Source of the DNA: Chitinophaga oryzae
GTDB lineage: Bacteria > Bacteroidota > Bacteroidia > Chitinophagales > Chitinophagaceae
Reading direction: 5' to 3'
Length of the DNA stretch: 64,000 nt
NCBI RefSeq assembly: GCF_012516375.2
Contig: NZ_CP051204.2
Location: 3,162,001-3,226,000, forward strand
The position numbers and the translations under genes are program-made. Below are positions 1 to 64,000 of this stretch, in pieces. The notes beneath the pieces are model-generated. The model searched no databases, was not told where the DNA came from, and saw nothing but the letters and a program-made list of their open reading frames with translations. The stretch's first letter is position 1; each line of letters begins with the position of its first letter.

Positions 1-92
1 GAGAGGAGCGGCCCTGCATACAAAGCTGGCGGAAACTCTTCAGTAAAAAATTAACCGGACTATTTAGCGCATCATCTTAAAACTAACATCAC

Positions 93-1301
93 ATGAAATA
101 TAATTGGTTCCTTTTTTCATGTTTGCTGCCAGCCTTGCAGGTATCGGCACAAGACAACAAATCTTTTACCCTGAAGGGAGACATCAAAGGGCTGCCTGAC
201 CGCTACATCTATTTGGGTTATGCCGAAGGCGCCAACAAGTTTAGGCAAGACAGCGTCATGACCCGTAACGGTAAATTCACCTTCTCCGGTGAGCTGTCGC
301 AGCCTACGCAGGCCAGATTGTACGTTGACAAAGTGAAAGCGATGTATGGCGAAGGGGATGTAACCTCCTTTTTTATAGAGCCGGGCACCCTGCAGCTGAA
401 ATCGGCCACCGCAAAACTGAAAGACGCTAAACTCACCGGTTCCAAAGTACAGCTGGAACAGGAAGAGCTGGAGGCCATGCGGGCGCCGGTGATGAAAAAA
501 CTGGCTCCTTTGTCGGCTGCCTATGGCAAGCTGAACAAAGAATACGGAGCCGGCCTGCGTGCAAAGAAGACGGAGGCTGCGCTCGAACCGCTGAAAGATA
601 AGCTGGAAAAACTGAAAGACCAGATGGAGCCGCATTACGAAGCCATGGAGAAAATCGACAAGGCATTCATCGATAAATACCCTGACTCTTATGTGAGCGC
701 GCAGTTATTGCGTTTCCGTGTCAGCAGTATGCCTCTGAAAGAAGGAGAGGCTTACTATGCCCGTATGTCGCCGGAGATGCAGCAGAGCGCCGACGGTCTG
801 GAGATTAAAAAGGAACTGGACGGACTGCGTGCCGGTTCGCCCGGCAGCGTGGCGCACACTTTCACCAAAACGGACATCGATGGTAAAACGCTGAACCTGT
901 CGGACTTCAAAGGCAAATACGTGATGCTCGATTTCTGGGCCAGCTGGTGCGGCCCCTGCCGCAAAGGCAACCCGCACCTGAAAGCGTTGTACGGCAAGTA
1001 TAAAGACAAAGGCTTTGAAATCATCGGTATCTCCGACGACGATTCCAATCACGACGCCTGGAAAAAAGCCGTGTCGCAGGATGGCATCGGCATCTGGAAA
1101 CATGTGCTGCGCGGGCTCGACTGGGAAAAGCGGAAAAACAACCTGCCTAATCCCGAAGATGTCAGTGACGATTATGGTATCCATTCGTTGCCCACCAAAA
1201 TCCTGATTGATCCCCAGGGCATGATCATTGGCCGCTATGGCGGCGGCGGAGAGGATGACGAAGCGATGGACAGGAAGCTGCGGGAGATATTCGGCGCGTA
1301 G
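93..1301 (+). CDS. TlpA-like thiol:disulfide oxidoreductase with DUF4369-like N-terminus
   Basis: Predicted periplasmic thioredoxin-fold oxidoreductase of 402 residues. Residues 1-19 form a signal peptide ending VSA-Q. Residues about 24-125 resemble the beta-rich DUF4369 domain, followed by a charged, probably coiled-coil stretch (about 150-215). The C-terminal AhpC/TSA-thioredoxin domain begins near residue 255 and has the redox motif WCGPC (C286 and C289) and a cis-Pro region (SLPTK). In Bacteroidota such proteins reduce or isomerise disulfides of exported proteins, and many lie near SusC/SusD genes. The substrate cannot be told. It stands alone on the plus strand and is closed by a strong terminator. 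The ATG at 93 is chosen because it places the signal peptide correctly. Confidence 0.9.
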   Translation: MKYNWFLFSCLLPALQVSAQDNKSFTLKGDIKGLPDRYIYLGYAEGANKFRQDSVMTRNGKFTFSGELSQPTQARLYVDKVKAMYGEGDVTSFFIEPGTLQLKSATAKLKDAKLTGSKVQLEQEELEAMRAPVMKKLAPLSAAYGKLNKEYGAGLRAKKTEAALEPLKDKLEKLKDQMEPHYEAMEKIDKAFIDKYPDSYVSAQLLRFRVSSMPLKEGEAYYARMSPEMQQSADGLEIKKELDGLRAGSPGSVAHTFTKTDIDGKTLNLSDFKGKYVMLDFWASWCGPCRKGNPHLKALYGKYKDKGFEIIGISDDDSNHDAWKKAVSQDGIGIWKHVLRGLDWEKRKNNLPNPEDVSDDYGIHSLPTKILIDPQGMIIGRYGGGGEDDEAMDRKLREIFGA

Positions 1302-1309
1302 CTTGGAGA

Positions 1310-1345
1310 GCCTTGTAAATGTCTCATTTACAAGGCTTTTTTCTT
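1310..1345 (+). terminator. Rho-independent terminator after the TlpA-like gene
   Basis: A perfect 12-bp stem (GCCTTGTAAATG paired with CATTTACAAGGC) with a 3-nt loop is followed by six T residues. It starts nine bases after the stop codon of the thioredoxin gene and ends before the DUF2200 gene, so the latter needs its own promoter. Confidence 0.9.
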
Positions 1346-1370
1346 TAAATATTCAGCGGTATATTTGGGT

Positions 1371-1733
1371 ATGAGCAATACCGATTCACATGACCAGCGT
1401 ATCGCCAAAATGACCTTTGCTTCGGTCTACCCTTTGTTGTTGGCAAAAGTGGAAAAGAAGGGCAGAACAAAGGAAGAGTTGCATCAGGTGATAGCATGGC
1501 TGACCGGCTTCGATGACAAACAGCTGGAGAAACTGATACACGAGAAAGTGACCTATGAAACTTTCTTTCAGCGCGCCACGCTCAATCCCCGTGCGGGACT
1601 GATTACCGGCGTTATCTGCGGATACCGCGTAGAAGAGATCCAAAATCCGCTGACACAGCAGGTCCGCTATTTGGATAAGCTGGTGGACGAACTGGCGAAA
1701 GGGCGGAAGATGGAGAAGATCCTGAGGGGGTAG
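1371..1733 (+). CDS. DUF2200 family protein
   Basis: Small soluble protein of 120 residues that fits the DUF2200 family in length and sequence (central RIAKMTFASVYPLL and a C-terminal VRYLDKLVDELAKG). The family has no assigned function; members are small, mostly helical proteins. The ATG at 1371 is preferred over an in-frame TTG at 1365. It is a single-gene unit between the terminator at 1310-1345 and the convergent epimerase gene ending at 1785. No metal-binding or catalytic motif is evident. The family call is firm; the function is unknown. Confidence 0.8.
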   Translation: MSNTDSHDQRIAKMTFASVYPLLLAKVEKKGRTKEELHQVIAWLTGFDDKQLEKLIHEKVTYETFFQRATLNPRAGLITGVICGYRVEEIQNPLTQQVRYLDKLVDELAKGRKMEKILRG

Positions 1734-1784
1734 CAGCAATGGACAATAGCCCCCTGTGACAGATGGACTATTGCCCTGTATGGA

Positions 1785-2801
1785 CTACAATAGTTCCTTA
1801 TGCGTCATCAGATAAGCCAGCGCTTCTTTCACTACCTGCCGGTTATTCTTCGGGTTAAATCCCAATTCATTTCTTGACCTGGAGATGTCAAAATCCTGCT
1901 GCAAGCCGGAAAACATGGCAATATCCTTGGTGGTGAGCACAGGCGGTTTTCCGCTTATCCTGGCGGAAATTTCCATCACCCCGGCGATGGCGTAAAGCAT
2001 AAACTTTGGAACGGCCCCCGGTATTTTCAATTTCAGCTCCGGGTAGAACTCCTGCGCCAGCTTAGTGGTGTCTGTAATAGTCATACATTTTTCATTGGCA
2101 AGAATATAACGCTGGCCCGGCCTGCCTTTCTGCGCGGCCAGATAACAGCCTTCAGCCACATCTTTTACGTCTACCCAGTTGAGGGTAATATTGGTGTCCA
2201 CCGGTATTTGTTTGTTCAAAATCAGCTTTAGCACATTGTAAGAAACATTCAGCGGGGCGAATGCTTCGCCTCCTATCATTGCTCCCGGCATAACGGCCAC
2301 CAATTCAATCCCGTGTTCTTCGGCCAGCTGAAATGCCAGTTTTTCGCCATCGTTTTTGGAGTTGTAATACATGTCCCGGCGGTCCGGGTTATAGCCGTTG
2401 CTTTCTTTTGTCGGGAGATGGGTGTAATTCAGCGCGGCGATGGAACTTACATAGACAATTCTTTTCACCCCTGCGGCTGCGGCAGCTTCTATTGTATTTC
2501 GGGTTCCCCGCATATTTACATCATAGATTTCTTTTTTGGGGTCTTTTGCCCATAGTTTGAAAGCGGCGCCTACTGCGTAAAAGGTATCTACGCCCTGCAG
2601 CGCGGCTTTAAAAGAGGTCTTGTCAGTAATATCTGCCTGTACCACTTCACAGTCCAGGTCTTTGAAACAGTCTTTGTTTTTGATGTTACGAACGGAAGCA
2701 CGCACCGGGATTCCTTTTTGGAGGAGAAGTCTTACCAGGTTATTGCCAAGGTGTCCGTTGGCGCCGGATACAAGGGCCAGTTTTTTACTTGTCATATCCA
2801 T
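1785..2801 (-). CDS. NAD(P)-dependent epimerase/dehydratase (extended SDR, dihydroflavonol-reductase-like)
   Basis: Extended short-chain dehydrogenase of 338 residues. The Rossmann glycine motif GANGHLG lies close to the N-terminus and the catalytic Tyr-Lys pair is seen as YYNSK, with an upstream serine in VYVSSIAAL. This composition matches dihydroflavonol-4-reductase/3-beta-HSD-like epimerases that act on aldehyde, ketone or sugar substrates; the substrate here is unknown. The ATG at 2801 (or at 2795) is preferred to an upstream TTG at 2834 because the beta-strand leading to the glycine motif starts directly after it. It lies 63 bases downstream of a Crp/Fnr-type regulator on the same strand, so the two may be cotranscribed. 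Confidence 0.85.
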   Translation of the reverse strand: MDMTSKKLALVSGANGHLGNNLVRLLLQKGIPVRASVRNIKNKDCFKDLDCEVVQADITDKTSFKAALQGVDTFYAVGAAFKLWAKDPKKEIYDVNMRGTRNTIEAAAAAGVKRIVYVSSIAALNYTHLPTKESNGYNPDRRDMYYNSKNDGEKLAFQLAEEHGIELVAVMPGAMIGGEAFAPLNVSYNVLKLILNKQIPVDTNITLNWVDVKDVAEGCYLAAQKGRPGQRYILANEKCMTITDTTKLAQEFYPELKLKIPGAVPKFMLYAIAGVMEISARISGKPPVLTTKDIAMFSGLQQDFDISRSRNELGFNPKNNRQVVKEALAYLMTHKELL

Positions 2802-2864
2802 TGAAATGGTTTTTAATAATAGGGCAAAGATCAACCCTGGTTATTCAAAAGCACTTCACAAATG

Positions 2865-3440
2865 TTACTTAATAATTTGTCTTCGGATACGGCTTAAACT
2901 TTTGGGGTTCATTCCAAGGAAGGACGCGATGTATTGCATTGGAACGTGGTGGAGTATTTCGGGATGTTCGTGGATCAGTTTTAAATAGCGCTCCTCGGCG
3001 CTGAGCGTTGCCAGCTCCTTCGAGCGTTTTTCATTATACGACAGCGATTGCTGGAACACGAGAATGCTGAAGTCCTTAAACGCCGGGCTTTGTTGGGTAA
3101 GCAGGTCCAGATGGGTCTTTGTAATGCGTAAAAGTTCACATTCGGTAATCGACTCAAGGTTTTCTTCGGACCTGGTTTGATCGATGAAATTAGTATAGGA
3201 AGTGATGAAACCCGGCGGACAGTTGATGTGGGATGTTATTTCATCTCCCTTGTCATTATAATGGAATAAACGGACAAAACCTGATATCACAAAATACAGA
3301 TAGCCGGGGACCTTTCCTTCTTCTTCCAGTACCTGGTTTTTAGGGTATGACACCGGTTCAAAATATTGTACGCACAAGTCTCTTTCCTTATCAGAAAGTT
3401 TTACTTTTTGGGTAATAAGACGGACCAGTTGCTCGTGCAT
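2865..3440 (-). CDS. Crp/Fnr-family transcriptional regulator
   Basis: A 191-residue regulator. The N-terminal cyclic-nucleotide-binding-fold beta barrel spans residues about 10-125 (GYLYFVISGFVRLF, then the long helix around 130-150), and a short C-terminal helix-turn-helix lies at about 160-190 (MQYIASFLGMNPKSLSRIRR). No cysteines are placed for an Fnr iron-sulfur cluster and the cAMP-contact Arg-Ser pair is not obvious, so the ligand is unknown. Bacteroidota encode many such proteins, often beside a single redox or SDR enzyme. The neighbouring downstream epimerase is the most likely target. The start ATG at 3440 is well placed before the barrel. Confidence 0.9.
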   Translation of the reverse strand: MHEQLVRLITQKVKLSDKERDLCVQYFEPVSYPKNQVLEEEGKVPGYLYFVISGFVRLFHYNDKGDEITSHINCPPGFITSYTNFIDQTRSEENLESITECELLRITKTHLDLLTQQSPAFKDFSILVFQQSLSYNEKRSKELATLSAEERYLKLIHEHPEILHHVPMQYIASFLGMNPKSLSRIRRQIIK

Positions 3441-3451
3441 GCCGTAAAGTT

Positions 3452-3518
3452 AAAAAAAAGATCACACATTAGCCCTATACGCTTGTTAACAGGAATATAC
3501 GGCTGATGTGTGATCTTT
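3452..3518 (-). terminator. Terminator of the sigma/FecR/SusCD operon
   Basis: On the minus strand an 18-bp stem (arms 3501-3518 and 3457-3474, one G-U type mismatch) closes a 26-nt loop and runs into eight T residues. It lies just downstream of the SusD stop codon and before the Crp/Fnr start, so it insulates the two units. Confidence 0.85.
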
Positions 3519-3528
3519 CTCTGTGGCA

Positions 3529-5130
3529 TTAATACCCCGGATTCTGCGTTAACCCCGGCTCAATTTTCAAACTGCCGGAATGGAACGGCCACAGGTAGTT
3601 CCGTGATTGGAAAGAGCGGTCTTCTATCTTCAGGGACACCAGATTGCCATTTACCAGCCGGGTATGTCCCATGGCGGGTTTGGTCATCACCTGCTCACCG
3701 ATTTTCCATCTTAAAATATCATCATAGCGTACTCCTTCGCCTGCCAGTTCTGTTCTCCGTTCATTTCTGATCAGCTCTACCCACTGCTGTTGCGTATAGG
3801 CGGCATACTTCGGTAGGGTTACGTCCGCTTCTTTCATGTCGAGACCTGCCCTGGTCCTCAGCTGGTTGATACAGCTTTTGGCGAGGTTGTCTACGCTGTT
3901 GGTCATGATTTTGGCTTCTGCGTAGGTGAGCAGTACTTCTGCATACCTTAATATCGGGAAGTGCATATTGCCCTCTCCTTTGAAGGCGTCTGTTTCGTCC
4001 ACGAATTTTCTGAACCAGTAGCCGGAGCGGCTTGCCCGTTCTTTTTCATGGAACATGGGGCTGTTCTGGTCGTAGATGTTGATCGGCTCGTTAACGAATA
4101 TATCGCCCTGGCCCATGATGCTGGCGGCATAGCGGGGATCTCTGTTCAGTTTCGGGTTCAGTTCGTATTCCTGTTTTGTATGCAGCGGGCAGGCGTCGAT
4201 TTTATTGCCCTGTAATGTCCAGTAGGCATCTACCAGTGATTTTAGCGGTACGGCGTAAGACTGTCCTTTGCCTGTCCGGAAATGCGGGCCGAGATGTTCG
4301 AACGAGTTAGTGCCGCTGTTGCCGTGGCTTTGCATGTCCATGGTGATGATGAACTCTTTGTTGATTTTATCGCCTTTATAGCTGAACAGGTCTGCATAGT
4401 TCGGATACAGCGAGTAGTTGCCGCTGTCCATGATCTCTTTGGCCAGCCGCGCTGCCAGGTCATATCGGCCGTTGTACAGCGCGTAGCGCATAATCAGCGC
4501 TTTGAGCGAGTATTTGTTGAACATATAGCCGTCGGAGTTATACTCCTTGTCAGGCAGGCTGTTGGCGGTAGCTTCTGCCATGGGGAAAAGCGTGTTCAGT
4601 ATTTCTTCCTTTGATTTGGCGGGTTGTATTACCTGGGAAATATCCACGGGTTCGAGATAAAAAGGGACGTTTCCCCAGCGGGACACTATTTTGAAATAGT
4701 GCCAGACCCGCAGTCCTTCCAGTATGCCTTTGTATTTTGTACGGATGGATTCATCTTCCACATAAGGCGTATTGATACTTTTTAAGTAGGTATTCAGACG
4801 GCCGATGTGTTTCATGTGGATGGTGTAGTAATATTCAAAAGCCCTTGTGTTGGCATCATAGCTGCCATTGGCAATACGTTGGTGGTTGTCGCCTTCCACG
4901 CGGCTGTAGGCATTATCTGATTTACTGTCTTCCATGTAAAAAAGCAGCCTTCTGTCGTCTTTATTGGTAAATACGTCCAGGTAGGTGCTGTATACCACGC
5001 GCCGGAGGTCTTCTTCAGTATTAAAGAACTCGTCGAATTTGGTGGCGGTGGGGTCCGGTTTGTCCAGGAATTTCTGGCATGCCGGCAGGAGCGCGGAGAG
5101 GAATGCCAGTAGAATGAGTCTCTTTTTCAT
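3529..5130 (-). CDS. SusD/RagB family nutrient-binding lipoprotein
   Basis: Cell-surface lipoprotein of about 533 residues that captures a nutrient and passes it to the partner SusC transporter. The ATG at 5130 gives the lipoprotein signal peptide MKKRLILLAFLSALLPAC, with the lipobox LPAC. An in-frame ATG at 5187 overlaps the SusC stop codon but would place the hydrophobic stretch about 20 residues in. The N-terminal segment (FDEFFNTEEDLRRVVYSTY) and the C-terminal half (ILRYAEVLLTYAEAK and ELAGEGVRYDDILRWKIG) are typical SusD hallmarks. The ligand is not predictable; no glycoside hydrolase, peptidase or other degradative enzyme adjoins the pair, so a polysaccharide-locus assignment is not supported. 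Confidence 0.93.
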   Translation of the reverse strand: MKKRLILLAFLSALLPACQKFLDKPDPTATKFDEFFNTEEDLRRVVYSTYLDVFTNKDDRRLLFYMEDSKSDNAYSRVEGDNHQRIANGSYDANTRAFEYYYTIHMKHIGRLNTYLKSINTPYVEDESIRTKYKGILEGLRVWHYFKIVSRWGNVPFYLEPVDISQVIQPAKSKEEILNTLFPMAEATANSLPDKEYNSDGYMFNKYSLKALIMRYALYNGRYDLAARLAKEIMDSGNYSLYPNYADLFSYKGDKINKEFIITMDMQSHGNSGTNSFEHLGPHFRTGKGQSYAVPLKSLVDAYWTLQGNKIDACPLHTKQEYELNPKLNRDPRYAASIMGQGDIFVNEPINIYDQNSPMFHEKERASRSGYWFRKFVDETDAFKGEGNMHFPILRYAEVLLTYAEAKIMTNSVDNLAKSCINQLRTRAGLDMKEADVTLPKYAAYTQQQWVELIRNERRTELAGEGVRYDDILRWKIGEQVMTKPAMGHTRLVNGNLVSLKIEDRSFQSRNYLWPFHSGSLKIEPGLTQNPGY

Positions 5131-5186
5131 CTGATGCATATTTTGCAGTGGAGTGAAATAAATTTTCGTTGGTGCGGCTACGTTCA

Positions 5187-8100
5187 TTAAAACAGGGTGG
5201 CCCTGACGCCGAGGCTGTATACCGCCATGCGGGGATAGTTGCCGCTGCCGCCATCGCGTTCGGGCTCCAGTCCTTCCCAGCGGGTGAAGGTGATGGCGTC
5301 CTGCGCATTGACGTATACCCTTACGTTGCGGATCATTTTACCTGTTAACGGGAACGTATACCCCAGCTGCAGCACTTTCACGCGGAAGAAGGCGGCGTTG
5401 CCCAGCCAGATGTCGCTGAGGTAAGCGTTGGTGCTGGATCCGGTCCATACCCTGGGGAACCTGCTGTTGGGCGTTTCCGGTGTCCACCGGTTGTCTGCAT
5501 AATACTGTTGCGGCCTGCCCAGTGAATTGCTGCTGCCATCCACCAGGATAGGGTAACCTTCCAGGCCGTTGAGGCGGCCGGTTCTTTTTCCGACGCCCTG
5601 GCCCAGCAGGTTGAAGTCCCAGTTTTTATACGTTAAACCAAGATTGATGGAATAGTTCAGGTGGGGGAAAGGGTCTCCCAGGTTGATCCTGTCTGCGTCG
5701 TTGATGATACCGTCGCCATTCTGATCTATATATTTGATATCGCCGGGGAGGGTATTGGGCAGTTTTGCGGGAGTGTTGTCCACATCGCGCTGGTCGCGGA
5801 AGAAGCCATCGCTTTTATAGCCGTAATAGTTATCAATGGCGATGCCTTTATACCAGATTTTATCGTTATCGTCTTTAAAAATGAGGGTGTCGCCATCCCT
5901 GTAACCGGCCTTCAGCACTTTGTTCCTGTTGTCAAACAACATGGCGCCGATGCTGTAGCCGAGGTTACCGATTTTATCCTGCCACTGAACGGAGATTTCG
6001 TACCCGTTGTTTTCCACTTCCCCGATGTTAAAAGCAGCTTCGAGAGAGCTGGAGCCGGTGATGGGCGGTACGGGGAACCTGGAATAGATCAGGTCGTAGG
6101 AGTTCTTTTTATAGGCTTCCGCCGTTACGCTCAACCGGTTGTCGAGCATGGTTAATTCTATCCCGATGTTACCCTGTTTTTGTTTTTCCCAGGTGAAGTT
6201 TAAGTTGGGCACACGCATGAGCCATCCCCATTCGTTGACGTTCTCTTCCCACAGGTACGGGTCTACGTTTTCGTTACCGATAAGGCCATAGGAGGCGCGG
6301 AGTTTCAGGTTGTTGATGATCCTGTTGTTGACCATGCCTTTCATGAAATGCTCGTTGGTGACGTTCCAGGCGATAGCGCCTGCGGGGAAAAAGCCCCATT
6401 GTTTGCCGGGGGCAAACTTGCTGCTACCATCTCCGCGGGCGGTGAACTCGAGGATATACCTGTTGTCAAAAGAGTAGTTCAGTTTACCGAAGAAAGAAGC
6501 TTTGGTGATTTCCTTATAGTCGGTGTAGTTGAAGCTCATCACTTCTGAGCCGGCGGTGACGTATATTTTATCCGCCTGGTGGCGCAGGCTGCCGGTGTAG
6601 TTGAGCAAACCGCGGGCGGTCAGCTGGCTTTGGCTTACGTCCTGGTCGGCGCCCACTTCATTCTTCCATATTTTCACCGGTTTACCGTTGCCGTCAAAGA
6701 ATTTGAAAGTCTCCCGTGCTCTTTTGTTGGCAGATTTGCTGATCTGGTAAGACACGTTGCCTTCGAGGCTGAGGTGTTTGCTGATGTTATATCTTGGCCG
6801 CAGGTTCACGGAGCTGAAATCGTACAGGTTGTTCCGGGAGCCGCCGCGGTTAATGGAGGCGATGGGGTTCATATCATTGTACAGGATGTAATGCTCAGGT
6901 ATACTGCTGTTGGGGTAGTATATCTGCTGGGTGGGATTCATCTTCCAGAGATTTTCATACAGTCCTGTTCCGTCATCATTTTCTTTGAGGCGGTTGATCT
7001 GCAGGCGGTGGGCATAGAAGTCTGCCAGCAGTACGAATTTATCAGCGATGTTCACATTGGTATTGAAGCGTGCGGAATATTTACCGGAGCCTTCGTAGGA
7101 GTTGAGGCCATTTTCTTTGAGGTAGCCCATCATGAGGTTGAAAGAGCCGATGCCGCCGCCGCCGGAAACGCTCATGGTGAGGTTCTGTGAGTTAGCCTTG
7201 CGGGGCATGCCTTCTTTGAGCCAGTCTACCGAAGGGGTTTCTCCGGATTCCATTTTGCGGATATCTTCATCGTTGTAAAGGGGTGTCTGACCCTGGAAGT
7301 TCCTCGCCTCGTTGTTTAATTTCATATAGTCGGTACCGTTAACGAACTTAGGCAGGTCGATGGGCCGCTGTATGGCGCCCCATGAGTTGACATCCACTTT
7401 AAACCGTCCCATCTGTCCGCGTTCCGTTTCTATGATGATTACCCCGTTGGCGCCGCGGGAGCCGTACATGGAGGCGGAGGCGGCATCTTTCAGTACGGTG
7501 ATGCTTTTCACCTGGTTGGGGTCTATATCGTTGAGGCTTTGTTCCATCCCGTCTACGATCACGAGGGGGCCGGCATTCTGGAGGGTGCTGATGCCCCTGA
7601 TGGTGATGCCGGGCACGCTGCCGGGCAGGTTGGTGGTTTGCTGGACGGTAACGCCGGGGACGGTGCCGGTAAAGGCTTCCTGCAGTTTGGCGATGGGCCG
7701 GGTTTTGGTGAGTTTAACGTCCACCTGGGCTACGGAAGAGGCCACGTGGCGGCGTTCCACTTCAGAGAAGCCCATTACCACCACTTCGGACAGGCTTTTG
7801 GTGCCTGTTTTCAGGCGTACTTCCATATTGGTATGGAGCTGGGCGGTTATTTCCATGGGTTGGAATCCCATGGCGCTGATGATGAGGGTGACGGCCTCCC
7901 GGGGGATTTTAATTTCGAACCGGCCATCGTTGCCGGTGGCGGTACCGATGTTGGTGCCTTTGATGAGGACGCTGGCGCCCGGTATGGGTTCACCTTTTTC
8001 GCTGGTGACCCTGCCGGTGGCGGTGAGGGTGGAGTCGGCGGCGCGGCCTGAGCGGCTGTTGAGCAGGATGCGGCCGTTGTCGATGGTATAGCGCAGCGGT

Positions 8101-8342
8101 TGATCGCGGAGCGCTATCTCCAGCACATGTTCCACCGTAGCGTTTTTGACATCGATGGTGACGGGCTTGGTGGCGGCCATCATGTTTTCACTATAGGCCA
8201 CGGATACCCCGGCCTGGGCGGCCATTTCTTTGAGCACTTTTTTCAGCGGGGCGTTTCTTTCCGAAAGCGTGATCTGCTGCGATAAGGCTACGGCACTGCA
8301 TTGCAGGCAGACCGCAAGCAGGAGGAAGGCGGTAAATCTCAT
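5187..8342 (-). CDS. SusC/RagA TonB-linked outer-membrane transporter with STN domain
   Basis: Outer-membrane TonB-dependent transporter of about 1,051 residues. Features in order: signal peptide, secretin/TonB short N-terminal (STN) domain at about 28-95, carboxypeptidase-regulatory-like beta domain at about 110-190, plug domain with the SusC-type motif VVVMGF and LVIVDGMEQ, then a long beta barrel. The STN domain is the signalling module that contacts FecR, which fits the FecR and sigma genes directly upstream. The ATG at 8342 is preferred; an in-frame ATG at 8354 is possible. A small hairpin (7-bp stem, 8380-8399) lies in the leader between FecR and this gene. The stop codon overlaps an upstream possible SusD ATG by one base. 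Confidence 0.95.
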   Translation of the reverse strand: MRFTAFLLLAVCLQCSAVALSQQITLSERNAPLKKVLKEMAAQAGVSVAYSENMMAATKPVTIDVKNATVEHVLEIALRDQPLRYTIDNGRILLNSRSGRAADSTLTATGRVTSEKGEPIPGASVLIKGTNIGTATGNDGRFEIKIPREAVTLIISAMGFQPMEITAQLHTNMEVRLKTGTKSLSEVVVMGFSEVERRHVASSVAQVDVKLTKTRPIAKLQEAFTGTVPGVTVQQTTNLPGSVPGITIRGISTLQNAGPLVIVDGMEQSLNDIDPNQVKSITVLKDAASASMYGSRGANGVIIIETERGQMGRFKVDVNSWGAIQRPIDLPKFVNGTDYMKLNNEARNFQGQTPLYNDEDIRKMESGETPSVDWLKEGMPRKANSQNLTMSVSGGGGIGSFNLMMGYLKENGLNSYEGSGKYSARFNTNVNIADKFVLLADFYAHRLQINRLKENDDGTGLYENLWKMNPTQQIYYPNSSIPEHYILYNDMNPIASINRGGSRNNLYDFSSVNLRPRYNISKHLSLEGNVSYQISKSANKRARETFKFFDGNGKPVKIWKNEVGADQDVSQSQLTARGLLNYTGSLRHQADKIYVTAGSEVMSFNYTDYKEITKASFFGKLNYSFDNRYILEFTARGDGSSKFAPGKQWGFFPAGAIAWNVTNEHFMKGMVNNRIINNLKLRASYGLIGNENVDPYLWEENVNEWGWLMRVPNLNFTWEKQKQGNIGIELTMLDNRLSVTAEAYKKNSYDLIYSRFPVPPITGSSSLEAAFNIGEVENNGYEISVQWQDKIGNLGYSIGAMLFDNRNKVLKAGYRDGDTLIFKDDNDKIWYKGIAIDNYYGYKSDGFFRDQRDVDNTPAKLPNTLPGDIKYIDQNGDGIINDADRINLGDPFPHLNYSINLGLTYKNWDFNLLGQGVGKRTGRLNGLEGYPILVDGSSNSLGRPQQYYADNRWTPETPNSRFPRVWTGSSTNAYLSDIWLGNAAFFRVKVLQLGYTFPLTGKMIRNVRVYVNAQDAITFTRWEGLEPERDGGSGNYPRMAVYSLGVRATLF

Positions 8343-8468
8343 AACGTAGAACATTTTGGTTGAACAGAGCGATTGCGGACCACAACGGTCTTGTTGTGGC
8401 TGTTTGGTTTTTTAACGTTGTCGGTTTATTGTGATCATAAAAGAATGGTGACTACACGGGCTGGCATT

Positions 8469-9647
8469 TTACCTGGTCTGTATTACTTTGATGGTCCTGC
8501 CTTCCAGTTTGAGTTTTACCTTGTCTGTTTCCAGCATCGGTAATATTTCCTGCAGGGACAGGTTACGGTTGATATATCCGCCGAAGCGGTTTCCTTCCGG
8601 CAGGGTGGCGAAATCGGCTTCCACGTCGTACCATCTCGACAGTTGTTTCAGCACACTGGCGAGGGTGGCGTTTTCGAAGTCGAAGTAGCCTGCTCTCCAG
8701 GCGGTGGCTTCGCGGAGGTCTGCCGGTTGCACGGAGATGGCGCCGGAGGTGTTGTTCACTGCAGCTGCCTGTCCGGGATGGAGGTAGCTTTCGTTGTTGC
8801 CGGATGTTACTTTCACTGCTCCCTGTATCAGCGTGGTGCGGGTAACCGGCTCGTCGGCATAGGCCATGACGTCGAAGCTGGTGCCCAGTACCTGTATTTC
8901 CATATTGTTCACTTTTACGATAAAGGGTTGTCCGGCCACCGGTTGGATATCAAAATAGGCTTGTCCCTGTATTTCCACGGTGCGGTGGTTGGCGGCGAAC
9001 GACGTCGGATAGCGCATGCTGGATGCGGCGTTGAGCCATACGTGGCTGCCGTCGGGCAGCACTACGTTGAACTGCCCGCCACGGGGCACAGCCAGCAGGT
9101 TATATCTGACAATGGATGAAGGGCCGGCGGTAAGCGGGTAGAGTAGTTGTCCGTTGTGCTGCTGAACGGTCACATCGCCCTGCCGGATGACCTGGTTGCC
9201 GGCGCTGTCCAGCGTTACTACAGAGCCGTCTGAAAGGGTGAGCTTCGCTTTGTTGCTGCCCGGTGATCCTGTTTGTACGGCGCGTTGATGTGCCAGCCGG
9301 GGTGCTGCCGGTTGGCGGGTGATATAAAAACCGATGGCTGTCGACAGCAGTAGGGCCACGGCGGCGGCGGCGCTCCATTTTAAATAACGGAAGGAGCGCA
9401 CGGGCGTCACGCCGGTGCGGCCGATTTCCTGCAGCAGCCGTGTCTCTATACGGTCTCCCAGGCCTTGCGGCAGGTCATGTTTTTCTTGCAGGACACGCTC
9501 GAATTCCTGTTGCATGGCTGCCAGCAGGGGGCGCCTGGATGCGGTGGTGTTAAGATATCCGAACAACGTATCCATTTCTTCCCGGCTGCACTGCCCGTTC
9601 AGATAACGCTGAAACAGCTGCTCGTAAGCGTTTTCAGGTTGTGACAT
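8469..9647 (-). CDS. FecR-family anti-sigma factor
   Basis: Inner-membrane anti-sigma/sigma-regulator protein of 392 residues. The cytoplasmic N-terminal part (1-85) includes the LFQRYLNGQCSREE segment seen in Bacteroidota FecR proteins. One transmembrane helix lies at about 88-110. The periplasmic FecR domain spans about 170-275 (VPRGGQFNVVLPDGSHVWLN, the family signature) and the C-terminal DUF4974-like domain about 315-390 (FENATLASVLKQLSRWY). It should hold the ECF sigma factor encoded upstream until the STN domain of the SusC protein signals. Its translation may be controlled by the alternative hairpins in its 5' region. Confidence 0.95.
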   Translation of the reverse strand: MSQPENAYEQLFQRYLNGQCSREEMDTLFGYLNTTASRRPLLAAMQQEFERVLQEKHDLPQGLGDRIETRLLQEIGRTGVTPVRSFRYLKWSAAAAVALLLSTAIGFYITRQPAAPRLAHQRAVQTGSPGSNKAKLTLSDGSVVTLDSAGNQVIRQGDVTVQQHNGQLLYPLTAGPSSIVRYNLLAVPRGGQFNVVLPDGSHVWLNAASSMRYPTSFAANHRTVEIQGQAYFDIQPVAGQPFIVKVNNMEIQVLGTSFDVMAYADEPVTRTTLIQGAVKVTSGNNESYLHPGQAAAVNNTSGAISVQPADLREATAWRAGYFDFENATLASVLKQLSRWYDVEADFATLPEGNRFGGYINRNLSLQEILPMLETDKVKLKLEGRTIKVIQTR

Positions 9648-9659
9648 ATTTTTTCATTG

Positions 9660-9717
9660 CCCCTTTTGCAAAGGGGGGTACTATATATTATCCGGAAATA
9701 ATAAAAGAGGGTACCCC
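9660..9717 (-). promoter_or_regulatory. Two mutually exclusive hairpins upstream of the FecR start
   Basis: Hairpin A pairs CCCCTTT (9660-9666) with AAAGGGG (9670-9676). Hairpin B pairs GGGGTAC (9675-9681) with GTACCCC (9711-9717). They share bases 9675-9676, so both cannot form fully. On the transcribed minus strand, hairpin A hides the purine-rich AAAAGGGG that ends 12 bases before the FecR ATG, and hairpin B would free it. The pairing is read from sequence; a regulatory role is inferred. Confidence 0.4.
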
Positions 9718-9733
9718 TGTGGGAAAATATTTT

Positions 9734-10324
9734 TTAATAAAAGGCGGAGATCAGCCAGATCGCCATAAAAATGTCGCCGTGGCGGTAGACATAGTCTTCG
9801 ATGAAGCGCATGCCCAGCACCATGTGTTTTTTTACCGCGTTACGGGAAATGCCCAGGATGGCCGCGGCTTCGTCGTAGCTTTTCCCTTCCTGGCGGCATA
9901 AACGGAACACCTTCAGACGCTGGGTGGTTAGTTTGGAAAGTGCTTCCTCGAAAAGGCGTTCGTATTCCCGGGTGCGTACCACTTCTTCGGGTTGCGCCGG
10001 GTCAATATCTGCCAGCTGCCGGTATAACTGCTCCCGCATCTGCTCGTCAGTGGCCAGTCGTGATATGGTTTTAAAGACATGGTTGCGGGCGATACGGTAA
10101 AGGTACCCGCTGAAAGAAAGTTTTGGGTTAATACGCTCCCTGACCTCCCAGATTTTGAGAAATACGTCGTGCACCAGGTCTTCTGCAAGAGAAGGGACCT
10201 TACAGAAACGCAGCAGATAAATGTATAAAGCAGGATGGTAGTGCCGGTAGATGCCCGAAAAGGCCGATTCATCCCCCTGGATCATCCGCAACAGCACTTC
10301 TTCTTCCGTGGACATACGCTCCAT
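9734..10324 (-). CDS. ECF-type RNA polymerase sigma factor (sigma-70 family)
   Basis: A 196-residue extracytoplasmic-function sigma factor. Region 2 lies at about 20-90 (FSGIYRHYHPALYIYLLRF, then LAEDLVHDVFLKIWE) and region 4 at about 125-185, with the helix-turn-helix YDEAAAILGISRNAVKKHM. It is followed by FecR, SusC and SusD in the standard Bacteroidota order, so it probably activates the SusCD pair. The start at 10324 gives MERMSTEEE; an ATG three codons in is equally possible. The short hydrophobic C-terminal tail (about 185-196) is common in this subfamily. A weak minus-10-like element, TATCTTTA, lies about 65 bases upstream. Confidence 0.95.
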   Translation of the reverse strand: MERMSTEEEVLLRMIQGDESAFSGIYRHYHPALYIYLLRFCKVPSLAEDLVHDVFLKIWEVRERINPKLSFSGYLYRIARNHVFKTISRLATDEQMREQLYRQLADIDPAQPEEVVRTREYERLFEEALSKLTTQRLKVFRLCRQEGKSYDEAAAILGISRNAVKKHMVLGMRFIEDYVYRHGDIFMAIWLISAFY

Positions 10325-10469
10325 ACCTTAAAATAAGACTTTTTTGAATCGCCCGTAATCAATTAAAGAAATAGAATAATGTGTCGGTAAAGATAGAAAA
10401 GAGCGGAGGGAAATAAAAGCGGTGCCGCAGGCAGAGGGGAAGAAAAGCTTCCGGGTAGTTGACAGAGAG

Positions 10470-10515
10470 GAATAAAAGGGCATGCCCGCTACCGTTATGA
10501 TGGCAGCGGGCATAC
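10470..10515 (-). terminator. Probable terminator after the cysteine-rich peptide gene
   Basis: On the minus strand a perfect 9-bp stem (ATGCCCGCT with AGCGGGCAT, arms 10505-10513 and 10482-10490) is followed by CCCTTTTATTCC. It lies about 15 bases past the stop codon of the peptide gene. The U-tract is imperfect, so termination may be partial. Confidence 0.6.
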
Positions 10516-10529
10516 CTGTAAAGATGCTT

Positions 10530-10841
10530 TTAAGCGAGGCATTCTGCGGACGCGGCGCTGGCCGAATAATCCAATGCTTTGCAAATGCAACGGTTGACAG
10601 AATTGGTTTCGCAAATGCCTGCTGCATTTGGATCACCTGGTACGGCAATGGTGCAGGACCGCTGGTCGCGACAGCGTCCGCCGCCGCTACCGTCAGCGCA
10701 GATGCCGTCAGAACATACAAGGCCGGGAGGGCATTCCATGTCGGATTGACAGCCGGCACCACCGGATACAGCTTTCATTTGTTCCCTGCTAAGGATTTCC
10801 CGCGCGCCGAGTTCCAGCGCCTTCAACTTTAAGGCTTTCAT
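10530..10841 (-). CDS. Cysteine-rich peptide precursor with double-glycine leader
   Basis: A 103-residue precursor. Residues 1-28 form a leader of the Bacteroidota double-glycine type (LELGAREILSREQMKAVSGG), which is normally cut after Gly-Gly by a C39 peptidase-exporter. The rest, about 75 residues, contains ten cysteines, an even number, in a pattern including CPPGLVC and CIC, rich in Gly, Asp and Ser. This suggests a compact fold with up to five disulfides. It is encoded 68 bases downstream of the C39-like/VKOR/DsbA-like fusion on the same strand, which could form those disulfides. No exporter gene of the C39 type is in the window. Toxin, bacteriocin or signalling roles are all possible; no homologue with known activity was recognised. 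Confidence 0.75.
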   Translation of the reverse strand: MKALKLKALELGAREILSREQMKAVSGGAGCQSDMECPPGLVCSDGICADGSGGGRCRDQRSCTIAVPGDPNAAGICETNSVNRCICKALDYSASAASAECLA

Positions 10842-10860
10842 GCATTAAATTTTGATGATT

Positions 10861-10901
10861 AAAAAATGGATGCCCCTATAAGGCCGGGGCCATCAGGCCT
10901 T
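10861..10901 (-). promoter_or_regulatory. Possible attenuator hairpin between the VKOR fusion and the peptide gene
   Basis: On the minus strand AAGGCC (10896-10901) pairs with GGCCTT (10880-10885), followed 13 bases later by a run of six T. It could reduce read-through or mark a processing site between the enzyme and peptide cistrons. A 5-bp alternative stem (GCCCC with GGGGC) overlaps it. The evidence is weak. Confidence 0.3.
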
Positions 10902-10909
10902 AATTTTAC

Positions 10910-12586
10910 TTACACGTTGAGGATGTATTTCAGGTCTTTGATTTGATAGATGTCGGGAAGCTGGTATAATGCAGTGGTTGTCTGGTCAGCAGACGGCATA
11001 GAGAGGAAAAAAGTGGGCGTGGCCTTGATGCCCGCCCTGTCGCACCAGCTTCTCATCGCCTCCACTTTCTTTCCCTGCCTGGCCATCGCGCCGTCAGGGA
11101 GCATGTACTTACCGGAGAATTGCCGGTAGTCTTTCGTGGGTGACAGGTACCAGCCATCGAGCACTTCTTTGAGCTGCCGGTTATCTCCGCTTTCAGCTAC
11201 GGCCAGAAAATGTTTGACAGGGAGGCTGCGGTGATCATCTTCTTTATTGGTGGCGGTGAATATAATCTGTACCTGTAAATCGTCGCTACCATGCAGTAGT
11301 TCCTCAATAGGCGCATGTGCTTTCGAACATGGCCCGCAGTAAGGGTTACAAACTTTGACCAGTTTTATACGGGCATCGGGATTGCCCAGGGTGATACCCA
11401 GTCCGGTGGTGCTTTCTTCCACGGCTTTTTGTTTGGCTAACAGCGCTTCAAATATCTGCTGGTTATGTTTCAGCTGATTAAACTTCATCTTGTTTTGCCG
11501 CGCCTCCCTGGAAGCGCGGAAAGCGGGCATCAGTTGCGTGATCACCAGGAATGGCAACAAGTAAGACAGCGCAAAGGAGATACCGGTAAACAGTGTGATG
11601 GATGATAAAGGCGCAAGCGTATGCCATTTTCCCGCAATTGGGATCAGTAATTGCAGCAAAAGAATGAACTGTACCGACAAACAAAGCAGGCACCATTGTT
11701 TGGCTACTTTCCACTGATAGTAGACAGAAAAGATAGTATAAGGCGCTGCCAGGACTGTTAGCCCCGACATGACCAGCAGCGACTGTACGCTGGTGATGCC
11801 GGAGAACAACATAAACAGGAGGCTGCCGGTAAAATAACTGGTGCCAATGATACTCCAGCTGATGCCGGCAATTTTAGACGCTTTGGAGTGGACCACGGCG
11901 CCACAATTTACTTTTTTTCCGGCGGTACAGATCTGTTGCAGTAAAGGATTATACTGATCGGTTTCATACCAGAGCAACAGGAAGCCCACCATCGCACCCA
12001 GCACGGCAGTGAGTGTAAAACCAACAGGCAGCAGGGCGTTCCATCCCTCCAGGAAAAGGGCTGCCGCCATAGCGAGCAGGCTGATGAATGGCAGGATGAA
12101 TAGTTTCGCATACTGCAGTGTCAACTGCCGTTTTTCAGCATTGATATGTTGTTGGTAGTCCGCTTCCCCTGCATGTTCACCTGCTTCCGCCAACAGCACC
12201 AATCCCATATAGTTCTTCTGAAAGTTTTCTGTAGCGGCGGTCTTCCAGCTGCGGGTCTCCTTGTCATAATAAGTTACCTGCCGTTCATCTATTTTCCGGA
12301 CAACCGTAAAATAAACGCCAATGCCATCATGACTGCTGATTTGTGTCAGAAAAGGCGCCGGCAGTTGCGGTAATTGCTCAGCATCAAATTTCGCCAGGAG
12401 ATTTTCCACGCCGAATTTCGAAAGGATGTCACTGACACTGAGTATACCGGGAAAGTCAGGGTGAGATTCCATCTCTGTGGCCAGCGTTGTAAGAGAGACC
12501 TTTACCTTTAAATGATCGAGCAGCAGTTTGGTGGACGCTACTTCACCGCTAACAGGGAATATTAGTTGCTTCAAACGGGATAACAT
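10910..12586 (-). CDS. Fusion of degenerate C39-like domain, VKOR domain and DsbA-like thioredoxin domain
   Basis: Inner-membrane disulfide-forming enzyme of 558 residues. Residues 1-140 align with the C39 peptidase fold (VSLTTLATEMESHPDFPG, LPAPFLTQI, YDKETRSWK), but the catalytic Cys is replaced (GEVAST) and the HYVVL-type His is a Tyr (GVYFTVV), so it should bind rather than cut. Residues about 165-360 are the VKOR domain, with several membrane helices, the loop cysteines C-T-A-G-K-K-V-N-C and the membrane CLLC motif. Residues about 395-558 are a thioredoxin/DsbA-like domain with YCGPC. VKOR proteins use quinone to re-oxidise a thioredoxin partner, here fused. The adjacent double-glycine peptide with ten cysteines is the obvious substrate. 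Confidence 0.88.
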   Translation of the reverse strand: MLSRLKQLIFPVSGEVASTKLLLDHLKVKVSLTTLATEMESHPDFPGILSVSDILSKFGVENLLAKFDAEQLPQLPAPFLTQISSHDGIGVYFTVVRKIDERQVTYYDKETRSWKTAATENFQKNYMGLVLLAEAGEHAGEADYQQHINAEKRQLTLQYAKLFILPFISLLAMAAALFLEGWNALLPVGFTLTAVLGAMVGFLLLWYETDQYNPLLQQICTAGKKVNCGAVVHSKASKIAGISWSIIGTSYFTGSLLFMLFSGITSVQSLLVMSGLTVLAAPYTIFSVYYQWKVAKQWCLLCLSVQFILLLQLLIPIAGKWHTLAPLSSITLFTGISFALSYLLPFLVITQLMPAFRASREARQNKMKFNQLKHNQQIFEALLAKQKAVEESTTGLGITLGNPDARIKLVKVCNPYCGPCSKAHAPIEELLHGSDDLQVQIIFTATNKEDDHRSLPVKHFLAVAESGDNRQLKEVLDGWYLSPTKDYRQFSGKYMLPDGAMARQGKKVEAMRSWCDRAGIKATPTFFLSMPSADQTTTALYQLPDIYQIKDLKYILNV

Positions 12587-12823
12587 AAGACAAATCGTTG
12601 AGGGTATTAAATAAGACAGACAGATTTTAAAGTTGACAGATTTGGTATCGGGAATTTGTTGAAATGAATCTAAAACAAAAAATCAATCAAAAAAAATATT
12701 CGGATAAATCTTGTTGGTCATCGGGCAACAAGCGGATGTCTTTCCGCATGGAATAATCACTTTGAAAGTTTTTTTCCAGCAGGGGAGGTTGTTTTACAAA
12801 CTTTCCGTGTTGTGGCAGGAGAT

Positions 12824-12862
12824 AAAAAAACTCCTGCACCGGCAGATGCAGGAGTTTTTATT
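12824..12862 (-). terminator. Terminator of the DUF4199 gene (bidirectional form)
   Basis: A 12-bp stem (arms 12827-12838 and 12847-12858, AAAACTCCTGCA with its complement) has an 8-nt loop and runs of A and T on both sides, so it can act in both directions. On the minus strand it follows the DUF4199 stop by about 25 bases. The 240 bases between it and the VKOR-fusion gene show no ORF and should hold that gene's promoter. Confidence 0.85.
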
Positions 12863-12885
12863 TTATAGAAGATAAACGCTGTGGT

Positions 12886-13386
12886 TTACGGCTGGGGAGA
12901 CTTGTTCATCGGTTTTTTCTGCGCAGCTGCGGCGCCTACCAGCGAAGCGATAGCGCCAAAGAAAAGGCTGAAAACCAGGCCGCCGACTACCATGAATACC
13001 AGGAAGAATTTTTTGGTGAAGTTGATGCCCATTTCAATCTGATCTTCGGATGCGCCTTTCTTTTCCATCTCTGCACGGGACACTTCAATCGCTTTGTCCT
13101 TGATGTCCGGGAATATCATCAGCATTATAACGGAGAAGATCACCGTGATCACGGTGATGATCATGGTTGCCTTAAAACCGTTCGCGAAAACGTTGCCGAA
13201 GGTAACGTAACCGTCGTTGATCTTTGCGTAGTTGATACAGGTGATTACAATGCCGACAAACATAACAGCAACGCCAACCCATTGTGCCCATCGTTCCTGG
13301 TTGAGGTTCAAAATGTAAAATAAGACGGATAATACAACTAATATCGCGCTGATGATCAGGCCATACTGTGCATAGTTTTTGTTCAT
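12886..13386 (-). CDS. DUF4199 family membrane protein
   Basis: Integral membrane protein of 166 residues with four predicted helices (about 8-27, 34-52, 70-92 and 125-152) and a charged loop (KDKAIEVSRAEMEKKGASEDQIE) between helices 3 and 4. The pattern matches DUF4199, a Bacteroidota-specific family without known function. The short polar tail (QKKPMNKSPQP) is typical. It is a monocistronic gene, closed by the terminator at 12824-12862 and separated from the divergent small membrane genes by about 195 bases that must carry both promoters. Confidence 0.85.
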   Translation of the reverse strand: MNKNYAQYGLIISAILVVLSVLFYILNLNQERWAQWVGVAVMFVGIVITCINYAKINDGYVTFGNVFANGFKATMIITVITVIFSVIMLMIFPDIKDKAIEVSRAEMEKKGASEDQIEMGINFTKKFFLVFMVVGGLVFSLFFGAIASLVGAAAAQKKPMNKSPQP

Positions 13387-13582
13387 GAGGTGATAGTTTT
13401 ATAAGGATGATAGAATTTGCCCTGCTCTCACTTATGTAAACGCACTCTAATATACGTTGAAACGAGAGCGGGACAAACAGTTTTTGGATTAATTTATTAT
13501 GGTGTTGATAATCAATTAATTATTCCGTACAACGGTCTGCGTAAAAATTAGTAGCTTTAAGCCAAACAAATTGTTTGTCCCG

Positions 13583-13819
13583 ATGACTATTGGTCACATT
13601 ACCGCCCTTCTAATTTGGACGCTGGTCTACTGCCTGGCTACCTTTGCATTTGTACTACTCATAAAAAGGAAATACAAGAAAAACTGGTATAAAGTTGAAC
13701 TGAAACTGGGAGGTGGCCACATAGATGCCGCTACTGTAATACTGGTGGGCGGCGGCGTTTTGGCAACCATTGTCATGTTTATATTTAGGGCTGTTGTGCT
13801 ATTGACAAACATATGCTGA
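13583..13819 (+). CDS. Small membrane protein of unknown function
   Basis: A 78-residue protein with two predicted transmembrane helices (about 5-27 and 52-75) joined by a basic, cytoplasmic-looking loop (KRKYKKNWYK). Not recognised. The ATG at 13583 is preferred over a TTG at 13571. It overlaps the next gene by 7 bases (ATG at 13813, stop at 13817-13819), which suggests translational coupling of a small two-protein membrane unit. Confidence 0.6.
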   Translation: MTIGHITALLIWTLVYCLATFAFVLLIKRKYKKNWYKVELKLGGGHIDAATVILVGGGVLATIVMFIFRAVVLLTNIC

Positions 13820-14145
13820 TTTTTGCGCCCTGTGTTTTCTGCTTTAATGTTGTATCCTGTATGTCGAACAAACAATTTGCACTGGCCGGTTTGTGGATGA
13901 CCGCCATTGTTTTCGCTGTTACAACCCTCGTTACCTGCCAGAATGAGCTCAACAACGATGGCTCCATGGAAGTGGGCTTTCCCTTTGTATTTTACCGGAA
14001 GAGTTACGGCATGAACATCACTACCGGTGAAACGGGCATGGCGGTTTCTTTCGAAAGCCGTCACCTCGTAAAAGATATTGTCATAGCCACGTTCCTGTCA
14101 CTGGGGGTATTGGTATTATGGAATCGATTTAAAAAAACAACCTAA
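13813..14145 (+). CDS. Small membrane protein of unknown function, coupled to the preceding gene
   Basis: Protein of up to 110 residues with an N-terminal hydrophobic region, a middle extracytoplasmic segment (about 45-85, containing TCQNELNNDGSMEVGFPFVFY) and a C-terminal helix (about 88-103) ending in RFKKTT. A later ATG at 13861 is possible; the overlap with the upstream stop favours 13813. The next gene begins 17 bases downstream, so three genes may form one transcript. The family is not recognised. Confidence 0.6.
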   Translation: MLIFAPCVFCFNVVSCMSNKQFALAGLWMTAIVFAVTTLVTCQNELNNDGSMEVGFPFVFYRKSYGMNITTGETGMAVSFESRHLVKDIVIATFLSLGVLVLWNRFKKTT

Positions 14146-14162
14146 CCGTTAAGTGTTTAACT

Positions 14163-14768
14163 ATGAATGCAAATTTTCTCCGTCACCTTGTTTTACCCGA
14201 AGAAGAAAAGCAGCTGAGCTCCGCCCAGGACGATGAGCAGCTACTGGATGCCCTGCTGAAGCATCGCTATCTATTGATGATTGACTGGAAAGGGGAGGAA
14301 GAACCCAATCAGATAGGGGATTTCCTGAAAACCAGGGCCGCTGCGCTCAAACCAGGCTTTGATTTAGATACTGAAAGTGTTTACAGGTCCCTCCAGGAGG
14401 AGGCCGCGGGTTTTGAACCGGGCGACAGTGTCCCTTTTCTGCTCAAGTCATTCCAGCAATTGCTCAAAAAAGAAAAGCTGGCCATTGTGCAACTGGACCG
14501 CGGCGATGACAGCTATTATATCTCCCTGACAACAGATAAAAACGCAAAGGACTTAAAGAAACAATCTTCTGAGGTCTGGGCCTGGCGACCCGCCGGACAA
14601 GGCACCGGGGAAGTGTTGTATACCGTATATTGCTCCTGTGGCAGCATGAACGTATGGCAGGTGAAGCGGGGTGAAGTGATCACCGAAAGTAACTGCGATG
14701 ACTGTAACCGGGAGATCTTCGATAAAGACGGTAAATCGTCTCTTCCTGTTCAAAAGGACTATGTATAG
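14163..14768 (+). CDS. Unknown protein with a putative C-terminal zinc ribbon
   Basis: Soluble, acidic 201-residue protein without signal peptide or membrane segment. Residues 1-130 are mostly helical with a short beta region (KLAIVQLDRGDDSYYISLT). The C-terminal part has a CSCG pair and, about 24 residues later, CDDC, an arrangement compatible with a zinc ribbon. The family was not recognised. It follows the two small membrane proteins closely on the same strand. No clear terminator follows it before the TonB receptor promoter region. Confidence 0.7.
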   Translation: MNANFLRHLVLPEEEKQLSSAQDDEQLLDALLKHRYLLMIDWKGEEEPNQIGDFLKTRAAALKPGFDLDTESVYRSLQEEAAGFEPGDSVPFLLKSFQQLLKKEKLAIVQLDRGDDSYYISLTTDKNAKDLKKQSSEVWAWRPAGQGTGEVLYTVYCSCGSMNVWQVKRGEVITESNCDDCNREIFDKDGKSSLPVQKDYV

Positions 14769-14790
14769 AATGTAGTTTTATCGGCATTGA

Positions 14791-14809
14791 TTGTCAGTCG
14801 ATATGACAA
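14791..14809. promoter_or_regulatory. Inverted repeat upstream of the siderophore receptor
   Basis: TTGTCA (14791-14796) and TGACAA (14804-14809) form a perfect 6-bp inverted repeat with a 7-bp spacer, about 100 bases before the receptor start. This is the spacing of a dimeric regulator site. The regulator cannot be named; it does not match a classical Fur box. Confidence 0.3.
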
Positions 14810-14863
14810 ATTTTAGCGATTTTTCCTGATTGCGAAAATCAATTTCCCGATGGCGTAACTCAA

Positions 14864-14937
14864 CCGGGATTCGCAGCCCTACTTTTGCACGCAAAATGTA
14901 AAAGATATCATGGAGCCGTACTATCTGCGAATCCCGG
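14864..14937. repeat. 13-bp perfect inverted repeat spanning the siderophore receptor start
   Basis: CCGGGATTCGCAG at 14864-14876 is exactly complementary to 14925-14937, with 48 bases between. The right arm lies inside codons 6-10 of the receptor and the left arm is in the upstream region. A TACTTTTG element, matching the Bacteroidota TAnnTTTG minus-7 consensus, lies at 14880-14887, between the left arm and the ATG at 14910. Confidence 0.6.
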
Positions 14938-17318
14938 CGAAACGCATACTTACACTGTTAGCAGTCCTGTTGGCTATATGCGGACAGGCATCCGCAGACG
15001 ATATTCTGTCTGCCATCAAAGGAAAGGTACTTACATCGGATGGGCTGCCTGCACCCTACGTAACCGTTAGAATACAACACTCCAATCACGGCGCCCTCAC
15101 AGACGCCAATGGCGAATTTGTGATCAAAAGGGTGAAACCCGGCAATTATACCCTTGTCGTATCGCTCGTCGGCTATGAAAATGTGCTACAGGAAGTAGCG
15201 GTGGAAACGGATAAGATCAGCCAGACCACTATCACCCTGGGTGCTTCCGGTCAGCAAATGAAGGAAATCACCGTTGTAGGGGAATATAACCGCTATACGG
15301 TACTTACCCCCTCCAATTCCCTCCGCCTGAACGCACCCCTCGTAGAAATACCACAAAGCATCTCGGAGATCTCCAAAGAAGTGCTGGCCGACCAGCAGAT
15401 CTTCAACATGCACGAAGGCGTTACCCGTAATGTAAGCGGCGCCTCACGGCTGGGCCACTGGGATATGTACTCCAATATCCAAATCCGTGGCTCCCGCGCC
15501 AGCTCCCTCCGCAACGGCATGAACGTATATATCAGCTCCTGGAGCCCGCTCACGGAAGATATGAGCATGGTGGACCGCATCGAATTCATCAAAGGCCCCG
15601 CAGGCTTTATGATGTCCAACGGAGAACCCGGCGGCCTGTACAACGTAGTCACTAAAAAGCCTACCGGCATCAGCCAGGGGGAAGTCACCATGTCACTCGG
15701 CAGCTATGACAACTACCGCACCACCCTGGACCTCGACGGGAAACTGTCTAAGAACGGAAAACTGCTGTACCGCCTCAACCTGGCAGGTGAACTGAAAAAC
15801 GGCTGGCGCGATTTCGATTATACCAACCGCTACAGCATCTCCCCGGTACTCAAATACCTGATCGACGAAAAGAACGCCGTAACGCTGGAATACAACCTCC
15901 AGTATATGCAGCTGCCGGTGATCGGCGGTAACTATTCCTTCTCCAAACGTGGTTATGGCGATCTGCCCATGAACTTCACCACCATCGAAGGCAATATGGC
16001 CCCCACCAAAATCAGCGATAACAGCGTCATGGCTTATTATGAACATAAGTTCAGCCCCGGCTGGAAGCTGACTGCCCAGTTCGGTTATTTCCATTACAGA
16101 CAGACCGGCCAGAGCATGTGGCCCTCCGGCTTCTCCACCAAAGGAAATGACAGCCTGCTGCAGCGGAACATCAACATCTGGGATGCACTGGGCCTGAATA
16201 AAACCGCACAGGTATTTGTGAACGGCACCTTCCGTACCGGCGCCCTGACACACAATATCCTCGGCGGCGTGGACATGAAATACAGCAACTATTATGCTGA
16301 CTGGGCACAAGGCGGCGCCTACGGCGATTCCACCTTCAATATTTACCAGCCTAAACACGGCAACGTGGTGCAGCATAAATGGGACCGATCTGCGGATATC
16401 CGTACCCGTGGCGTACAATATGACTATGGCTACAGCGCCGTATACCTGCAGGACCAGGTGGGCTTCTTCGATGACCGTCTCCGTGTAACCGTCGCCGGCC
16501 GCTACACCACCAACAACGTGGTAAGCCCTTACGACGGCACCAACAAAGACAGCAAATTCACCCCCCGCTTCGGTGTCAGCTACTCCTTCGACAGGAACAG
16601 CTCCATCTACGGCGTATATGACGTAAGCTTCATCCAGAACCCGGGACTCGACTGGCAGAAAAAACCATTTGATCCCATGACCGGCGACAACATTGAGTTT
16701 GGCGTTAAACGCGACTGGTTCAAAGGCCGCTTTACCTCCACGCTCGCGGTATACCAGATCACTAAAAACAATGTGCTGACCACAGACCTGGACCATCCGG
16801 ACCCCGTAACCAAAAACTTCATCTACAGCCGCCAGAACGGACAGCAGCGCATCCGCGGACTGGAAGCCGATTTCCAGGGAGAAGTGGTGAAAGGGCTGAA
16901 CCTGGTGGTAAACTACGCCTATACAGACGGTATCGTGTCTAAAGACGCCAAACCTGAACTGACAGGCAACTATGTGCCGGGCATCGCCAAACATATCCAG
17001 AACACCTGGCTGAGCTACACCATCGGAGACGGCGTGCTGAAAGGTCTCCGTGGAAACGTGGGCTATCAATACCAGGCAGGCCGTGTAGCCGGCCAGGTAT
17101 ATGACAAAAGCGAAAATTTCCTGCCGGACTATTTCAGAATGGACGCCGGCCTGGGATATACGGTTAATAAATTCAGCGTGAACGTGCTGGTCAACAATGT
17201 GCTGAACAAATACCTGTTCACCGGCGCCCCTTCCGCTGATGGCTATGGCAATAAAATCTATTACTGGCAAACAGAACCCGGACGTAACGTGCGGATGAGC
17301 GTTGGCTATCGTTTCTAA
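14910..17318 (+). CDS. TonB-dependent siderophore receptor
   Basis: Outer-membrane receptor of 802 residues for a ferric siderophore. After a signal peptide (cleavage near ASA-D, residue 29) comes a carboxypeptidase-regulatory-like domain at about 38-115, then the plug (PQSISEISKEVLADQQ and GMNVYISSWSPL, typical of FhuA/FpvA-type receptors, at about 135-255), then the 22-strand barrel ending in MSVGYRF with a terminal Phe. The hydroxamate-receptor-like plug and the siderophore biosynthesis operon downstream suggest that it takes up the product made there. It is the first gene of a four-gene set (receptor, DUF4198, PepSY, LuxR). Expression is probably iron-controlled; candidate operators are annotated upstream. 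Confidence 0.93.
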   Translation: MEPYYLRIPAKRILTLLAVLLAICGQASADDILSAIKGKVLTSDGLPAPYVTVRIQHSNHGALTDANGEFVIKRVKPGNYTLVVSLVGYENVLQEVAVETDKISQTTITLGASGQQMKEITVVGEYNRYTVLTPSNSLRLNAPLVEIPQSISEISKEVLADQQIFNMHEGVTRNVSGASRLGHWDMYSNIQIRGSRASSLRNGMNVYISSWSPLTEDMSMVDRIEFIKGPAGFMMSNGEPGGLYNVVTKKPTGISQGEVTMSLGSYDNYRTTLDLDGKLSKNGKLLYRLNLAGELKNGWRDFDYTNRYSISPVLKYLIDEKNAVTLEYNLQYMQLPVIGGNYSFSKRGYGDLPMNFTTIEGNMAPTKISDNSVMAYYEHKFSPGWKLTAQFGYFHYRQTGQSMWPSGFSTKGNDSLLQRNINIWDALGLNKTAQVFVNGTFRTGALTHNILGGVDMKYSNYYADWAQGGAYGDSTFNIYQPKHGNVVQHKWDRSADIRTRGVQYDYGYSAVYLQDQVGFFDDRLRVTVAGRYTTNNVVSPYDGTNKDSKFTPRFGVSYSFDRNSSIYGVYDVSFIQNPGLDWQKKPFDPMTGDNIEFGVKRDWFKGRFTSTLAVYQITKNNVLTTDLDHPDPVTKNFIYSRQNGQQRIRGLEADFQGEVVKGLNLVVNYAYTDGIVSKDAKPELTGNYVPGIAKHIQNTWLSYTIGDGVLKGLRGNVGYQYQAGRVAGQVYDKSENFLPDYFRMDAGLGYTVNKFSVNVLVNNVLNKYLFTGAPSADGYGNKIYYWQTEPGRNVRMSVGYRF

Positions 17319-17343
17319 ACTTTAAACTTAAACCTGAACAGAT

Positions 17344-18048
17344 ATGAAAAAGTTATTATTCTCCGCCTTATTATGCTGCTGCATGGCAACCGCTTTCGGA
17401 CATGCCCTCTGGATTGAGACCGTTGTAAATGGTAAGAAAGGCCAGGCACAGGAAGTGAAAGTGTTCCTCGGCGAATACGCCGAAAACGAACGCGACTCCA
17501 CACAAAACTGGTTCAGCAACATGCGGGATTTTAAACTCTATGTTATTGACCCCTCCGGCAAAAAACAACAACTGGAATGCACGCCGAACGGTAACCACTT
17601 TAAAGCAACCTTTACCCCGCAGACCGACGGCGCTTATGTGCTGTACATCGACCATACCGTGCAGGAAGTGTATAGCGGCAGCAAAATCCGTTACTATGCG
17701 CAGGGCATCGTACAGGTCAATAACACCAAAGGCATCGAAAACCTGAAACAGAACGACTTCGTATTGCTGACAGGCAACGGTGCCAAAAAAGTAAACGTGC
17801 CGGAAAAAGTATCCCTGCTGCACAAAACCAAAACCACTCTGCCTAAAGCAGAACTGACAGTACTGTCTCCCGACGGCTGGACCAAAAAAGTGAAAAGCGC
17901 TGACGATGCTTTCACCTATGTACCGGCGTGGAACGGCAGATACCTGCTGGAAGGCACTTTCACCGAAGATGTAAAAGGAGAACATGAAGGAAAACCTTTT
18001 GAGCGTGTATGGCATTGCGTTACCTATTGCAAGGACGTTACTAAATAA
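17344..18048 (+). CDS. DUF4198 family periplasmic protein
   Basis: Secreted protein of 234 residues with a clear signal peptide (1-19, TAFG-HALWIE). The mature N-terminus HALWIE and the beta-rich body (LYVIDPSGKKQQLE, GAYVLYIDHTVQEVY) match DUF4198, whose members are found beside TonB receptors and metal transporters and are thought to bind metals or metal complexes in the periplasm. It begins 25 bases after the receptor and ends 5 bases before the PepSY gene, so it is part of the iron-uptake unit. Three cysteines near the C-terminus (one at WHC, one at YC) are notable but do not form a known motif. Confidence 0.88.
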   Translation: MKKLLFSALLCCCMATAFGHALWIETVVNGKKGQAQEVKVFLGEYAENERDSTQNWFSNMRDFKLYVIDPSGKKQQLECTPNGNHFKATFTPQTDGAYVLYIDHTVQEVYSGSKIRYYAQGIVQVNNTKGIENLKQNDFVLLTGNGAKKVNVPEKVSLLHKTKTTLPKAELTVLSPDGWTKKVKSADDAFTYVPAWNGRYLLEGTFTEDVKGEHEGKPFERVWHCVTYCKDVTK

Positions 18049-18053
18049 GCCAT

Positions 18054-19259
18054 ATGCCCTTCAAAAAGACTATCCTGAAAATACACCGCTGGCTCGGACT
18101 TGCGTCCGGGCTGGTTGTTTTTATACTGGGCATCACCGGCTGTATCTACGCCTTCATCGACGAACTGAAGCCGGTGGTTTACAAACAGCGCATGTACGTG
18201 GAGGCGCCTGTGGGTGCGCGGCGTTTGCCCTTGGACGTGGTCAGGGAGAAAGCCCAGGCAGCCGTCGGGGAGAAGTATAAATTACAACTGGCGGAAGTGC
18301 CGGCAGGGGCAAACAGGAGCGTGTCGTTCCGGACCTTGAAAGTAAATCCGGACGGGCTGTCGTATGCCACCTACATGGAATATTTCTACCGGATATACGT
18401 CGACCCTTACACGGGGAAAGTACTGAAGATAGAAAATACCAAATGGGAATTTTTTAATTTGGTGGTCAACCTCCATATCAACCTCTTACTCGGACCAAAG
18501 ATCGGTGGTACCATCGTGAACTGGTCCGTTATCATTTTTTTGGTGATGCTGATCTCCGGGATCGTTCTCTGGTGGCCGGCCAACAAAGCTGCTGCCAAAC
18601 AGCGCTTCCGTTTTAAATGGAAGGAGTCTACCAAATGGAAACGCAAAAATTACGACCTCCACAACATCCTCGGGTTCTATTCCATGGCCGTATTACTGAT
18701 CATTTCCATCACAGGACTGGTGATCTCTTATCCATGGGTCAGCAACAGCATACAGTGGATCGCCAACGGCGGCAAACCGACCGTATTGCCGGCGCCGGTA
18801 TTTTCAGACACTACTAACGTGAACGCCTATTCGCTGGAGAAAATATTGTCCGACGCGGTAATAAAAGCGCCACAGGGGACCATGTTTTTTGTCAGCATAC
18901 CGAAAGACGGCAAAGCGGCAGTATCTGTATTTGCCCGCAGAGACGGCAAGCCGTTGTACAAAGCTACCCGTATGCAGTACGATCAGCACTCGGCCACTAT
19001 GCTCTCCCGCCGTACCTTTTCGGATATGGGTAACGGTGAACGGATCAACGCCATGAATTACGACATACATGTAGGCGCTGTACTGGGCATACCGGGAAAG
19101 ATCCTGGCCTTCCTGGCCTCTCTCATTGCAGCTTCGCTGCCCGTCACCGGTTTTTATATCTGGTGGGGAAGACGAAATAAAAAGCAGGCGGCGCCGCAGG
19201 TAAACAAAAACAGTCAGCCCAAAAAAGTCCGGCAGCAAAAACCGGTAACCCTGAAGTAA
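18054..19259 (+). CDS. PepSY-associated membrane protein, putative ferric-siderophore reductase
   Basis: Inner-membrane protein of 401 residues with four transmembrane helices (about 13-35, 150-172, 200-222 and 345-367) and large periplasmic segments between helices 1-2 and 3-4 that carry PepSY-like folds. Members of this PepSY_TM family that sit beside TonB siderophore receptors (PiuB-like) are believed to reduce ferric siderophores or pass electrons across the membrane. Conserved histidines next to helices (IHRWLGLASG, VVNLHINLLLGP, DLHNILGFY, NYDIHVGAVLG) could ligate haem. It is 5 bases after the DUF4198 gene. The functional assignment rests on family and context. Confidence 0.85.
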   Translation: MPFKKTILKIHRWLGLASGLVVFILGITGCIYAFIDELKPVVYKQRMYVEAPVGARRLPLDVVREKAQAAVGEKYKLQLAEVPAGANRSVSFRTLKVNPDGLSYATYMEYFYRIYVDPYTGKVLKIENTKWEFFNLVVNLHINLLLGPKIGGTIVNWSVIIFLVMLISGIVLWWPANKAAAKQRFRFKWKESTKWKRKNYDLHNILGFYSMAVLLIISITGLVISYPWVSNSIQWIANGGKPTVLPAPVFSDTTNVNAYSLEKILSDAVIKAPQGTMFFVSIPKDGKAAVSVFARRDGKPLYKATRMQYDQHSATMLSRRTFSDMGNGERINAMNYDIHVGAVLGIPGKILAFLASLIAASLPVTGFYIWWGRRNKKQAAPQVNKNSQPKKVRQQKPVTLK

Positions 19260-19317
19260 CATTAACCATATATCTTCTGCGTCCAAAAAACAGGTCATTG
19301 TAAAGTGTTATCAGCGA

Positions 19318-19977
19318 ATGAACAGTACAGTCACGACCCGTATTATACTGGCGGATGCGCAACCTGTTTACAGGGAAGGAATCAGAAGTTTGTTAGCAGA
19401 TCATCAAAATAATTACCAGATAGAAGAAGCAGGCAACAGTGAAGAGCTGCGGCCTGCTTTGCTCTCCTTTCAGCCGGACATCCTGATACTGGACTATGAT
19501 CCGGCTTATTTTGATGCCGACGAACTCCTCCAAACTTTGTCTGTTATACAGGAATGCAAGGTGATACTCATTTCCAGCCAGAAAAAAAAAGTGGATATCT
19601 TCCGGCTGCTGGACGGTAACGTATACTGCGTGCTGACCAAAGAGTGCAGGAAGAAAGATATCCATCAGGCTGTCTGTTGCGCCATCCGGGGAGAGAAGTT
19701 TTTCTGCACTTTCGCCCTCGATTTATTACTGGCCGACAGAAAAAAGACCACTACCGCAACCTGTTGCCCTCCGGAAGGCTTATCCGCCCGGGAAACAGAA
19801 GTCATCCGTCAGATAGTAACCGGAAAGTCCAACAAAGAGATCGCCGGCGCCATGCATTTAAGCCAGCACACGATTCACACGCACCGCAGGAATATTATGC
19901 GGAAACTGCAGCTGCACTCTGCTGTTGAATTGTGTAATTACGCACTGGAAACCGGCATTGTTAAACCGGAAAGCTAA
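19318..19977 (+). CDS. LuxR-type response regulator (NarL/FixJ family)
   Basis: A 219-residue DNA-binding response regulator. The receiver domain spans about 8-125, with the phosphoryl-acceptor region LILDYD (Asp at about 60) and a Lys near 106 (LTKE). The C-terminal LuxR helix-turn-helix is at about 150-210 (LSARETEVIRQIVTGKSNKEIAGAMHLSQHTIHTHRRNI). The acidic pocket before the first helix reads LADAQP, so only one of the usual two acidic residues is certain. No histidine kinase adjoins it. Its place between the uptake genes and the biosynthetic operon suggests that it controls one or both, though this is inference. Confidence 0.88.
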   Translation: MNSTVTTRIILADAQPVYREGIRSLLADHQNNYQIEEAGNSEELRPALLSFQPDILILDYDPAYFDADELLQTLSVIQECKVILISSQKKKVDIFRLLDGNVYCVLTKECRKKDIHQAVCCAIRGEKFFCTFALDLLLADRKKTTTATCCPPEGLSARETEVIRQIVTGKSNKEIAGAMHLSQHTIHTHRRNIMRKLQLHSAVELCNYALETGIVKPES

Positions 19978-19999
19978 GCAAGGCATTTACCTGCCAGAC

Positions 20000-20041
20000 A
20001 GCGGGGCAGCCGTACCATACGGTTGCCCCGCTCTTTTTTTG
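20000..20041 (+). terminator. Strong terminator between the uptake genes and the siderophore operon
   Basis: A 14-bp stem with a single mismatch (AGCGGGGCAGCCGT with ACGGTTGCCCCGCT) and a short loop is followed by CTTTTTTTT. It lies about 25 bases after the LuxR stop, so the biosynthetic operon starts from its own promoter. Confidence 0.93.
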
Positions 20042-20067
20042 TCTCCCTGCAACCTCTCCGCATTTTA

Positions 20068-20117
20068 TACCACGATCATGGTAATTTGATTACCACCGCC
20101 ATACCCTTTTTTTACCA
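20068..20117. promoter_or_regulatory. Operator candidate of the siderophore operon: repeated TACCA/TGGTA half-sites
   Basis: TGGTAAT (20079-20085) and ATTACCA (20089-20095) form a perfect 7-bp inverted repeat with a 3-bp spacer. Further half-sites TACCA (20068-20072) and TTACCA (20112-20117) flank it. A partial minus-7 element TACTTTTA lies at 20152-20159, and the first gene starts at 20190. The site is a good candidate for an iron-responsive repressor, but the regulator is not identified. Confidence 0.45.
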
Positions 20118-20189
20118 TCGCCGGGCGATTGTCGTCCCGCGTCAACACCCGTACTTTTAATCTTCTGCTATCAATAAAATGAAAATTCT

Positions 20190-21494
20190 ATGGACAAAAA
20201 GATCTATGATTTTGCGGCTGTTGGCGTTGGCCCTTTTAACCTCGGACTGGCGTGCCTCACGCATACCATTCCCGACCTGGACGGTATTTTCCTCGACAAA
20301 AGATCCGGATTCAACTGGCACCCAGGCATGTTAATGCAGGACACCACCCTGCAGGTGCCTTTCCTTGCTGATCACGTTACTCTCGCTGATCCTACCAATC
20401 CCTTCAGCTTTCTGAACTACCTCAAAGAACAGGGACGCATATACGCTTTTTACATCCGTGAAAATTTTAAAATGCTCCGCAATGAATACAACCAGTATTG
20501 CCAGTGGGCTATCAGCAAGCTGCCGGAAGTGCGTTTTAATACCGCGGTGAAAAAGATCGAATTTGATGAAGCGGCGCAGCTGTACCTGCTGCAATGCGAC
20601 CAGCAGCTGTTCCGGGCGCGTAAACTGGTGTTGGGCACCGGTACCGTGCCCTATGTGCCGGCCAACTGCCGCCAGTGGATGGATAAAGCCACCCATTCCG
20701 CCCACTACCTGCAACATAAGCACGCCCTGCAATCGCAGCGCTCCATCACCATCGTAGGCAGCGGACAAAGCGCGGCGGAGATTTATTACGACCTGCTGCA
20801 GGATATCGATACCTACGGTTACGCGCTGCACTGGATCACCCGTTCCCCCCGGTTTTACCCGCTGGAGTACAGTAAACTCACGCTGGAGATGACCTCACCG
20901 GAATACGTAGATTATTTCTATGACCTGCCGCAGTCCAAAAGGGATGATCTGCTGCATCGCCAGAAGCACCTTTACAAGGGCATCAACAACGATCTGATCG
21001 CCGCTGTCTTCGATACGATCTACGCTAAGAAACTGGTGGCCGATATTGATATTTCCCTGCGTACCAATGCCGACCTGCGGGAAGTCACCCATGACGATGC
21101 CGGCGGGTTCCGCCTCACCTTCTTCCAGGAAGAACAGGAGAAATACTATGCTCATCAGACGGCCGGACTGGTGCTGGCCACAGGTTATACGCACCGCATC
21201 CCCGATTTTATGGATCCGCTGCTGCACAAAGTACAGCTGGACGAGAAAGGCCGTTTCGCAGTGAACCGTAACTACACCATCGACAACGCAGGTTCCATCT
21301 TCGTACAGAATGCAGAGCTGCATACCCACGGCTTCGTGACGCCCGACCTGGGCATGGGCTGTTACCGCAACGCCTGGATCATCCGGGAGATGCTGGGGCG
21401 GGAGGTGTATCCCATTGAACAGCGGATCGCTTTCCAGCAGTTCGCCGTAAGCGCCGACGAAGAAATTGTTCCTGCACAACCTCACCTGATATAA
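20190..21494 (+). CDS. Flavin-dependent diamine/lysine N-monooxygenase (siderophore hydroxylase, IucD/DesB-like)
   Basis: A 434-residue N-hydroxylating monooxygenase. The FAD site is seen as VGVGPFNLGLA (residues 11-21), the NADPH site as IVGSGQSAAEIYYDLL (about 188-203), and the C-terminal ATGYTHRIP motif at about 330. The enzyme uses NADPH and O2 to convert a primary amine to a hydroxylamine, the first step of hydroxamate siderophore assembly. With a PLP decarboxylase at the end of the operon, the substrate is most likely a diamine such as cadaverine (DesB-like) rather than lysine or ornithine, but sequence alone does not settle this. It is the first gene of an eight-gene operon; the MFS gene follows after 1 base. 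Confidence 0.92.
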   Translation: MDKKIYDFAAVGVGPFNLGLACLTHTIPDLDGIFLDKRSGFNWHPGMLMQDTTLQVPFLADHVTLADPTNPFSFLNYLKEQGRIYAFYIRENFKMLRNEYNQYCQWAISKLPEVRFNTAVKKIEFDEAAQLYLLQCDQQLFRARKLVLGTGTVPYVPANCRQWMDKATHSAHYLQHKHALQSQRSITIVGSGQSAAEIYYDLLQDIDTYGYALHWITRSPRFYPLEYSKLTLEMTSPEYVDYFYDLPQSKRDDLLHRQKHLYKGINNDLIAAVFDTIYAKKLVADIDISLRTNADLREVTHDDAGGFRLTFFQEEQEKYYAHQTAGLVLATGYTHRIPDFMDPLLHKVQLDEKGRFAVNRNYTIDNAGSIFVQNAELHTHGFVTPDLGMGCYRNAWIIREMLGREVYPIEQRIAFQQFAVSADEEIVPAQPHLI

Positions 21495-21495
21495 T

Positions 21496-22674
21496 ATGCC
21501 GCTGCGGTTTTACCTCATACTCATGACGCTGGTGGCGGTGGTGAGCGATTACATGATGCATCCGTTTTACCCGTTGTTTTTTGCTTCCCGGTTCGGGATA
21601 GAAGACCCGCGGATCACCGGGACCTATTTCAGTGCGGTATGCGCCACGGTGATGGTAGCCTTCCCGGTATGGGCGCTGGTATCCAGGCGGGTCTCCGAGC
21701 TGCGGATACTGGTGTACACGCAGGTGATCGCCGGCATACTGGCGGCTTCCTGCGCTTTTATCACCCATTACGGGCTGTTTTGGGTGGTATCGCTGGCCAT
21801 CATCATTTTTAAAGGCAGTTACCTGCTGGTGTACCCTTTCATTCTCCGTATCACGGATACGGACAAACATATAGGCATCATCAGTGTCCTGTCTGTGATC
21901 ATTCACCTCGGCAGTGTGCTGGGAGCGGTATTTGGCGGGATGGTCATCGACTGGATGCAGCCGCAGTACATCTACCTCGGCATGGCCGCCGGAGATTTCT
22001 TCCAGGCAGGACTGAGTGGCTGGCTGCTGTTGTCCCGCCGCTACATACCGGGACCGGCGCTAACGGAGCCGGCTGCACGCAGCTGGGCCGACCTGCTGCC
22101 TTCGGGCACCGTACTGCGATTGAGTGTGATCACCCTGTTCTTTTACTATGGTGATTTTATCATCCGTCCGTTTTTTGTACGCTATTGGGAGAGCGTATCG
22201 GGTATGCAGCTGCGGATCGTCTCCGGCGCTGTGTATGCCATCCCTGCGGCGGTGGCGGTGTTTGCCCTCTGGATGAACCGGCGGCGCAAAACGCCGGAGT
22301 CGCCCTGGCATGCCATACTGCCCGCTTTATTGCTGGCGCTGGCCGGCCTGCTGCTGCAGTCATGGCCGGCTACGGGCGCCATCATCGCAGGACGCTGCCT
22401 TTATGGCTGGGCGTTTTTCCAGTCGGCCGTCCGCTTCGACGCCCTGCTGTTCCATGTCAGCGACCCCGCCTCTTATGCGGTGGAATACAGCAAGATCCAT
22501 TTCTTTCAAAACCTGGGCGTACTAACGGCCTCTTTTTCGGCCGGTATACTGGTAGAACACTATCCGCTGAACGTGCCTTTCATCGTAGCCTTTGGAGGGT
22601 ATCTGCTCGTAGCGGCCCTGTATTACCAGCTGGCACGTCCGCATGTTCACCCCGTTAATCCATCCGGATCATGA
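21496..22674 (+). CDS. MFS transporter, probable siderophore exporter
   Basis: Inner-membrane protein of 392 residues with about twelve predicted helices, a short MFS-type loop (WALVSRRVSELR) between helices 2 and 3, and a polar central loop at about residues 180-200. Position inside the operon, one base after the N-hydroxylase and overlapping the acyltransferase gene by four bases (ATGA), supports export of the finished siderophore, the usual role of MFS proteins in NIS clusters. Uptake of the ferric form is instead expected through the TonB receptor at 14910. The substrate is inferred from context only. Confidence 0.88.
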   Translation: MPLRFYLILMTLVAVVSDYMMHPFYPLFFASRFGIEDPRITGTYFSAVCATVMVAFPVWALVSRRVSELRILVYTQVIAGILAASCAFITHYGLFWVVSLAIIIFKGSYLLVYPFILRITDTDKHIGIISVLSVIIHLGSVLGAVFGGMVIDWMQPQYIYLGMAAGDFFQAGLSGWLLLSRRYIPGPALTEPAARSWADLLPSGTVLRLSVITLFFYYGDFIIRPFFVRYWESVSGMQLRIVSGAVYAIPAAVAVFALWMNRRRKTPESPWHAILPALLLALAGLLLQSWPATGAIIAGRCLYGWAFFQSAVRFDALLFHVSDPASYAVEYSKIHFFQNLGVLTASFSAGILVEHYPLNVPFIVAFGGYLLVAALYYQLARPHVHPVNPSGS

Positions 22675-23246
22675 AGACACTCAATATGATACCCGCTTAC
22701 ACAGTGCCAGACCATCCGCTGGGGATGGTAGAACTATGGCCTATGGACCTGCGCCAGGACACGCCGGAGATCTATCGCTGGGTGACCCGGCCATACGCCC
22801 GCTACTGGGGCATGACCGCCAAAACCTACGACGAGGTGCTGGCAGAATATACCGCCATCCATCATAACCCGCACGCCGCCGCGCTGATCGGAAAAATCAA
22901 CGGGAAGACGGCTTTCCTCTGCGAATGTTATGACCCGGCGCATGACCTCATCGGCCGCTTTTATGACCCGGCGCCGGGAGATGTGGGCATGCACATCCTG
23001 ATAGGGCCGGCGGAAAAACCCATTCATGGCTTTACCTGGCAGGTATTCTCCGTCGTGATGGATTTTCTTTTCGACAACCCGTCACACAACAGGGTAGTGG
23101 TAGAGCCGGATGCCCGCAATGAAAAGATCCACCGGCTCAACAAAAAGGCTGGCTTTACCTACGTAAAGGACGTACAGCTGCCGCATAAAACCGCTGCGCT
23201 GGCCTTCTGTACCAGGCAGCAATATTTTCAATCCAAAGAAAAATAA
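22671..23246 (+). CDS. GNAT-type acyltransferase of hydroxamate siderophore biosynthesis (IucB/DesC-like)
   Basis: A 191-residue GNAT-fold protein of the siderophore acyltransferase branch (Acetyltransf_8). Recognisable parts are the N-terminal W-MDLRQDTPEIYRWV, the central GDVGMHILIGP and the acyl-CoA-site strand VVVEPDARNEKIHRLNKKAGF near the C-terminus. It should acylate the N-hydroxydiamine with acetyl-, succinyl- or another acyl-CoA to make the hydroxamate. If the product is oligomerised by the synthetase next door, succinyl-CoA is the expected donor. It overlaps the MFS stop codon by four bases and is followed seven bases later by the synthetase. Confidence 0.9.
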   Translation: MKTLNMIPAYTVPDHPLGMVELWPMDLRQDTPEIYRWVTRPYARYWGMTAKTYDEVLAEYTAIHHNPHAAALIGKINGKTAFLCECYDPAHDLIGRFYDPAPGDVGMHILIGPAEKPIHGFTWQVFSVVMDFLFDNPSHNRVVVEPDARNEKIHRLNKKAGFTYVKDVQLPHKTAALAFCTRQQYFQSKEK

Positions 23247-23253
23247 TTGACGT

Positions 23254-25110
23254 ATGTATATCAACGAAACGAGCATGAATGCCCCCGAAGCGGTTGTAAC
23301 CCACCTGCAACCCCATATCTGGGCAAAAGCCAACAGGCTGCACGTAGCCAAGATCATCAGTGAGTTTACCCACGAGCTGCTGCTGCAGCCCGAATGGATC
23401 AGCGACGACGGCGACTGGTCACAGTACCGGCTACACGCTCCCGATGCCGAACAGGTCACCTACTTTTTCTTCGCCCGCCTGCTCAGCCTCAACCACTGGT
23501 CCATCGATGCAGACAGTATCCGCAAAGTGAGCAACAGCCAGGAGCTGCCGCTGGACAGTATCCTGTTCATCACCGAGTTCCGCAGCCAGTTAAATATCAG
23601 CACGGAGAACCTGCCTGCCTACCTCGAAGAGATCACCAGCACGCTTAACGGCAGCGCCTATATGATGAGCCGCCCGCAGCTGCCCATGGAACAGCTGGTT
23701 CGGTCCGGCTATCAGACCTTCGAACATGCCATGACTTCCGGGCACCCCTGTTTTGTGGCCAATAATGGCCGCATCGGTTTCGATGCCCATGACTACCGGC
23801 AGTATGCACCCGAGGCTGACCAGCCCATCCGCCTGATCTGGCTGGCCGGCCACAAGAGCCGCACCGCCTACAGCGCGGTGGACGAACTGCCCTATCCCCA
23901 ACTCATCGCCGATGAGCTGGGACAGGAGGTATTGTCTCTCTTTAATAAAAAGCTGACGGACAGCGGGCTTTCGCCGGACGACTACTTCTTCATTCCCGTG
24001 CATCCATGGCAGTGGTTCAATAAACTGGCCATTATCTGCGCACCGGACCTGGCCAACCAGCACCTGGTCTGCCTGGGTTACAGCCCTGATTTATTTAACG
24101 CGCAACAGTCTATCCGCACGTTTTACAATCTCAGTCATCCTGAAAAACACTATACCAAAACAGCCCTGTCTATTCTGAATATGGGCTTCGTGCGCGGGCT
24201 TACACCGTACTATATGGACAGTACGCCGCCCATTACGGCATGGATACGGAAATATGTAGGGGAAGACCCCTATCTGAAACAGAACGGCTTCACCCTGTTG
24301 TGCGAAGTGGCCACGGTAGGTTATCGCAATTTCTATTACGAGCCTTTCGGAAAACAGGTGCCCTATAATAAAATGCTGGCGGGCCTCTGGCGGGAGAGCC
24401 CTGCTAAAGTGCTGCAGCCTGGCCAGCAACTGATGACGATGGCGGCCCTGCTGCATATCGATTTCCAGGGCAACGCGCTGCTGCCCGCGCTGATAGCCGC
24501 GTCAGGCCTTTCTACCCATGACTGGCTGGCCAGTTATCTGCGTGCTTACCTTACGCCGTTGCTGCACTGTTTCTACGAACATGATCTCGTGTTTATGCCG
24601 CATGGGGAAAATCTCATCCTTGTGCTGGAAAACCATGTGCCGGTAAAAGCCATTATGAAAGACATCACCGAAGAAATCGGCGTGTTCAGGATGAACACAG
24701 ACATCGCGGAGAAAGGAAGGCGTATATGCGTCACCGTTCCCGAGGAGCTGCGGATACTGAGCATCCTCACCGACGTGTTCGACTGCTTTTTCCGTTTCCT
24801 GTCCAATATCCTTGTCACCAAATGCGACTACCGTGAAGAGGATTTCTGGCGGCAGGTGGCTGACTGCGTGTATGCATACCAGGAGGACCAGCCACAGCAT
24901 GCGGCTAAATTTGAACAGTACGATATGTTTGCGCCCGAATTTATATTGTCGTGCCTGAACCGCCTGCAGCTGCGCAATAACCGCCAGATGGTGGACCTCG
25001 CCGATCCGGCGGGCAGCCTGCAGCTGGCCGGTATGTTGCAGAACCCGATCGCGCCGTTCAAACGCACTGTCTCCGTTCCCGCGGAGATGGCCAATACCGT
25101 CAGCCAATGA
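23254..25110 (+). CDS. NRPS-independent siderophore synthetase (IucA/IucC family, DesD-like)
   Basis: A 618-residue ATP-dependent synthetase that condenses carboxylate and amine or hydroxylamine units. The IucA/IucC domain spans about 140-390 (GHPCFVANNGRIGF, IPVHPWQW, LLCEVATVGYRNFYYEPFG) and the FhuF-like C-terminal domain about 410-590 (HGENLILVLENHVPVKAIMKDI). Length and motifs fit type C enzymes such as DesD and BibC, which oligomerise and cyclise N-hydroxy-N-succinyl-diamines. It ends in an ATGA overlap with the nitroreductase. An ATG eight codons in (23275) is an alternative start. The class is firm; the exact product is not. Confidence 0.94.
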   Translation: MYINETSMNAPEAVVTHLQPHIWAKANRLHVAKIISEFTHELLLQPEWISDDGDWSQYRLHAPDAEQVTYFFFARLLSLNHWSIDADSIRKVSNSQELPLDSILFITEFRSQLNISTENLPAYLEEITSTLNGSAYMMSRPQLPMEQLVRSGYQTFEHAMTSGHPCFVANNGRIGFDAHDYRQYAPEADQPIRLIWLAGHKSRTAYSAVDELPYPQLIADELGQEVLSLFNKKLTDSGLSPDDYFFIPVHPWQWFNKLAIICAPDLANQHLVCLGYSPDLFNAQQSIRTFYNLSHPEKHYTKTALSILNMGFVRGLTPYYMDSTPPITAWIRKYVGEDPYLKQNGFTLLCEVATVGYRNFYYEPFGKQVPYNKMLAGLWRESPAKVLQPGQQLMTMAALLHIDFQGNALLPALIAASGLSTHDWLASYLRAYLTPLLHCFYEHDLVFMPHGENLILVLENHVPVKAIMKDITEEIGVFRMNTDIAEKGRRICVTVPEELRILSILTDVFDCFFRFLSNILVTKCDYREEDFWRQVADCVYAYQEDQPQHAAKFEQYDMFAPEFILSCLNRLQLRNNRQMVDLADPAGSLQLAGMLQNPIAPFKRTVSVPAEMANTVSQ

Positions 25111-25712
25111 TTGCCTGGGAAGAGAAAAGGGATGTCCGTCAGCAGGTGCTGACGGACATCATCCGCCGGAGGCGAAGCATTTTTGCAGATGATTATCTTG
25201 ATATACCGGTGCCGGAAGATGTTATCCGGGAGATACTGACCAACGCCACCTGGGCGCCGACTTACAAGATGACACAGCCGTGGCGCTTCATCGTGTTGCA
25301 GGACAGTCAGCGTGCGCCCTTCGGGGAATACCTGGCGGAGTACTACCGGCAACGGCTGCCCGCAGAAGAATGGCCGCATACCCGGCATGAACGCGCACGG
25401 TTGTATCCGGAGAAGGCGCCGTGCATCATCGTCATTGTCCTGCGCCGTAACCTGAAAATAGATATTAAGGAATGGGAGGAAATGGCGGCCGTGTGCTGCG
25501 CGGTGCAGAACATGGCGCTGACCTGCGAGGCGTATGATATCGGCGCCTACTGGGATAGCTGCGATGCCTGCATCGAATACGCCCGGCAACACTGGCTGGA
25601 AGAAAACGAACAATGCCTCGGATTCTTTTATATGGGTTATTACGACCGGCAGAAACACCACAGCGCCAAGAGGCGCACCGGCATTGACAAAAAAACGACC
25701 TGGCTCTATTGA
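25107..25712 (+). CDS. Nitroreductase-family flavoprotein
   Basis: A 201-residue FMN-dependent nitroreductase-fold protein. The N-terminal RRRSIF (FMN phosphate-binding Arg/Ser region), WAPTYKMTQPWRFIVL and the C-terminal LGFFYMGYYD are typical. It overlaps the synthetase stop codon by four bases, so it belongs to the siderophore operon. Such enzymes are not part of the minimal NIS pathway. A role in reducing the ferric complex, a hydroxamate/nitroso intermediate or an unsaturated bond is conceivable. Several cysteines (VCCAVQ, DSCDAC) are present but are not a known motif. Confidence 0.88.
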   Translation: MIAWEEKRDVRQQVLTDIIRRRRSIFADDYLDIPVPEDVIREILTNATWAPTYKMTQPWRFIVLQDSQRAPFGEYLAEYYRQRLPAEEWPHTRHERARLYPEKAPCIIVIVLRRNLKIDIKEWEEMAAVCCAVQNMALTCEAYDIGAYWDSCDACIEYARQHWLEENEQCLGFFYMGYYDRQKHHSAKRRTGIDKKTTWLY

Positions 25713-25739
25713 TTTTTTGACCCGCTTAATGGCTATTCT

Positions 25740-26699
25740 ATGGGAACTGTTCTTCCGCAACTGCTTGGTAAAATGCAGAGCGTTTTCGGATATATTGTGT
25801 TGGGACTGGTAGCACTCGAATGGGTAATACTGGTCATCTCCAAAAAAATGGAAAGCAACCGCGAAGGATGGGTGAACGTGATCTCTTATGTACTGGACAG
25901 TTTTCCCTATTTCTTCCTCGGTAAGTTCGTGGTTTTCGGCACCATGATGTGGATGTACGAATACCGCTTTTTCACCCTCGGCTATGCCTGGTATGTATGG
26001 ATACTCGCGTACCTGGTGTATGATTTTATGTTCTGGTCGGTGCATTATCTGGGGCACAAAGTGCGCTTTTTCTGGTGTATCCACGGGGTACACCATACCG
26101 CCGAAGAGATGAAACTCACCGTGGCGGTCCGCGGTTCCTTCCTCGGGATACTGCATATACCCCTCACCGTCATCGCGCTGCCCATCCTGGGATTCGATCC
26201 TTTCATGATCTTTATCTGTGAAGCCATCGCCAGGTTATACGGCCTCTACGAACACGTCAACGATCATTTTGATGAGATCGCAGGCAAACAGCGCTGGCTG
26301 GAGTTCCTGTTCATCACACCTTCGGTACACCGGGTGCATCATGCTAAAAACCATATCTATCTCGACAGGAACTACGGGGAGACTTTCTCCATATGGGACA
26401 GGATCTTCGGCACCTTCCAAACGGAAATGGACCAGGTGAAGCCCGTGTACGGTATCCTGAACGACAGGATCAACGGCAAAAGCCTGTTGCAGGTACAGCT
26501 GCAGTTGTGGCGCGACCTGTGGACAGACGTAAAGCAGGCGCCGGGACTGAAAAACAAACTGAAATACGTCGTCATGCCTCCCGGCTGGAACCATATCGAC
26601 GGCGGAAAAATGGCCGCCGGCTATCGTGCGGAAGGATGGAAAGTCCTCCGCGAAGAAAAGAAGAAAAAATCAGTGGCCCACTTAAACCCTTCAGCATGA
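25740..26699 (+). CDS. Fatty-acid-hydroxylase/sterol-desaturase superfamily di-iron membrane protein
   Basis: Integral membrane oxygenase of 319 residues. Several hydrophobic helices lie in residues 10-175. The histidine boxes for a di-iron centre are visible as HYLGH (about 102-106), HGVHH (about 115-119) and HRVHH (about 199-203), with an extra H-V-N-D-H at about 177-181. The superfamily hydroxylates or desaturates lipid-like or small alkyl substrates with O2. It lies inside the siderophore operon, 28 bases after the nitroreductase and overlapping the next gene by four bases. Its substrate could be a fatty acyl chain attached to the siderophore or a membrane lipid. This is unusual for a NIS cluster. 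Confidence 0.87.
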   Translation: MGTVLPQLLGKMQSVFGYIVLGLVALEWVILVISKKMESNREGWVNVISYVLDSFPYFFLGKFVVFGTMMWMYEYRFFTLGYAWYVWILAYLVYDFMFWSVHYLGHKVRFFWCIHGVHHTAEEMKLTVAVRGSFLGILHIPLTVIALPILGFDPFMIFICEAIARLYGLYEHVNDHFDEIAGKQRWLEFLFITPSVHRVHHAKNHIYLDRNYGETFSIWDRIFGTFQTEMDQVKPVYGILNDRINGKSLLQVQLQLWRDLWTDVKQAPGLKNKLKYVVMPPGWNHIDGGKMAAGYRAEGWKVLREEKKKKSVAHLNPSA

Positions 26700-27814
26700 A
26701 AAACATAACAGTGACAACACCCGGCATCATGACGGACGTATGGGCTGAAACGGCCGTTACACCGCCATCCGAACCGCTCATCGTAGATATTACCGCCCGG
26801 GAATCTACCGCGATGTACTACATCGGCAAGCAACTCATCAGAGAATATGGCAGCTATGAAAACCCGGCGTTTATCGCTACGCTGCACCTGAACGCTTATC
26901 AGCTGTTGCCCGAACGTATTGCCCGCATCCTCAGCCAGTTTGGTACCGACTATTCCGCTACCCAGTATGGCGCCCTCGTTTTCCGGGGGTTGATACAGGT
27001 GGACCAGGAGGAGCTGGGCCGCACGCCCTCCAACTGGAAGGAGGCAGACTACGAAAAGCTGAAAGCCTATGGCTTTATCAGTAGCCTGATGCACGGCGCG
27101 GTGCCCAGCAAGCCCGTGCAGTACTATGCACAGCGCAAAGGCGGAGGACTGATGCATGCTATCATCCCGGACGAAAAAATGACCCATACGCAGACCGGCA
27201 GCGGTTCCCGTACCGATCTGTTTGTTCATACGGAAGACGCCTTCCTGTTCCACCAGGCCGACTTTTTAAGTTTCCTGTTTATCCGGAATGAAGAAAGAGT
27301 GCCTTCCACGTTATACTCTATCCGGTCGCACGGCGCTACCGACGACATCATGCGGCCTTTGTTCCGCCCCCTTTACAAATGCCCGAAAGATGCCAACTAC
27401 GCCCCGGATGCCGCCGCGGGAGAGGAGGTAAGTACCTCCGTGCTGTATGGCAACGAGACCTATCCTTTCATCCGTTTTGATGCGGCTGAGCAGCTGTATA
27501 ACCCGGACGCCGGCCAGAGTGCCGAAGCCATGCATTACCTCGAAGAGTTCTGGAAAGTGGCCAAAACGCATATCTACAACGATTTCGTGCCGGAGGCGGG
27601 AGATCTCATCTTCGTGAACAACCACCTCTGCGCCCACGGCAGAAATGCTTTCATGGCCGGTTACCGGGAAGAGAAAGGAATGCTGGTGCCCTGCGAAAGA
27701 AGGATGATGCTGAGGATGATGAGCAAGACGAGCCTGATCAACATCCGCGCCGTCACAAAAACCAACGACCCGTATTTTATCATGGAAGAGCACTATGGCA
27801 GCATCTTCCGTTAA
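26696..27814 (+). CDS. Fe(II)/2-oxoglutarate-dependent oxygenase (clavaminate-synthase-like, putative amino acid hydroxylase)
   Basis: A 372-residue non-haem iron oxygenase. The iron ligands read H178-T-E180 (HTEDAF) and distal H314 (CAHGRNAF); the 2-oxoglutarate Arg is probably in ERRMMLRMM. The His-X-Glu form, rather than His-X-Asp, is characteristic of the clavaminate-synthase-like branch, which includes Arg, Asn and Lys hydroxylases. Free-lysine hydroxylases of this type are known from Chitinophaga and relatives, and a decarboxylase gene follows at once. A model is hydroxylation of lysine followed by decarboxylation to a hydroxycadaverine. The ATG at 26696 overlaps the previous stop (ATGA); an open frame extends upstream but overlaps the hydroxylase gene and is discarded. 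Confidence 0.88.
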   Translation: MKNITVTTPGIMTDVWAETAVTPPSEPLIVDITARESTAMYYIGKQLIREYGSYENPAFIATLHLNAYQLLPERIARILSQFGTDYSATQYGALVFRGLIQVDQEELGRTPSNWKEADYEKLKAYGFISSLMHGAVPSKPVQYYAQRKGGGLMHAIIPDEKMTHTQTGSGSRTDLFVHTEDAFLFHQADFLSFLFIRNEERVPSTLYSIRSHGATDDIMRPLFRPLYKCPKDANYAPDAAAGEEVSTSVLYGNETYPFIRFDAAEQLYNPDAGQSAEAMHYLEEFWKVAKTHIYNDFVPEAGDLIFVNNHLCAHGRNAFMAGYREEKGMLVPCERRMMLRMMSKTSLINIRAVTKTNDPYFIMEEHYGSIFR

Positions 27815-27836
27815 TCATTCCTAAAAAAATTATGAT

Positions 27837-29345
27837 ATGCATACAGACCAGGTGACGGTTGCCCCCGTGCAGCCGCAAAATAAAAACAACAAATTGCTCC
27901 GCGATATATTTTATGAAGAGACAGCCGCAGAATATCACCAGGCGGTGGAGAAGGCGCGTATGGCCGTAGAAGATTTCCTGCTGAACACCCGGCAGCCTTT
28001 CACCGGCGTCCGGCCATCGGCCATGCGGGAAGCGGTATACGGCGTAGACCTGGGCAGGCCGCTCGCCGGCTACGACGAGCTGCTGGCAGAGGTGAACGAG
28101 CTGTATGTCCGTCACGCTACGGCTTTTCACCTGCCGCAATACATCGCCCATCTGAACTGCCCCGTAGTGATACCGGCGCTGGCGGCAGAAGTGATCATCA
28201 GCGCCATCAATTCCTCGCAGGATACGTACGACCAGAGCGCCGGCGGCACTTTCATTGAAAGAAGGCTGATAGACTGGACGGCCCACGAGATCGGTTATAC
28301 GAAAGCTGACGGTGTATTTACCGGCGGCGGCTCCCAGTCCAACCTGATGGGGCTGCTGCTGGCAAGGGACCATTTTGCCATGCAGCTGCTGGGGCATAAT
28401 ATCAAACTCGACGGCCTGCCCCCGCAGGCAAACCGGTTCAGGATATTTGTTTCTGATAAAGCGCATTTCAGCAACGATAAAAACGCGTCGTTGCTGGGGC
28501 TGGGGGAGCAGGCGATCGTAAGGGTGAAGACCGACAGCCGTTTCCGGATGGATGCCGCAGCGCTGAAAGAGGCGCTGGACAGGCAGCTCAGCCTGGGCAA
28601 CATCCCTATCGCCGTAGTAGCTACCGCCGGTACGACCGACTTCGGCAACATAGACCCGCTGCAGTCCATCGCAGCGCTGGCCGCCGAATACCAGGTATGG
28701 ATGCACGTAGATGCCGCCTATGGCTGCGGGCTGCTGTTGTCCGCCAAATACCGCCATCTGCTGAACGGAATAGAGCAGGCTGACTCCGTGACGATCGACT
28801 ATCACAAGTCATTTTTCCAGCCGATCAGCAGCAGTGCTTTCCTTGTGAAGGACAAAGCAACGCTGCAGCTGGTGCGGCATCATGCGGACTATCTGAACCC
28901 TGCGGAGCAGGATTACGAAGAGTTGCCGGCGCAGATCAATAAGTCGATAACCCAAAGCACCCGCCGGTTCGATGCCTTAAAGCTGTGGTGCACGCTGCGG
29001 TTGATGGGAAAACAGAAGCTGGGAATTTATACCGATATGATGATCGATACCGCCGCCGGCACCGCTGCTTTGCTGCAGCAGGACCCGGAGTTTGAGTTGC
29101 TGAGCAGTTCGGACCTTGGGGTGCTGGTGTTCCGTTTCCGGCCGGTGGCCATCGATACGGACCTGTCGGCGCTGAACCTGCGCATCAAACAGTCATTGTT
29201 CTTTGACGGGACCTACATCCTGGCCAGCACCAAGGTAGACGGGAACTTTTATCTGAAGTTCACCATACTGAACCCCGTGACTACGTTGTCGCATATACGT
29301 GAGATCCTGGCTGCGGTGAAAGCGAAGGGATATAGTTTGCTCTGA
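27837..29345 (+). CDS. PLP-dependent amino acid decarboxylase (group II, lysine/diaminobutyrate type; DesA-like)
   Basis: A 502-residue decarboxylase. The PLP lysine is K324 in DYHKSFFQP, the ring-stacking His is H210 (DKAHFS), and D292 in HVDAAYG contacts the pyridine nitrogen. The length and the GGGSQSNL phosphate-binding segment fit the group II family that includes L-2,4-diaminobutyrate and lysine decarboxylases such as DesA. In a hydroxamate NIS cluster the expected reaction is lysine to cadaverine, or hydroxylysine to hydroxycadaverine if the preceding oxygenase acts first. It is the last gene of the operon, 22 bases after the oxygenase, and is followed by a hairpin terminator. Confidence 0.92.
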   Translation: MHTDQVTVAPVQPQNKNNKLLRDIFYEETAAEYHQAVEKARMAVEDFLLNTRQPFTGVRPSAMREAVYGVDLGRPLAGYDELLAEVNELYVRHATAFHLPQYIAHLNCPVVIPALAAEVIISAINSSQDTYDQSAGGTFIERRLIDWTAHEIGYTKADGVFTGGGSQSNLMGLLLARDHFAMQLLGHNIKLDGLPPQANRFRIFVSDKAHFSNDKNASLLGLGEQAIVRVKTDSRFRMDAAALKEALDRQLSLGNIPIAVVATAGTTDFGNIDPLQSIAALAAEYQVWMHVDAAYGCGLLLSAKYRHLLNGIEQADSVTIDYHKSFFQPISSSAFLVKDKATLQLVRHHADYLNPAEQDYEELPAQINKSITQSTRRFDALKLWCTLRLMGKQKLGIYTDMMIDTAAGTAALLQQDPEFELLSSSDLGVLVFRFRPVAIDTDLSALNLRIKQSLFFDGTYILASTKVDGNFYLKFTILNPVTTLSHIREILAAVKAKGYSLL

Positions 29346-29354
29346 CGTGCTGGT

Positions 29355-29390
29355 AGCCCGTCCCGGGCAGCTTGTCCGGGACGGGTTTAC
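29355..29390. terminator. Convergent terminator at the end of the siderophore operon
   Basis: A perfect 10-bp GC-rich stem (CCCGTCCCGG, 29357-29366, with 29376-29385) and a 9-nt loop, followed by TTTAC on the plus strand. It sits between the decarboxylase stop and the convergent gene ending at 29399 and can serve both strands. The short T run makes efficiency uncertain. Confidence 0.65.
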
Positions 29391-29398
29391 TAGTGGGA

Positions 29399-30529
29399 CT
29401 ATTTTACGATAATGCCTGCAGCTTCCCAGTATTTTTGTGGCAGGAATATTCTTCCGGTCTCCGGACTGATATTAAATTCAGTATTGGTATCGGGTATGCC
29501 GGCGATATGCGTGTAGGGGTTCCAGCTGATCCTGCCGGGACTTTCAAAAATCACTTTCACCTCTGTGGCGCTGCGTTTCAATACCAGCTGGTTATTGCCG
29601 TTGTCTGCTTTCACCACTTCAAAAACAGGGTAGACGATCACCGGCTCCGGCCTGTTTTTAGACGGGAGCCCCATGGGCGCTGCGGCGTTGGACCTGTCAA
29701 AGTTCGATAAGGGTGTTTTCATGATATCAGACGCTATCTTCTCCAGCTGCTCCTGCTGGGCGCCTTTTAATTCAAACTTTTTAACCAGCTTCATACTGGA
29801 ATCGTATAAGCTATGGGTATGGTCCGTACTGAATATGATGGCATAGAAATCAGCATGCTCACCGGCTTTACGTTTTTTTATCACGATTCTTTCAGCCATA
29901 TTCTCCTGCTCATTTTTATATAACGTGAGATACGCTTTAAATATCCCGGTCATAACAGGTTTTAAGGTAAGGTCATTGGCGCCGATGACACTGTAGCCAT
30001 CGAAGCCCAATGGCGGCAGCGGTGGCGGCGGTGGCGGTGGCAGTGGTAGCGGAGGAATCAGTTTGCCATTTACTTTAACCGGTTTAGGCGCCGGCCGCGC
30101 GGGTGGCGGCGGTGGCGGGTCGGGATAATGTTTGGCGATGACATATTTCCCTTCACTGAAAAAATCGGTATAATCTTTTTTCAGCAGGATGGTTTTTCCG
30201 TCTTCTTCGCTGCGGAGATAACATTTGTCTTTTTCCCGGATGATGGTGTAGGATACACCGTTGAAAGTAGCTTCACTGGGAACGATGTATTCAAACGCTT
30301 GAATTTTTCCGGTGGCGGCATTGATGATCAGGTCTTTTACCTCGTCGCTGAAGTTGTACAGCGCGAACTCCTTTCCTGACGGAAACACTTCACGGAACTT
30401 ATGGATAGGTTTTACCAGTTCGTTGCCCAGGGTGTCTGTAGCGCCATATTTTTTGCCGGCCCCGAACGGGTAATATTTGTTCTGGGCAAACGTGGCGCTG
30501 CTGACCGCCAGCAACAGTGCGGTAGTCAT
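29399..30529 (-). CDS. Secreted protein of unknown function with proline-rich linker
   Basis: About 376 residues. A signal peptide (TTALLLAVSSATFA-Q) leads an N-terminal domain (about 17-135) with short repeats resembling WG/beta-strand motifs (YYPFGAGKKYGATD). A proline-rich linker at about 138-178 has two Pro runs (PPPPPPARPAPKP and PLPPPPPPPLPP). A C-terminal domain follows (about 180-376). No family was recognised. The linker suggests a periplasm- or surface-spanning extended segment between two folded domains. The ATG at 30529 lacks the usual basic residues of a signal peptide, so an upstream non-ATG start is possible. Confidence 0.7.
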   Translation of the reverse strand: MTTALLLAVSSATFAQNKYYPFGAGKKYGATDTLGNELVKPIHKFREVFPSGKEFALYNFSDEVKDLIINAATGKIQAFEYIVPSEATFNGVSYTIIREKDKCYLRSEEDGKTILLKKDYTDFFSEGKYVIAKHYPDPPPPPPARPAPKPVKVNGKLIPPLPLPPPPPPPLPPLGFDGYSVIGANDLTLKPVMTGIFKAYLTLYKNEQENMAERIVIKKRKAGEHADFYAIIFSTDHTHSLYDSSMKLVKKFELKGAQQEQLEKIASDIMKTPLSNFDRSNAAAPMGLPSKNRPEPVIVYPVFEVVKADNGNNQLVLKRSATEVKVIFESPGRISWNPYTHIAGIPDTNTEFNISPETGRIFLPQKYWEAAGIIVK

Positions 30530-30724
30530 TAGTTTTTGTATGCTCGTATGTTGTAAATATTGAATGGTGGAAATGATTGGGTTTAACAATTGCGGCGAAA
30601 ATAGAGATTTTTCTGTTACCAAATGAAGGGTATGTCTTTAAAATGATTACATTCGTTACCCCGTTTGACCAACTTCTCCCTACTGTTAGCGTTTATCAGC
30701 ATCTCTCACGCAAAAAAACATCTT

Positions 30725-31366
30725 ATGAAAATTGGAATCATTGGTTCCGGCGCCGTAGGGCAGGCATTAGCCAAAGGCTTTCAACAGGAGGGGCATACCG
30801 TTACCCTCGGTACCCGGGACACATCCAAACCGGAAGCGGTACAGTTCAACAAAGAAACAGGTATTTCTATAGCAGATTTCGAAACTACCGCTAAAACAGC
30901 GGATTTGCTGGTACTGGCCACCAAAGGGCTGGTAGCTGCCGATGCGCTGCGACTGGCAGGCATTGCCCATCTGGATAACAAGATCATTATTGACGCCACC
31001 AACCCACTGGCAGAAAAAGCGCCCGACCACGGGGTGCTGCATTTCTTTACCACGCTGGAGTTTTCCCTCATGGAACAATTGCAGCAGCTGGCGCCGGCGG
31101 CGAAGTTCGTCAAAGCTTTTAACTCAGTCGGTAACGCCGCCATGTATCAACCACAGTTCAAAGAGGGGAAACCGACCATGTTTATCTGTGGCAACGATGA
31201 AGAAGCCAAAAAGACCGTTACCGGTCTGCTCACCGCCTTCGGCTGGGAAACTGAAGACATGGGCACTGCGGAAGCTGCCCGGGCAATTGAGCCGCTGTGT
31301 ATACTATGGTGCATTCCCGGATTTTTGCAGAACCGATGGACACATGCCTTTAAATTATTGAAATAA
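30725..31366 (+). CDS. NADP-dependent oxidoreductase, F420-dependent-NADP-reductase-like (NpdG/ProC-type Rossmann protein)
   Basis: A 213-residue Rossmann-fold reductase. The ATG at 30725 gives MKIGIIGSGAVGQALAKGF directly at the N-terminus, with the dinucleotide motif GSGAVG and an NADP-favouring TLGTRD. A middle segment DATNPL and a C-terminal FGWETEDMGTAEAAR match the F420-oxidoreductase/NADP-reductase family (Pfam NADP-binding F420). In Bacteroidota most members probably act on other substrates because F420 is usually absent. It is a single-gene unit, divergent from the proline-rich protein and closed by a terminator. Confidence 0.88.
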   Translation: MKIGIIGSGAVGQALAKGFQQEGHTVTLGTRDTSKPEAVQFNKETGISIADFETTAKTADLLVLATKGLVAADALRLAGIAHLDNKIIIDATNPLAEKAPDHGVLHFFTTLEFSLMEQLQQLAPAAKFVKAFNSVGNAAMYQPQFKEGKPTMFICGNDEEAKKTVTGLLTAFGWETEDMGTAEAARAIEPLCILWCIPGFLQNRWTHAFKLLK

Positions 31367-31383
31367 ACAGGTAATTATTTTGA

Positions 31384-31446
31384 GCGAATTTATCCAGAAG
31401 CTATGGCCGGTAAGCCAACTTTTGGATAAATTCGCATTTTATTATT
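31384..31446 (+). terminator. Terminator after the NADP oxidoreductase
   Basis: A perfect 13-bp stem (GCGAATTTATCCA at 31384-31396 with 31423-31435), a 26-nt loop and a following ATTTTATTATT tract. It separates the oxidoreductase from the small sorting-domain gene. Confidence 0.8.
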
Positions 31447-31465
31447 CACTATACCTGTTATCCGT

Positions 31466-31750
31466 ATGTCTGTACAGTTCAGGCAGGTTATCATTTGCCT
31501 GTTTTTGTTGTTTCCCCATCTGGTAAAAGCTGATACCTTTGTGGTTACGTCCAGTCTTAAAGCCGCGGTGCTTAAGGTATACAGCCGCTGGGGGCAGGTG
31601 GTGTTTACCACGCAGGACCTTCAGCGCGGCTGGGACGGCACCCGTCAGAACGTGCCATTACCGGCGGGCGACTATGTCTGGATGCTGAAAGCGGTGGATA
31701 TCGCCGGTCAGGAAGTTCAAAAGAGCGGCAGTATCCTGCTGATCCGCTAA
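31466..31750 (+). CDS. Stand-alone type IX secretion sorting domain (CHU_C/gliding-motility C-terminal domain type) with signal peptide
   Basis: A 94-residue protein made of a signal peptide (about 1-22, IICLFLLFPHLVKA-D) and little more than one gliding-motility-associated C-terminal domain. The stretch LKVYSRWGQVVF, then GWDG, LPAGDYVWMLK and the end GSILLIR match type B type IX secretion signals. The same pattern ends the giant surface protein in this window (VKIFDRAGRLVYQ, DWDG, LAEGTYYYVL). There is no passenger domain. It could be a decoy, a shuttle-pin component or a remnant of a larger gene. It stands after a terminator with no partner gene. Confidence 0.75.
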   Translation: MSVQFRQVIICLFLLFPHLVKADTFVVTSSLKAAVLKVYSRWGQVVFTTQDLQRGWDGTRQNVPLPAGDYVWMLKAVDIAGQEVQKSGSILLIR

Positions 31751-31755
31751 GGCGG

Positions 31756-32325
31756 TTACCCTACTGAAAGGTATAACCGCAGGATATAAGACATTTCATA
31801 CAACAGGAAAAGGATGACCAGCGCGCCGTGGAACGTCCTGTTGCTTGAACGGATGGCCAGCAGGCATAACAACACATGCGCGATGTTGCGCACCGGGTAT
31901 TCCCATCCGAAATGATGCAGGTACAGCGTGCCTTTCAGCATGGTGTCCACCACATCGGCGATAAAAGAAAAACCCAGTACGCCGAAGAACCATTTCCTTC
32001 GCGAGAAAAAATAATCCTGGTAACCTTTGTAATCTTTCACGTCGTCGGGGTATAACAAGGCACAGAGCAGGAAAAACGTGGTGATAAAAAGTACGATGAA
32101 GATATATTCGGGGAATGTCCAGCGTTTGATGGCATGCAGTGGTATTTCCCACCACCAGAAATGCACCAGCAGGATAAAGATATAAGCCACCCAGCTAAGG
32201 TGTATCCAGTAAGGCTTTTCGCGTTCCGGATGCTGAATGAATTTGGCGGTGCCTTTCAGAAGATGGGCGAGGCTCAGGCTGAGAATGAAGCCTATTACCA
32301 TTCTTACGTGGCCGAAAGTTTCCAT
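31756..32325 (-). CDS. Polytopic membrane protein of unknown function
   Basis: A 189-residue membrane protein with about five to six predicted helices. Its sequence is rich in aromatic residues (HFWWWEIPLHAIKRW) and has conserved-looking His/Trp pairs near helix ends. The ATG at 32325 (METFGHVRM) is preferred over the upstream in-frame ATG at 32352. It converges with the sorting-domain gene, with five bases between the stops. The sequence GAATTTAATCAAATACC in its upstream region recurs upstream of the TDT channel gene. The family was not recognised. Confidence 0.6.
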   Translation of the reverse strand: METFGHVRMVIGFILSLSLAHLLKGTAKFIQHPEREKPYWIHLSWVAYIFILLVHFWWWEIPLHAIKRWTFPEYIFIVLFITTFFLLCALLYPDDVKDYKGYQDYFFSRRKWFFGVLGFSFIADVVDTMLKGTLYLHHFGWEYPVRNIAHVLLCLLAIRSSNRTFHGALVILFLLYEMSYILRLYLSVG

Positions 32326-32483
32326 AGTCTGTGTTTCTCTGAATTTAATCAAATACCTAAAAAAAACAAAGAAGCGGAGATGTTCTTTTTTGTTTATGTC
32401 CTTAACTTATCCTGTTGACGTATAACCGTTTCGTTTACCACTTTTTTTTGTTACATTGAATCGGACCCTTATAAACTGTAGCG

Positions 32484-33374
32484 ATGAAAACACCTCAAAA
32501 AGAACAGCGTTACCTGCGGATATCACTGGCCATGATCATGTTACTAATGGTATGGGGACTTATATTCTGTGAATTTACGGACTCCAATATCGTGGAGCTG
32601 GATGCCGGCGCTTACATTGTAAGTGGTTTGATAGGCATCATAACTATTTATGTGTCGAAGCTGCAGAGCAGACCTTCCGACCGGGTACACCCGTTTGGCT
32701 ATGTTGGCTTCGTTCCGATATTGAACCTTATCCGCAGCTTTATGATTCTGCTGATCTGCCTGAAAGCCGTCAGTTCTTCGATTGGCGACCTGGTGAGCGG
32801 GCCGTCCCAAACGGAGCACGACACGGTGTTGCTCTATGCCGGGGTAACGTTGTTGTTTAACGGGATCGCCTATGTGTATATACAAAGGGCCTATAAAAAG
32901 ACAGGCTCTGAAATTCTAAAGGTAGATGCGCTGGAATGGAAGATTGACATCTATTTTAATCTTTGTGTGATGGTGGCTTTTACGCTGTCGCTCGGCCTGA
33001 AGCACGCTGGTTTTGTTAAACTGGCAGCGCATATTGATCCGGTTTCCTGCATTGTGCTTTCCCTGATCATGAGTTTCCTGCCGCTGAAGATGTTCCGGGA
33101 GAATATCCAGAAGTTGTCTGTGGCCTCGGTAGACAAGGTCACCTATAAAGTCATCCGGGAGCGTTTTTACAACGAGATCCCCCATATCAGGGCCTTTGAT
33201 CCGCACCTGACCACCATTGACATGTCAGGGGTATTATGGGTGGAGGTGCAGCTATATAACCACAACGAAGGGCTCGACCATGAAGGGCTGCTGGCTTTGG
33301 AAGAGAAAGGGAAGCTGATCCTGGCGGAGATTACCGAGAACTATCACCTGACGTTTAATTTTACTTCTGCCTGA
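32484..33374 (+). CDS. Cation-diffusion-facilitator-like membrane transporter, divergent metal site
   Basis: A 296-residue protein with about six helices and a cytoplasmic C-terminal domain (about 215-296), the layout of CDF metal transporters. The family landmarks are recognisable: HPFGYVGF after helix 2 (usual HPYGY) and DALEWKIDIYFN in helix 5 (usual D-x-x-x-D/H-x-x-x-D). The helix-2 site reads ELDAGAYIVSG, where a normal transporter has a second His or Asp, so the zinc site is altered. Function may be another cation or none. Its 3' end overlaps the convergent small membrane gene by 14 bases. Confidence 0.75.
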   Translation: MKTPQKEQRYLRISLAMIMLLMVWGLIFCEFTDSNIVELDAGAYIVSGLIGIITIYVSKLQSRPSDRVHPFGYVGFVPILNLIRSFMILLICLKAVSSSIGDLVSGPSQTEHDTVLLYAGVTLLFNGIAYVYIQRAYKKTGSEILKVDALEWKIDIYFNLCVMVAFTLSLGLKHAGFVKLAAHIDPVSCIVLSLIMSFLPLKMFRENIQKLSVASVDKVTYKVIRERFYNEIPHIRAFDPHLTTIDMSGVLWVEVQLYNHNEGLDHEGLLALEEKGKLILAEITENYHLTFNFTSA

Positions 33375-33618
33375 TTTTTTTCCGGTAGCCCATAGGCAGA
33401 AAGTACAGCCAGAAGAAGCCTATCAGGAACAGCACCAGCGACGCGATAAACGCCGGCAGCGCGATGTCGCGGTTGTGGCCAAGGGCATTGTTCAGGCCGG
33501 TGTACAGCAGCCATACCTGCAGGCTGATGTTCAAAATGAGAATTATAATGAGCGCTGAGATCAGCGTATTGGTTTTATTGGGATGCGCGTTGTTTTGCGC
33601 GTCTTTAAAGTTGCTCAT
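33361..33618 (-). CDS. Small two-helix membrane protein at the end of the molybdoenzyme operon
   Basis: An 85-residue protein with two transmembrane helices (about 19-41 and 53-75) and basic ends (GYRKKIRQK). It starts 11 bases after the Rieske stop codon, so it is the last gene of the molybdoenzyme operon. It resembles small uncharacterised membrane proteins seen beside Rieske genes in Bacteroidota (possibly DUF6755, not certain). It may help assemble or anchor the complex. Its 3' end overlaps the convergent CDF-like gene. Confidence 0.65.
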   Translation of the reverse strand: MSNFKDAQNNAHPNKTNTLISALIIILILNISLQVWLLYTGLNNALGHNRDIALPAFIASLVLFLIGFFWLYFLPMGYRKKIRQK

Positions 33619-33629
33619 GGTCCTGTCGT

Positions 33630-34157
33630 TTATAGGGTGTTTTTATGTTCCGGTACCGGCCGGGTGCTGGCTTTCACGTACACATCATCTCCTTTCAGTA
33701 TTACGTCCAGCGCCGGCAGCGGCCTGGGCGGCGGTCCGGCGATAACGTCGCCGGTCATGGCATCGAAGAAGCCTTCATGGCAGGGGCACACGATCTGTCC
33801 GCTGCCGGGTTTATAATACACGGCGCAGGAGAGGTGGGTGCATTTTTGTTCATAGGCGCGCCAGTTACCGTTTTCAAGACGAATGAGGATATAGGGGATG
33901 GTGCTGCCTTCAAGGGTAAAGGAGCGGGTGCCGCCTTCCGGCACGCTGGAAGCCTTGCAGATAAAGTGTTCCCCGGTGATGGTTTCTTCCGGGAAGAAGT
34001 TCGCTTTCAAAGCCACATAGCCGCTGCCGGCTGCCAGTCCGCCGGACACGAGGCACAGGAAGCGCGCAAAGTCCCGGCGGCTTATTTTGGTGGCGGCCGT
34101 TCTCTCTATCGGGAAATCCTGTTTCCAGTGCGGTTCTTCCATGGTTTTATCGGACAT
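33630..34157 (-). CDS. Rieske [2Fe-2S] protein with Tat-like signal
   Basis: A 175-residue iron-sulfur protein. The N-terminal region has the Tat-like motif SRRDFARFL before a hydrophobic helix (about 33-50). The Rieske domain has box 1 CTHLSC and box 2 CPCHEGFF, which place two Cys and two His on a [2Fe-2S] cluster, in the arrangement of bc1-type (not dioxygenase) Rieske proteins. It should face the periplasm, anchored by the N-terminal helix. It lies ten bases after the ferredoxin gene. It could carry electrons between a quinone-reactive membrane subunit and a periplasmic partner. Confidence 0.92.
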   Translation of the reverse strand: MSDKTMEEPHWKQDFPIERTAATKISRRDFARFLCLVSGGLAAGSGYVALKANFFPEETITGEHFICKASSVPEGGTRSFTLEGSTIPYILIRLENGNWRAYEQKCTHLSCAVYYKPGSGQIVCPCHEGFFDAMTGDVIAGPPPRPLPALDVILKGDDVYVKASTRPVPEHKNTL

Positions 34158-34167
34158 AACATTCAGT

Positions 34168-34737
34168 TTAGTGGATTTTCAGGTGGGTGCTTCCTTTAGG
34201 CATCATGATATTCACTTTGGTGGTGACGGTCTGCGCCCCGAAGATGAATTCACGTACAGGTGTGCTGTTGGGCCGCATGCGACTGATCTCTTCCCGGGTG
34301 CCGTAGAACAGTGCCTGGCTGGGGCAAACGGTGGCGCACATCGGTTTTTTGCCGGCGCTGGTCCGGTCATAGCACATGTTGCATTTCATCATCATGTCAT
34401 ATTTCTCTTCTTTGATGGGTACGCCGAAGGGGCATGCCATTACGCAGTTGGAGCAACCGATGCAGCGGGCGGTGTTGGCGCTGTGCACCACGCCGAAGTC
34501 GTCTTTGGTGATGGCGTCTGCGGGGCATACTTTGGCGCATACCGGATCGTCGCAGTGCATACATACCTGTACGGTGGTCTGTATGGTGACGGCCCGCTCC
34601 ACGTAGTTTACATGGATCATACTTTCGTGGCCGTTGGTTTCGCATTCGGCGCAGGCCATTTCACAGGCTTTGCAGCCGATGCAGCGCTGCATGTCCACGA
34701 AGAACTCCATATCGGTTTTATAGGCGGTAACTTCCAT
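34168..34737 (-). CDS. Four-cluster [4Fe-4S] ferredoxin subunit (DmsB/NrfC-like)
   Basis: A 189-residue electron-transfer subunit. Sixteen cysteines are arranged as four cluster motifs: [35 protein letters not shown] and CNMC with a later CATVC. This is the pattern of beta subunits of molybdopterin oxidoreductases of the DMSO reductase superfamily. The ATG at 34737 (MEVTAYKTD) is preferred; the open frame extends to a TTG at 34761 directly next to the upstream stop. No signal peptide is present, so it is cytoplasmic with the catalytic subunit. It links the Mo enzyme to the membrane subunit encoded at 37014. Confidence 0.93.
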
Positions 34738-34761
34738 AGCGATGAAGTGTTTTATATACAA

Positions 34762-36975
34762 TCAGATACTGTCGAATGCATGTATTTCCCCGGGTTGGGT
34801 AAAGCGGTCCAGCGGTTCTAACCGGCATGCACACACTTTAAACTCCGGGATTTTGGATACCGGGTCCAGCGTACCGATGGTCAGCTGGTTGGCCGACTTT
34901 TTACCGGGCCAGTGATAGGGGATGAAGACGGTGTCTTTCCGGATGGTCTCCACGATATTGGCCGGAAACTCGCCGCTTCCGCGCCGGGTGGTGACGCGCA
35001 CCGTTTCCCGTTGCCGGATATTGTACTTTGCCGCCAGCTCCGGATGTATCTCCAGCAAAGGCTCGGGGTTGATGCCTACCAGTTTACCGATGCGCCGCGT
35101 CTGTGTGCCGCTGAGATACTGCGATACCACGCGGCCGGTCGTCAGCACCACGGGATAGGCTTCGTCCGTCACCTCCGACGGTTCACGGAAATGCACCGGG
35201 TTGAAATGCGCTTTGCCATCGGGGGTGGCGAACTTCCTGTCTTCCCAGAGCCGCGGCGTACCGGGATGGTCTTCGGAAGGACAGGGCCAGAAGATGCCCA
35301 TATGGTCTTCTATCTTTTTATAGGTGATGCCGTAATAATCGGCCGTACCGCCTTTGGACGCCACCCGCAGCTCGTTGAAGATGGCTTCTGAATCTGCGTA
35401 GGTGAACTTATCGGCAGCTCCCAGCCGGGCGGCAAGATCGAGGATGATGGAAGTGTCTGTGCGGGCGTTTCCCGGTGGGGTAACGGCCCTGCGTATACGA
35501 ACTACCCTTCCTTCGGCGGTGGTAACGGTGCCTTCTTCTTCCTCATGCAGAGAGCCGGCCAGCACAATATCGGCATGACGCGCGGTTTCATTCAGGAAAA
35601 AATCAATACACACGTAGAACTCCAGCTTCTCCAGCGCTTCCCTCACATAATTGTTATTGGGTAAGGATACCAGCGGGTTGAAGCAGATGGACAACAATCC
35701 TTTCACTTCCCCGCGATGGATCGCTTCTATCAGTTCCCAGGCGGTAAGCCCTTTGCCGGGCAGCTCGGATTCCGGGATGCCCCACACGCCGGCGATATAT
35801 TTCCGGTGTTCGGGGTTGGTGATGTCACGGTTGCCCGGCAGCTGGTCACATTTATGACCATGCTCGCGGCCGCCCTGACCGTTACCCTGACCGGTGATCG
35901 TGCCGTAGCCGCAGTAAGGGCGACCGATGCGGCCGGTGGCCAGTACCAGGTTGATACATCCCAGCACGTTTTCCACGCCTTTGGAATGGTGTTCGATGCC
36001 CCGTGCGTGCAACAGGAAACTGGTGCCGGCTTTGCCCCATAGTTCCGCGGCCTGCCGTATTTTTTCTCTATCGATGCCGGTCACCTGCTCAGCCCATTCC
36101 AGGGTGTATTCCTGTACGGCGGCGAGGGTATCTTCAAAGCCGGTGGTATGCTCGCGGATAAAATCATGATCGAGCATATCATGGTCCCCCAGGTATTTCA
36201 GCATAGCGCCATACAACGCGGAGTCCGTGCCGGGCCGGATATCCAGGTGGATATCGGCAGTACGCGCCAGCGGGATGACACGGGGATCCACCACGATCAG
36301 TTTTGCGCCGTTGTCTCTCGCCCGCCACAGCCAGTAGGTGAGGGTCGGGAAGGTTTCGCTGACATTGGCGCCGGTGACGAGGATCACCTCTGCATGTTCC
36401 AGGTCAGCATAACTGTTGGAGGCACGGTCCAGCCCGAACGCTTTTTTATTGCCTGCCCCGGCACTCACCATGCAGAGGCGGCCGTTGTAATCGAGGTTGG
36501 CGGTTTTGATGGCGACACGGGCAAACTTGCCCATGAGGTAACTTTTTTCGTTGGTCAGCGACACGCCCGACAGCACCGCGAAAGCGTCGTTGCCGTAACT
36601 GGCCTGTATTTTCCGGATGGCGGCAGTTACGCGGTCCAGCGCCGGTTCCCAGGCAATGGGCCGGAAGCCTTCGCCTTCTACCCGCTCCAGCGGTTCCAGC
36701 AGCCGGTCGGGATGATTGTCCTGCAGATAGCGCTGTACGCCTTTAGGGCACAGCCTGCCCTCGTTGAAAGGGAACTCCATCCAGGGTTCGAAGCCTACCA
36801 CTTTATTGTTTTTTACCAGCAGCTGGATGCCACACTGCATACCGCAGAAGCAGCAATGCGTTTTCACCACGGCGTCGGGTTCATCCCTGCCAGGATAGCC
36901 CTCCTGTGGCGCAAAGTTGAGGTGAGGGCCGAACTTAGCGATAATTGTTTCAGGTGGTGCTGGTAGCTTTGCCAT
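34762..36975 (-). CDS. Molybdopterin oxidoreductase catalytic subunit (NasA/NarB/formate-dehydrogenase-like)
   Basis: A 737-residue bis-MGD enzyme of the DMSO reductase superfamily. The N-terminal [4Fe-4S] site is C-C-F-C-G-M-Q-C with a distal GRLCPKG. The catalytic region contains [11 protein letters not shown], where assimilatory nitrate reductases have a Cys ligand to molybdenum in a very similar context. The molybdopterin-dinucleotide-binding domain is at the C-terminus (about 620-735). There is no Tat signal, so it is cytoplasmic. Nitrate is the best guess by similarity, but formate or another oxyanion cannot be excluded. It is tightly linked to the ferredoxin (24 bases) and membrane subunit (38 bases) genes. 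Confidence 0.9.
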
Positions 36976-37013
36976 ACGGTCGTATTTTGATGTCCGGCAA
37001 TGGCGCCGGGTGA

Positions 37014-38084
37014 TTATCCAAACAGGTTGCCGCCTTCCTGCCGTGCCCTGAGGTGGGCCCTGGCCAGCAGGGAGCGTTTGCCTTCAGGACTGTAGTCCAG
37101 GTGGGAGGTGCCGTCTTCCAGTGTAAAGTCAAATCCTATTGCTTTAGTGACCGTCTTCAGGTCATCCACATGTAGTTGTGTCGTGAAAGGTTTTCCGGTA
37201 TGCGGACAAACGGCCATGCCTTTTTTGGCGCCTTCCCGCCTGTAGATGTGTGCGCCGATCTGTGCCGGGCGTTGTATGATATGGAAGAATTTGCCGAAGG
37301 GTATCCATACGAGGAAAAGGATCACGGAGATCGCATGAGTGACGGACATGAAGTCGTAGGCGATGCCTTTCATGAAAGCGTAGCTGTAGTTGAGCCCCAG
37401 CCCTGTCAGCGAGATAATGATCAGCAGGATCAACGGCAGCAGGTCGCCTTCAAATGTCTGCGAGGCAATCAGTCCCGCGTTGGTCAGGCGCCTGACGAGG
37501 AAGATAACGGCGCCGGCGATGACCAGCCAGGAGCACCATGTCAATGCGTGGAAGATGAAAAAAGCCAACGCTGATCCCAGTTTAAACTGCAGTATTTTAA
37601 AGCCGAAGAAATTGGCCCAGTATAGTTTGGTGGCGCCGGGGTCCAGTGCAGAGGCGGGGTCCAGCGTGAAATGGATCCAGCCCAGCGTCAGCGGTATAGT
37701 GATGGCGAAAGCTGCCAGGCAGCCGGAGGCCAGCATGAAATGCGCGATCCAGCGTTTTTTGCTGCGGGGATAAATAAATTGTTGGAACAACAGGTTCTTT
37801 ACGGAGTCAACCACCAGCGAAAAAATATTTTTCCAGAAAGCGCCGGTGAAGACCAATTGCCATGTCCTTTTAAAATACATCCAGGTAGGAGGGCGCTGCA
37901 ACCATACACAGTAGCGGTATACGATGCCAAACAGCGCAAAGAGGGTGGCAAACAGGTAAGCGATCAGTGCGGGATCGAAGTTTTGCAGCTTCCGGGAACC
38001 ATAGAAGGAAATGACGACACAGACAATTGTTACTACCAGTGAAATCAGCGTCGCTTTTTTATTGAGAGAAAACTGCATGGCCAT
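37014..38084 (-). CDS. Polytopic b-haem-like membrane subunit of the molybdoenzyme operon
   Basis: A 356-residue membrane protein with about seven helices in residues 8-280 and a cytoplasmic C-terminal domain (about 285-356). Histidines placed in or at the ends of helices ([44 protein letters not shown]) could ligate two b haems, as in NarI-like quinol oxidases of respiratory reductases. The soluble tail contains CPHTGKPF. The expected role is to oxidise quinol and hand electrons to the ferredoxin subunit. It starts ten bases after the TDT gene. The family is not certain. Confidence 0.75.
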
Positions 38085-38094
38085 CAGGGTTTTG

Positions 38095-39153
38095 TTATTT
38101 TTTCTTTGCTACCGAAAAGAGATCAATAAATAAACCAATCAAAACGATCACCCACGTCACTAAAGCTAATATAACAAATAAACCCGAAATGGGTTTAAGG
38201 AAAGTGAAGCCGGTAACGGTTGCATACATATACGTACATACGCCGTACATACCCAGCGGAAACACCATGGACCAGTATTGCGGGTCATAGGCCAGCGGCA
38301 CGCGCGCAATGAAATGCCGGTAGGCGAACATCAGGAATAACAGCGGTATCCACCAGCTGGCAAATGCCCAGAAGAACATAGTGAACGCCTGTACGAAAAT
38401 AGCCCATGCACTTAATGCCGCATGCGCCTGCGCATACATCACCAGCCGCGAGCCGGCCAGCGTAATGATCGCTACCGCGCCCATGTTGATCCAGTAGGGT
38501 GGGGTAAGGGTTTCTGCTTTCATGCTGAAAAACAGCCAGCGGTAAAGGATCAGGCCTATCAGCACAAAATAAAACATGCCGCCGGTCATATACGAACAGA
38601 GGGAGATAAAGGCGATCAGCCAGTGGTAAGGACTGCTGTTGGCAATAATAGCGCCCAGCACAGCTACCGATTCGGTAGCCACCACTATCAGCAGCCAGGC
38701 CCCGTTGATGCTCTGCGAGAGCGACGGCTTTGGCTCCTTCATAATATTCACCAGGAAAAAAGTATAGATCAGCAAAGCCCACAACACAGCGCCGGCTATC
38801 CAAAACACCATGGCGATGTCCATACGGCCGGTGAGAATAGCTACCTGGCTGCCCAGCACATTATTGCCCGCCACCAGGGTGAGAAAGGTAACGCCCCTGG
38901 CCGGATGATGCAGGTCGTTCCACACCACCACCGGGTATTTAATAATACGCGCCACCAGGATGACCCACAGCCATGCGTAAAAGAAAATGTTCAGCCACAG
39001 GAAAACAATGGCCAGCGTCGGATACTTCCACAGGTGCAGACCGATAGACACAATACCGGTGGCCATGACGAGGGCGAAGTAGCCGGGGAAAAAATTTTCC
39101 AGTGACGTGGTGCTGACCGGCTGGCCAGGATGGGCAAGTTCGGTGGAAGGCAT
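38095..39153 (-). CDS. TDT/SLAC1 family anion channel (tellurite-resistance/dicarboxylate transporter-like)
   Basis: A 352-residue membrane protein with ten predicted helices of the TehA/SLAC1/SSU1 fold. The N-terminal FFPGYFALVMATGIVSIGLHL is the family signature. Members pass anions such as nitrate, chloride, malate or sulfite. As the first gene of the molybdoenzyme operon it is a natural candidate for import or export of that enzyme's substrate or product, for example nitrate/nitrite or sulfite. The 17-mer GAATTTAATCAAATACC in its upstream region (39180-39196) is shared with another gene. Confidence 0.88.
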   Translation of the reverse strand: MPSTELAHPGQPVSTTSLENFFPGYFALVMATGIVSIGLHLWKYPTLAIVFLWLNIFFYAWLWVILVARIIKYPVVVWNDLHHPARGVTFLTLVAGNNVLGSQVAILTGRMDIAMVFWIAGAVLWALLIYTFFLVNIMKEPKPSLSQSINGAWLLIVVATESVAVLGAIIANSSPYHWLIAFISLCSYMTGGMFYFVLIGLILYRWLFFSMKAETLTPPYWINMGAVAIITLAGSRLVMYAQAHAALSAWAIFVQAFTMFFWAFASWWIPLLFLMFAYRHFIARVPLAYDPQYWSMVFPLGMYGVCTYMYATVTGFTFLKPISGLFVILALVTWVIVLIGLFIDLFSVAKKK

Positions 39154-39198
39154 GAGCAGGGTTTTTATCGATGATCATTGAATTTAATCAAATACCCT

Positions 39199-39235
39199 TA
39201 AAAAAGCAAACCAGGCAGCTGACTGCCTGGCTTTT
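39199..39235 (-). terminator. Terminator after the DoxX-like gene
   Basis: On the minus strand an 8-bp stem (CCAGGCAG with CTGCCTGG, 39211-39230) with a 4-nt loop, extended by AAAGC, is followed by a run of six T. It closes the P460/DoxX operon and insulates the TDT gene. Confidence 0.85.
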
Positions 39236-39257
39236 CACTTTTATAGGAACGGGCTGG

Positions 39258-39662
39258 TTATGATAACGGCGCAGGGGCCAGGGTGGCATAATTTGCGGGA
39301 TACAGCTTGCGGAACATCACGTAAGCGGCGCTCAGCACGGTGAAAGCGATGATCGCATCTACCGTGGCGGGAAAGCCCAGCACACTGATCTTGGAGAAAA
39401 AGGCAAAGGTGATATCGAAGAACATGCCGGCAAATACCCATTCTTTTAACCGCAGAAATTTGTGCGGAATTAAAAGCGTAATGACACCGGCTATTTTAAA
39501 GACGCCCAGGATGTAAATGAAATGCGGCGGATAACCTAACTGTTGGGTGATGCCCCATACGATGGGATTTTTTGTCAGTTCGAAGAAGCCGCTGGCGCCG
39601 AACCAGAGTGACATAAAAATAGTGGCGGACCAATAGATGATAGTAGCTGTTTTCGTTTTCAT
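39258..39662 (-). CDS. DoxX-like membrane protein
   Basis: A 134-residue protein with four predicted helices, matching the DoxX-like family (GASGFFELTKNPIVWGITQQLGYP and the loop with PHKF). Members are small quinone-related or redox-associated membrane proteins; some complete a thiosulfate:quinone oxidoreductase or a redox stress complex. It is the last gene of the operon that contains the P460 cytochrome and a hydrolase, 33 bases after the hydrolase. The specific role is unknown. Confidence 0.85.
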   Translation of the reverse strand: MKTKTATIIYWSATIFMSLWFGASGFFELTKNPIVWGITQQLGYPPHFIYILGVFKIAGVITLLIPHKFLRLKEWVFAGMFFDITFAFFSKISVLGFPATVDAIIAFTVLSAAYVMFRKLYPANYATLAPAPLS

Positions 39663-39695
39663 TTTTTTATATTTTAAGAAGATGAATAAAAGATG

Positions 39696-40685
39696 TTATT
39701 GTGCTAGGCGGCCTGCCTCTATGATAGCTGCTGTAAAAGCTTCGGGGGCTTCGGCGGGCAGGTTGTGGCCTACGCCTCCCGTTAAAGTATGATGTACGTA
39801 TTTGCCTTTGAACTTAGCGGCATACGCGGCGGGGTCGGGATGTGGCGCGCCGTTGGCATCTCCTTCGAGGGTAACGGCCGGCACGGTGATCGCAGGGCTT
39901 TTCGCCAGTTGCTGTTCCAGCGCGTCGTATTGTTTTTCGCCGGGCACCAGTCCTAACCGCCAGCGGTAGTTGTCGATCACGATGGCTACATGGTCCGGAT
40001 TGTCGAAGGAAGCGGCGCTTGCTGCGAAAGTGCTGTCGCTGAAATGCCAGTCGGGAGAGGCGGTCTGCCAGATCAGTTTGTTGAATGCGCGGGTATTGGC
40101 CTGGTAGCCTGCCCTGCCGCGTTCGGTGGCGAAGTAAAACTGGTACCACCAGGCCAGCTCGGCTTTGGGCGTCAACGGCGCTTTGTTGGCCTGCTGGCTG
40201 CCGATCAGGTAACCGCTCACGGATACCAGCGCTTTGGTACGTTCCGGCCACAGGGCGGCGATAATATCGGCGGTGCGGGCGCCCCAGTCAAAACCGCCCA
40301 CGATGGCTTTGTCTATTTTCAAGGCGTCCATCAGCGCGATGATGTCGGCGGCAAAGGCCGACTGCTGCCCGTTTCTGGCGGTTTGCGCCGAGAGGAACCG
40401 GGTGCTGCCGTAACCGCGCAGGTAAGGCACAATGACGTGGTATCCCTTGGCGGCCAGTTGAGCGGTAACGGCCGTGTAACTATGAATATCGTAAGGCCAG
40501 CCGTGGAGGAGGATAACAGCCTGTCCGTCAGCGGGGCCTGCTTCTGCGTAACCCACGTCCAGCACGCCTGCCCTGATTTGTTTGATGGCGCCTGAAGCAT
40601 TATTACTGTTTTGTTGACCGAAAGCGGTAGTAGTAGCGGCTATGCTGAGCAGCGCTGCTGCGATGAGGTGTGTAAGTTTTTTCAT
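39696..40685 (-). CDS. Secreted alpha/beta hydrolase (epoxide-hydrolase/dehalogenase-like)
   Basis: A 329-residue alpha/beta hydrolase with a signal peptide (1-23, TTAFG-QQ). The oxyanion-hole motif is HGWPY, the nucleophile motif is GFDWGA (an aspartate nucleophile rather than serine), and the catalytic His is in GGVGHNLPAE near the C-terminus. Aspartate at the nucleophile elbow is typical of epoxide hydrolases and haloalkane dehalogenases. It lies two bases after the P460-like lipoprotein. The substrate is unknown. Periplasmic location is unusual for this family but frequent in Bacteroidota. Confidence 0.88.
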   Translation of the reverse strand: MKKLTHLIAAALLSIAATTTAFGQQNSNNASGAIKQIRAGVLDVGYAEAGPADGQAVILLHGWPYDIHSYTAVTAQLAAKGYHVIVPYLRGYGSTRFLSAQTARNGQQSAFAADIIALMDALKIDKAIVGGFDWGARTADIIAALWPERTKALVSVSGYLIGSQQANKAPLTPKAELAWWYQFYFATERGRAGYQANTRAFNKLIWQTASPDWHFSDSTFAASAASFDNPDHVAIVIDNYRWRLGLVPGEKQYDALEQQLAKSPAITVPAVTLEGDANGAPHPDPAAYAAKFKGKYVHHTLTGGVGHNLPAEAPEAFTAAIIEAGRLAQ

Positions 40686-40687
40686 GA

Positions 40688-41104
40688 TTATGGTATTTGT
40701 ACGGGTTGATAACTCATGATGTAGCTGATCCTCTCTGACGGTGAAGCGGGGCGTTGCAGGGCGCCGAAGTCCAGCTGCCAGCTGCCGGCCTGTATGGTCT
40801 CCACGCTCAGCAGCTCTCCGTTGATCCTGCCGCCGAAGTACTGCGGGTTGTCGTGATAGCGCCAGGTGACCAGTTTCAGGACGGCCCCCGCCGCCGGTTG
40901 ATGATCGCCTTTTGCGAGGGACTGCAGCGCGCTGTCGTTGCCATACACAGCGGACATGGTCTCCAGTTTCGGATTCAGCGAGGATGCAATGAAGTGCAGG
41001 CTGCCGGCGTCAAATACGATGCGTGCCTGGTTACCGGCGGGCGCCTCGTTTTTACAGGCGGTGAATGCGGCAGCGATCAGTAACAGGAGGAAGAAGCGGT
41101 TCAT
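40688..41104 (-). CDS. P460-fold lipoprotein without haem motif
   Basis: A 138-residue lipoprotein with a lipobox (FTAC, residues 14-17). The central block SAVYGNDSALQSLAKGD and AVLKLVTWRYH aligns with the P460 domain of the next protein (VIYGNGIAVKAVREEN and AIVVKAVWKQV), so it appears to be a paralogue of that domain. It lacks any CxxCH haem-attachment motif, so it should not be a c-type cytochrome. It overlaps the P460 gene by four bases (ATGA), which implies coupled translation and perhaps a heterodimer. Apart from this fold similarity its function is unknown. Confidence 0.75.
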   Translation of the reverse strand: MNRFFLLLLIAAAFTACKNEAPAGNQARIVFDAGSLHFIASSLNPKLETMSAVYGNDSALQSLAKGDHQPAAGAVLKLVTWRYHDNPQYFGGRINGELLSVETIQAGSWQLDFGALQRPASPSERISYIMSYQPVQIP

Positions 41105-42084
41105 TGGGCAATAATTTTTTCGGTTAAGCTTTTAGGATTTACTTTCATCGGCACATCGAAGAGGAAGCCGGTGGATGATGCCAGTTGCCGGTGGCAGCTG
41201 ATGCAGGACTGCTGGGCAAACAGGGCGTCTTTTCCTGTAGGGGCCAGCTTTTGTCCACTGAACTTGGCGAATCCCCACCCTTCGGTAGTGGTATATTTTG
41301 CGGCGTTTTTCTCCATGAACTGCGCGTTGACAAATTCACCGGGCCTGATTTCCCCGTCGGGCATGGTCACCTGCTTCCATACTGCTTTCACCACGATAGC
41401 GCCGTCGGGCCAGGGGAAGAAGTTTTCTTCACGTACGGCTTTTACCGCGATGCCGTTGCCATAGATGACCCGGATGGAATTGTCGAAGAGCGTGCTCATA
41501 CTGATCACCGTCCATTGTTTGAAAGCGTCGGTATATTTCACGCCGTTGGGAGACACCGGGAACGTTGTGGGAACGGCGCCGGCTGCGACAGTGGTAGCGC
41601 CGGCGATGGCTGCGGCCGGGGCTTTCTGCGCGGAAAGCGACAGCGTATATTTTTTTACTGTTTCAATATCCTTCTCTGTGATTTTTGCGCCCGGATGCAG
41701 CAGCAGGTATTCGCGGAGCGGCATTTTACCTGCCTGCATCATGTTGAGTATCGCGTACATTTTGCCGGTACGTTCACCGGAAGAGAGCTTGTCCCATTCA
41801 GAAAAATTCATTACCTCCCGTGCACGGTCCACATCTTTCTTCACTGCCCAGGAGGCGGGGGCCAGCTGATCGAACCAGCTTAACTTTTGTTCGTTGGAGT
41901 GGCAGTTGTAGCAGGAGCGCTGCAGGATGGCCAGCACTTCGGCCGGGGCCTCGTCCATGTGGCCGGTAACGGGTTTGGAGGCGATAGGCTCACTGAACAG
42001 TTGCAGCCCTGCCAGCACCACGATCACCGCGGCCGGGATGAGGTAGATGCGTTTGAAGCGTTTGGTATTTTTTGTCGTTTCCAT
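41101..42084 (-). CDS. Cytochrome P460-family haem protein with N-terminal haem-binding domain
   Basis: A 327-residue membrane-anchored periplasmic protein. After a single helix (about 12-30), residues about 40-150 form a Haem_bd-type domain with CYNCH. Residues about 185-325 are a P460 domain with the C-terminal CISCH motif. Cytochromes P460 oxidise hydroxylamine or NO, using a haem cross-linked to Lys; whether the cross-linking Lys is present cannot be judged here. It is the first gene of a four-gene operon driven by the LytTR-type promoter upstream, with an ATG 28 bases after the minus-7 element. Confidence 0.88.
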   Translation of the reverse strand: METTKNTKRFKRIYLIPAAVIVVLAGLQLFSEPIASKPVTGHMDEAPAEVLAILQRSCYNCHSNEQKLSWFDQLAPASWAVKKDVDRAREVMNFSEWDKLSSGERTGKMYAILNMMQAGKMPLREYLLLHPGAKITEKDIETVKKYTLSLSAQKAPAAAIAGATTVAAGAVPTTFPVSPNGVKYTDAFKQWTVISMSTLFDNSIRVIYGNGIAVKAVREENFFPWPDGAIVVKAVWKQVTMPDGEIRPGEFVNAQFMEKNAAKYTTTEGWGFAKFSGQKLAPTGKDALFAQQSCISCHRQLASSTGFLFDVPMKVNPKSLTEKIIAQ

Positions 42085-42112
42085 GTGGCTTGTTTTTCCG
42101 TGTTTGATATGT

Positions 42113-42187
42113 CAAAAGTAGGCCCCGTGCGGTGGGAGGAGAATCAGAAACTGGTGGGCCGGACATATTGGAGGCTGAGTTAGACAT
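42113..42187 (-). promoter_or_regulatory. LytTR-type promoter of the cytochrome P460 operon
   Basis: Reading on the minus strand: ATGTCT (42187-42182) and ATGTCC (42166-42161) are exactly 21 bp apart, then 40 bp, then TACTTTTG (42120-42113), which matches TAnnTTTG. No good minus-33 element is seen, as expected for an activator-dependent promoter. The kinase promoter at 44982-45077 has the same spacing. A 9-bp inverted repeat (TATTGGAGG/CCTCCAATA, 42166-42202) overlaps the sites and may end the upstream DUF1223 transcript. Confidence 0.7.
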
Positions 42188-42207
42188 TTCCCGCCTCCAA
42201 TAGTGGG

Positions 42208-42984
42208 CTACCATGTTAATTTGGCCGCCTGCGTGATCTCACCGGTGTTTTTCTGCTGCACAAAAGTGATCACTTCCCAGTCGCCGGCCCGGAAACCGGC
42301 TGGCAGTTTCAGGGTAACGGTCCCTTGTTCTTTCAGTTCCTGCTGCTGCAGCTGGCGTACAATCTGTACGTGGGAGAGCTGTTTGCCGGCATTTTCCCCT
42401 GCATTCACCTCGGAGCGGGCGGTTTTCTGTACCAGCGCCGTCAGGAGTCGGGCCTTTTTGTGCGGCACCGCGCCGGCATAAGTGATGGTCAGCGTGCCGT
42501 TGCCCTGTTCGGCTTTGAGCGTCAGCGGCGGAGCGGTGGCGCCCCGCAGCGCGGCGCTGATAGCGCCTAACACAGCGCCTTCATCTGATCCCACCATTTC
42601 GGTTTTGCCGTTAACGACCAGCTGTGGCGTGTAGATGTTGCCCAGCCGTAACCAGGCGGCGTATTGTTTCTGCCTTTCGGTGAAATCGGCCTGGCTGAAG
42701 CGGTCTTTCCAGCCCTGGTGGTCCCAGTAATCCACATGGAAGGCCATGATATAAAGCTGTTGATTGTTGTTGCCCTTTTGCAGCCGGGCGATCAGCTCAT
42801 CTGCCGGCGGGCAGCTCCAGCACCCTTCGGACGTGAAGAGTTCCACCACGGCAAACCCTTTGTCCTGGCTGTCTTGCTGAATGCTGGTGATCATGTTCCT
42901 GTGATTGATGTTTTTAAATGCCATAATGGCGAGAAAAATCAGCGGGAGGCCTATGTATATAGCGATTTCTTTAAAGTATTTCAT
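42208..42984 (-). CDS. DUF1223 family thioredoxin-fold protein
   Basis: A 258-residue protein with one N-terminal membrane helix (about 8-22). The DUF1223 signature is present: ELFTSEGCWSCPPADELIARL with a CxxC pair, then FHVDYWDHQGWKDRF and YTPQLVVNG. The fold is thioredoxin-like; a role in thiol redox chemistry or copper/oxidative stress is supposed for the family but not shown. It is the last gene of the DsbD-like/Ohr/hydrolase group, separated from the upstream hydrolase by 79 bases with a stable hairpin. Confidence 0.88.
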   Translation of the reverse strand: MKYFKEIAIYIGLPLIFLAIMAFKNINHRNMITSIQQDSQDKGFAVVELFTSEGCWSCPPADELIARLQKGNNNQQLYIMAFHVDYWDHQGWKDRFSQADFTERQKQYAAWLRLGNIYTPQLVVNGKTEMVGSDEGAVLGAISAALRGATAPPLTLKAEQGNGTLTITYAGAVPHKKARLLTALVQKTARSEVNAGENAGKQLSHVQIVRQLQQQELKEQGTVTLKLPAGFRAGDWEVITFVQQKNTGEITQAAKLTW

Positions 42985-43033
42985 GATGGACCTGTTTTAG
43001 AGGATGGAGCTGCCCGAAGGCGCCGGAAATAGC

Positions 43034-43051
43034 CCGGGGCTTTCGCCCCGG
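43034..43051 (-). other. Intercistronic hairpin with GNRA tetraloop
   Basis: A perfect 7-bp GC stem (CCGGGGC/GCCCCGG). On the transcribed strand the loop is GAAA, a stable GNRA tetraloop. It lies between the hydrolase and DUF1223 genes. No U-tract follows, so it is more likely a stability or processing element than a terminator. Confidence 0.5.
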
Positions 43052-43063
43052 TAAGAAGGTAGT

Positions 43064-43837
43064 TTATCTGGAAGCCGCGATGATCACGTTGGCCACTTCT
43101 TTTGGGTGGGAGACAAAGACGGCGTGACTGGCGCCTTTGATCTCGGTGACTTTGGTGCCGGAGCGTTGGAACATATTCCTGAGAATAACAGGGTTGATGC
43201 TTTTGTCTGCCGTAGGCACGATACCGAAAGTGGGTTTGTGATGCCATTCGGCGGCTGTTACCGGTGTGGCGAAAGAAGCCGCTGCAATGGGTTTCTGGGC
43301 GTCTGCCATAAAGAGCGCCTGTGCCGGCGGAAGGTCGGCGGCGAAGCCTGCATGGAATTTATCGCGGTCGTAGTATACCAGTCCGTCTTTATCGGGCGGC
43401 AGGATACCGTTTTCCGGCAGGGCCGGTGCGGTGGCGATCCATTTCGTAGTGGGTTCACCGTTATCCGGCTGGAAAGCGGTCACATATACCAGGGAGGCCA
43501 CTTTCGGATGGGCGCTTACTTCGGTGATGACGGTGCCGCCCCAGGAGTGGCCGACCAGCACTGCCGGCCCGTTTTGCCGGTCCAGCGCTTTTTTCACGAC
43601 GGCCGCATCGTCCTGCAGGGAGCTGAGCGGAATCTGTGTGATGGTGACGTTATAGCCTTTTTTCGTGAGGATGTCGTATACCCCTTTCCAGCCGGAGCCA
43701 TCCACGAACGCGCCATGTACGAGCACTACGTTCTGAATGCGGGCGGCGGTATTTTGGGCGGAGGCGATGGTGGCGCTGAACAGTAACGCTACGATGGCGG
43801 AGAACAGGAGGCGGAGTTTTTTGCTGATGGTGTTCAT
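43064..43837 (-). CDS. Secreted alpha/beta hydrolase (salicylate-esterase-like)
   Basis: A 257-residue alpha/beta hydrolase with a signal peptide (1-27, SATIASA-Q). Motifs: LVHGAFVDGSGW near the N-terminus, nucleophile GHSWGG (Ser), and a C-terminal GASHAVFVSHP containing the catalytic His. This architecture fits the plant-esterase-like group often annotated alpha/beta hydrolase with HGAFADGS motif. It starts two bases after the Ohr stop codon, so the two are cotranscribed. The substrate is unknown; the shared operon with Ohr suggests a link to peroxide or ester detoxification. Confidence 0.88.
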   Translation of the reverse strand: MNTISKKLRLLFSAIVALLFSATIASAQNTAARIQNVVLVHGAFVDGSGWKGVYDILTKKGYNVTITQIPLSSLQDDAAVVKKALDRQNGPAVLVGHSWGGTVITEVSAHPKVASLVYVTAFQPDNGEPTTKWIATAPALPENGILPPDKDGLVYYDRDKFHAGFAADLPPAQALFMADAQKPIAAASFATPVTAAEWHHKPTFGIVPTADKSINPVILRNMFQRSGTKVTEIKGASHAVFVSHPKEVANVIIAASR

Positions 43838-43839
43838 AC

Positions 43840-44271
43840 TCAGATAATATTTGTGGTGACGTTGATGTTTCCTTTGATGGCTTTAGAGTAGGGGCAGGTC
43901 TGGTGGGCCAGGTCGACCAGCTGCTGCGCCAGTTCCGGCGCCATGCCCGGCAGGTGTACGGAGAGGCGTGCCTGCAGGAAGTAGGCGCCGTCGGTGGTGC
44001 CCAGGTCTACTGCTGCGTCTACCAGCGTGTCTGCGGGCAGGGCAGCGCCCAGTTTTTTGGCGGCCAGTCCCAGCGCTCCGATGTAGCAGGCGGACCATCC
44101 GGCGGCGAAAAGTTGCTCCGGGTTGGTACCGGTGCCGCTGGTGCCGGGAGGGGAGAGTAAGATGTCCAGCCTGCCGTCATTGCTTTGGGCCTTGCCTTCC
44201 CTGCCGCCGGTGGTACGGGTGTGGGCAGTGTACAATACTTTTTCGATCGCTGTTGTGTTGCTGTTGTTCAT
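43840..44271 (-). CDS. ohr: Organic hydroperoxide resistance protein (Ohr/OsmC family)
   Basis: A 143-residue thiol peroxidase that reduces organic hydroperoxides. The two catalytic cysteines are in SACYIGAL and TCPYSKA, with the Ohr-type N-terminus (LYTAHTRTTGGREGKAQS) and the GTNPEQLFAAGWSACY signature. Ohr is normally recycled by dihydrolipoamide. In this operon it follows a DsbD-N-like protein and precedes a hydrolase. It would protect against peroxidised lipids. Expression may depend on the divergent LytTR system. Confidence 0.93.
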   Translation of the reverse strand: MNNSNTTAIEKVLYTAHTRTTGGREGKAQSNDGRLDILLSPPGTSGTGTNPEQLFAAGWSACYIGALGLAAKKLGAALPADTLVDAAVDLGTTDGAYFLQARLSVHLPGMAPELAQQLVDLAHQTCPYSKAIKGNINVTTNII

Positions 44272-44311
44272 CGTTTTAAATTTTAATAAAGGGTGATGTG
44301 TATGTTTTTTA

Positions 44312-44779
44312 TTATTTTATGGAGATGGTGAATGCGATGGTTTCAGGAGGCAGGCATTGGCGGGGACCACATACCGTGAATTCGATATTGCCTTTTACCG
44401 TGGCGCTTTTGCCGGTCAGCCTGACTTTCTGCTGAAACACCACTTCGTTTTCGAAATAGCTGATATTGGTGCCGAACAGTTGCTCAAACCGGGTGATGGG
44501 CTCCGGTTGGCTGACATTGCCTTCCGTGCGGTAAGCCGGGCCGGGGAGGAAGGTGAAAGCCATTCTCACCGGGCTGTTGGCCGGGTTGTTCAGGGCGAAC
44601 AGGTGCCATCCGTTGGCAAGGGTGGCGGTGAAGCGCAGCACAGCTTCGCCGTTGCCGGTTTTCCGGGCGGTATATTTCCATTGGATGGGCTGCCCTTTGG
44701 GCGCCTGGCTGGCGGCATGACCGAAAGCGGTAACCAGTCCGGTCAGCAGCAGCATCAGTGTGAAGGATATCTTTTTCAT
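44312..44779 (-). CDS. DsbD N-terminal-domain-like periplasmic protein
   Basis: A 155-residue secreted protein (signal peptide 1-20, TAFG-HA). It corresponds to the DsbD alpha domain alone: WKYTARKTGNGEAVLRFTATL, GWHLFAL and, near the C-terminus, the cysteine pair in VCGPRQCLPP. In full-length DsbD this domain takes electrons from the membrane domain and passes them to periplasmic substrates. Here it is a separate protein, so it probably works with a membrane partner elsewhere. It is the first gene of the Ohr/hydrolase/DUF1223 operon. The divergent 319-bp gap to the kinase gene holds the regulatory sites. Confidence 0.85.
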   Translation of the reverse strand: MKKISFTLMLLLTGLVTAFGHAASQAPKGQPIQWKYTARKTGNGEAVLRFTATLANGWHLFALNNPANSPVRMAFTFLPGPAYRTEGNVSQPEPITRFEQLFGTNISYFENEVVFQQKVRLTGKSATVKGNIEFTVCGPRQCLPPETIAFTISIK

Positions 44780-44848
44780 CTTGTTTATGATGGTGGTAAT
44801 GAATATTTTGTTGCCCTGTCAATCCTGCGGTGAGCAACGATTACAGCA

Positions 44849-44924
44849 CAAAGAGAACACAATGCGGAGGAAAGGCATAGTACAAACCTGTTGAATCCGG
44901 CATCCCGGCGGGTGAAATGGACAA
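44849..44924 (-). promoter_or_regulatory. Possible third, degenerate LytTR-type promoter for the DsbD-like/Ohr operon
   Basis: On the minus strand TTGTCC (44924-44919) and a degenerate ATGCCG (44903-44898) are 21 bp apart, and 41 bp later comes TCTCTTTG (44856-44849), one base off TAnnTTTG. The layout resembles the two clear promoters but has weaker matches. Confidence 0.35.
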
Positions 44925-45038
44925 TAGCGGCCGTGAAGGATTTTGGCCTGGAAAGCGTTGGTGGGAGCGGGAAAGGACCGGTTGTCCGATTCGGGCGTAA
45001 GATTGTCCGGTTGAGAAGCGGATATGTCCATTTCACCC
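44910..45038. repeat. 14-bp perfect inverted repeat around the LytTR sites
   Basis: GGGTGAAATGGACA (44910-44923) is exactly complementary to 45025-45038. Each arm contains one TGTCC half-site, so the repeat places similar sites in opposite orientation at both ends of the divergent regulatory region, 115 bp apart. Confidence 0.6.
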
Positions 45039-45077
45039 ATGGAAACGGTGGCTTTCCCGCGGGGAAGCCTACATTTG
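44982..45077 (+). promoter_or_regulatory. LytTR-type promoter of the LytS/LytTR operon with three 21-bp-spaced half-sites
   Basis: TTGTCC at 44982-44987, TTGTCC at 45003-45008 and ATGTCC at 45024-45029 repeat at exactly 21 bp. After 40 bp comes TACATTTG (45070-45077), a match to TAnnTTTG. The GTG start of the kinase is 22 bases further on. Direct repeats two helical turns apart are the known binding mode of LytTR regulators, so the system probably autoregulates. Confidence 0.72.
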
Positions 45078-45098
45078 CAACAGATCAATGACTAAAAA

Positions 45099-46124
45099 GT
45101 GAATACACGACAACAACCGGCATTTAAAATATCCAACCGGATCATCTGGTTAAGCTCCATTTCGCTGGGGATACTGACGGCCATACCCAAAATCGCCGAT
45201 CATCAGTTCGTGCTGTACGAGGCGCTGGTAGATGCAGGGGTGACTTCGGGGTTCTCCCTGCTGATATGGTACTACAACGTATATACGTTCCCGTCGTATA
45301 CGGCCAAAAATGCCGGCGGCTTTGGTACGAAAAGGCTGCTGCGGAACTTGCTGGTGGGCCTGGTGATCATGTTTGTCTTATCGTGCATACAGCAGTACCT
45401 GTTGTCCCATCTGAATTTCGGGCCGGTGATGCTGATGTTCGAGGTGAGGGGCATCCTGATCAACCTCACCTTTTATATGTTTATCCATCTGCTGCACCAG
45501 AGTTACCTTAACCAGCAGGTGTCGCTGGAGCTGGAGCGGAGCACGTCTGCCAACCTGTGGGCGCAGTATGAACTGCTGAAGCAGCAGGTGAACCCGCATT
45601 TCCTTTTCAACAGCCTGAACACGCTGAAGTATATGGTGGAAAGCGAGGATAAGCAGGCGATCAATTTCATCCTGAAGCTGTCTGATTTTTACCGTTTTAC
45701 GCTGGAGAGCCGTAAGCTCAACCTGGTCCGGCTGTCGGAGGAAATGGAGATACTGGATTCCTATATGTATCTGCTGAAAGCGCGTTTTGAAAGCGGTATA
45801 ACGTTGAAAAAGGAGATCGCAGCGGAGGTATATGCATCCATGATCCCGCCTTTTACCCTGCAGTTGCTCATAGAGAACTGTATCAAGCACAATATTGTTT
45901 CGGAGGAAAAGCCGTTGCATATTTATCTTTATTCCACCGCCACGCACCTGGTGGTGGAGAACAATATCCAGCTCAAACGGGTGCCGGAATCGTCGACCGG
46001 TATCGGGCTGGAAAATATCAACCAGCGGTACCGGCATTTGCTGGATGGTGAGATGATCATCGATGTGACCGCCGAAAAGTTTACTGTTAAATTACCGATC
46101 ATATATGAACGTCATCATCATTGA
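45099..46124 (+). CDS. LytS/YpdA-type sensor histidine kinase
   Basis: A 341-residue membrane kinase. Four hydrophobic helices fill residues about 12-135. The His_kinase (LytS) domain follows, with the phospho-acceptor H167 in QQVNPHFLFNSLN, the coupling segment LLIENCIKHNI (N box) and GIGLENINQRY (G box). Such kinases pair with LytTR regulators; the regulator gene overlaps this one by 20 bases. The start is a GTG at 45099, which sits just after the predicted promoter. The stimulus is unknown. The likely targets are this operon and the minus-strand P460/Ohr genes. Confidence 0.9.
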   Translation: MNTRQQPAFKISNRIIWLSSISLGILTAIPKIADHQFVLYEALVDAGVTSGFSLLIWYYNVYTFPSYTAKNAGGFGTKRLLRNLLVGLVIMFVLSCIQQYLLSHLNFGPVMLMFEVRGILINLTFYMFIHLLHQSYLNQQVSLELERSTSANLWAQYELLKQQVNPHFLFNSLNTLKYMVESEDKQAINFILKLSDFYRFTLESRKLNLVRLSEEMEILDSYMYLLKARFESGITLKKEIAAEVYASMIPPFTLQLLIENCIKHNIVSEEKPLHIYLYSTATHLVVENNIQLKRVPESSTGIGLENINQRYRHLLDGEMIIDVTAEKFTVKLPIIYERHHH

Positions 46125-46865
46125 AGATGAAGTAAAGGCCGCCAGATCATTGGAAAACCTGATCATGAAGCTGCGTCCGTCGACCCAGGTACTGGCTAAA
46201 TTACAGAGTGTGGAAGCGGCGATCGACTGGTTGTCGTCCCATGAGATGCCCAACCTGATTTTTATGGACATACAGCTGTCCGACGGTCTCTCTTTTGATA
46301 TATTCAAGACCGTTACCGTTACCTGCCCGGTGGTGTTCTGTACCGCTTACGGGGAGTATGCCCTGGACGCCATCAAGGCCAACGGGGTGGACTATCTGCT
46401 GAAGCCTTTCTCAGAAGAGGATTTGAAGGCAGCCTTTGAAAAAGTGGAGAATTTCAGGAACTTTTTCCAGCAGCATTCGGGCGGCAACCTGGAAGATCTG
46501 ATCCGCAAAATCAGTGCAGACGAAGGCAAGAAGAGTTTCCTTGTATTTAGGAACAACAAGTATGTGACGGTGCAGACCGACCAGATCGCGTATATCTATA
46601 TTAAGTACACGTCTCCTTCCATTGTTACTTTCAAGGGGAGGAGTATACCATTACGCAGTCTCTGGACCAGGTGCAAAACCAGCTGTCGGCCCGTCAGTTT
46701 TACCGGTTGAACCGCCAGTACCTCATCAATTTTTCCGCGGTGCGGGAGGTGGAGCATTATTTCGCACGGAAGCTGCTGGTGAACCTGCATGTGGCGACGC
46801 CGGAGAAGCTGTTGATCGGAAAAGAGAAGACTGCAGCATTTTTGCAATGGCTGGAAGAAAGGTGA
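46105..46865 (+). pseudogene. LytTR-family response regulator with a one-base frameshift in the DNA-binding domain
   Basis: The receiver domain is intact (residues 1-115: IIIEDE, LIFMDIQ with the acceptor Asp, and LLKPFSEED). The LytTR domain starts at about residue 135 (SFLVFRNNKYVTVQTDQIAYIYIKYTSPSIVTF). After codon GGG at 46636 the frame continues as unrelated sequence and stops at 46710. The missing part (EEYTITQSLDQVQNQL, then FYRLNRQYLINFSAV) is intact in the frame one base back and runs to a stop at 46863. One G is lacking in the run GGGG at 46635-46638; adding it restores a full protein of about 254 residues. It may be a sequencing error, a true mutation or a slippage switch. Confidence 0.85.
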
Positions 46866-46927
46866 GGGATGGGAAAAATAGCCGTGTAACCGGGCGAACC
46901 AAAAGGTGTTTTTTTACGTAGTTAATA

Positions 46928-46960
46928 GGAAAAAGGGGAGCGGAGGCTCCCTCTTTCCCG
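46928..46960 (+). terminator. Possible terminator after the LytTR regulator
   Basis: GGGAGC (46936-46941) pairs with GCTCCC (46946-46951) around a 4-nt loop, extended by A-rich and T-rich flanks (AAAAAG and TCTTT). It lies about 65 bases after the restored LytTR stop codon. The stem is short and the T-tract is interrupted. Confidence 0.4.
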
Positions 46961-47247
46961 GTTTATATATACCCGGCAGGAGCGGACATTCGTTGGTGGT
47001 GGCCGTTTCTGCAGGGTGCGCGATGTTTTGCCGTGAATACCTTGCCGGTTGCAGGAGACAGATGATTCGTCTTTGCCCTTTTAGAGGGGGGAATTTGCCG
47101 GCCATGCCCCGGTGAATTTACCAATGCCATGCTGTGATGGCCGTTGCCATGAGCCTATGGGAAAGCCCGTCTATAAGCGTATATTTACAGAAAGAGCGTC
47201 AGTAAAATAACAGCCAACAATTGACGTTAAACAGAGGTAAAAGGAAG

Positions 47248-47349
47248 ATGAAGACGCAACAGAGAGCTGACCGGGAGCGAAAACTTTATTTTATTGCCGG
47301 AACGGGCCGGGCTGTCACACAAGGGTATATGGGCTGCTATCGATTTTGA
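47248..47349 (+). CDS. Candidate small protein of 33 residues
   Basis: An ATG preceded by a purine-rich AAAAGGAAG opens a 33-codon frame rich in basic residues (start MKTQQRADRERKLYF, end YMGCYRF). A terminator-like hairpin with a T run follows 33 bases later. The combination fits a small gene, but length and lack of known relatives leave it speculative. Confidence 0.25.
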   Translation: MKTQQRADRERKLYFIAGTGRAVTQGYMGCYRF

Positions 47350-47381
47350 TTAATGTTTTGATAAAGCATATTTTACGGATT

Positions 47382-47415
47382 AGCCCAGGGTATTTTTTAC
47401 TTTGGGCTTTTTTGA
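47382..47415 (+). terminator. Short terminator-like hairpin
   Basis: AGCCCA (47382-47387) pairs with TGGGCT (47403-47408), then six T residues. It could end transcription of the small ORF at 47248 or of the LytS operon. Confidence 0.55.
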
Positions 47416-47431
47416 CGGCATATGTATGCCG
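47416..47431. promoter_or_regulatory. Perfect 16-bp palindrome upstream of the first terpene cyclase
   Basis: CGGCATATGTATGCCG consists of two 7-bp complementary arms around TG, about 185 bases before the terpene cyclase ATG. It could be a dimeric regulator site. The regulator is unknown. Confidence 0.3.
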
Positions 47432-47614
47432 GTACTTATTCGATTTAAGTAATATTTAATTTTTAGCTATCTTAATAAAGCAACGAGAACTTTTTCCATA
47501 ATAGCCAGACCATCAGCTTGTACCCTTGGCGATTGGTTAGATCTACACTTTAGAATGCTACCACCTTATTTCATCTCTTTTTTATTTCTTCTTCACTTTT
47601 TAAATCAAATTGTT

Positions 47615-48562
47615 ATGTTAAATCGAAAGTATGCAATGGTCACCATACCAGGTGACATCAAGATCAGTCATTTTAGTGAAACCGTGCAAACCAACACTGT
47701 CAACTGGGCCCAGGAGTTTAACCTGTCACCTTTTTACAAACCGTTGAAATGGTATGACCGCGCCCTCTTTGGAGTACAAGCCGCCCGTGAGTATCCCTTT
47801 GCCAGCCTGGAACATATTACATTGGCCGGAGAGCTGCTGACGTGGCTGTTTACCGTGGACGATAGTTGTGACAGAGGTTCGGAAGATAAGGCGTTGGCAA
47901 CGGAAATGACGGACCAGTTAGATGTATTTATCAGTATCCTGGAGAGGAAACCTTATGGTGGTAATGGACGCCTGGAGCTGGCTTTAGCGAACATCGCCAA
48001 AAAATTGCAAATCATCTGCCATGACCGGCCCTTCCTGTACCGGCAATTTTGTATTCACATGAAAGATTATCTGACCGAATGTAAGTTGGAGATTAAGATG
48101 CAACTGCATCGTCATCAGATGAGTATTGAAGATTACTATAGGGAACGGCCCTTTACAGGCTTTTGTATTATGTATCCGCTGGTGGCAATGTTTGCGGGGC
48201 TGCGTATTCCGGAGAAAGTGTACATGCATCCTGTTGTAAAAAAAATAGAGCTGGAGATTAGTTTATTGGGCTGCTTATCGAATGACCTGCATTCTATCCG
48301 TCGTGAAGCCGAACTGGAAGAAGGTGGGTTTAACCTGATCCTGATTGCCAGGCGAGAGCTTAACCTCACGTTGGATGATGCCATCGATTTTGTTGCCAGC
48401 GAGCATGCACGGCATTTGGAAGCGTTTGAAGTTGCCCGTACTTTTCTGCCTGATTTTGGAGACCGCATCAACAGTCAATTGGCGAAATATATTGCTGGCG
48501 TATATCAGATAGTAAGAGGTTATGATGATTGGGCAGTGCTGGACACAGAGCGCTACCGCTAA
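47615..48562 (+). CDS. Class I terpene cyclase (terpene synthase family 1)
   Basis: A 315-residue terpene synthase. The aspartate-rich motif is D82-D-S-C-D86 and the NSE triad is N223-D-L-H-S227-I-R-R-E231. A C-terminal ERYR resembles the RY pair. These bind three Mg2+ and the diphosphate of a prenyl substrate and start carbocation cyclisation. Whether the substrate is GPP, FPP or GGPP cannot be read from sequence. The ATG at 47615 (MLNRKYAMV) is preferred because the upstream in-frame extension is a hydrophobic, AT-rich stretch. Its stop lies one base from that of the convergent hybrid kinase. No prenyl-diphosphate synthase is in the window. Confidence 0.9.
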   Translation: MLNRKYAMVTIPGDIKISHFSETVQTNTVNWAQEFNLSPFYKPLKWYDRALFGVQAAREYPFASLEHITLAGELLTWLFTVDDSCDRGSEDKALATEMTDQLDVFISILERKPYGGNGRLELALANIAKKLQIICHDRPFLYRQFCIHMKDYLTECKLEIKMQLHRHQMSIEDYYRERPFTGFCIMYPLVAMFAGLRIPEKVYMHPVVKKIELEISLLGCLSNDLHSIRREAELEEGGFNLILIARRELNLTLDDAIDFVASEHARHLEAFEVARTFLPDFGDRINSQLAKYIAGVYQIVRGYDDWAVLDTERYR

Positions 48563-48563
48563 A

Positions 48564-50366
48564 CTACGATACTGCACGATAGGGCAGGAACTTGGCGAGT
48601 GCCAGGCATAATTCACCAAAATCGATCGGCTTTTTTAAGAATCCATTCGCACCAATAGCGACAGCATCGTTTTCAGTAAATGACTCACTCGCACTAACAA
48701 TTAAAACGGGGATGCTTTTTAAGGTGGCATGTTCTCTCATGCGCTTTAAAAGCATCTCCCCCGATAACCCCGGCATGTTCAGGTCTGAAATTACCAGGTT
48801 CGGGCTTTCTGCAGCAATACGGGCAACAGCGTTGTCCACATTATCTTCTTTACACAATTTAGCGTCCACGCCCCATTTTTTCAGGAAGCGCATCACCCAT
48901 CCCGCGCCCATCTGATCGTCTTCAAAGAGTAATACTCTGGACTTCCAGAAAATGTTTCTCCCGTCCGCTACTTTGTTAAGTTGTATGACAGGTTTTTCGC
49001 CGGCTACAAAGGGCAGTTTAACGTGCATAGTGGTCAGGTCCGGGTCGGGCTGGGGTACGATGGAGATTTCTCCTTCCAGCAATTCCACGAGGTGTTTGGT
49101 GATGGCTAGCCCAAGCCCGCTGCTGGAGTCATTTTCACTCTTGGCCACAAAACGTTCGAAGGCGGCCTTAGCGATCATAGGATCTATTTTCCCGGTGTTG
49201 GTGATCTCCAGTGTCCAGAAGGTATCGGCTTTTTTAAGTACCACCCGCACTACGGTATTATTGGTACTGTATTTAATGCTATTGGACAGCAGGTTGTTAA
49301 AGATTTTGGTTAAGATAATCTTATCGCTGTGAATAGCTTGTTTGAGCGCATCGTCGATGTCCAGCGTTATTTTGATACCTTTGGGGCTGGCCAGATAAGA
49401 GTGTGCGGCGATAGTGGAATTGACAAGGCCAAACAGGGAGAAGTCTTCCTTGTTGATCTCTATAAATTTCCCGCTTTCTATTTTTGCGATTTCCAGCACA
49501 TGATTGATGATGTTGCGGGTAAGTGCTGTAGAACTGTATAGCTGATCAGCCATTTCGCCACCGCTGGGCAGTTTATATTCTTCGTCAGAATTTTCTTCTT
49601 CCAGGTTGGAAAGCTTGTCTTTCTTCAACAGGAAGACCTGCGCGATACTGTATACCACATTTAACGGGGTCCTTACCTCATGAAACACTTCAGACAGGTA
49701 AGCGGTCTTTCGCTCGGATGCAGCCTGAAGCCTGCGGGATTCAATCAACAAGCCATTTATCTGGGAAGCATAGGAGGTTAATATGGCAAAGATAATAATC
49801 AGAAGAGCGGCGCTTGTAGACCAACGCATAGCCGTTATCACGTTTTTACTGAGGTCGAGTGGTGTGATGTACCGGAAATAAGCGTTTGAGATAATATAAA
49901 TCACGATCGCCACACATCCTATTATACTATAGAAGAGTGCCCTGTTTTTTTTATGCAGTACAAAAGAGGAGATTAAATAAAAGGTTATTACTGTCATAAA
50001 CGCCAGTAGCATTTCAAGAGACATACCGTCGCCCAGTACAGTAGACCAGTAGCCGATAAAGATTACATTGGTGACCAGCATGAGGAGATTAGCATAGAAA
50101 TATTGTTTCTTATGATTCAGAAAAACCACTGTTAAAAAACAAAATGTTTCCAGAGGGACGCCGGTTAAAAAAAGCAGGCTTCGTGTAAGAAAATAGAAAT
50201 AACCTCCTATGCCGACAACTAACGCAGAAAATATAATAGCGATGGTATTTAACATAAACGCAGAGCGTTGCGCTATTTCCTGTTCGTCACCATAAACACC
50301 GCCTGCCACGGGTTGTAGGAGCATTTGCCTGGTTACATCGGACATCGTAATATGGTCAGGTTTCAT
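48564..50366 (-). CDS. Hybrid sensor histidine kinase/response regulator next to terpene cyclase 1
   Basis: A 600-residue membrane protein. Six hydrophobic helices occupy about residues 38-200 with almost no extracytoplasmic domain. The HisKA domain has H229 in EVFHEVRTPLN, and the HATPase domain follows (NLLSNSIKYS N box; SSGLGLAITKHL G box; about 330-450). A receiver domain at about 475-595 has LVISDLNMPG with the acceptor Asp and a conserved Lys in FLKKPID. Output is probably phosphotransfer to another protein, because no DNA-binding domain is present. A second kinase of the same layout flanks terpene cyclase 2. An ATG seven codons in is an alternative start. Confidence 0.92.
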   Translation of the reverse strand: MKPDHITMSDVTRQMLLQPVAGGVYGDEQEIAQRSAFMLNTIAIIFSALVVGIGGYFYFLTRSLLFLTGVPLETFCFLTVVFLNHKKQYFYANLLMLVTNVIFIGYWSTVLGDGMSLEMLLAFMTVITFYLISSFVLHKKNRALFYSIIGCVAIVIYIISNAYFRYITPLDLSKNVITAMRWSTSAALLIIIFAILTSYASQINGLLIESRRLQAASERKTAYLSEVFHEVRTPLNVVYSIAQVFLLKKDKLSNLEEENSDEEYKLPSGGEMADQLYSSTALTRNIINHVLEIAKIESGKFIEINKEDFSLFGLVNSTIAAHSYLASPKGIKITLDIDDALKQAIHSDKIILTKIFNNLLSNSIKYSTNNTVVRVVLKKADTFWTLEITNTGKIDPMIAKAAFERFVAKSENDSSSGLGLAITKHLVELLEGEISIVPQPDPDLTTMHVKLPFVAGEKPVIQLNKVADGRNIFWKSRVLLFEDDQMGAGWVMRFLKKWGVDAKLCKEDNVDNAVARIAAESPNLVISDLNMPGLSGEMLLKRMREHATLKSIPVLIVSASESFTENDAVAIGANGFLKKPIDFGELCLALAKFLPYRAVS

Positions 50367-50569
50367 AAATCGGATATATTGAGGGTAATATACATATTCT
50401 TGGTCCTATCTGCACGTTGTAAGCGGGTATTCATCAAAGGATTAAGTATCTGTTTGGGTGGCGGAATCAGGGTACAGTTGTTTCGTGGGTAAGATAAATA
50501 AAATTATCGAATTTAACGTAATTTACCTGCCAAAGTGATTGTTCAACATTTTCTAATCCATTACTAAAC

Positions 50570-51730
50570 ATGAAAACGCCTTTGAGCCAGCATCCCCTGC
50601 ATCCCCGTATGCAGGCCGCCCACCCTTTTTTTGATGCCAGTTTTACGCCCTATTATTCTGACCATATTCCGGGCGCCTGGCAGGTAACCCGTTACGAGGA
50701 TGTGGTGGCTGTATTGAGCGACTATGCTACTTTTTCCAGTGAGTACATTCCTAAAACCGATGACAATGTATTTACACGTAACCTGAACGTGACCGATCCG
50801 CCGAAGCACAGGCATCTGCGGGCGTTGGCGACGAAAGCTTTTTCGCCGGCCATTATCACCCAGTCGGAGGGGTGGATACGACAACAATGCGAAGAGTTAT
50901 TGTTGCCCCATCTGTCTACTGGTTCTATTGAGTTTGTGGGGGACTTCGCCCTGCAACTGCCTCACCGCGTGATCTCCCGCATGCTGGGAGTGCCGGACGC
51001 AGAGGTGGAAAAGGTAAGGCAATGGATTATTGCTGTAGCAGGTGATCCGCGGGTGATCGGCGTCGAAATATTCGGCCGGTCCATGCAGGAGATGAGCATC
51101 TTTTTCTCTGAGCTGATTCAGAAACGGACGGCTCATCCGGAGGACGATCTGATTTCGCAGCTGATTGTTTCTGAAGTGGAAGGCAACCGGCTGGAGACGA
51201 TGGACGTGATTGCCATGTGCGTGGCTATTTTCCTGGGAGGTTATGAAACCACGAAGAGCTCCCTGGCCAACGCCATGTATATTTTCTCCCAGCTGCCCGA
51301 TGTGCAGTCGCATCTGGCGGCCCATCACGAAGATATTCCGAAGGCCGTTACGGAAGCGTTGCGGGTATTATCGCCGGTGAAAGGATTTCCGAGAATAGCT
51401 GCGAAGGACGTCATGGTTTCCTCCGCAGCCATTAAAAAAGGTGATCTGGTGAATGTGTCCATCAGCACCGCGAATAAAGATGAATCTGTATTCGCGCATC
51501 CGGACGCGTTTGACATGGACCGGGCCAACCTGAATCAGGCGCTGAGCTTCGGTCATGGTATTCATTATTGCCTTGGTGCGCCGCTAGCCAGAATAGAAAC
51601 CCGGATTGCCTTTGAAACGATCTTCCGTCATGCGCGGGTACGGGTGGCGACGGCTGAAGCGCCGGAACCGGAAATCAGTGCGCTGGTGTACAGCTTAAAG
51701 AGCCTGCCGCTGGTATTAGACAAGGTCTAA
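50570..51730 (+). CDS. Cytochrome P450 monooxygenase
   Basis: A 386-residue soluble P450. The haem-binding loop is FGHGIHYCLGAPLAR with the ligand C334, the oxygen-activation helix has GGYETTK, and the ExxR motif is EALR. Length and the FGxGxHxCLG pattern place it with bacterial class I P450s that need ferredoxin and ferredoxin reductase; neither is adjacent. Its position between two terpene cyclases makes a terpene the likely substrate. Its 3' end overlaps that of the convergent terpene cyclase 2 by 15 bases. Confidence 0.93.
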   Translation: MKTPLSQHPLHPRMQAAHPFFDASFTPYYSDHIPGAWQVTRYEDVVAVLSDYATFSSEYIPKTDDNVFTRNLNVTDPPKHRHLRALATKAFSPAIITQSEGWIRQQCEELLLPHLSTGSIEFVGDFALQLPHRVISRMLGVPDAEVEKVRQWIIAVAGDPRVIGVEIFGRSMQEMSIFFSELIQKRTAHPEDDLISQLIVSEVEGNRLETMDVIAMCVAIFLGGYETTKSSLANAMYIFSQLPDVQSHLAAHHEDIPKAVTEALRVLSPVKGFPRIAAKDVMVSSAAIKKGDLVNVSISTANKDESVFAHPDAFDMDRANLNQALSFGHGIHYCLGAPLARIETRIAFETIFRHARVRVATAEAPEPEISALVYSLKSLPLVLDKV

Positions 51731-52699
51731 AGCTACCTGTCCATATTCGAAGTTGTACCGGGCGGTTTCCCGGTAGCTCCAGTCCATATTGCCGCGCAGA
51801 ATGGCGCCGAGAATGCGGACATATTTTCTTACGGCGGCATCATAGGGGCCGAAGTCCGGAAGTTCGGCGGACAGCTGTTCGAACTGGCGCATTTCCTGGT
51901 CGTGCAGCGCTGCTGCCTGCAGGATGGCGGTTTCCAGGGACAGCTCCCTTTCGGCTTTCATGATGAGCACCATGTTATGCTGGTCGCCATGGTCCAGTTC
52001 TTTCGACAGGGAGAAAAGATCGTTGGCCCAGCATACCAGGTTGCGCGCCAGTACCACCAGTTCCATCACTGCCGGATGCTGAAGGATATGCGCCGGCAGT
52101 GATATTTCTTCAATCACTTCGATCATGTCGGTGCTGACATGTGCGGCGCCCAGGTATTGTCTTCTCTTGTAAAATTCGGCCACCGTCGGAAGCTGGCCCG
52201 ACTGCACGTTCCCGTATTCCCAGAGGCCGGCGGCGAACATTTTGTGGAGGCTCTCCACGAAGTTATGCTGCCATTCCGTGGTGCTGAAGGCTTTGAAACG
52301 GAGCCATACGTCTGCCAGCGCGGCCATCACACCGGTGTCGCCGCTTTTGGGCGGCTGAGGATCGGCCAGGATCTGTTTGCAGGCGGCCACAAAACTTTCG
52401 AAGTTTAACTGCGACTGTATCAGTTCGTCGCGCTCTATCTGGTTGTCCATGGCGTCGTCCATGACAAACAACAGCACGTTGGCATCGTTGGCCAGCTTCA
52501 GCTGGTCCAGCCCGCATTCGGGATAAAACCTGGCGGTCATCATACCGAAGTTGTCATCCAGGTATTTTTCGTAGCTGCCGTCGGCATGCAGCGCAAATCT
52601 CTTTACCCACGCATTGGTGTGGTCGATGGCATGTTGGTAGTTTGGATTAATCGCTGGCTCAATAGGGCAGTAGAGGATTGGGAGAATGATTGCATTCAT
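51716..52699 (-). CDS. Class I terpene cyclase (second copy)
   Basis: A 327-residue terpene synthase. The metal motif is D81-D-A-M-D85 and the NSE triad N226-D-L-F-S230-L-S-K-E234; the C-terminal ARYNF carries the Arg-Tyr pair. It is only distantly similar to terpene cyclase 1, so the two should make different products. The ATG at 52699 (MNAIILPILY) is chosen; a longer frame to 52732 is less likely. The kinase gene lies about 70 bases upstream on the same strand. Confidence 0.9.
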   Translation of the reverse strand: MNAIILPILYCPIEPAINPNYQHAIDHTNAWVKRFALHADGSYEKYLDDNFGMMTARFYPECGLDQLKLANDANVLLFVMDDAMDNQIERDELIQSQLNFESFVAACKQILADPQPPKSGDTGVMAALADVWLRFKAFSTTEWQHNFVESLHKMFAAGLWEYGNVQSGQLPTVAEFYKRRQYLGAAHVSTDMIEVIEEISLPAHILQHPAVMELVVLARNLVCWANDLFSLSKELDHGDQHNMVLIMKAERELSLETAILQAAALHDQEMRQFEQLSAELPDFGPYDAAVRKYVRILGAILRGNMDWSYRETARYNFEYGQVALDLV

Positions 52700-52769
52700 A
52701 TATATCACATAATTTGGCCATATAAGGTACAATAATCTACTGCAATATTAAAACATTTATCCCCCTGTG

Positions 52770-54527
52770 TTACAGTGGTCTGCTTTCAGTGACGAGCCTG
52801 CTGGACAGAAACGGGAGTAAGGCATGGTAGAGTTGTTCCAGCATAATGGGCTTGGAGAGGAACCCGTCGCCATGCGCCCTGGCGGCTGCGACCTCTGCGG
52901 TATCGGTATTGCCGCTGATAAAAATTACGGGGATATGACGCAACAGGGTATCCTTACGGATCTTTTCAAGCAGTGCCATGCCGGATATCTCGGGCAGATA
53001 GTAGTCGAGCAGGATCACATCCGGGATAATCTCGCGGGCTTTCTCCAGGGCTTCGCCGGAAGAGGCGGCAAAAGCGGTCGTACATCCGAGGCGTTTCAGC
53101 TGCAGTTCGGCCAGCAGCCGGTTGCTGTGGTCGTCGTCCACGCAGAGCACTTTGGCCCCGTAGAAATGTTCGAACTCGTTGGGCTGCTGCGGCTGGCTTT
53201 TCCGGCTGTTGTCTGCCACCATAGGGATGCTCAGGCGGAAAGTGCTGCCTTTGCCGGTTTCGCTGGCAGCGGTCAGTGTACCGCCCAGCGTCTCCGCTAT
53301 CTTCCGGGAAATAGGCAGTCCTAACCCGGTACCTTCACCGGGCTTGGAACCGGTAATGTATAAGTCAAAAACTTTTTCCAGTTCTTCTGCGGGGATGCCT
53401 TTGCCCTCATCGGTGACTTCCAGCAGGAAATGCTGACTGGTAGCGCGGGCGGTAATGGTGATGGTGCCGCCGGGGCGGGAAAACTTGATGGCGTTGGTAA
53501 GCAGGTTGCTCAGTATCCTCGTCAGCAGCGCCGCATCGGAGACTATTCGTCCGGGGATGCCGGCGATTTTTAATTGCAGGGGTACCGGCGAAACATACTG
53601 GTAGGTGTCCAGCTGCTGGTAAAGCCATTGCCGCACGGAAAACGGCGCCGGCTGCGGCACGTCGTACATCCCTGCCTCGATACGGGCGGTGTCCAGCACC
53701 ACGTTCGTCATGTCCAGCATGTTACGGGAAGAGGCATAGAGCGCACGGATCACATCGGTAGACACCTGGATCTGATCGGGCATGCCTTCGTCTTCCGCCT
53801 GCAGCACCAGCTCGTGAGCGAGGCCGTAAATCGGGTTCAGCTGAGTACGGTAGTCGTGCGACAAAGAGTTGAGATAAGTGGTTTTATAACGGTTGGCCTG
53901 GTCCAGCGCCAGCGTCCTTTCTTCCACAAGGGCTTCCAATTCCCGGTTACTTTTGTTCACCGCCCGTTCGTAGAAGTACAGCAGCAGTGCATTCATGAGC
54001 AACACGGCCCCGGCGGCGAAGAAATAGACCAGCCGGTTGTTGCTGATGCTCAGCGGCAGCGGATCTACCAGGTTGCCGTACCAGATGACTTTCAGGATCA
54101 CCGTCACCGTTAACACAAAACTGATCGCCGCCCATTTGTAACGGCTGGATTTGATGATCAGCAGCGCGGCGCCACAGAGGAAAACGGCCAGCGCCTCGAT
54201 GTTGATGGCTGGTCCCAGCAGGGCGCCGTAATACATGGCGCTGAAGGACTGCAGTATGAAGATGGTCAGTAAAGCGGAGTTGGTCTTACCGGCTTTGTTA
54301 AACAACGGCACGCTCAGGTAAATGATGGCCATGGCGTAACCAACGCCGGAAATACGGATTTCGTGCGCTGTGTTCCATAAAACAGTCGAGATCAGGAAAC
54401 ACAGAAATGAGGTCAGTAAAGCCAGGGAGTTAAGAATGATGATGACCCGCTTGCTGTTTAACGGAAGCGGAGCTCCATCTGTACCAAGATATGGAAGAGT
54501 TTTCAACAGGCGCCAGAATCTACGCAT
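52770..54527 (-). CDS. Hybrid sensor histidine kinase/response regulator next to terpene cyclase 2
   Basis: About 585 residues. Six hydrophobic helices span about 28-205, then a short coiled coil (KSNRELEALVEERTLAL). The HisKA box reads SLSHDYRTQLNP, where most kinases have RTPLN. The HATPase domain follows (NLLTNAIKFS, TGLGLPISRKI), then a receiver domain (VLCVDDD, LLDYYLP, FLSKPI). Layout and lengths match the kinase beside terpene cyclase 1. The ATG at 54527 (MRRFWRLL) is preferred over 54566. The downstream terpene cyclase starts 70 bases after its stop, so it may be cotranscribed with it. Confidence 0.92.
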   Translation of the reverse strand: MRRFWRLLKTLPYLGTDGAPLPLNSKRVIIILNSLALLTSFLCFLISTVLWNTAHEIRISGVGYAMAIIYLSVPLFNKAGKTNSALLTIFILQSFSAMYYGALLGPAINIEALAVFLCGAALLIIKSSRYKWAAISFVLTVTVILKVIWYGNLVDPLPLSISNNRLVYFFAAGAVLLMNALLLYFYERAVNKSNRELEALVEERTLALDQANRYKTTYLNSLSHDYRTQLNPIYGLAHELVLQAEDEGMPDQIQVSTDVIRALYASSRNMLDMTNVVLDTARIEAGMYDVPQPAPFSVRQWLYQQLDTYQYVSPVPLQLKIAGIPGRIVSDAALLTRILSNLLTNAIKFSRPGGTITITARATSQHFLLEVTDEGKGIPAEELEKVFDLYITGSKPGEGTGLGLPISRKIAETLGGTLTAASETGKGSTFRLSIPMVADNSRKSQPQQPNEFEHFYGAKVLCVDDDHSNRLLAELQLKRLGCTTAFAASSGEALEKAREIIPDVILLDYYLPEISGMALLEKIRKDTLLRHIPVIFISGNTDTAEVAAARAHGDGFLSKPIMLEQLYHALLPFLSSRLVTESRPL

Positions 54528-55385
54528 ACATTCATTGTGGGTTTTTGATTGGGTCAAAGTTATCAATTGAGGGTCTTGATTGCAATGATGCCATTTACTT
54601 TTAGGCTTGCCAGGGTACCGGTGTGACTACCTGACCGCCAGGTTTTCTGAACAGTTGTACATCGTTGTAGTAAGTCTTGGTCTGTAAGATACGAAATAGA
54701 TAAAACTATTTAAGTTATTTATTGAAAAATGATGACAATTCCCTGCTGGATAAGTTTGGTGGAGGCGCCACTACCGGCAGTGCGATCAGGCGGCGCCGGT
54801 TTCCTGCTTTTTTTAACCTCCGCAGATGATTCAAAACAGACTTAAGACCGGCATCCGCCGGGCAATATTTCGTATACCCGTTGGAGATAGATAAAAAGCA
54901 TCATGATAAGAAAGTGGCTGGAAAACAGCGCAGTGGCTGCTGCCGGAGTGTCGGGAACGGCAGCGTTGTTGCAGCAGCGGGGAAAATCCCGGACATGAAT
55001 TTGAAAAAATGAATACCTTTGCGGCCACCAGAATTTTAGCCAGATATCCCAAAGTCAAACCACTCCCTTTTGTCCATGGCAACCCGTGTAAACCACAACG
55101 ATCGTATGTACCAAACTGAAAATCAGCATTTTTCTGAAAAGACTGCCCGCTCTGTGCCTGTGTTGATCACGCCTGTCACCTGCTACCACCTGATCATTCC
55201 GGAAGACATCATGGCCCGTTCGCGGGACATTTCGTCGGGATACTGCGTATAGCCGTCAACGATCAATAACTGTATTATATAAATATTTCCTGATAAAATC
55301 TTTGTTCTGTTAAAACAAACAGGGTGCATGAAAATGCACAGACCGGCATATTCCGCTAAAACCTGTTTGCCGTTAATTCAATTGT
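54528..55385. other. Intergenic region of about 860 bp before the giant surface protein gene
   Basis: No long gene is supported. A TAAGTTTG element (54751-54758) is followed by a weak hairpin and seven T (54808-54814). A second TAnnTTTG match, TACCTTTG, lies at 55014-55021 before a 58-codon frame (55076-55252). Close to the surface-protein gene an exact GTGCAT-GAAA-ATGCAC hairpin (55324-55339) would sit in its 5' leader. Confidence 0.5.
55076..55252 (+). CDS. Candidate small protein of 58 residues
   Basis: An ATG 54 bases after a TACCTTTG promoter-like element (55014-55021) opens a 58-codon frame (start MATRVNHNDRMYQ, end DISSGYCV). It has two cysteines and no signal peptide or membrane helix. 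No ribosome site or family is evident. It is reported because of the promoter match only. Confidence 0.25.
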   Translation: MATRVNHNDRMYQTENQHFSEKTARSVPVLITPVTCYHLIIPEDIMARSRDISSGYCV

Positions 55386-58300
55386 ATGTACATCCCTACA
55401 CTCATCCGCTCCGGATGGTCCTGTTTATTGTGGTGCCTGTTGCTGGCCTTGCCGGTGAGCGCGCAGTTCAGTGTGACAGACTTTTCAAACAGTCCGCTTC
55501 AAACTGCTATTACGCGCGACAAGTTCAACAACATCTATTCGATTTCCTATAACGCCGGAAGTTCGCGTAGTGTTATTACGAAGTATATTAACGGTAATCC
55601 GGGCAACCTGAACTGGATTTACGAAAGTCCGGCGTATGTTCCGGATGGTGGCTACTACTGGGGAATTGCCGTCAACGCGTATGGAGATGTATATTTCACG
55701 GCTACCGACGGGAGCGTGGGATCAGGCCGGATTATGCGTCTACGTTTTAACGGCGCGGGCTACCTGCCGGTGGAGACAGTGAGGTCCGGCACCGGCTACA
55801 TTAGCCTGGCCTTTGATCAGCAGGAGAACCTGGTAGTAATGGAAGAAGACATGGTTTCAGGGCGTGCCCGGTTGATGAGATATAACAAAGGCAATGAGTC
55901 CGGGCCGGGCACGGTGCTGTACGAGATGCAGGACAACATGTTTACGTCCTATCCCACAGGGCTGGCGGTTGATAAGAACAATACGATCTATTTCACCGGT
56001 TTTTGGGATTTCTCCAATAAAAACAATATTTACCGGTTGAAGAACGGGGCGGCGGCGCCAACGAAACATGGCTCCGGGACCTTCACTTCCCTTACATGCG
56101 ACGACGCCGGTTACCTCTATGCGGTGGATGCCGGTTCCGGCAGCGGGACATCCGGCGTGATCTGGCGGTTTGATTCCGAAATGCTGTTTCCTGACTATGT
56201 TCAGGGCGGCATCAGCGCTACCATATCCAATATTGATCCGCCGCAGCTGCCGTGGGGAATTATAGTGGACAGAGCCGCATCGACGATCTATTATAACCAG
56301 TACACCGCTCCGGGCATCAGGAAATTAACAGCCACGCCGGTCACCGTGACAGAGATGTCGCTGATGACTACCAGTCCCGGTAACGTTTCCAGCGTACGCT
56401 ACAAAGTCACGTTCAATCCGAATCTGACTGCCCCGCCACCAAAGGAGGCGTTCTCGGTGAGCACTACGGGTACTGTTTCCGGCGCCGCCGTTACACAGGT
56501 ACAATGGAATCTCGACTACTTTACTGTGGACGTCAGTACCGGCACAGGTGATGGCACGCTGGCGCTGGTAATGAACGGCACTAACATGTTGAACCCTGTC
56601 AACAGCGCCCCTGTCACCGGCGCGGCCTATGTCATTGACAGAACGCCGCCTTCCGGCACACTGACGATTAATAACGGCGCCGCCTATACCAACAGTACAA
56701 CCGTGACACTGGATATCACCGCCAGCGACGCTTCTCCGGACATGACCATGGAGTTTTCCAACGACGCTGTAGCGTACAGCGCTGCGCAACCCGTCACCTC
56801 CCGGGTGAGCTGGACGTTGCCACCGGGAGAAGGTAAGAAGACGGTATATATGAAAGTGAAAGACAAGGCGGGCAATTATCTGATCATTCAGAAAGATATC
56901 ACGATCGATACACACGCGCCATCCGTCTCCTTCACGGCCGGCCCTCCCATGATTACAACGGGCACGCAGGCGATGTTTACCTTCACGGCCGGCGAGCCAG
57001 CTACCTATGAGGCTCGCCTCGATGGCGGTACTATCAGCAGTGCCACCAGCCCGCTGCTGCTTACCGGTATAAGCGTCGCCCCACATGTGCTGGAGATCAG
57101 GGCTACCGATCCGGCCGGCAACCAGTCTGCATGGAAACCCTACAGCTGGACCGTGGAAACGCTGCCCGTAGTAACGGGAATGGATGTACCCGTCAACGGA
57201 TATTACAATGCAGGCGCTACGCTCGATTTTCTCGTACGATATGATGTACCGGTACTGGTAGCAGGCACGCCGTGTTTACCGTTAACCATCGGCGCCGCTA
57301 ATGTGAAGGCCCTGTATACCGGCGGCACCGGCACGAAGGAACTGAGCTTCCGGTATACCGTAGTGCCCGGAGATGAAGCGACAGACGGGATCTCTACAGG
57401 AGCAACGCTGGAGCTGAACGGCGGTAATATCTGGAGCACCGGCGGCGCAGATGCCTCCCTGTCGCTCAACGGCGACCGCACACTGGCCAGCGTGAAAATA
57501 CATACGCTTCCGCCGTCGGCTGCCCTGTCTGTCAGCCAATCACAGGTCAACGCCCCTTTTACCCTGACGATTACTTTCAGTGAAGGTGTAACAGGACTGG
57601 CGAAAGAGGATATACAAATATCCAACGGAGAAGTGAGCAATATTGTCACTGCGAACAATATCCTTTATACGGCCACCGTCAGCAATTTCAACACCGGGCC
57701 GATACAGATTTCGCTGCCGGCAAATGCGGCTGTCAATGCATACAACACAGGAAATACCGCCTCCAATACCGTGAATATGACGGCGGACGTGACCAGGCCC
57801 GTGGTATCACAGGTAGCCGTTCCCCCCAATGACTATTACCATGTGGCAGACAGGATCGATTTTGAAGTTGCTTACTCTGAAAACGTGTCTGTCAATACAA
57901 CGCTGGGTAAGCCTTCCCTGGGCATTACCATCGGCTCAACGGTGAGACAGGCAGAGTATCTGAGCATTAATTCTTCCAACAGGCTGGTCTTTAGTTATGA
58001 GATCATGCCAGGCGACGAGGATATGGACGGAATCACGATAGACGCCCTCCACTTAAACGGTAGTACTGTTCGTGACGACGCAGGAAACGATGCGGACCTG
58101 ACGCTGAACGGTGTTGGAAACACCACGTTTGTCAGGGTGAACACCACCCCGGTCAGCTGTATTCTTTCTATGCCCAAAACGGCTTTCAACATGCCTTTCC
58201 TCCTGACGCTGAGTTTCAGCGAGCCGATAGTAGGATTGACAGTATCGGACCTCAGCGTGTTGAATACCACTGTCAGCAGCCTGGCGGCGGTCAACGACAG

Positions 58301-61300
58301 TACTTTCACCATGCTCCTTACTCCCACAGGTGAACGATCATATACAGTGTCTTTACCGTCAGGAACAGTGACCCAGAAAGCAGGCGGTAATATTAACTTA
58401 CCGTCGAACACACTCACATTTACCTGGGACGTAACGCCACCCAAAGTGAGCAGCGTGGCGGTTCCTTCCGGTGGATACTACGGCACAGGAAAATCACTGG
58501 AATTCTATGTAACCATGGACGAGCCGGTAACGATAACGGGAAGGCCTACGCTGCCTGTCGTTATCGGCAGCAAAACCGTACTTGCTGAATATATCAGTAA
58601 CACCTCCGGAACGGTATTGCTTTTCCGGTATATCGTACAGGACGGAGACACGGACCTGGACGGCATCGCTGTGGGCAGTGGTCTCAGCCTGAATGCCGGC
58701 AGCCTGAAGGATGCCGCCGGTAACGACGCGCTGCCACCTGTACGCAATGTAGGCAGTACTTCGCAGGTGTTTGTGCATACCGTCGCTCCCACAGTAACAT
58801 TGAGCACTACGGCGATATCTCCCCTGAATCATGATTTTACCATAACAGCCACGTTCTCCGAAAGGGTAGACGGACTGGCGGCAACGGCATTCAGCGCTAC
58901 AAAAGCCGATATCAGCAATCTGCAAACAACAGATAATAAGACCTACACTGCGCTGGTGAAGCCCAGGGAGAGCGGCGCCGTCATCATCTCGCTGCCGGCC
59001 GGTGCAGCAACCAACGTAGCCGGTACGGGTAACAGCGCGTCCAATACCCTGAATGTGACCTATGACGCCACGCCGGCGGAAGTGTCCGGTGTAGACGTGC
59101 CCTCCGGCGGCGTTTATGCTGCCGGCAGCATCATGAACTTTGTGGTATGGTATAATGAACCCGTTGCCGTAACAGGCGCGCCCAGCCTGTCTCTGACCAT
59201 CGGTAATAAGGTGGTGCAGGCCCGCTACTTAAATACGGCGGGAGACCGCGTGTTCTTCGTTTACCAGGTGGTACAGGGAGATATGGACACAGATGGCATT
59301 ACCCTGGATAATACCATTCAACTGAATGGCGGTACTATTAAAGATGATGCCGGTAATAATGCAGACCTGACGTTACGCAGTATACCCGCTACGACAGGCA
59401 TACTTGTCAATACCGCTACACCGGCGGTGACGTTGTCTGCGGATGCCGCGTCACCGGTCGGCAGTGCGTTTACGATCACTACTACCTTCAGCGAAGTAGT
59501 CACCGGTCTCACCGGTGTTGCTTTCCAGGTGACCAATGGTACTATTTCCAACCTGGCGACGGCCGATAACCGGACCTATACGGCGACCATTTCTCCGGCG
59601 GCAGACGGCATTGTCACCATCAGCCTGCCGGCCGGCGCCGCTAAGAATAATGCCAATACCGGCAATACGACATCCAATACCCTCACGCTGGCCTACGACG
59701 CTACAGCACCGGAAATCACGAATGTTTCCGTTCCGGGCAGAGGCTACTACAAAGCCGGTACGGCACTGCGCTTTACAGTGAACGTGTCGGAACCGGTGAC
59801 CGTAACAGGCGGGCCATCCATCCCCATTATCATCGGTAATGAGACCGTACAGGCTACCTACACCGGTGGCTCCGGTACAACCGCCCTGGGTTTCCTTTAT
59901 GTGGTGAAGGACGGTGACTATGATATGGACGGGATCATTACAGGACCAGCGCTCCAGCTGAATGGCGGTACCCTGAAAGATGCGGCTGGCAACAACGCCT
60001 TGCTGAGATTAAATAATGTGGGCAGCACCAGCGAGGTGCTTGTCAATACCCGGCAGCCCGGCGTAACCCTGAGCTCTACTGCTGCCAATCCGACTACACA
60101 GGCATTCCCGCTGACGGCCACCTTCAGCGAAGCTGTCACCGGGTTTACATCCGATGACATGAACGCGGTCAATGCCACCATCACCCAGCTGCAAACCAGT
60201 GATAATATTACCTATACCGTGCTGGTAACACCCGTGGCCGATGGCCCGGTGACCGTACAGATACCGGCAAATGTTGTAAAGAGCCAATCGGGCAATGATA
60301 ACCTGGCATCGAATGTTTTCAGCATTCAGGCAGATATGACTGCCCCCGTCGTGACCAGCGTAAGTGTTCCGTCTCCCGGATACTATAAAGCCGGTCAGCA
60401 GCTCGTTTTCACCTTAAATATGTCAGAACCGGTAACGGCCACCGCTGCCACCGGGTTAACGGTATATATCGGTGGGACGGTGGTACCGGCCACCCTTACC
60501 GGTGGTACGGGAACGGCTACACTGGAATTCAGCTGCACTGTCCAGGATGGTTTCATGGACATGGACGGCATTACCCTGGGAAGAGTGCTCAACGGCACAG
60601 TGAAAGATATAGCCGGTAACGTCGCTGGTCCAATCCTGGTTAACATTGGTAACACCAGCGGCGTGTTTGTCAATACACAACATCCAACGGTTTCCGTGGC
60701 TACGCCTGCTGTCAGCCCTGTGCGTCAATCTTTCCCGGTCACCATCACTTTCAGCGAGCGGGTAACCGGATTTACAGCGAACGGCATTACAGTCACCAAC
60801 GCTACCGTGAGCCAGTTACAAACCACCGATAATATCATTTATACAACAACCATAACGCCTGCGGCAGATGGCGCCATAACGGTGCAGGTGCCTGCCGGCG
60901 CCGCACAGAACATAGGCCTGAATGACAACATAGCGTCCAATCTGCTCAGCCTTCAGGCAAAAATAACAGCACCGGTAGTCGCCCGTATAGACGTGCCCGG
61001 TAGTGGTTATTACAGAGCCGGGCAGCCACTGAACTTCAGCGTTCACCTGTCAGAACCGGTGAGCGTAACAGGCACACCATCCATACCGGTAATCATCGGT
61101 AACCAGACCGTACAGGCTATTTATACCGGCGGCACGGGAACGGCTACACTGCAATTCCGCTATACCGTTCAGCAGGGTGATATGGACCTGGACGGCATTA
61201 GCGTGGGCAGCGCCATCGTACTGAATGGCGGCGCGCTGAAAGACGCTGCGGGCAATAATGCTAACCTGGCATTGATGAACATCGGCAATGCCAGCGGCGT

Positions 61301-63995
61301 ATTGGTGAATACACAACATCCTGCTGCCGTTATCAGCACCACTGCTGTCAGCCCCGTACGGCAAGCCTTCCTGCTGACCATTACTTTCAGCGAGGCGGTG
61401 ACCGGATTTACGGCGAGCGGCATTACAGCCACCAACGCTACGGTGAGCCAGTTACAAACCACCGATAATATTACTTATACTGTTTTGATTACGCCTTCCG
61501 CAGATGGCTCCCTGAGCCTCCGGGTGCCTTCCGGCGTGGCGCAGAATAAAGCGGGCAACGACAACCAGTCCTCCAATACGATCGGGCTTACCGCGGATAT
61601 AACCGTTCCTGCGGTCACCCGTGTGGACGTACCTGCCAATGGCGCGTATAAAGCCGGGCAGCCACTGAACTTCAGCGTTTACCTGTCAGAACCGGTGAGC
61701 GTGACAGGCACCCCCTCCATACCGGTGATCATCGGTAACCAGACCGTACAGGCCATTTACACCGGCGGTACGGGAACGGCTTCACTGCAATTCCGCTATA
61801 CCGTTCAGCAGGGTGATATGGACCTGGACGGCATCAGCGTGGGCAACGCCATCGTACTGAATGGCGGCGCGCTGAAAGACGCAGCGGGCAACAATGCTAA
61901 CCCGGCATTGATGAACATAGGCAACACCAGCGGCGTATTGGTGAATACACAACATCCTGCTGCCGTTATCAGCACCACTGCTGTCAGCCCCGTACGGCAA
62001 GCCTTCCCGCTGACCATTACTTTCAGCGAGGCGGTGACCGGATTTACGGCGAGCGGCATTACAGCCACCAACGCTACGGTGAGCCAGTTACAAACCACCG
62101 ACAATATTACTTATACTGTTTTGATTACGCCTTCCGCAGATGGCTCCCTGAGCCTCCGGGTGCCTTCCGGCGTGGCGCAGAATAAAGCGGGCAACGACAA
62201 CCAGTCCTCCAATACGATCGGGCTTACCGCGGATATAACCGTTCCTGCGGTCACCCGTGTGAACGTACCTGCCAACGGCGCGTATAAAGCCGGGCAGCCG
62301 CTGGACTTCAGCGTTTACCTGTCAGAACCGGTGAGCGTGACAGGCACACCCTCCATACCGGTGATCATCGGTAACCAGACCGTACAGGCCATTTACACCG
62401 GCGGCACGGGAACGGCTACACTGCAATTCCGCTATACCGTTCAGCAGGGTGATATGGACCTGGACGGCATCAGCGTGGGCAACGCTATCGTACTGAATGG
62501 CGGCGCGCTGAAAGATGCTGCCGGTAACAACGCGGCGCCGGCACTGCACCAGGTACCTGCCACCGATGCTATACTCGTGAAAACAAACCGTCCGGGAGTG
62601 ACGCTGTCTTCCGGCAGCCAGGGCCGTATCAATACACCGTTTACCGTCAACCTGGCGTTCACGGACGCTGTTCGCGGCCTGGCTGTTACCGGCATACAGG
62701 TCAACAATGGCGTCGCCAGTCAGTTGCAAACCACAGATAATATTCATTACACCGTGCTGATCACACCGGCCGCGGATGGTCAGGTGATCGTGCAATTGCC
62801 TGCGGACGTGGCTTCAGACATAGCGGGTAACGGCAACCTTGCCTCCGGCCAGCTTGACCTGACGTATGATGCAACAGCGCCCGTTATTCGTCAGCAATCC
62901 TTCGACATTAATGATAATAGTCCTGCCGGCGCCGTCGTGGGGCAGCTGCAGGGCACGGATGCATCCGGTACGGTGCAGGGCTGGACACTGGTGACCGATG
63001 GCTCCGGAGGCGCATTGTCTCTCGCTGCCAACGGCCGCATCACCGTAAAAGACAATACGCTGCTGCGCGCTGTCGCCGGGAAAACCATCACCCTGCAGGT
63101 AACCGCCAGCGACGGTCTTAATACCAGTGCAGCCGTTCCCGTTACCGTGAACGTCCGGATCTCCTATGTCAACAAACAACCGGTGATGGACCCCGTAGCG
63201 GATGTTTATCTCTGCGCCACCACCGAAGCACAAACGATACAACTCACCGGTGTATCGCCGGTGGAACCGGACCAGCATTATACCATCAGCCTGGCGTCCA
63301 GCCAGCCTTATTTCGATGTGCTTAAAGCTGATGTAGCTGCCAATACCATCCGCTACCAGCTGAAACCCGGCGTGGGCAGCGGCTCCGCTGTTGTTACCAT
63401 CACCCTGAAAGATGACGGCGGCACGGCCAACGGCGGTAAAGACACCTACAGCCAGACGTTCTTCCTGACCGTCAATGCGCTGCCGGCTGTCAGCATCAGC
63501 AGCGATAAAGGCGGTACCATCTCCAAAGGTGATGTCGTTACACTGACGGCAACCGGGGCCGCTGCCTACAGCTGGAAGCCCGCCGCCGGCGCCAATGGAA
63601 GTCTGCAGGAACCTACGCTGACGGTAAAACCGCCAGCTGACGCTACCTACCAGGTGACAGGCACCAGCGCGGCCGGTTGCAGCGCCAGCGCCACCATCAG
63701 CATCCGGGTAACGGACGACTATAAACTGGATGCTACCAACCTGCTCACGCCCAACGGCGACGGTAAAAACGACCGCTGGACCATCCGCAACCTGGACAGC
63801 TATCCCGACAACGAAGTGAAGATATTCGACCGCGCAGGCAGACTGGTATACCAGCGCCGTAACTATAGCAACGACTGGGACGGCACGCTGAACGGCCATC
63901 CGCTGGCAGAAGGCACCTATTATTATGTGCTCACCGTCAACGGTACTTCCCGTGTGTGGAAAGGATTTATCACCATTATCCGGAACGATCAATAG
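55386..63995 (+). CDS. Giant repetitive surface protein with beta-propeller, Ig-like repeats and type IX sorting domain
   Basis: A 2,869-residue secreted protein. Signal peptide 1-26 (LALPVSA-Q). Residues about 27-315 look like an NHL-type beta-propeller (GLAVDKNNTIYFTG, GIIVDRAASTIYY). One or two Ig-like domains follow at about 320-590. Nine repeats of about 208-216 residues span about 590-2496. Each has a half with V-D-V-P-x-x-G-x-Y-x-A-G and a calcium-loop-like GDMDLDGI, and a half with FSEAVTGF and D-x-x-x-Y-T-V. A cadherin-like domain, further Ig-like segments and a gliding-motility C-terminal domain (about 2780-2869: LLTPNGDGKND, DWDG, GFITIIRND) end the protein. It should be exported by the type IX system and displayed or released as an adhesin. 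Confidence 0.9.
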   Translation: MYIPTLIRSGWSCLLWCLLLALPVSAQFSVTDFSNSPLQTAITRDKFNNIYSISYNAGSSRSVITKYINGNPGNLNWIYESPAYVPDGGYYWGIAVNAYGDVYFTATDGSVGSGRIMRLRFNGAGYLPVETVRSGTGYISLAFDQQENLVVMEEDMVSGRARLMRYNKGNESGPGTVLYEMQDNMFTSYPTGLAVDKNNTIYFTGFWDFSNKNNIYRLKNGAAAPTKHGSGTFTSLTCDDAGYLYAVDAGSGSGTSGVIWRFDSEMLFPDYVQGGISATISNIDPPQLPWGIIVDRAASTIYYNQYTAPGIRKLTATPVTVTEMSLMTTSPGNVSSVRYKVTFNPNLTAPPPKEAFSVSTTGTVSGAAVTQVQWNLDYFTVDVSTGTGDGTLALVMNGTNMLNPVNSAPVTGAAYVIDRTPPSGTLTINNGAAYTNSTTVTLDITASDASPDMTMEFSNDAVAYSAAQPVTSRVSWTLPPGEGKKTVYMKVKDKAGNYLIIQKDITIDTHAPSVSFTAGPPMITTGTQAMFTFTAGEPATYEARLDGGTISSATSPLLLTGISVAPHVLEIRATDPAGNQSAWKPYSWTVETLPVVTGMDVPVNGYYNAGATLDFLVRYDVPVLVAGTPCLPLTIGAANVKALYTGGTGTKELSFRYTVVPGDEATDGISTGATLELNGGNIWSTGGADASLSLNGDRTLASVKIHTLPPSAALSVSQSQVNAPFTLTITFSEGVTGLAKEDIQISNGEVSNIVTANNILYTATVSNFNTGPIQISLPANAAVNAYNTGNTASNTVNMTADVTRPVVSQVAVPPNDYYHVADRIDFEVAYSENVSVNTTLGKPSLGITIGSTVRQAEYLSINSSNRLVFSYEIMPGDEDMDGITIDALHLNGSTVRDDAGNDADLTLNGVGNTTFVRVNTTPVSCILSMPKTAFNMPFLLTLSFSEPIVGLTVSDLSVLNTTVSSLAAVNDSTFTMLLTPTGERSYTVSLPSGTVTQKAGGNINLPSNTLTFTWDVTPPKVSSVAVPSGGYYGTGKSLEFYVTMDEPVTITGRPTLPVVIGSKTVLAEYISNTSGTVLLFRYIVQDGDTDLDGIAVGSGLSLNAGSLKDAAGNDALPPVRNVGSTSQVFVHTVAPTVTLSTTAISPLNHDFTITATFSERVDGLAATAFSATKADISNLQTTDNKTYTALVKPRESGAVIISLPAGAATNVAGTGNSASNTLNVTYDATPAEVSGVDVPSGGVYAAGSIMNFVVWYNEPVAVTGAPSLSLTIGNKVVQARYLNTAGDRVFFVYQVVQGDMDTDGITLDNTIQLNGGTIKDDAGNNADLTLRSIPATTGILVNTATPAVTLSADAASPVGSAFTITTTFSEVVTGLTGVAFQVTNGTISNLATADNRTYTATISPAADGIVTISLPAGAAKNNANTGNTTSNTLTLAYDATAPEITNVSVPGRGYYKAGTALRFTVNVSEPVTVTGGPSIPIIIGNETVQATYTGGSGTTALGFLYVVKDGDYDMDGIITGPALQLNGGTLKDAAGNNALLRLNNVGSTSEVLVNTRQPGVTLSSTAANPTTQAFPLTATFSEAVTGFTSDDMNAVNATITQLQTSDNITYTVLVTPVADGPVTVQIPANVVKSQSGNDNLASNVFSIQADMTAPVVTSVSVPSPGYYKAGQQLVFTLNMSEPVTATAATGLTVYIGGTVVPATLTGGTGTATLEFSCTVQDGFMDMDGITLGRVLNGTVKDIAGNVAGPILVNIGNTSGVFVNTQHPTVSVATPAVSPVRQSFPVTITFSERVTGFTANGITVTNATVSQLQTTDNIIYTTTITPAADGAITVQVPAGAAQNIGLNDNIASNLLSLQAKITAPVVARIDVPGSGYYRAGQPLNFSVHLSEPVSVTGTPSIPVIIGNQTVQAIYTGGTGTATLQFRYTVQQGDMDLDGISVGSAIVLNGGALKDAAGNNANLALMNIGNASGVLVNTQHPAAVISTTAVSPVRQAFLLTITFSEAVTGFTASGITATNATVSQLQTTDNITYTVLITPSADGSLSLRVPSGVAQNKAGNDNQSSNTIGLTADITVPAVTRVDVPANGAYKAGQPLNFSVYLSEPVSVTGTPSIPVIIGNQTVQAIYTGGTGTASLQFRYTVQQGDMDLDGISVGNAIVLNGGALKDAAGNNANPALMNIGNTSGVLVNTQHPAAVISTTAVSPVRQAFPLTITFSEAVTGFTASGITATNATVSQLQTTDNITYTVLITPSADGSLSLRVPSGVAQNKAGNDNQSSNTIGLTADITVPAVTRVNVPANGAYKAGQPLDFSVYLSEPVSVTGTPSIPVIIGNQTVQAIYTGGTGTATLQFRYTVQQGDMDLDGISVGNAIVLNGGALKDAAGNNAAPALHQVPATDAILVKTNRPGVTLSSGSQGRINTPFTVNLAFTDAVRGLAVTGIQVNNGVASQLQTTDNIHYTVLITPAADGQVIVQLPADVASDIAGNGNLASGQLDLTYDATAPVIRQQSFDINDNSPAGAVVGQLQGTDASGTVQGWTLVTDGSGGALSLAANGRITVKDNTLLRAVAGKTITLQVTASDGLNTSAAVPVTVNVRISYVNKQPVMDPVADVYLCATTEAQTIQLTGVSPVEPDQHYTISLASSQPYFDVLKADVAANTIRYQLKPGVGSGSAVVTITLKDDGGTANGGKDTYSQTFFLTVNALPAVSISSDKGGTISKGDVVTLTATGAAAYSWKPAAGANGSLQEPTLTVKPPADATYQVTGTSAAGCSASATISIRVTDDYKLDATNLLTPNGDGKNDRWTIRNLDSYPDNEVKIFDRAGRLVYQRRNYSNDWDGTLNGHPLAEGTYYYVLTVNGTSRVWKGFITIIRNDQ
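57157..62875 (+). repeat. Nine tandem protein-coding repeats of about 636 bp
   Basis: Repeat units begin near 57157, 57792, 58440, 59070, 59705, 60345, 60970, 61605 and 62241. At the protein level each starts with a V-x-V-P-x-x-G-Y-Y-x-A-G-like strand. Divergence falls from the first to the last units, as expected for an array growing at its 3' side. Confidence 0.85.
61025..62520 (+). repeat. Nearly identical 636-bp direct repeats in the surface protein gene
   Basis: The unit at 61025-61660 and the one at 61661-62296 are exactly 636 bp and differ at about seven of 212 codons at the protein level. A third copy (62297 to about 62520) matches until the array diverges. This indicates recent duplication or gene conversion and is a hot spot for recombination and for assembly error. 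Confidence 0.9.
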
Positions 63996-64000
63996 AATAA

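What the first reader, a model, noticed from the sequence alone, without database searches (positions are those of the whole stretch)
10530..12586. Dedicated disulfide-forming maturation pair for a double-glycine peptide
Seen: a 103-residue precursor with a double-glycine leader and ten cysteines lies directly downstream of a fusion of a C39-like domain, a VKOR domain (CLLC and loop cysteines) and a DsbA-like domain (YCGPC). Known: C39 domains recognise double-glycine leaders, and VKOR with a thioredoxin partner forms disulfides. Inference: the C39-like part has lost its Cys and His, so it should dock the leader and present the core to the oxidase. This would be a peptide system in which disulfide formation is guided by the leader. 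Fusions of this kind have been noted in Bacteroidota, but I know of no characterised product.
Basis: partly seen in the sequence, partly recalled or inferred. Interest (0 to 1): 0.82.

Follow-up and report, generated by a model that had tools for sequence, protein, structure and literature searches.

The report
Leader-docking disulfide maker for secreted peptides
A soil bacterium carries a membrane enzyme, fused to a disabled peptidase domain, next to a small cysteine-rich peptide gene; the same pairing recurs across many Bacteroidota and looks like a dedicated way to put disulfide bonds into peptides, perhaps inside the cell before export.

Summary
Confirmed and extended. The fusion (10910-12586, -) is a C39-like domain + VKOR + DsbA/thioredoxin protein; 68 bp downstream lies a 103-aa double-glycine precursor with ten cysteines. 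The host genome has four such fusions, each followed on the same strand, at most 2.9 kb away, by a leader-bearing peptide gene, one of them frame-shifted. In 76 named loci, 45 have a GG-leader, Cys-rich ORF within 700 bp downstream, against 10 of 414 control ORFs. Cysteine number is even in 52 of 54 distinct cores. Canonical VKOR loci: 0 of 22. No fusion of 123 keeps the catalytic Cys/His pair; six redox cysteines are invariant in 121 of 121.

New here: charge distribution predicts that these VKORs are inverted. Lys/Arg lie mainly on the active-site side in 121 of 121 fusions but on the other side in 23 of 24 canonical VKORs, with an extra N-terminal transmembrane segment. So C39-like domain, oxidase sites and thioredoxin domain may all face the cytoplasm, allowing leader-docked oxidation before export. 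Orientation, leader binding and disulfide formation remain untested.

The parts
10910..12586 (-). C39-like/VKOR/thioredoxin fusion, 558 aa
   Evidence: AlphaFold2 model mean pLDDT 92.0, pTM 0.77
12176..12568 (-). degenerate C39-like domain (residues 7-137), no catalytic Cys or His
12047..12106 (-). extra transmembrane segment A (about residues 161-180), before the canonical VKOR helices
   Evidence: alignment-averaged hydropathy, 121 homologues; linker to next helix has gaps in 18-32% of them at 178-182
11645..12016 (-). VKOR domain (residues 191-314) with C220/C228 and C299/C302
11003..11401 (-). DsbA/thioredoxin-like domain (residues 396-528), CNPYCGPC
10530..10841 (-). double-glycine precursor peptide, 103 aa
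10758..10841 (-). leader (28 aa; Leu-12, Ser-11, Met-7, Val-4, Gly-2, Gly-1)
   Evidence: positions -12, -7, -4 are those that sit in the groove of LahT's C39 domain (PMC6363468, section 9)
10533..10757 (-). core (75 aa, ten Cys: a four-Cys part, a Gly-rich linker, a six-Cys part)

Best explanation
The pair is a dedicated disulfide-forming system for a secreted Cys-rich peptide. Shown by sequence: the gene pairing, the dead C39 domain, the intact redox cysteines, the mostly even Cys number of the cores. Inferred: the dead C39 domain holds the double-glycine leader as the live ones do; the C-terminal thioredoxin domain oxidises core cysteines; VKOR reoxidises it and passes electrons to quinone; a separate peptidase-containing ABC transporter (PCAT) then cuts the leader and exports the peptide. 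Because Lys/Arg lie on the active-site side and an extra segment is present, I place the C39-like domain, both VKOR cysteine pairs and the thioredoxin domain in the cytoplasm, so oxidation would precede export (my probability for this orientation about 0.55; for a dedicated oxidase role in either orientation about 0.8; for leader docking about 0.6).
For: Linkage: 45 of 76 loci strict, 64 of 76 relaxed, against 10 and 20 of 414 control ORFs; opposite strand 0 and 1 of 76. Even Cys 52 of 54 distinct cores. Catalytic pair absent in 123 of 123, while other C39 motifs stay. Redox Cys 220, 228, 299, 302, 417, 420 in 121 of 121. Lys/Arg on C39/active-site/Trx side 18.5 (min 13) against 1.0 (max 3) on the other, 121 of 121 (the sides differ in loop length, about 104 against 35 residues); VKOR core alone: fusions 121 of 121 active side, canonical 23 of 24 opposite. 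Own genome has no DsbB match and no VKOR beyond the four fusions. In 79 loci, within the fetched stretch (up to 10 kb each side), a PCAT-like ABC ORF in 56, TlpA-like in 54, HlyD-like in 50, at E<=1e-5. One own-genome core is an LDL-receptor class A module, 44.4 bits, cut-off 24.1, a fold that needs three disulfides (recalled).
Against: No experiment. The AlphaFold2 model of the window protein draws residues 144-209 as one helix, which does not show a hairpin; a homologue with a longer linker breaks into two helices, but I had no coordinates to check sides. 12 of 76 loci fail even the relaxed test: nine have variant or displaced peptides by eye, L025, L035 and L049 none found; in the second set 19 of 40 fail it. 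The window has no PCAT-like ORF in positions 500-24000. The 121 sequences are related and partly near-identical, so '121 of 121' is not 121 independent cases; and the loci of the first set came through patterns one of which includes the NPYC motif, so invariance of C417/C420 is partly by selection. A cytoplasmic oxidase works against a reducing compartment. CGPC (73 of 121) is a reducing-type motif in ordinary thioredoxin (recalled).
Confidence: 0.68

Rival explanations
1. Ordinary VKOR orientation: the fusion oxidises the peptide in the periplasm after PCAT has cut the leader and exported the core; the C39-like domain stays in the cytoplasm and recruits precursor or transporter.
For: Known bacterial VKOR/DsbB catalysts serve the periplasm (established knowledge); the window model's single long helix 144-209 would fit an odd number of crossings; TlpA-like oxidoreductase ORFs are often nearby (54 of 79), at least one with a signal-like N-terminus (L064).
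Against: Would break the positive-inside pattern in 121 of 121 sequences while 23 of 24 canonical VKORs obey it. Segment A is strongly hydrophobic and is separated from B by an indel-rich, often polar linker, so two crossings are likelier than one. For human VKOR in E. coli, removing positive residues from the first extracytoplasmic loop is reported to help insertion, though the same paper adds that the overall number of charges may matter (PMC11208910, passages).
Confidence: 0.3
2. The C39-like domain does not bind leaders; it is a docking module for the PCAT transporter or a folding scaffold, and oxidation is not leader-guided.
For: HlyB's degenerate C39-like domain is described as interacting only with unfolded HlyA (PMC6363468, passages). 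PCAT-like ORFs are neighbours in 56 of 79 loci.
Confidence: 0.27
3. The enzyme keeps the precursor reduced or reshuffles bonds (reductase/isomerase) rather than oxidising it.
For: CGPC motif in 73 of 121; cytoplasmic orientation predicted.
Against: All four VKOR cysteines needed for quinone-driven oxidation are invariant; quinone drives thiol oxidation in the known family (established knowledge).
Confidence: 0.07

Closest known systems
Bacteroidetocins, class IIf bacteriocins (Coyne et al. 2019, PMC6671954; passages and sections 7 and 14 read)
   Same: Bacteroidota; GG-leader peptides with cysteines; PCAT; a locus-encoded thiol oxidoreductase proposed to form the disulfides; deletion of it or of a five-TM protein attenuates toxin activity.
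   Different: Leaders of 15-16 aa (window: 28 aa; the linked peptides I read have 18 or more). A locus with that gene set in Hoylesella oralis ATCC 33269 (L206: 54-aa peptide with 15-aa GG leader, 185-aa thioredoxin-like protein, 218-aa membrane protein, PCAT) is separate from that genome's two fusion loci, and PF07884 hits only the two fusions there. So the enzymes differ.
VKOR-thioredoxin fusions (SsVKOR type)
   Same: Four VKOR cysteines, quinone oxidase core, C-terminal thioredoxin-fold domain.
   Different: Extra N-terminal C39-like domain and segment A; Lys/Arg pattern reversed; CGPC in 73 of 121, where 10 of 15 long canonical members read here have CPHC; linkage to GG peptides.
HlyB C39-like domain (CLD, 3zua)
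   Same: C39 fold without proteolysis, substrate recruitment (PMC6363468, passages).
   Different: Part of an ABC transporter; here fused to an oxidase. 3zua appears in the Foldseek list at E 2.4e-4.
Aeropyrum pernix VKOR (Hibender et al. 2017; only the reference entry seen; text not held)
   Same: By its title, VKOR membrane topology promotes disulfide formation in two subcellular compartments.
   Different: Archaeal; no C39 domain or peptide partner that I know of (recalled).
TIGR04149 and NF047798 leader families (NCBIfam)
   Same: Window leader resembles both.
   Different: Scores below cut-off (14.8 of 25; 16.8 of 23.5); TIGR04149 is named for radical-SAM-modified peptides.

Membership tests
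Active C39 peptidase | catalytic Cys and His | tested here: not met
   0 of 123 fusions have both; Cys column a gap in 122 and Thr in 1, 11 have Cys one column on (none of these with His); His in 2 (L053, L115)
C39 fold / C39-like domain | C39 fold and sequence profile | tested here: met
VKOR family | VKOR profile and two Cys pairs | tested here: met
   PF07884 54.8 bits; 121 of 121 keep all four Cys
VKOR family | active site on the periplasmic/lumenal side | tested here: inconclusive
   charge pattern reversed in 121 of 121; no experiment, no coordinates
Double-glycine peptide precursors | leader with hydrophobic -12, -7, -4 and GG at -2/-1 | tested here: met
Double-glycine peptide precursors | cleavage after GG and export by PCAT | not testable with these tools
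   no PCAT-like ORF beside the window pair; six long ORFs (714-750 aa) with strong C39 matches elsewhere in the genome, taken as PCATs
Bacteroidetocin (class IIf) | 15-16 aa leader, with five-TM protein, thiol oxidoreductase and PCAT in one locus | tested here: not met
   28-aa leader; no PCAT- or TlpA-like ORF found in positions 500-24000; the five-TM protein was not searched for by sequence; definition
RiPP | leader-guided modification of the core | not testable with these tools
   needs biochemistry

The most novel reading that the evidence does not exclude
A widespread bacterial class of topologically inverted VKOR: a degenerate C39 domain holds the double-glycine leader in the cytoplasm while a fused thioredoxin domain and quinone-coupled VKOR write disulfides into the core before a PCAT exports the folded peptide. 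This would be leader-guided, pre-export disulfide formation, used for cores as varied as an LDL-receptor A module and cystine-knot-like peptides.
Probability: 0.4. Interest if true: 0.92.

Novelty: new variant of a known kind. Interest (0 to 1): 0.78.

Why it matters
If right, a bacterium without a general DsbB/VKOR system (own genome: no DsbB match, and no VKOR beyond the four fusions) carries dedicated, peptide-specific disulfide writers, and disulfides can be made under leader control on the cytoplasmic face. That would explain how such bacteria could secrete disulfide-rich mini-proteins, give a search handle for many uncharacterised peptides (192 relatives in species genomes; 577 protein matches at E<=0.001, 120 of them listed), and offer a portable tool for making disulfide-rich peptides.

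Tried and rejected
1. First thought that the Hoylesella oralis fusion-linked peptide (L064) was bacteroidetocin C and the fusion Coyne's 'TM protein' (note). Rejected: that peptide is said to have an uneven Cys number and all bacteroidetocins 15-16 aa leaders, while L064's has 27 aa and 4 Cys; a locus with the bacteroidetocin gene set lies elsewhere in that genome, and PF07884 finds only the two fusions there. The peptide of that locus shows two Cys in my reading, so its identity with bacteroidetocin C is itself unproved.

2. Separate C39 and VKOR genes in G290 looked like a natural split; reading L114 shows overlapping frames with segment A cut, i.e. probably a broken copy. Not used as evidence.

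3. phmmer of the whole fusion and of its VKOR part against PDB sequences gave three unrelated proteins (SAKe6 chains) and no hit; fold comparison was needed.

4. Search for relatives of the L064 peptide in 301 genomes matched 4 genomes at E<=0.01, H. oralis among them, the others at 0.003-0.005; two of these loci were read and hold nothing bacteroidetocin-like that I could see.

5. Papers (open-licence PMC only): no paper held joins VKOR with C39 and Bacteroidetes, VKOR with double-glycine leader, vitamin K epoxide reductase with bacteriocin and disulfide, or VKOR with inverted topology; one search gave one unrelated paper. Searches gave long lists of which I saw 20 of 80, 10 of 251, 8 of 55 and 25 of 361 titles; none shown is on this fusion by its title. 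The VKOR phylogeny paper PMC4555120 has no occurrence of Bacteroid-, C39 or peptidase in its main text (term search).

6. Rows dropped: 3 of 79 loci with under 700 bp of downstream sequence (L052, L067, L099); 6 of 30 VKOR control loci (L172, L176, L193 left out by me as not canonical; L173, L181, L182 no ORF found) leaving 24, of which 22 entered the peptide test; 2 of 123 fusions under 500 aa left out of the 121; 57 core hits reduced to 55 distinct, one with a single Cys left out of the parity count. 'Strict' is the leader pattern, itself a widening of that; the relaxed one was written after seeing the misses, so 64 of 76 is descriptive.

Full report
WHAT IS THERE. On the minus strand, 10910-12586 encodes a 558-aa membrane protein and 10530-10841, 68 bp further on, a 103-aa peptide. 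Pfam finds Peptidase_C39, VKOR and Thioredoxin_4 in the first, all above cut-off. The peptide has a 28-aa leader ending in GG and ten cysteines; Pfam matches of the core (Dickkopf_N, EB, DUF7107, Toxin_12) are below cut-off. The pair recurs in Chitinophaga eiseniae with a fusion 89% identical and a peptide whose ten cysteines align although part of the core has changed. Downstream follow an ECF sigma factor and a FecR protein and, by eye, SusC- and SusD-like ORFs; they look unrelated. No PCAT-like ORF was found in window positions 500-24000.

THE FAMILY. The genome (one 8.36-Mb contig) holds four fusions. Each has a leader-type peptide gene on the same strand: three directly downstream (window, L007, and L006, whose copy has leader and Cys-rich stretch in different frames), one 2.9 kb downstream behind glycosyltransferase-like and LanC-like ORFs (L005). 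A scan of the species-genome collection found 192 relatives; 79 loci were fetched, with titles that I recognise as Bacteroidota. A protein search gave 577 matches, 120 listed. In evenly drawn genomes, 28 of 395 of the class and 25 of 301 of the H. oralis family had a match at E<=0.001, some of them partial.

LINKAGE TEST. Strict pattern, at least 4 Cys, same strand, within 700 bp downstream: 45 of 76 loci; opposite strand 0 of 76; other ORFs of the same loci 10 of 414 (p 2e-33). Relaxed pattern: 64 of 76, 1 of 76, 20 of 414. Second set: 17 of 40 strict, 21 of 40 relaxed, 0 of 40 opposite. Canonical VKORs: 0 of 22 strict, 1 of 22 relaxed. So the association goes with the C39-bearing type, though the canonical set comes from other classes of the phylum and is small. 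Distinct cores have 4, 6, 8 or 10 Cys in 52 of 54 cases (p 8e-14 against equal odds, treating cores as independent). Cores are very diverse. Of ten linked precursors scanned, one from the same genome (L007) is an LDL-receptor class A module (PF00057, E 1.9e-11, above cut-off); four have weak matches below cut-off (WAP, arthropod-toxin families, LcnG-beta) and five none. LDL-A, WAP and cystine-knot folds are disulfide-built (established knowledge).

TOPOLOGY. Averaged hydropathy shows six main hydrophobic segments, one (A) before the usual VKOR first helix. The A-B linker has gaps in 18-32% of homologues at 178-182 and is often polar. Lys+Arg are 18.5 on the side of the C39 domain, Cys loops and thioredoxin domain, and 1.0 on the other. 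For the VKOR core alone, active side against opposite is 6.1 to 1.0 in fusions and 1.5 to 5.9 in 24 canonical VKORs; every fusion and all but one canonical (L186) follow their pattern. Also, only 1 of 121 (L006) has a strongly hydrophobic stretch in the first 45 residues that could be a signal, and moving a 140-residue domain out without one would be unusual (inference). Against: the window model draws A and B as one helix; a homologue (L102) gives two helices with a break.

HOW IT PROBABLY WORKS. Precursor is made; its leader sits in the dead C39 domain; the thioredoxin domain on the same side oxidises core cysteines; VKOR takes the electrons to quinone; the precursor passes to a PCAT whose live C39 cuts after GG and which exports the core (PCAT1 is recalled to have a cavity large enough for a small folded protein). 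PCAT-like ORFs are within the fetched stretch in 56 of 79 loci (51 of them at E below 1e-100, counted by eye); a TlpA-like ORF, at least once with a signal-like start (L064), is in 54 of 79, perhaps for a later periplasmic step. The window's transporter would be one of six C39-bearing long ORFs elsewhere in the genome. Only gene linkage, residue loss and charge pattern are shown; docking, oxidation and order of steps are inferred.

NOVELTY. Disulfides in Bacteroidota GG bacteriocins formed by locus-encoded thiol oxidoreductases were proposed for bacteroidetocins (PMC6671954), so the idea of a dedicated oxidase is not new. A different enzyme type, a dead C39 receptor fused to it and a predicted inverted VKOR I did not find in the searches listed, which cover open-licence papers and, for the long lists, only the titles shown.

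Noticed in passing
L007 10318-10635: GG-leader precursor in the same genome whose core is an LDL-receptor class A module (PF00057, 44.4 bits, cut-off 24.1), beside a fusion.
   Followed up: partly
L006 9219-9416 and L097 9769-9897: Precursor-like genes that look frame-shifted: a normal leader in one frame and a Cys-rich stretch in another. Described only.
   Followed up: no
L005 7793-14586; L195 7911-15724: Fusion loci that also hold LanC-like and glycosyltransferase-like genes, suggesting further modification of some of these peptides.
   Followed up: partly
L034, L036, L038, L098 downstream of fusions: Cores with cystine-knot-like Cys spacing (C..C..CC..C..C) by eye; L034 (one of two peptides) and L038 match arthropod toxin families weakly, below cut-off, L036 and L098 match nothing.
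   Followed up: partly
L206 4274-8707: Bacteroidetocin-type gene set in H. oralis: 218-aa membrane protein, 54-aa peptide with 15-aa GG leader, 185-aa thioredoxin-like protein, PCAT.
   Followed up: partly
L114 1456-3113; L092: Broken-looking fusion genes (overlapping frames in L114; ORF of 389 aa only in L092).
   Followed up: no
L196 7932-17542: Plasmid pEMTOL02 of Emticicia carries two genes annotated as vitamin K epoxide reductase family, each followed by a small gene and a TlpA-like gene: the system can be plasmid-borne.
   Followed up: no
window 55386-63995: A 2869-aa ORF ending close to the window edge.
   Followed up: no
L186: The one canonical-type VKOR (161 aa) with Lys/Arg on the active side (9 against 3); may be another inverted VKOR.
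   Followed up: no
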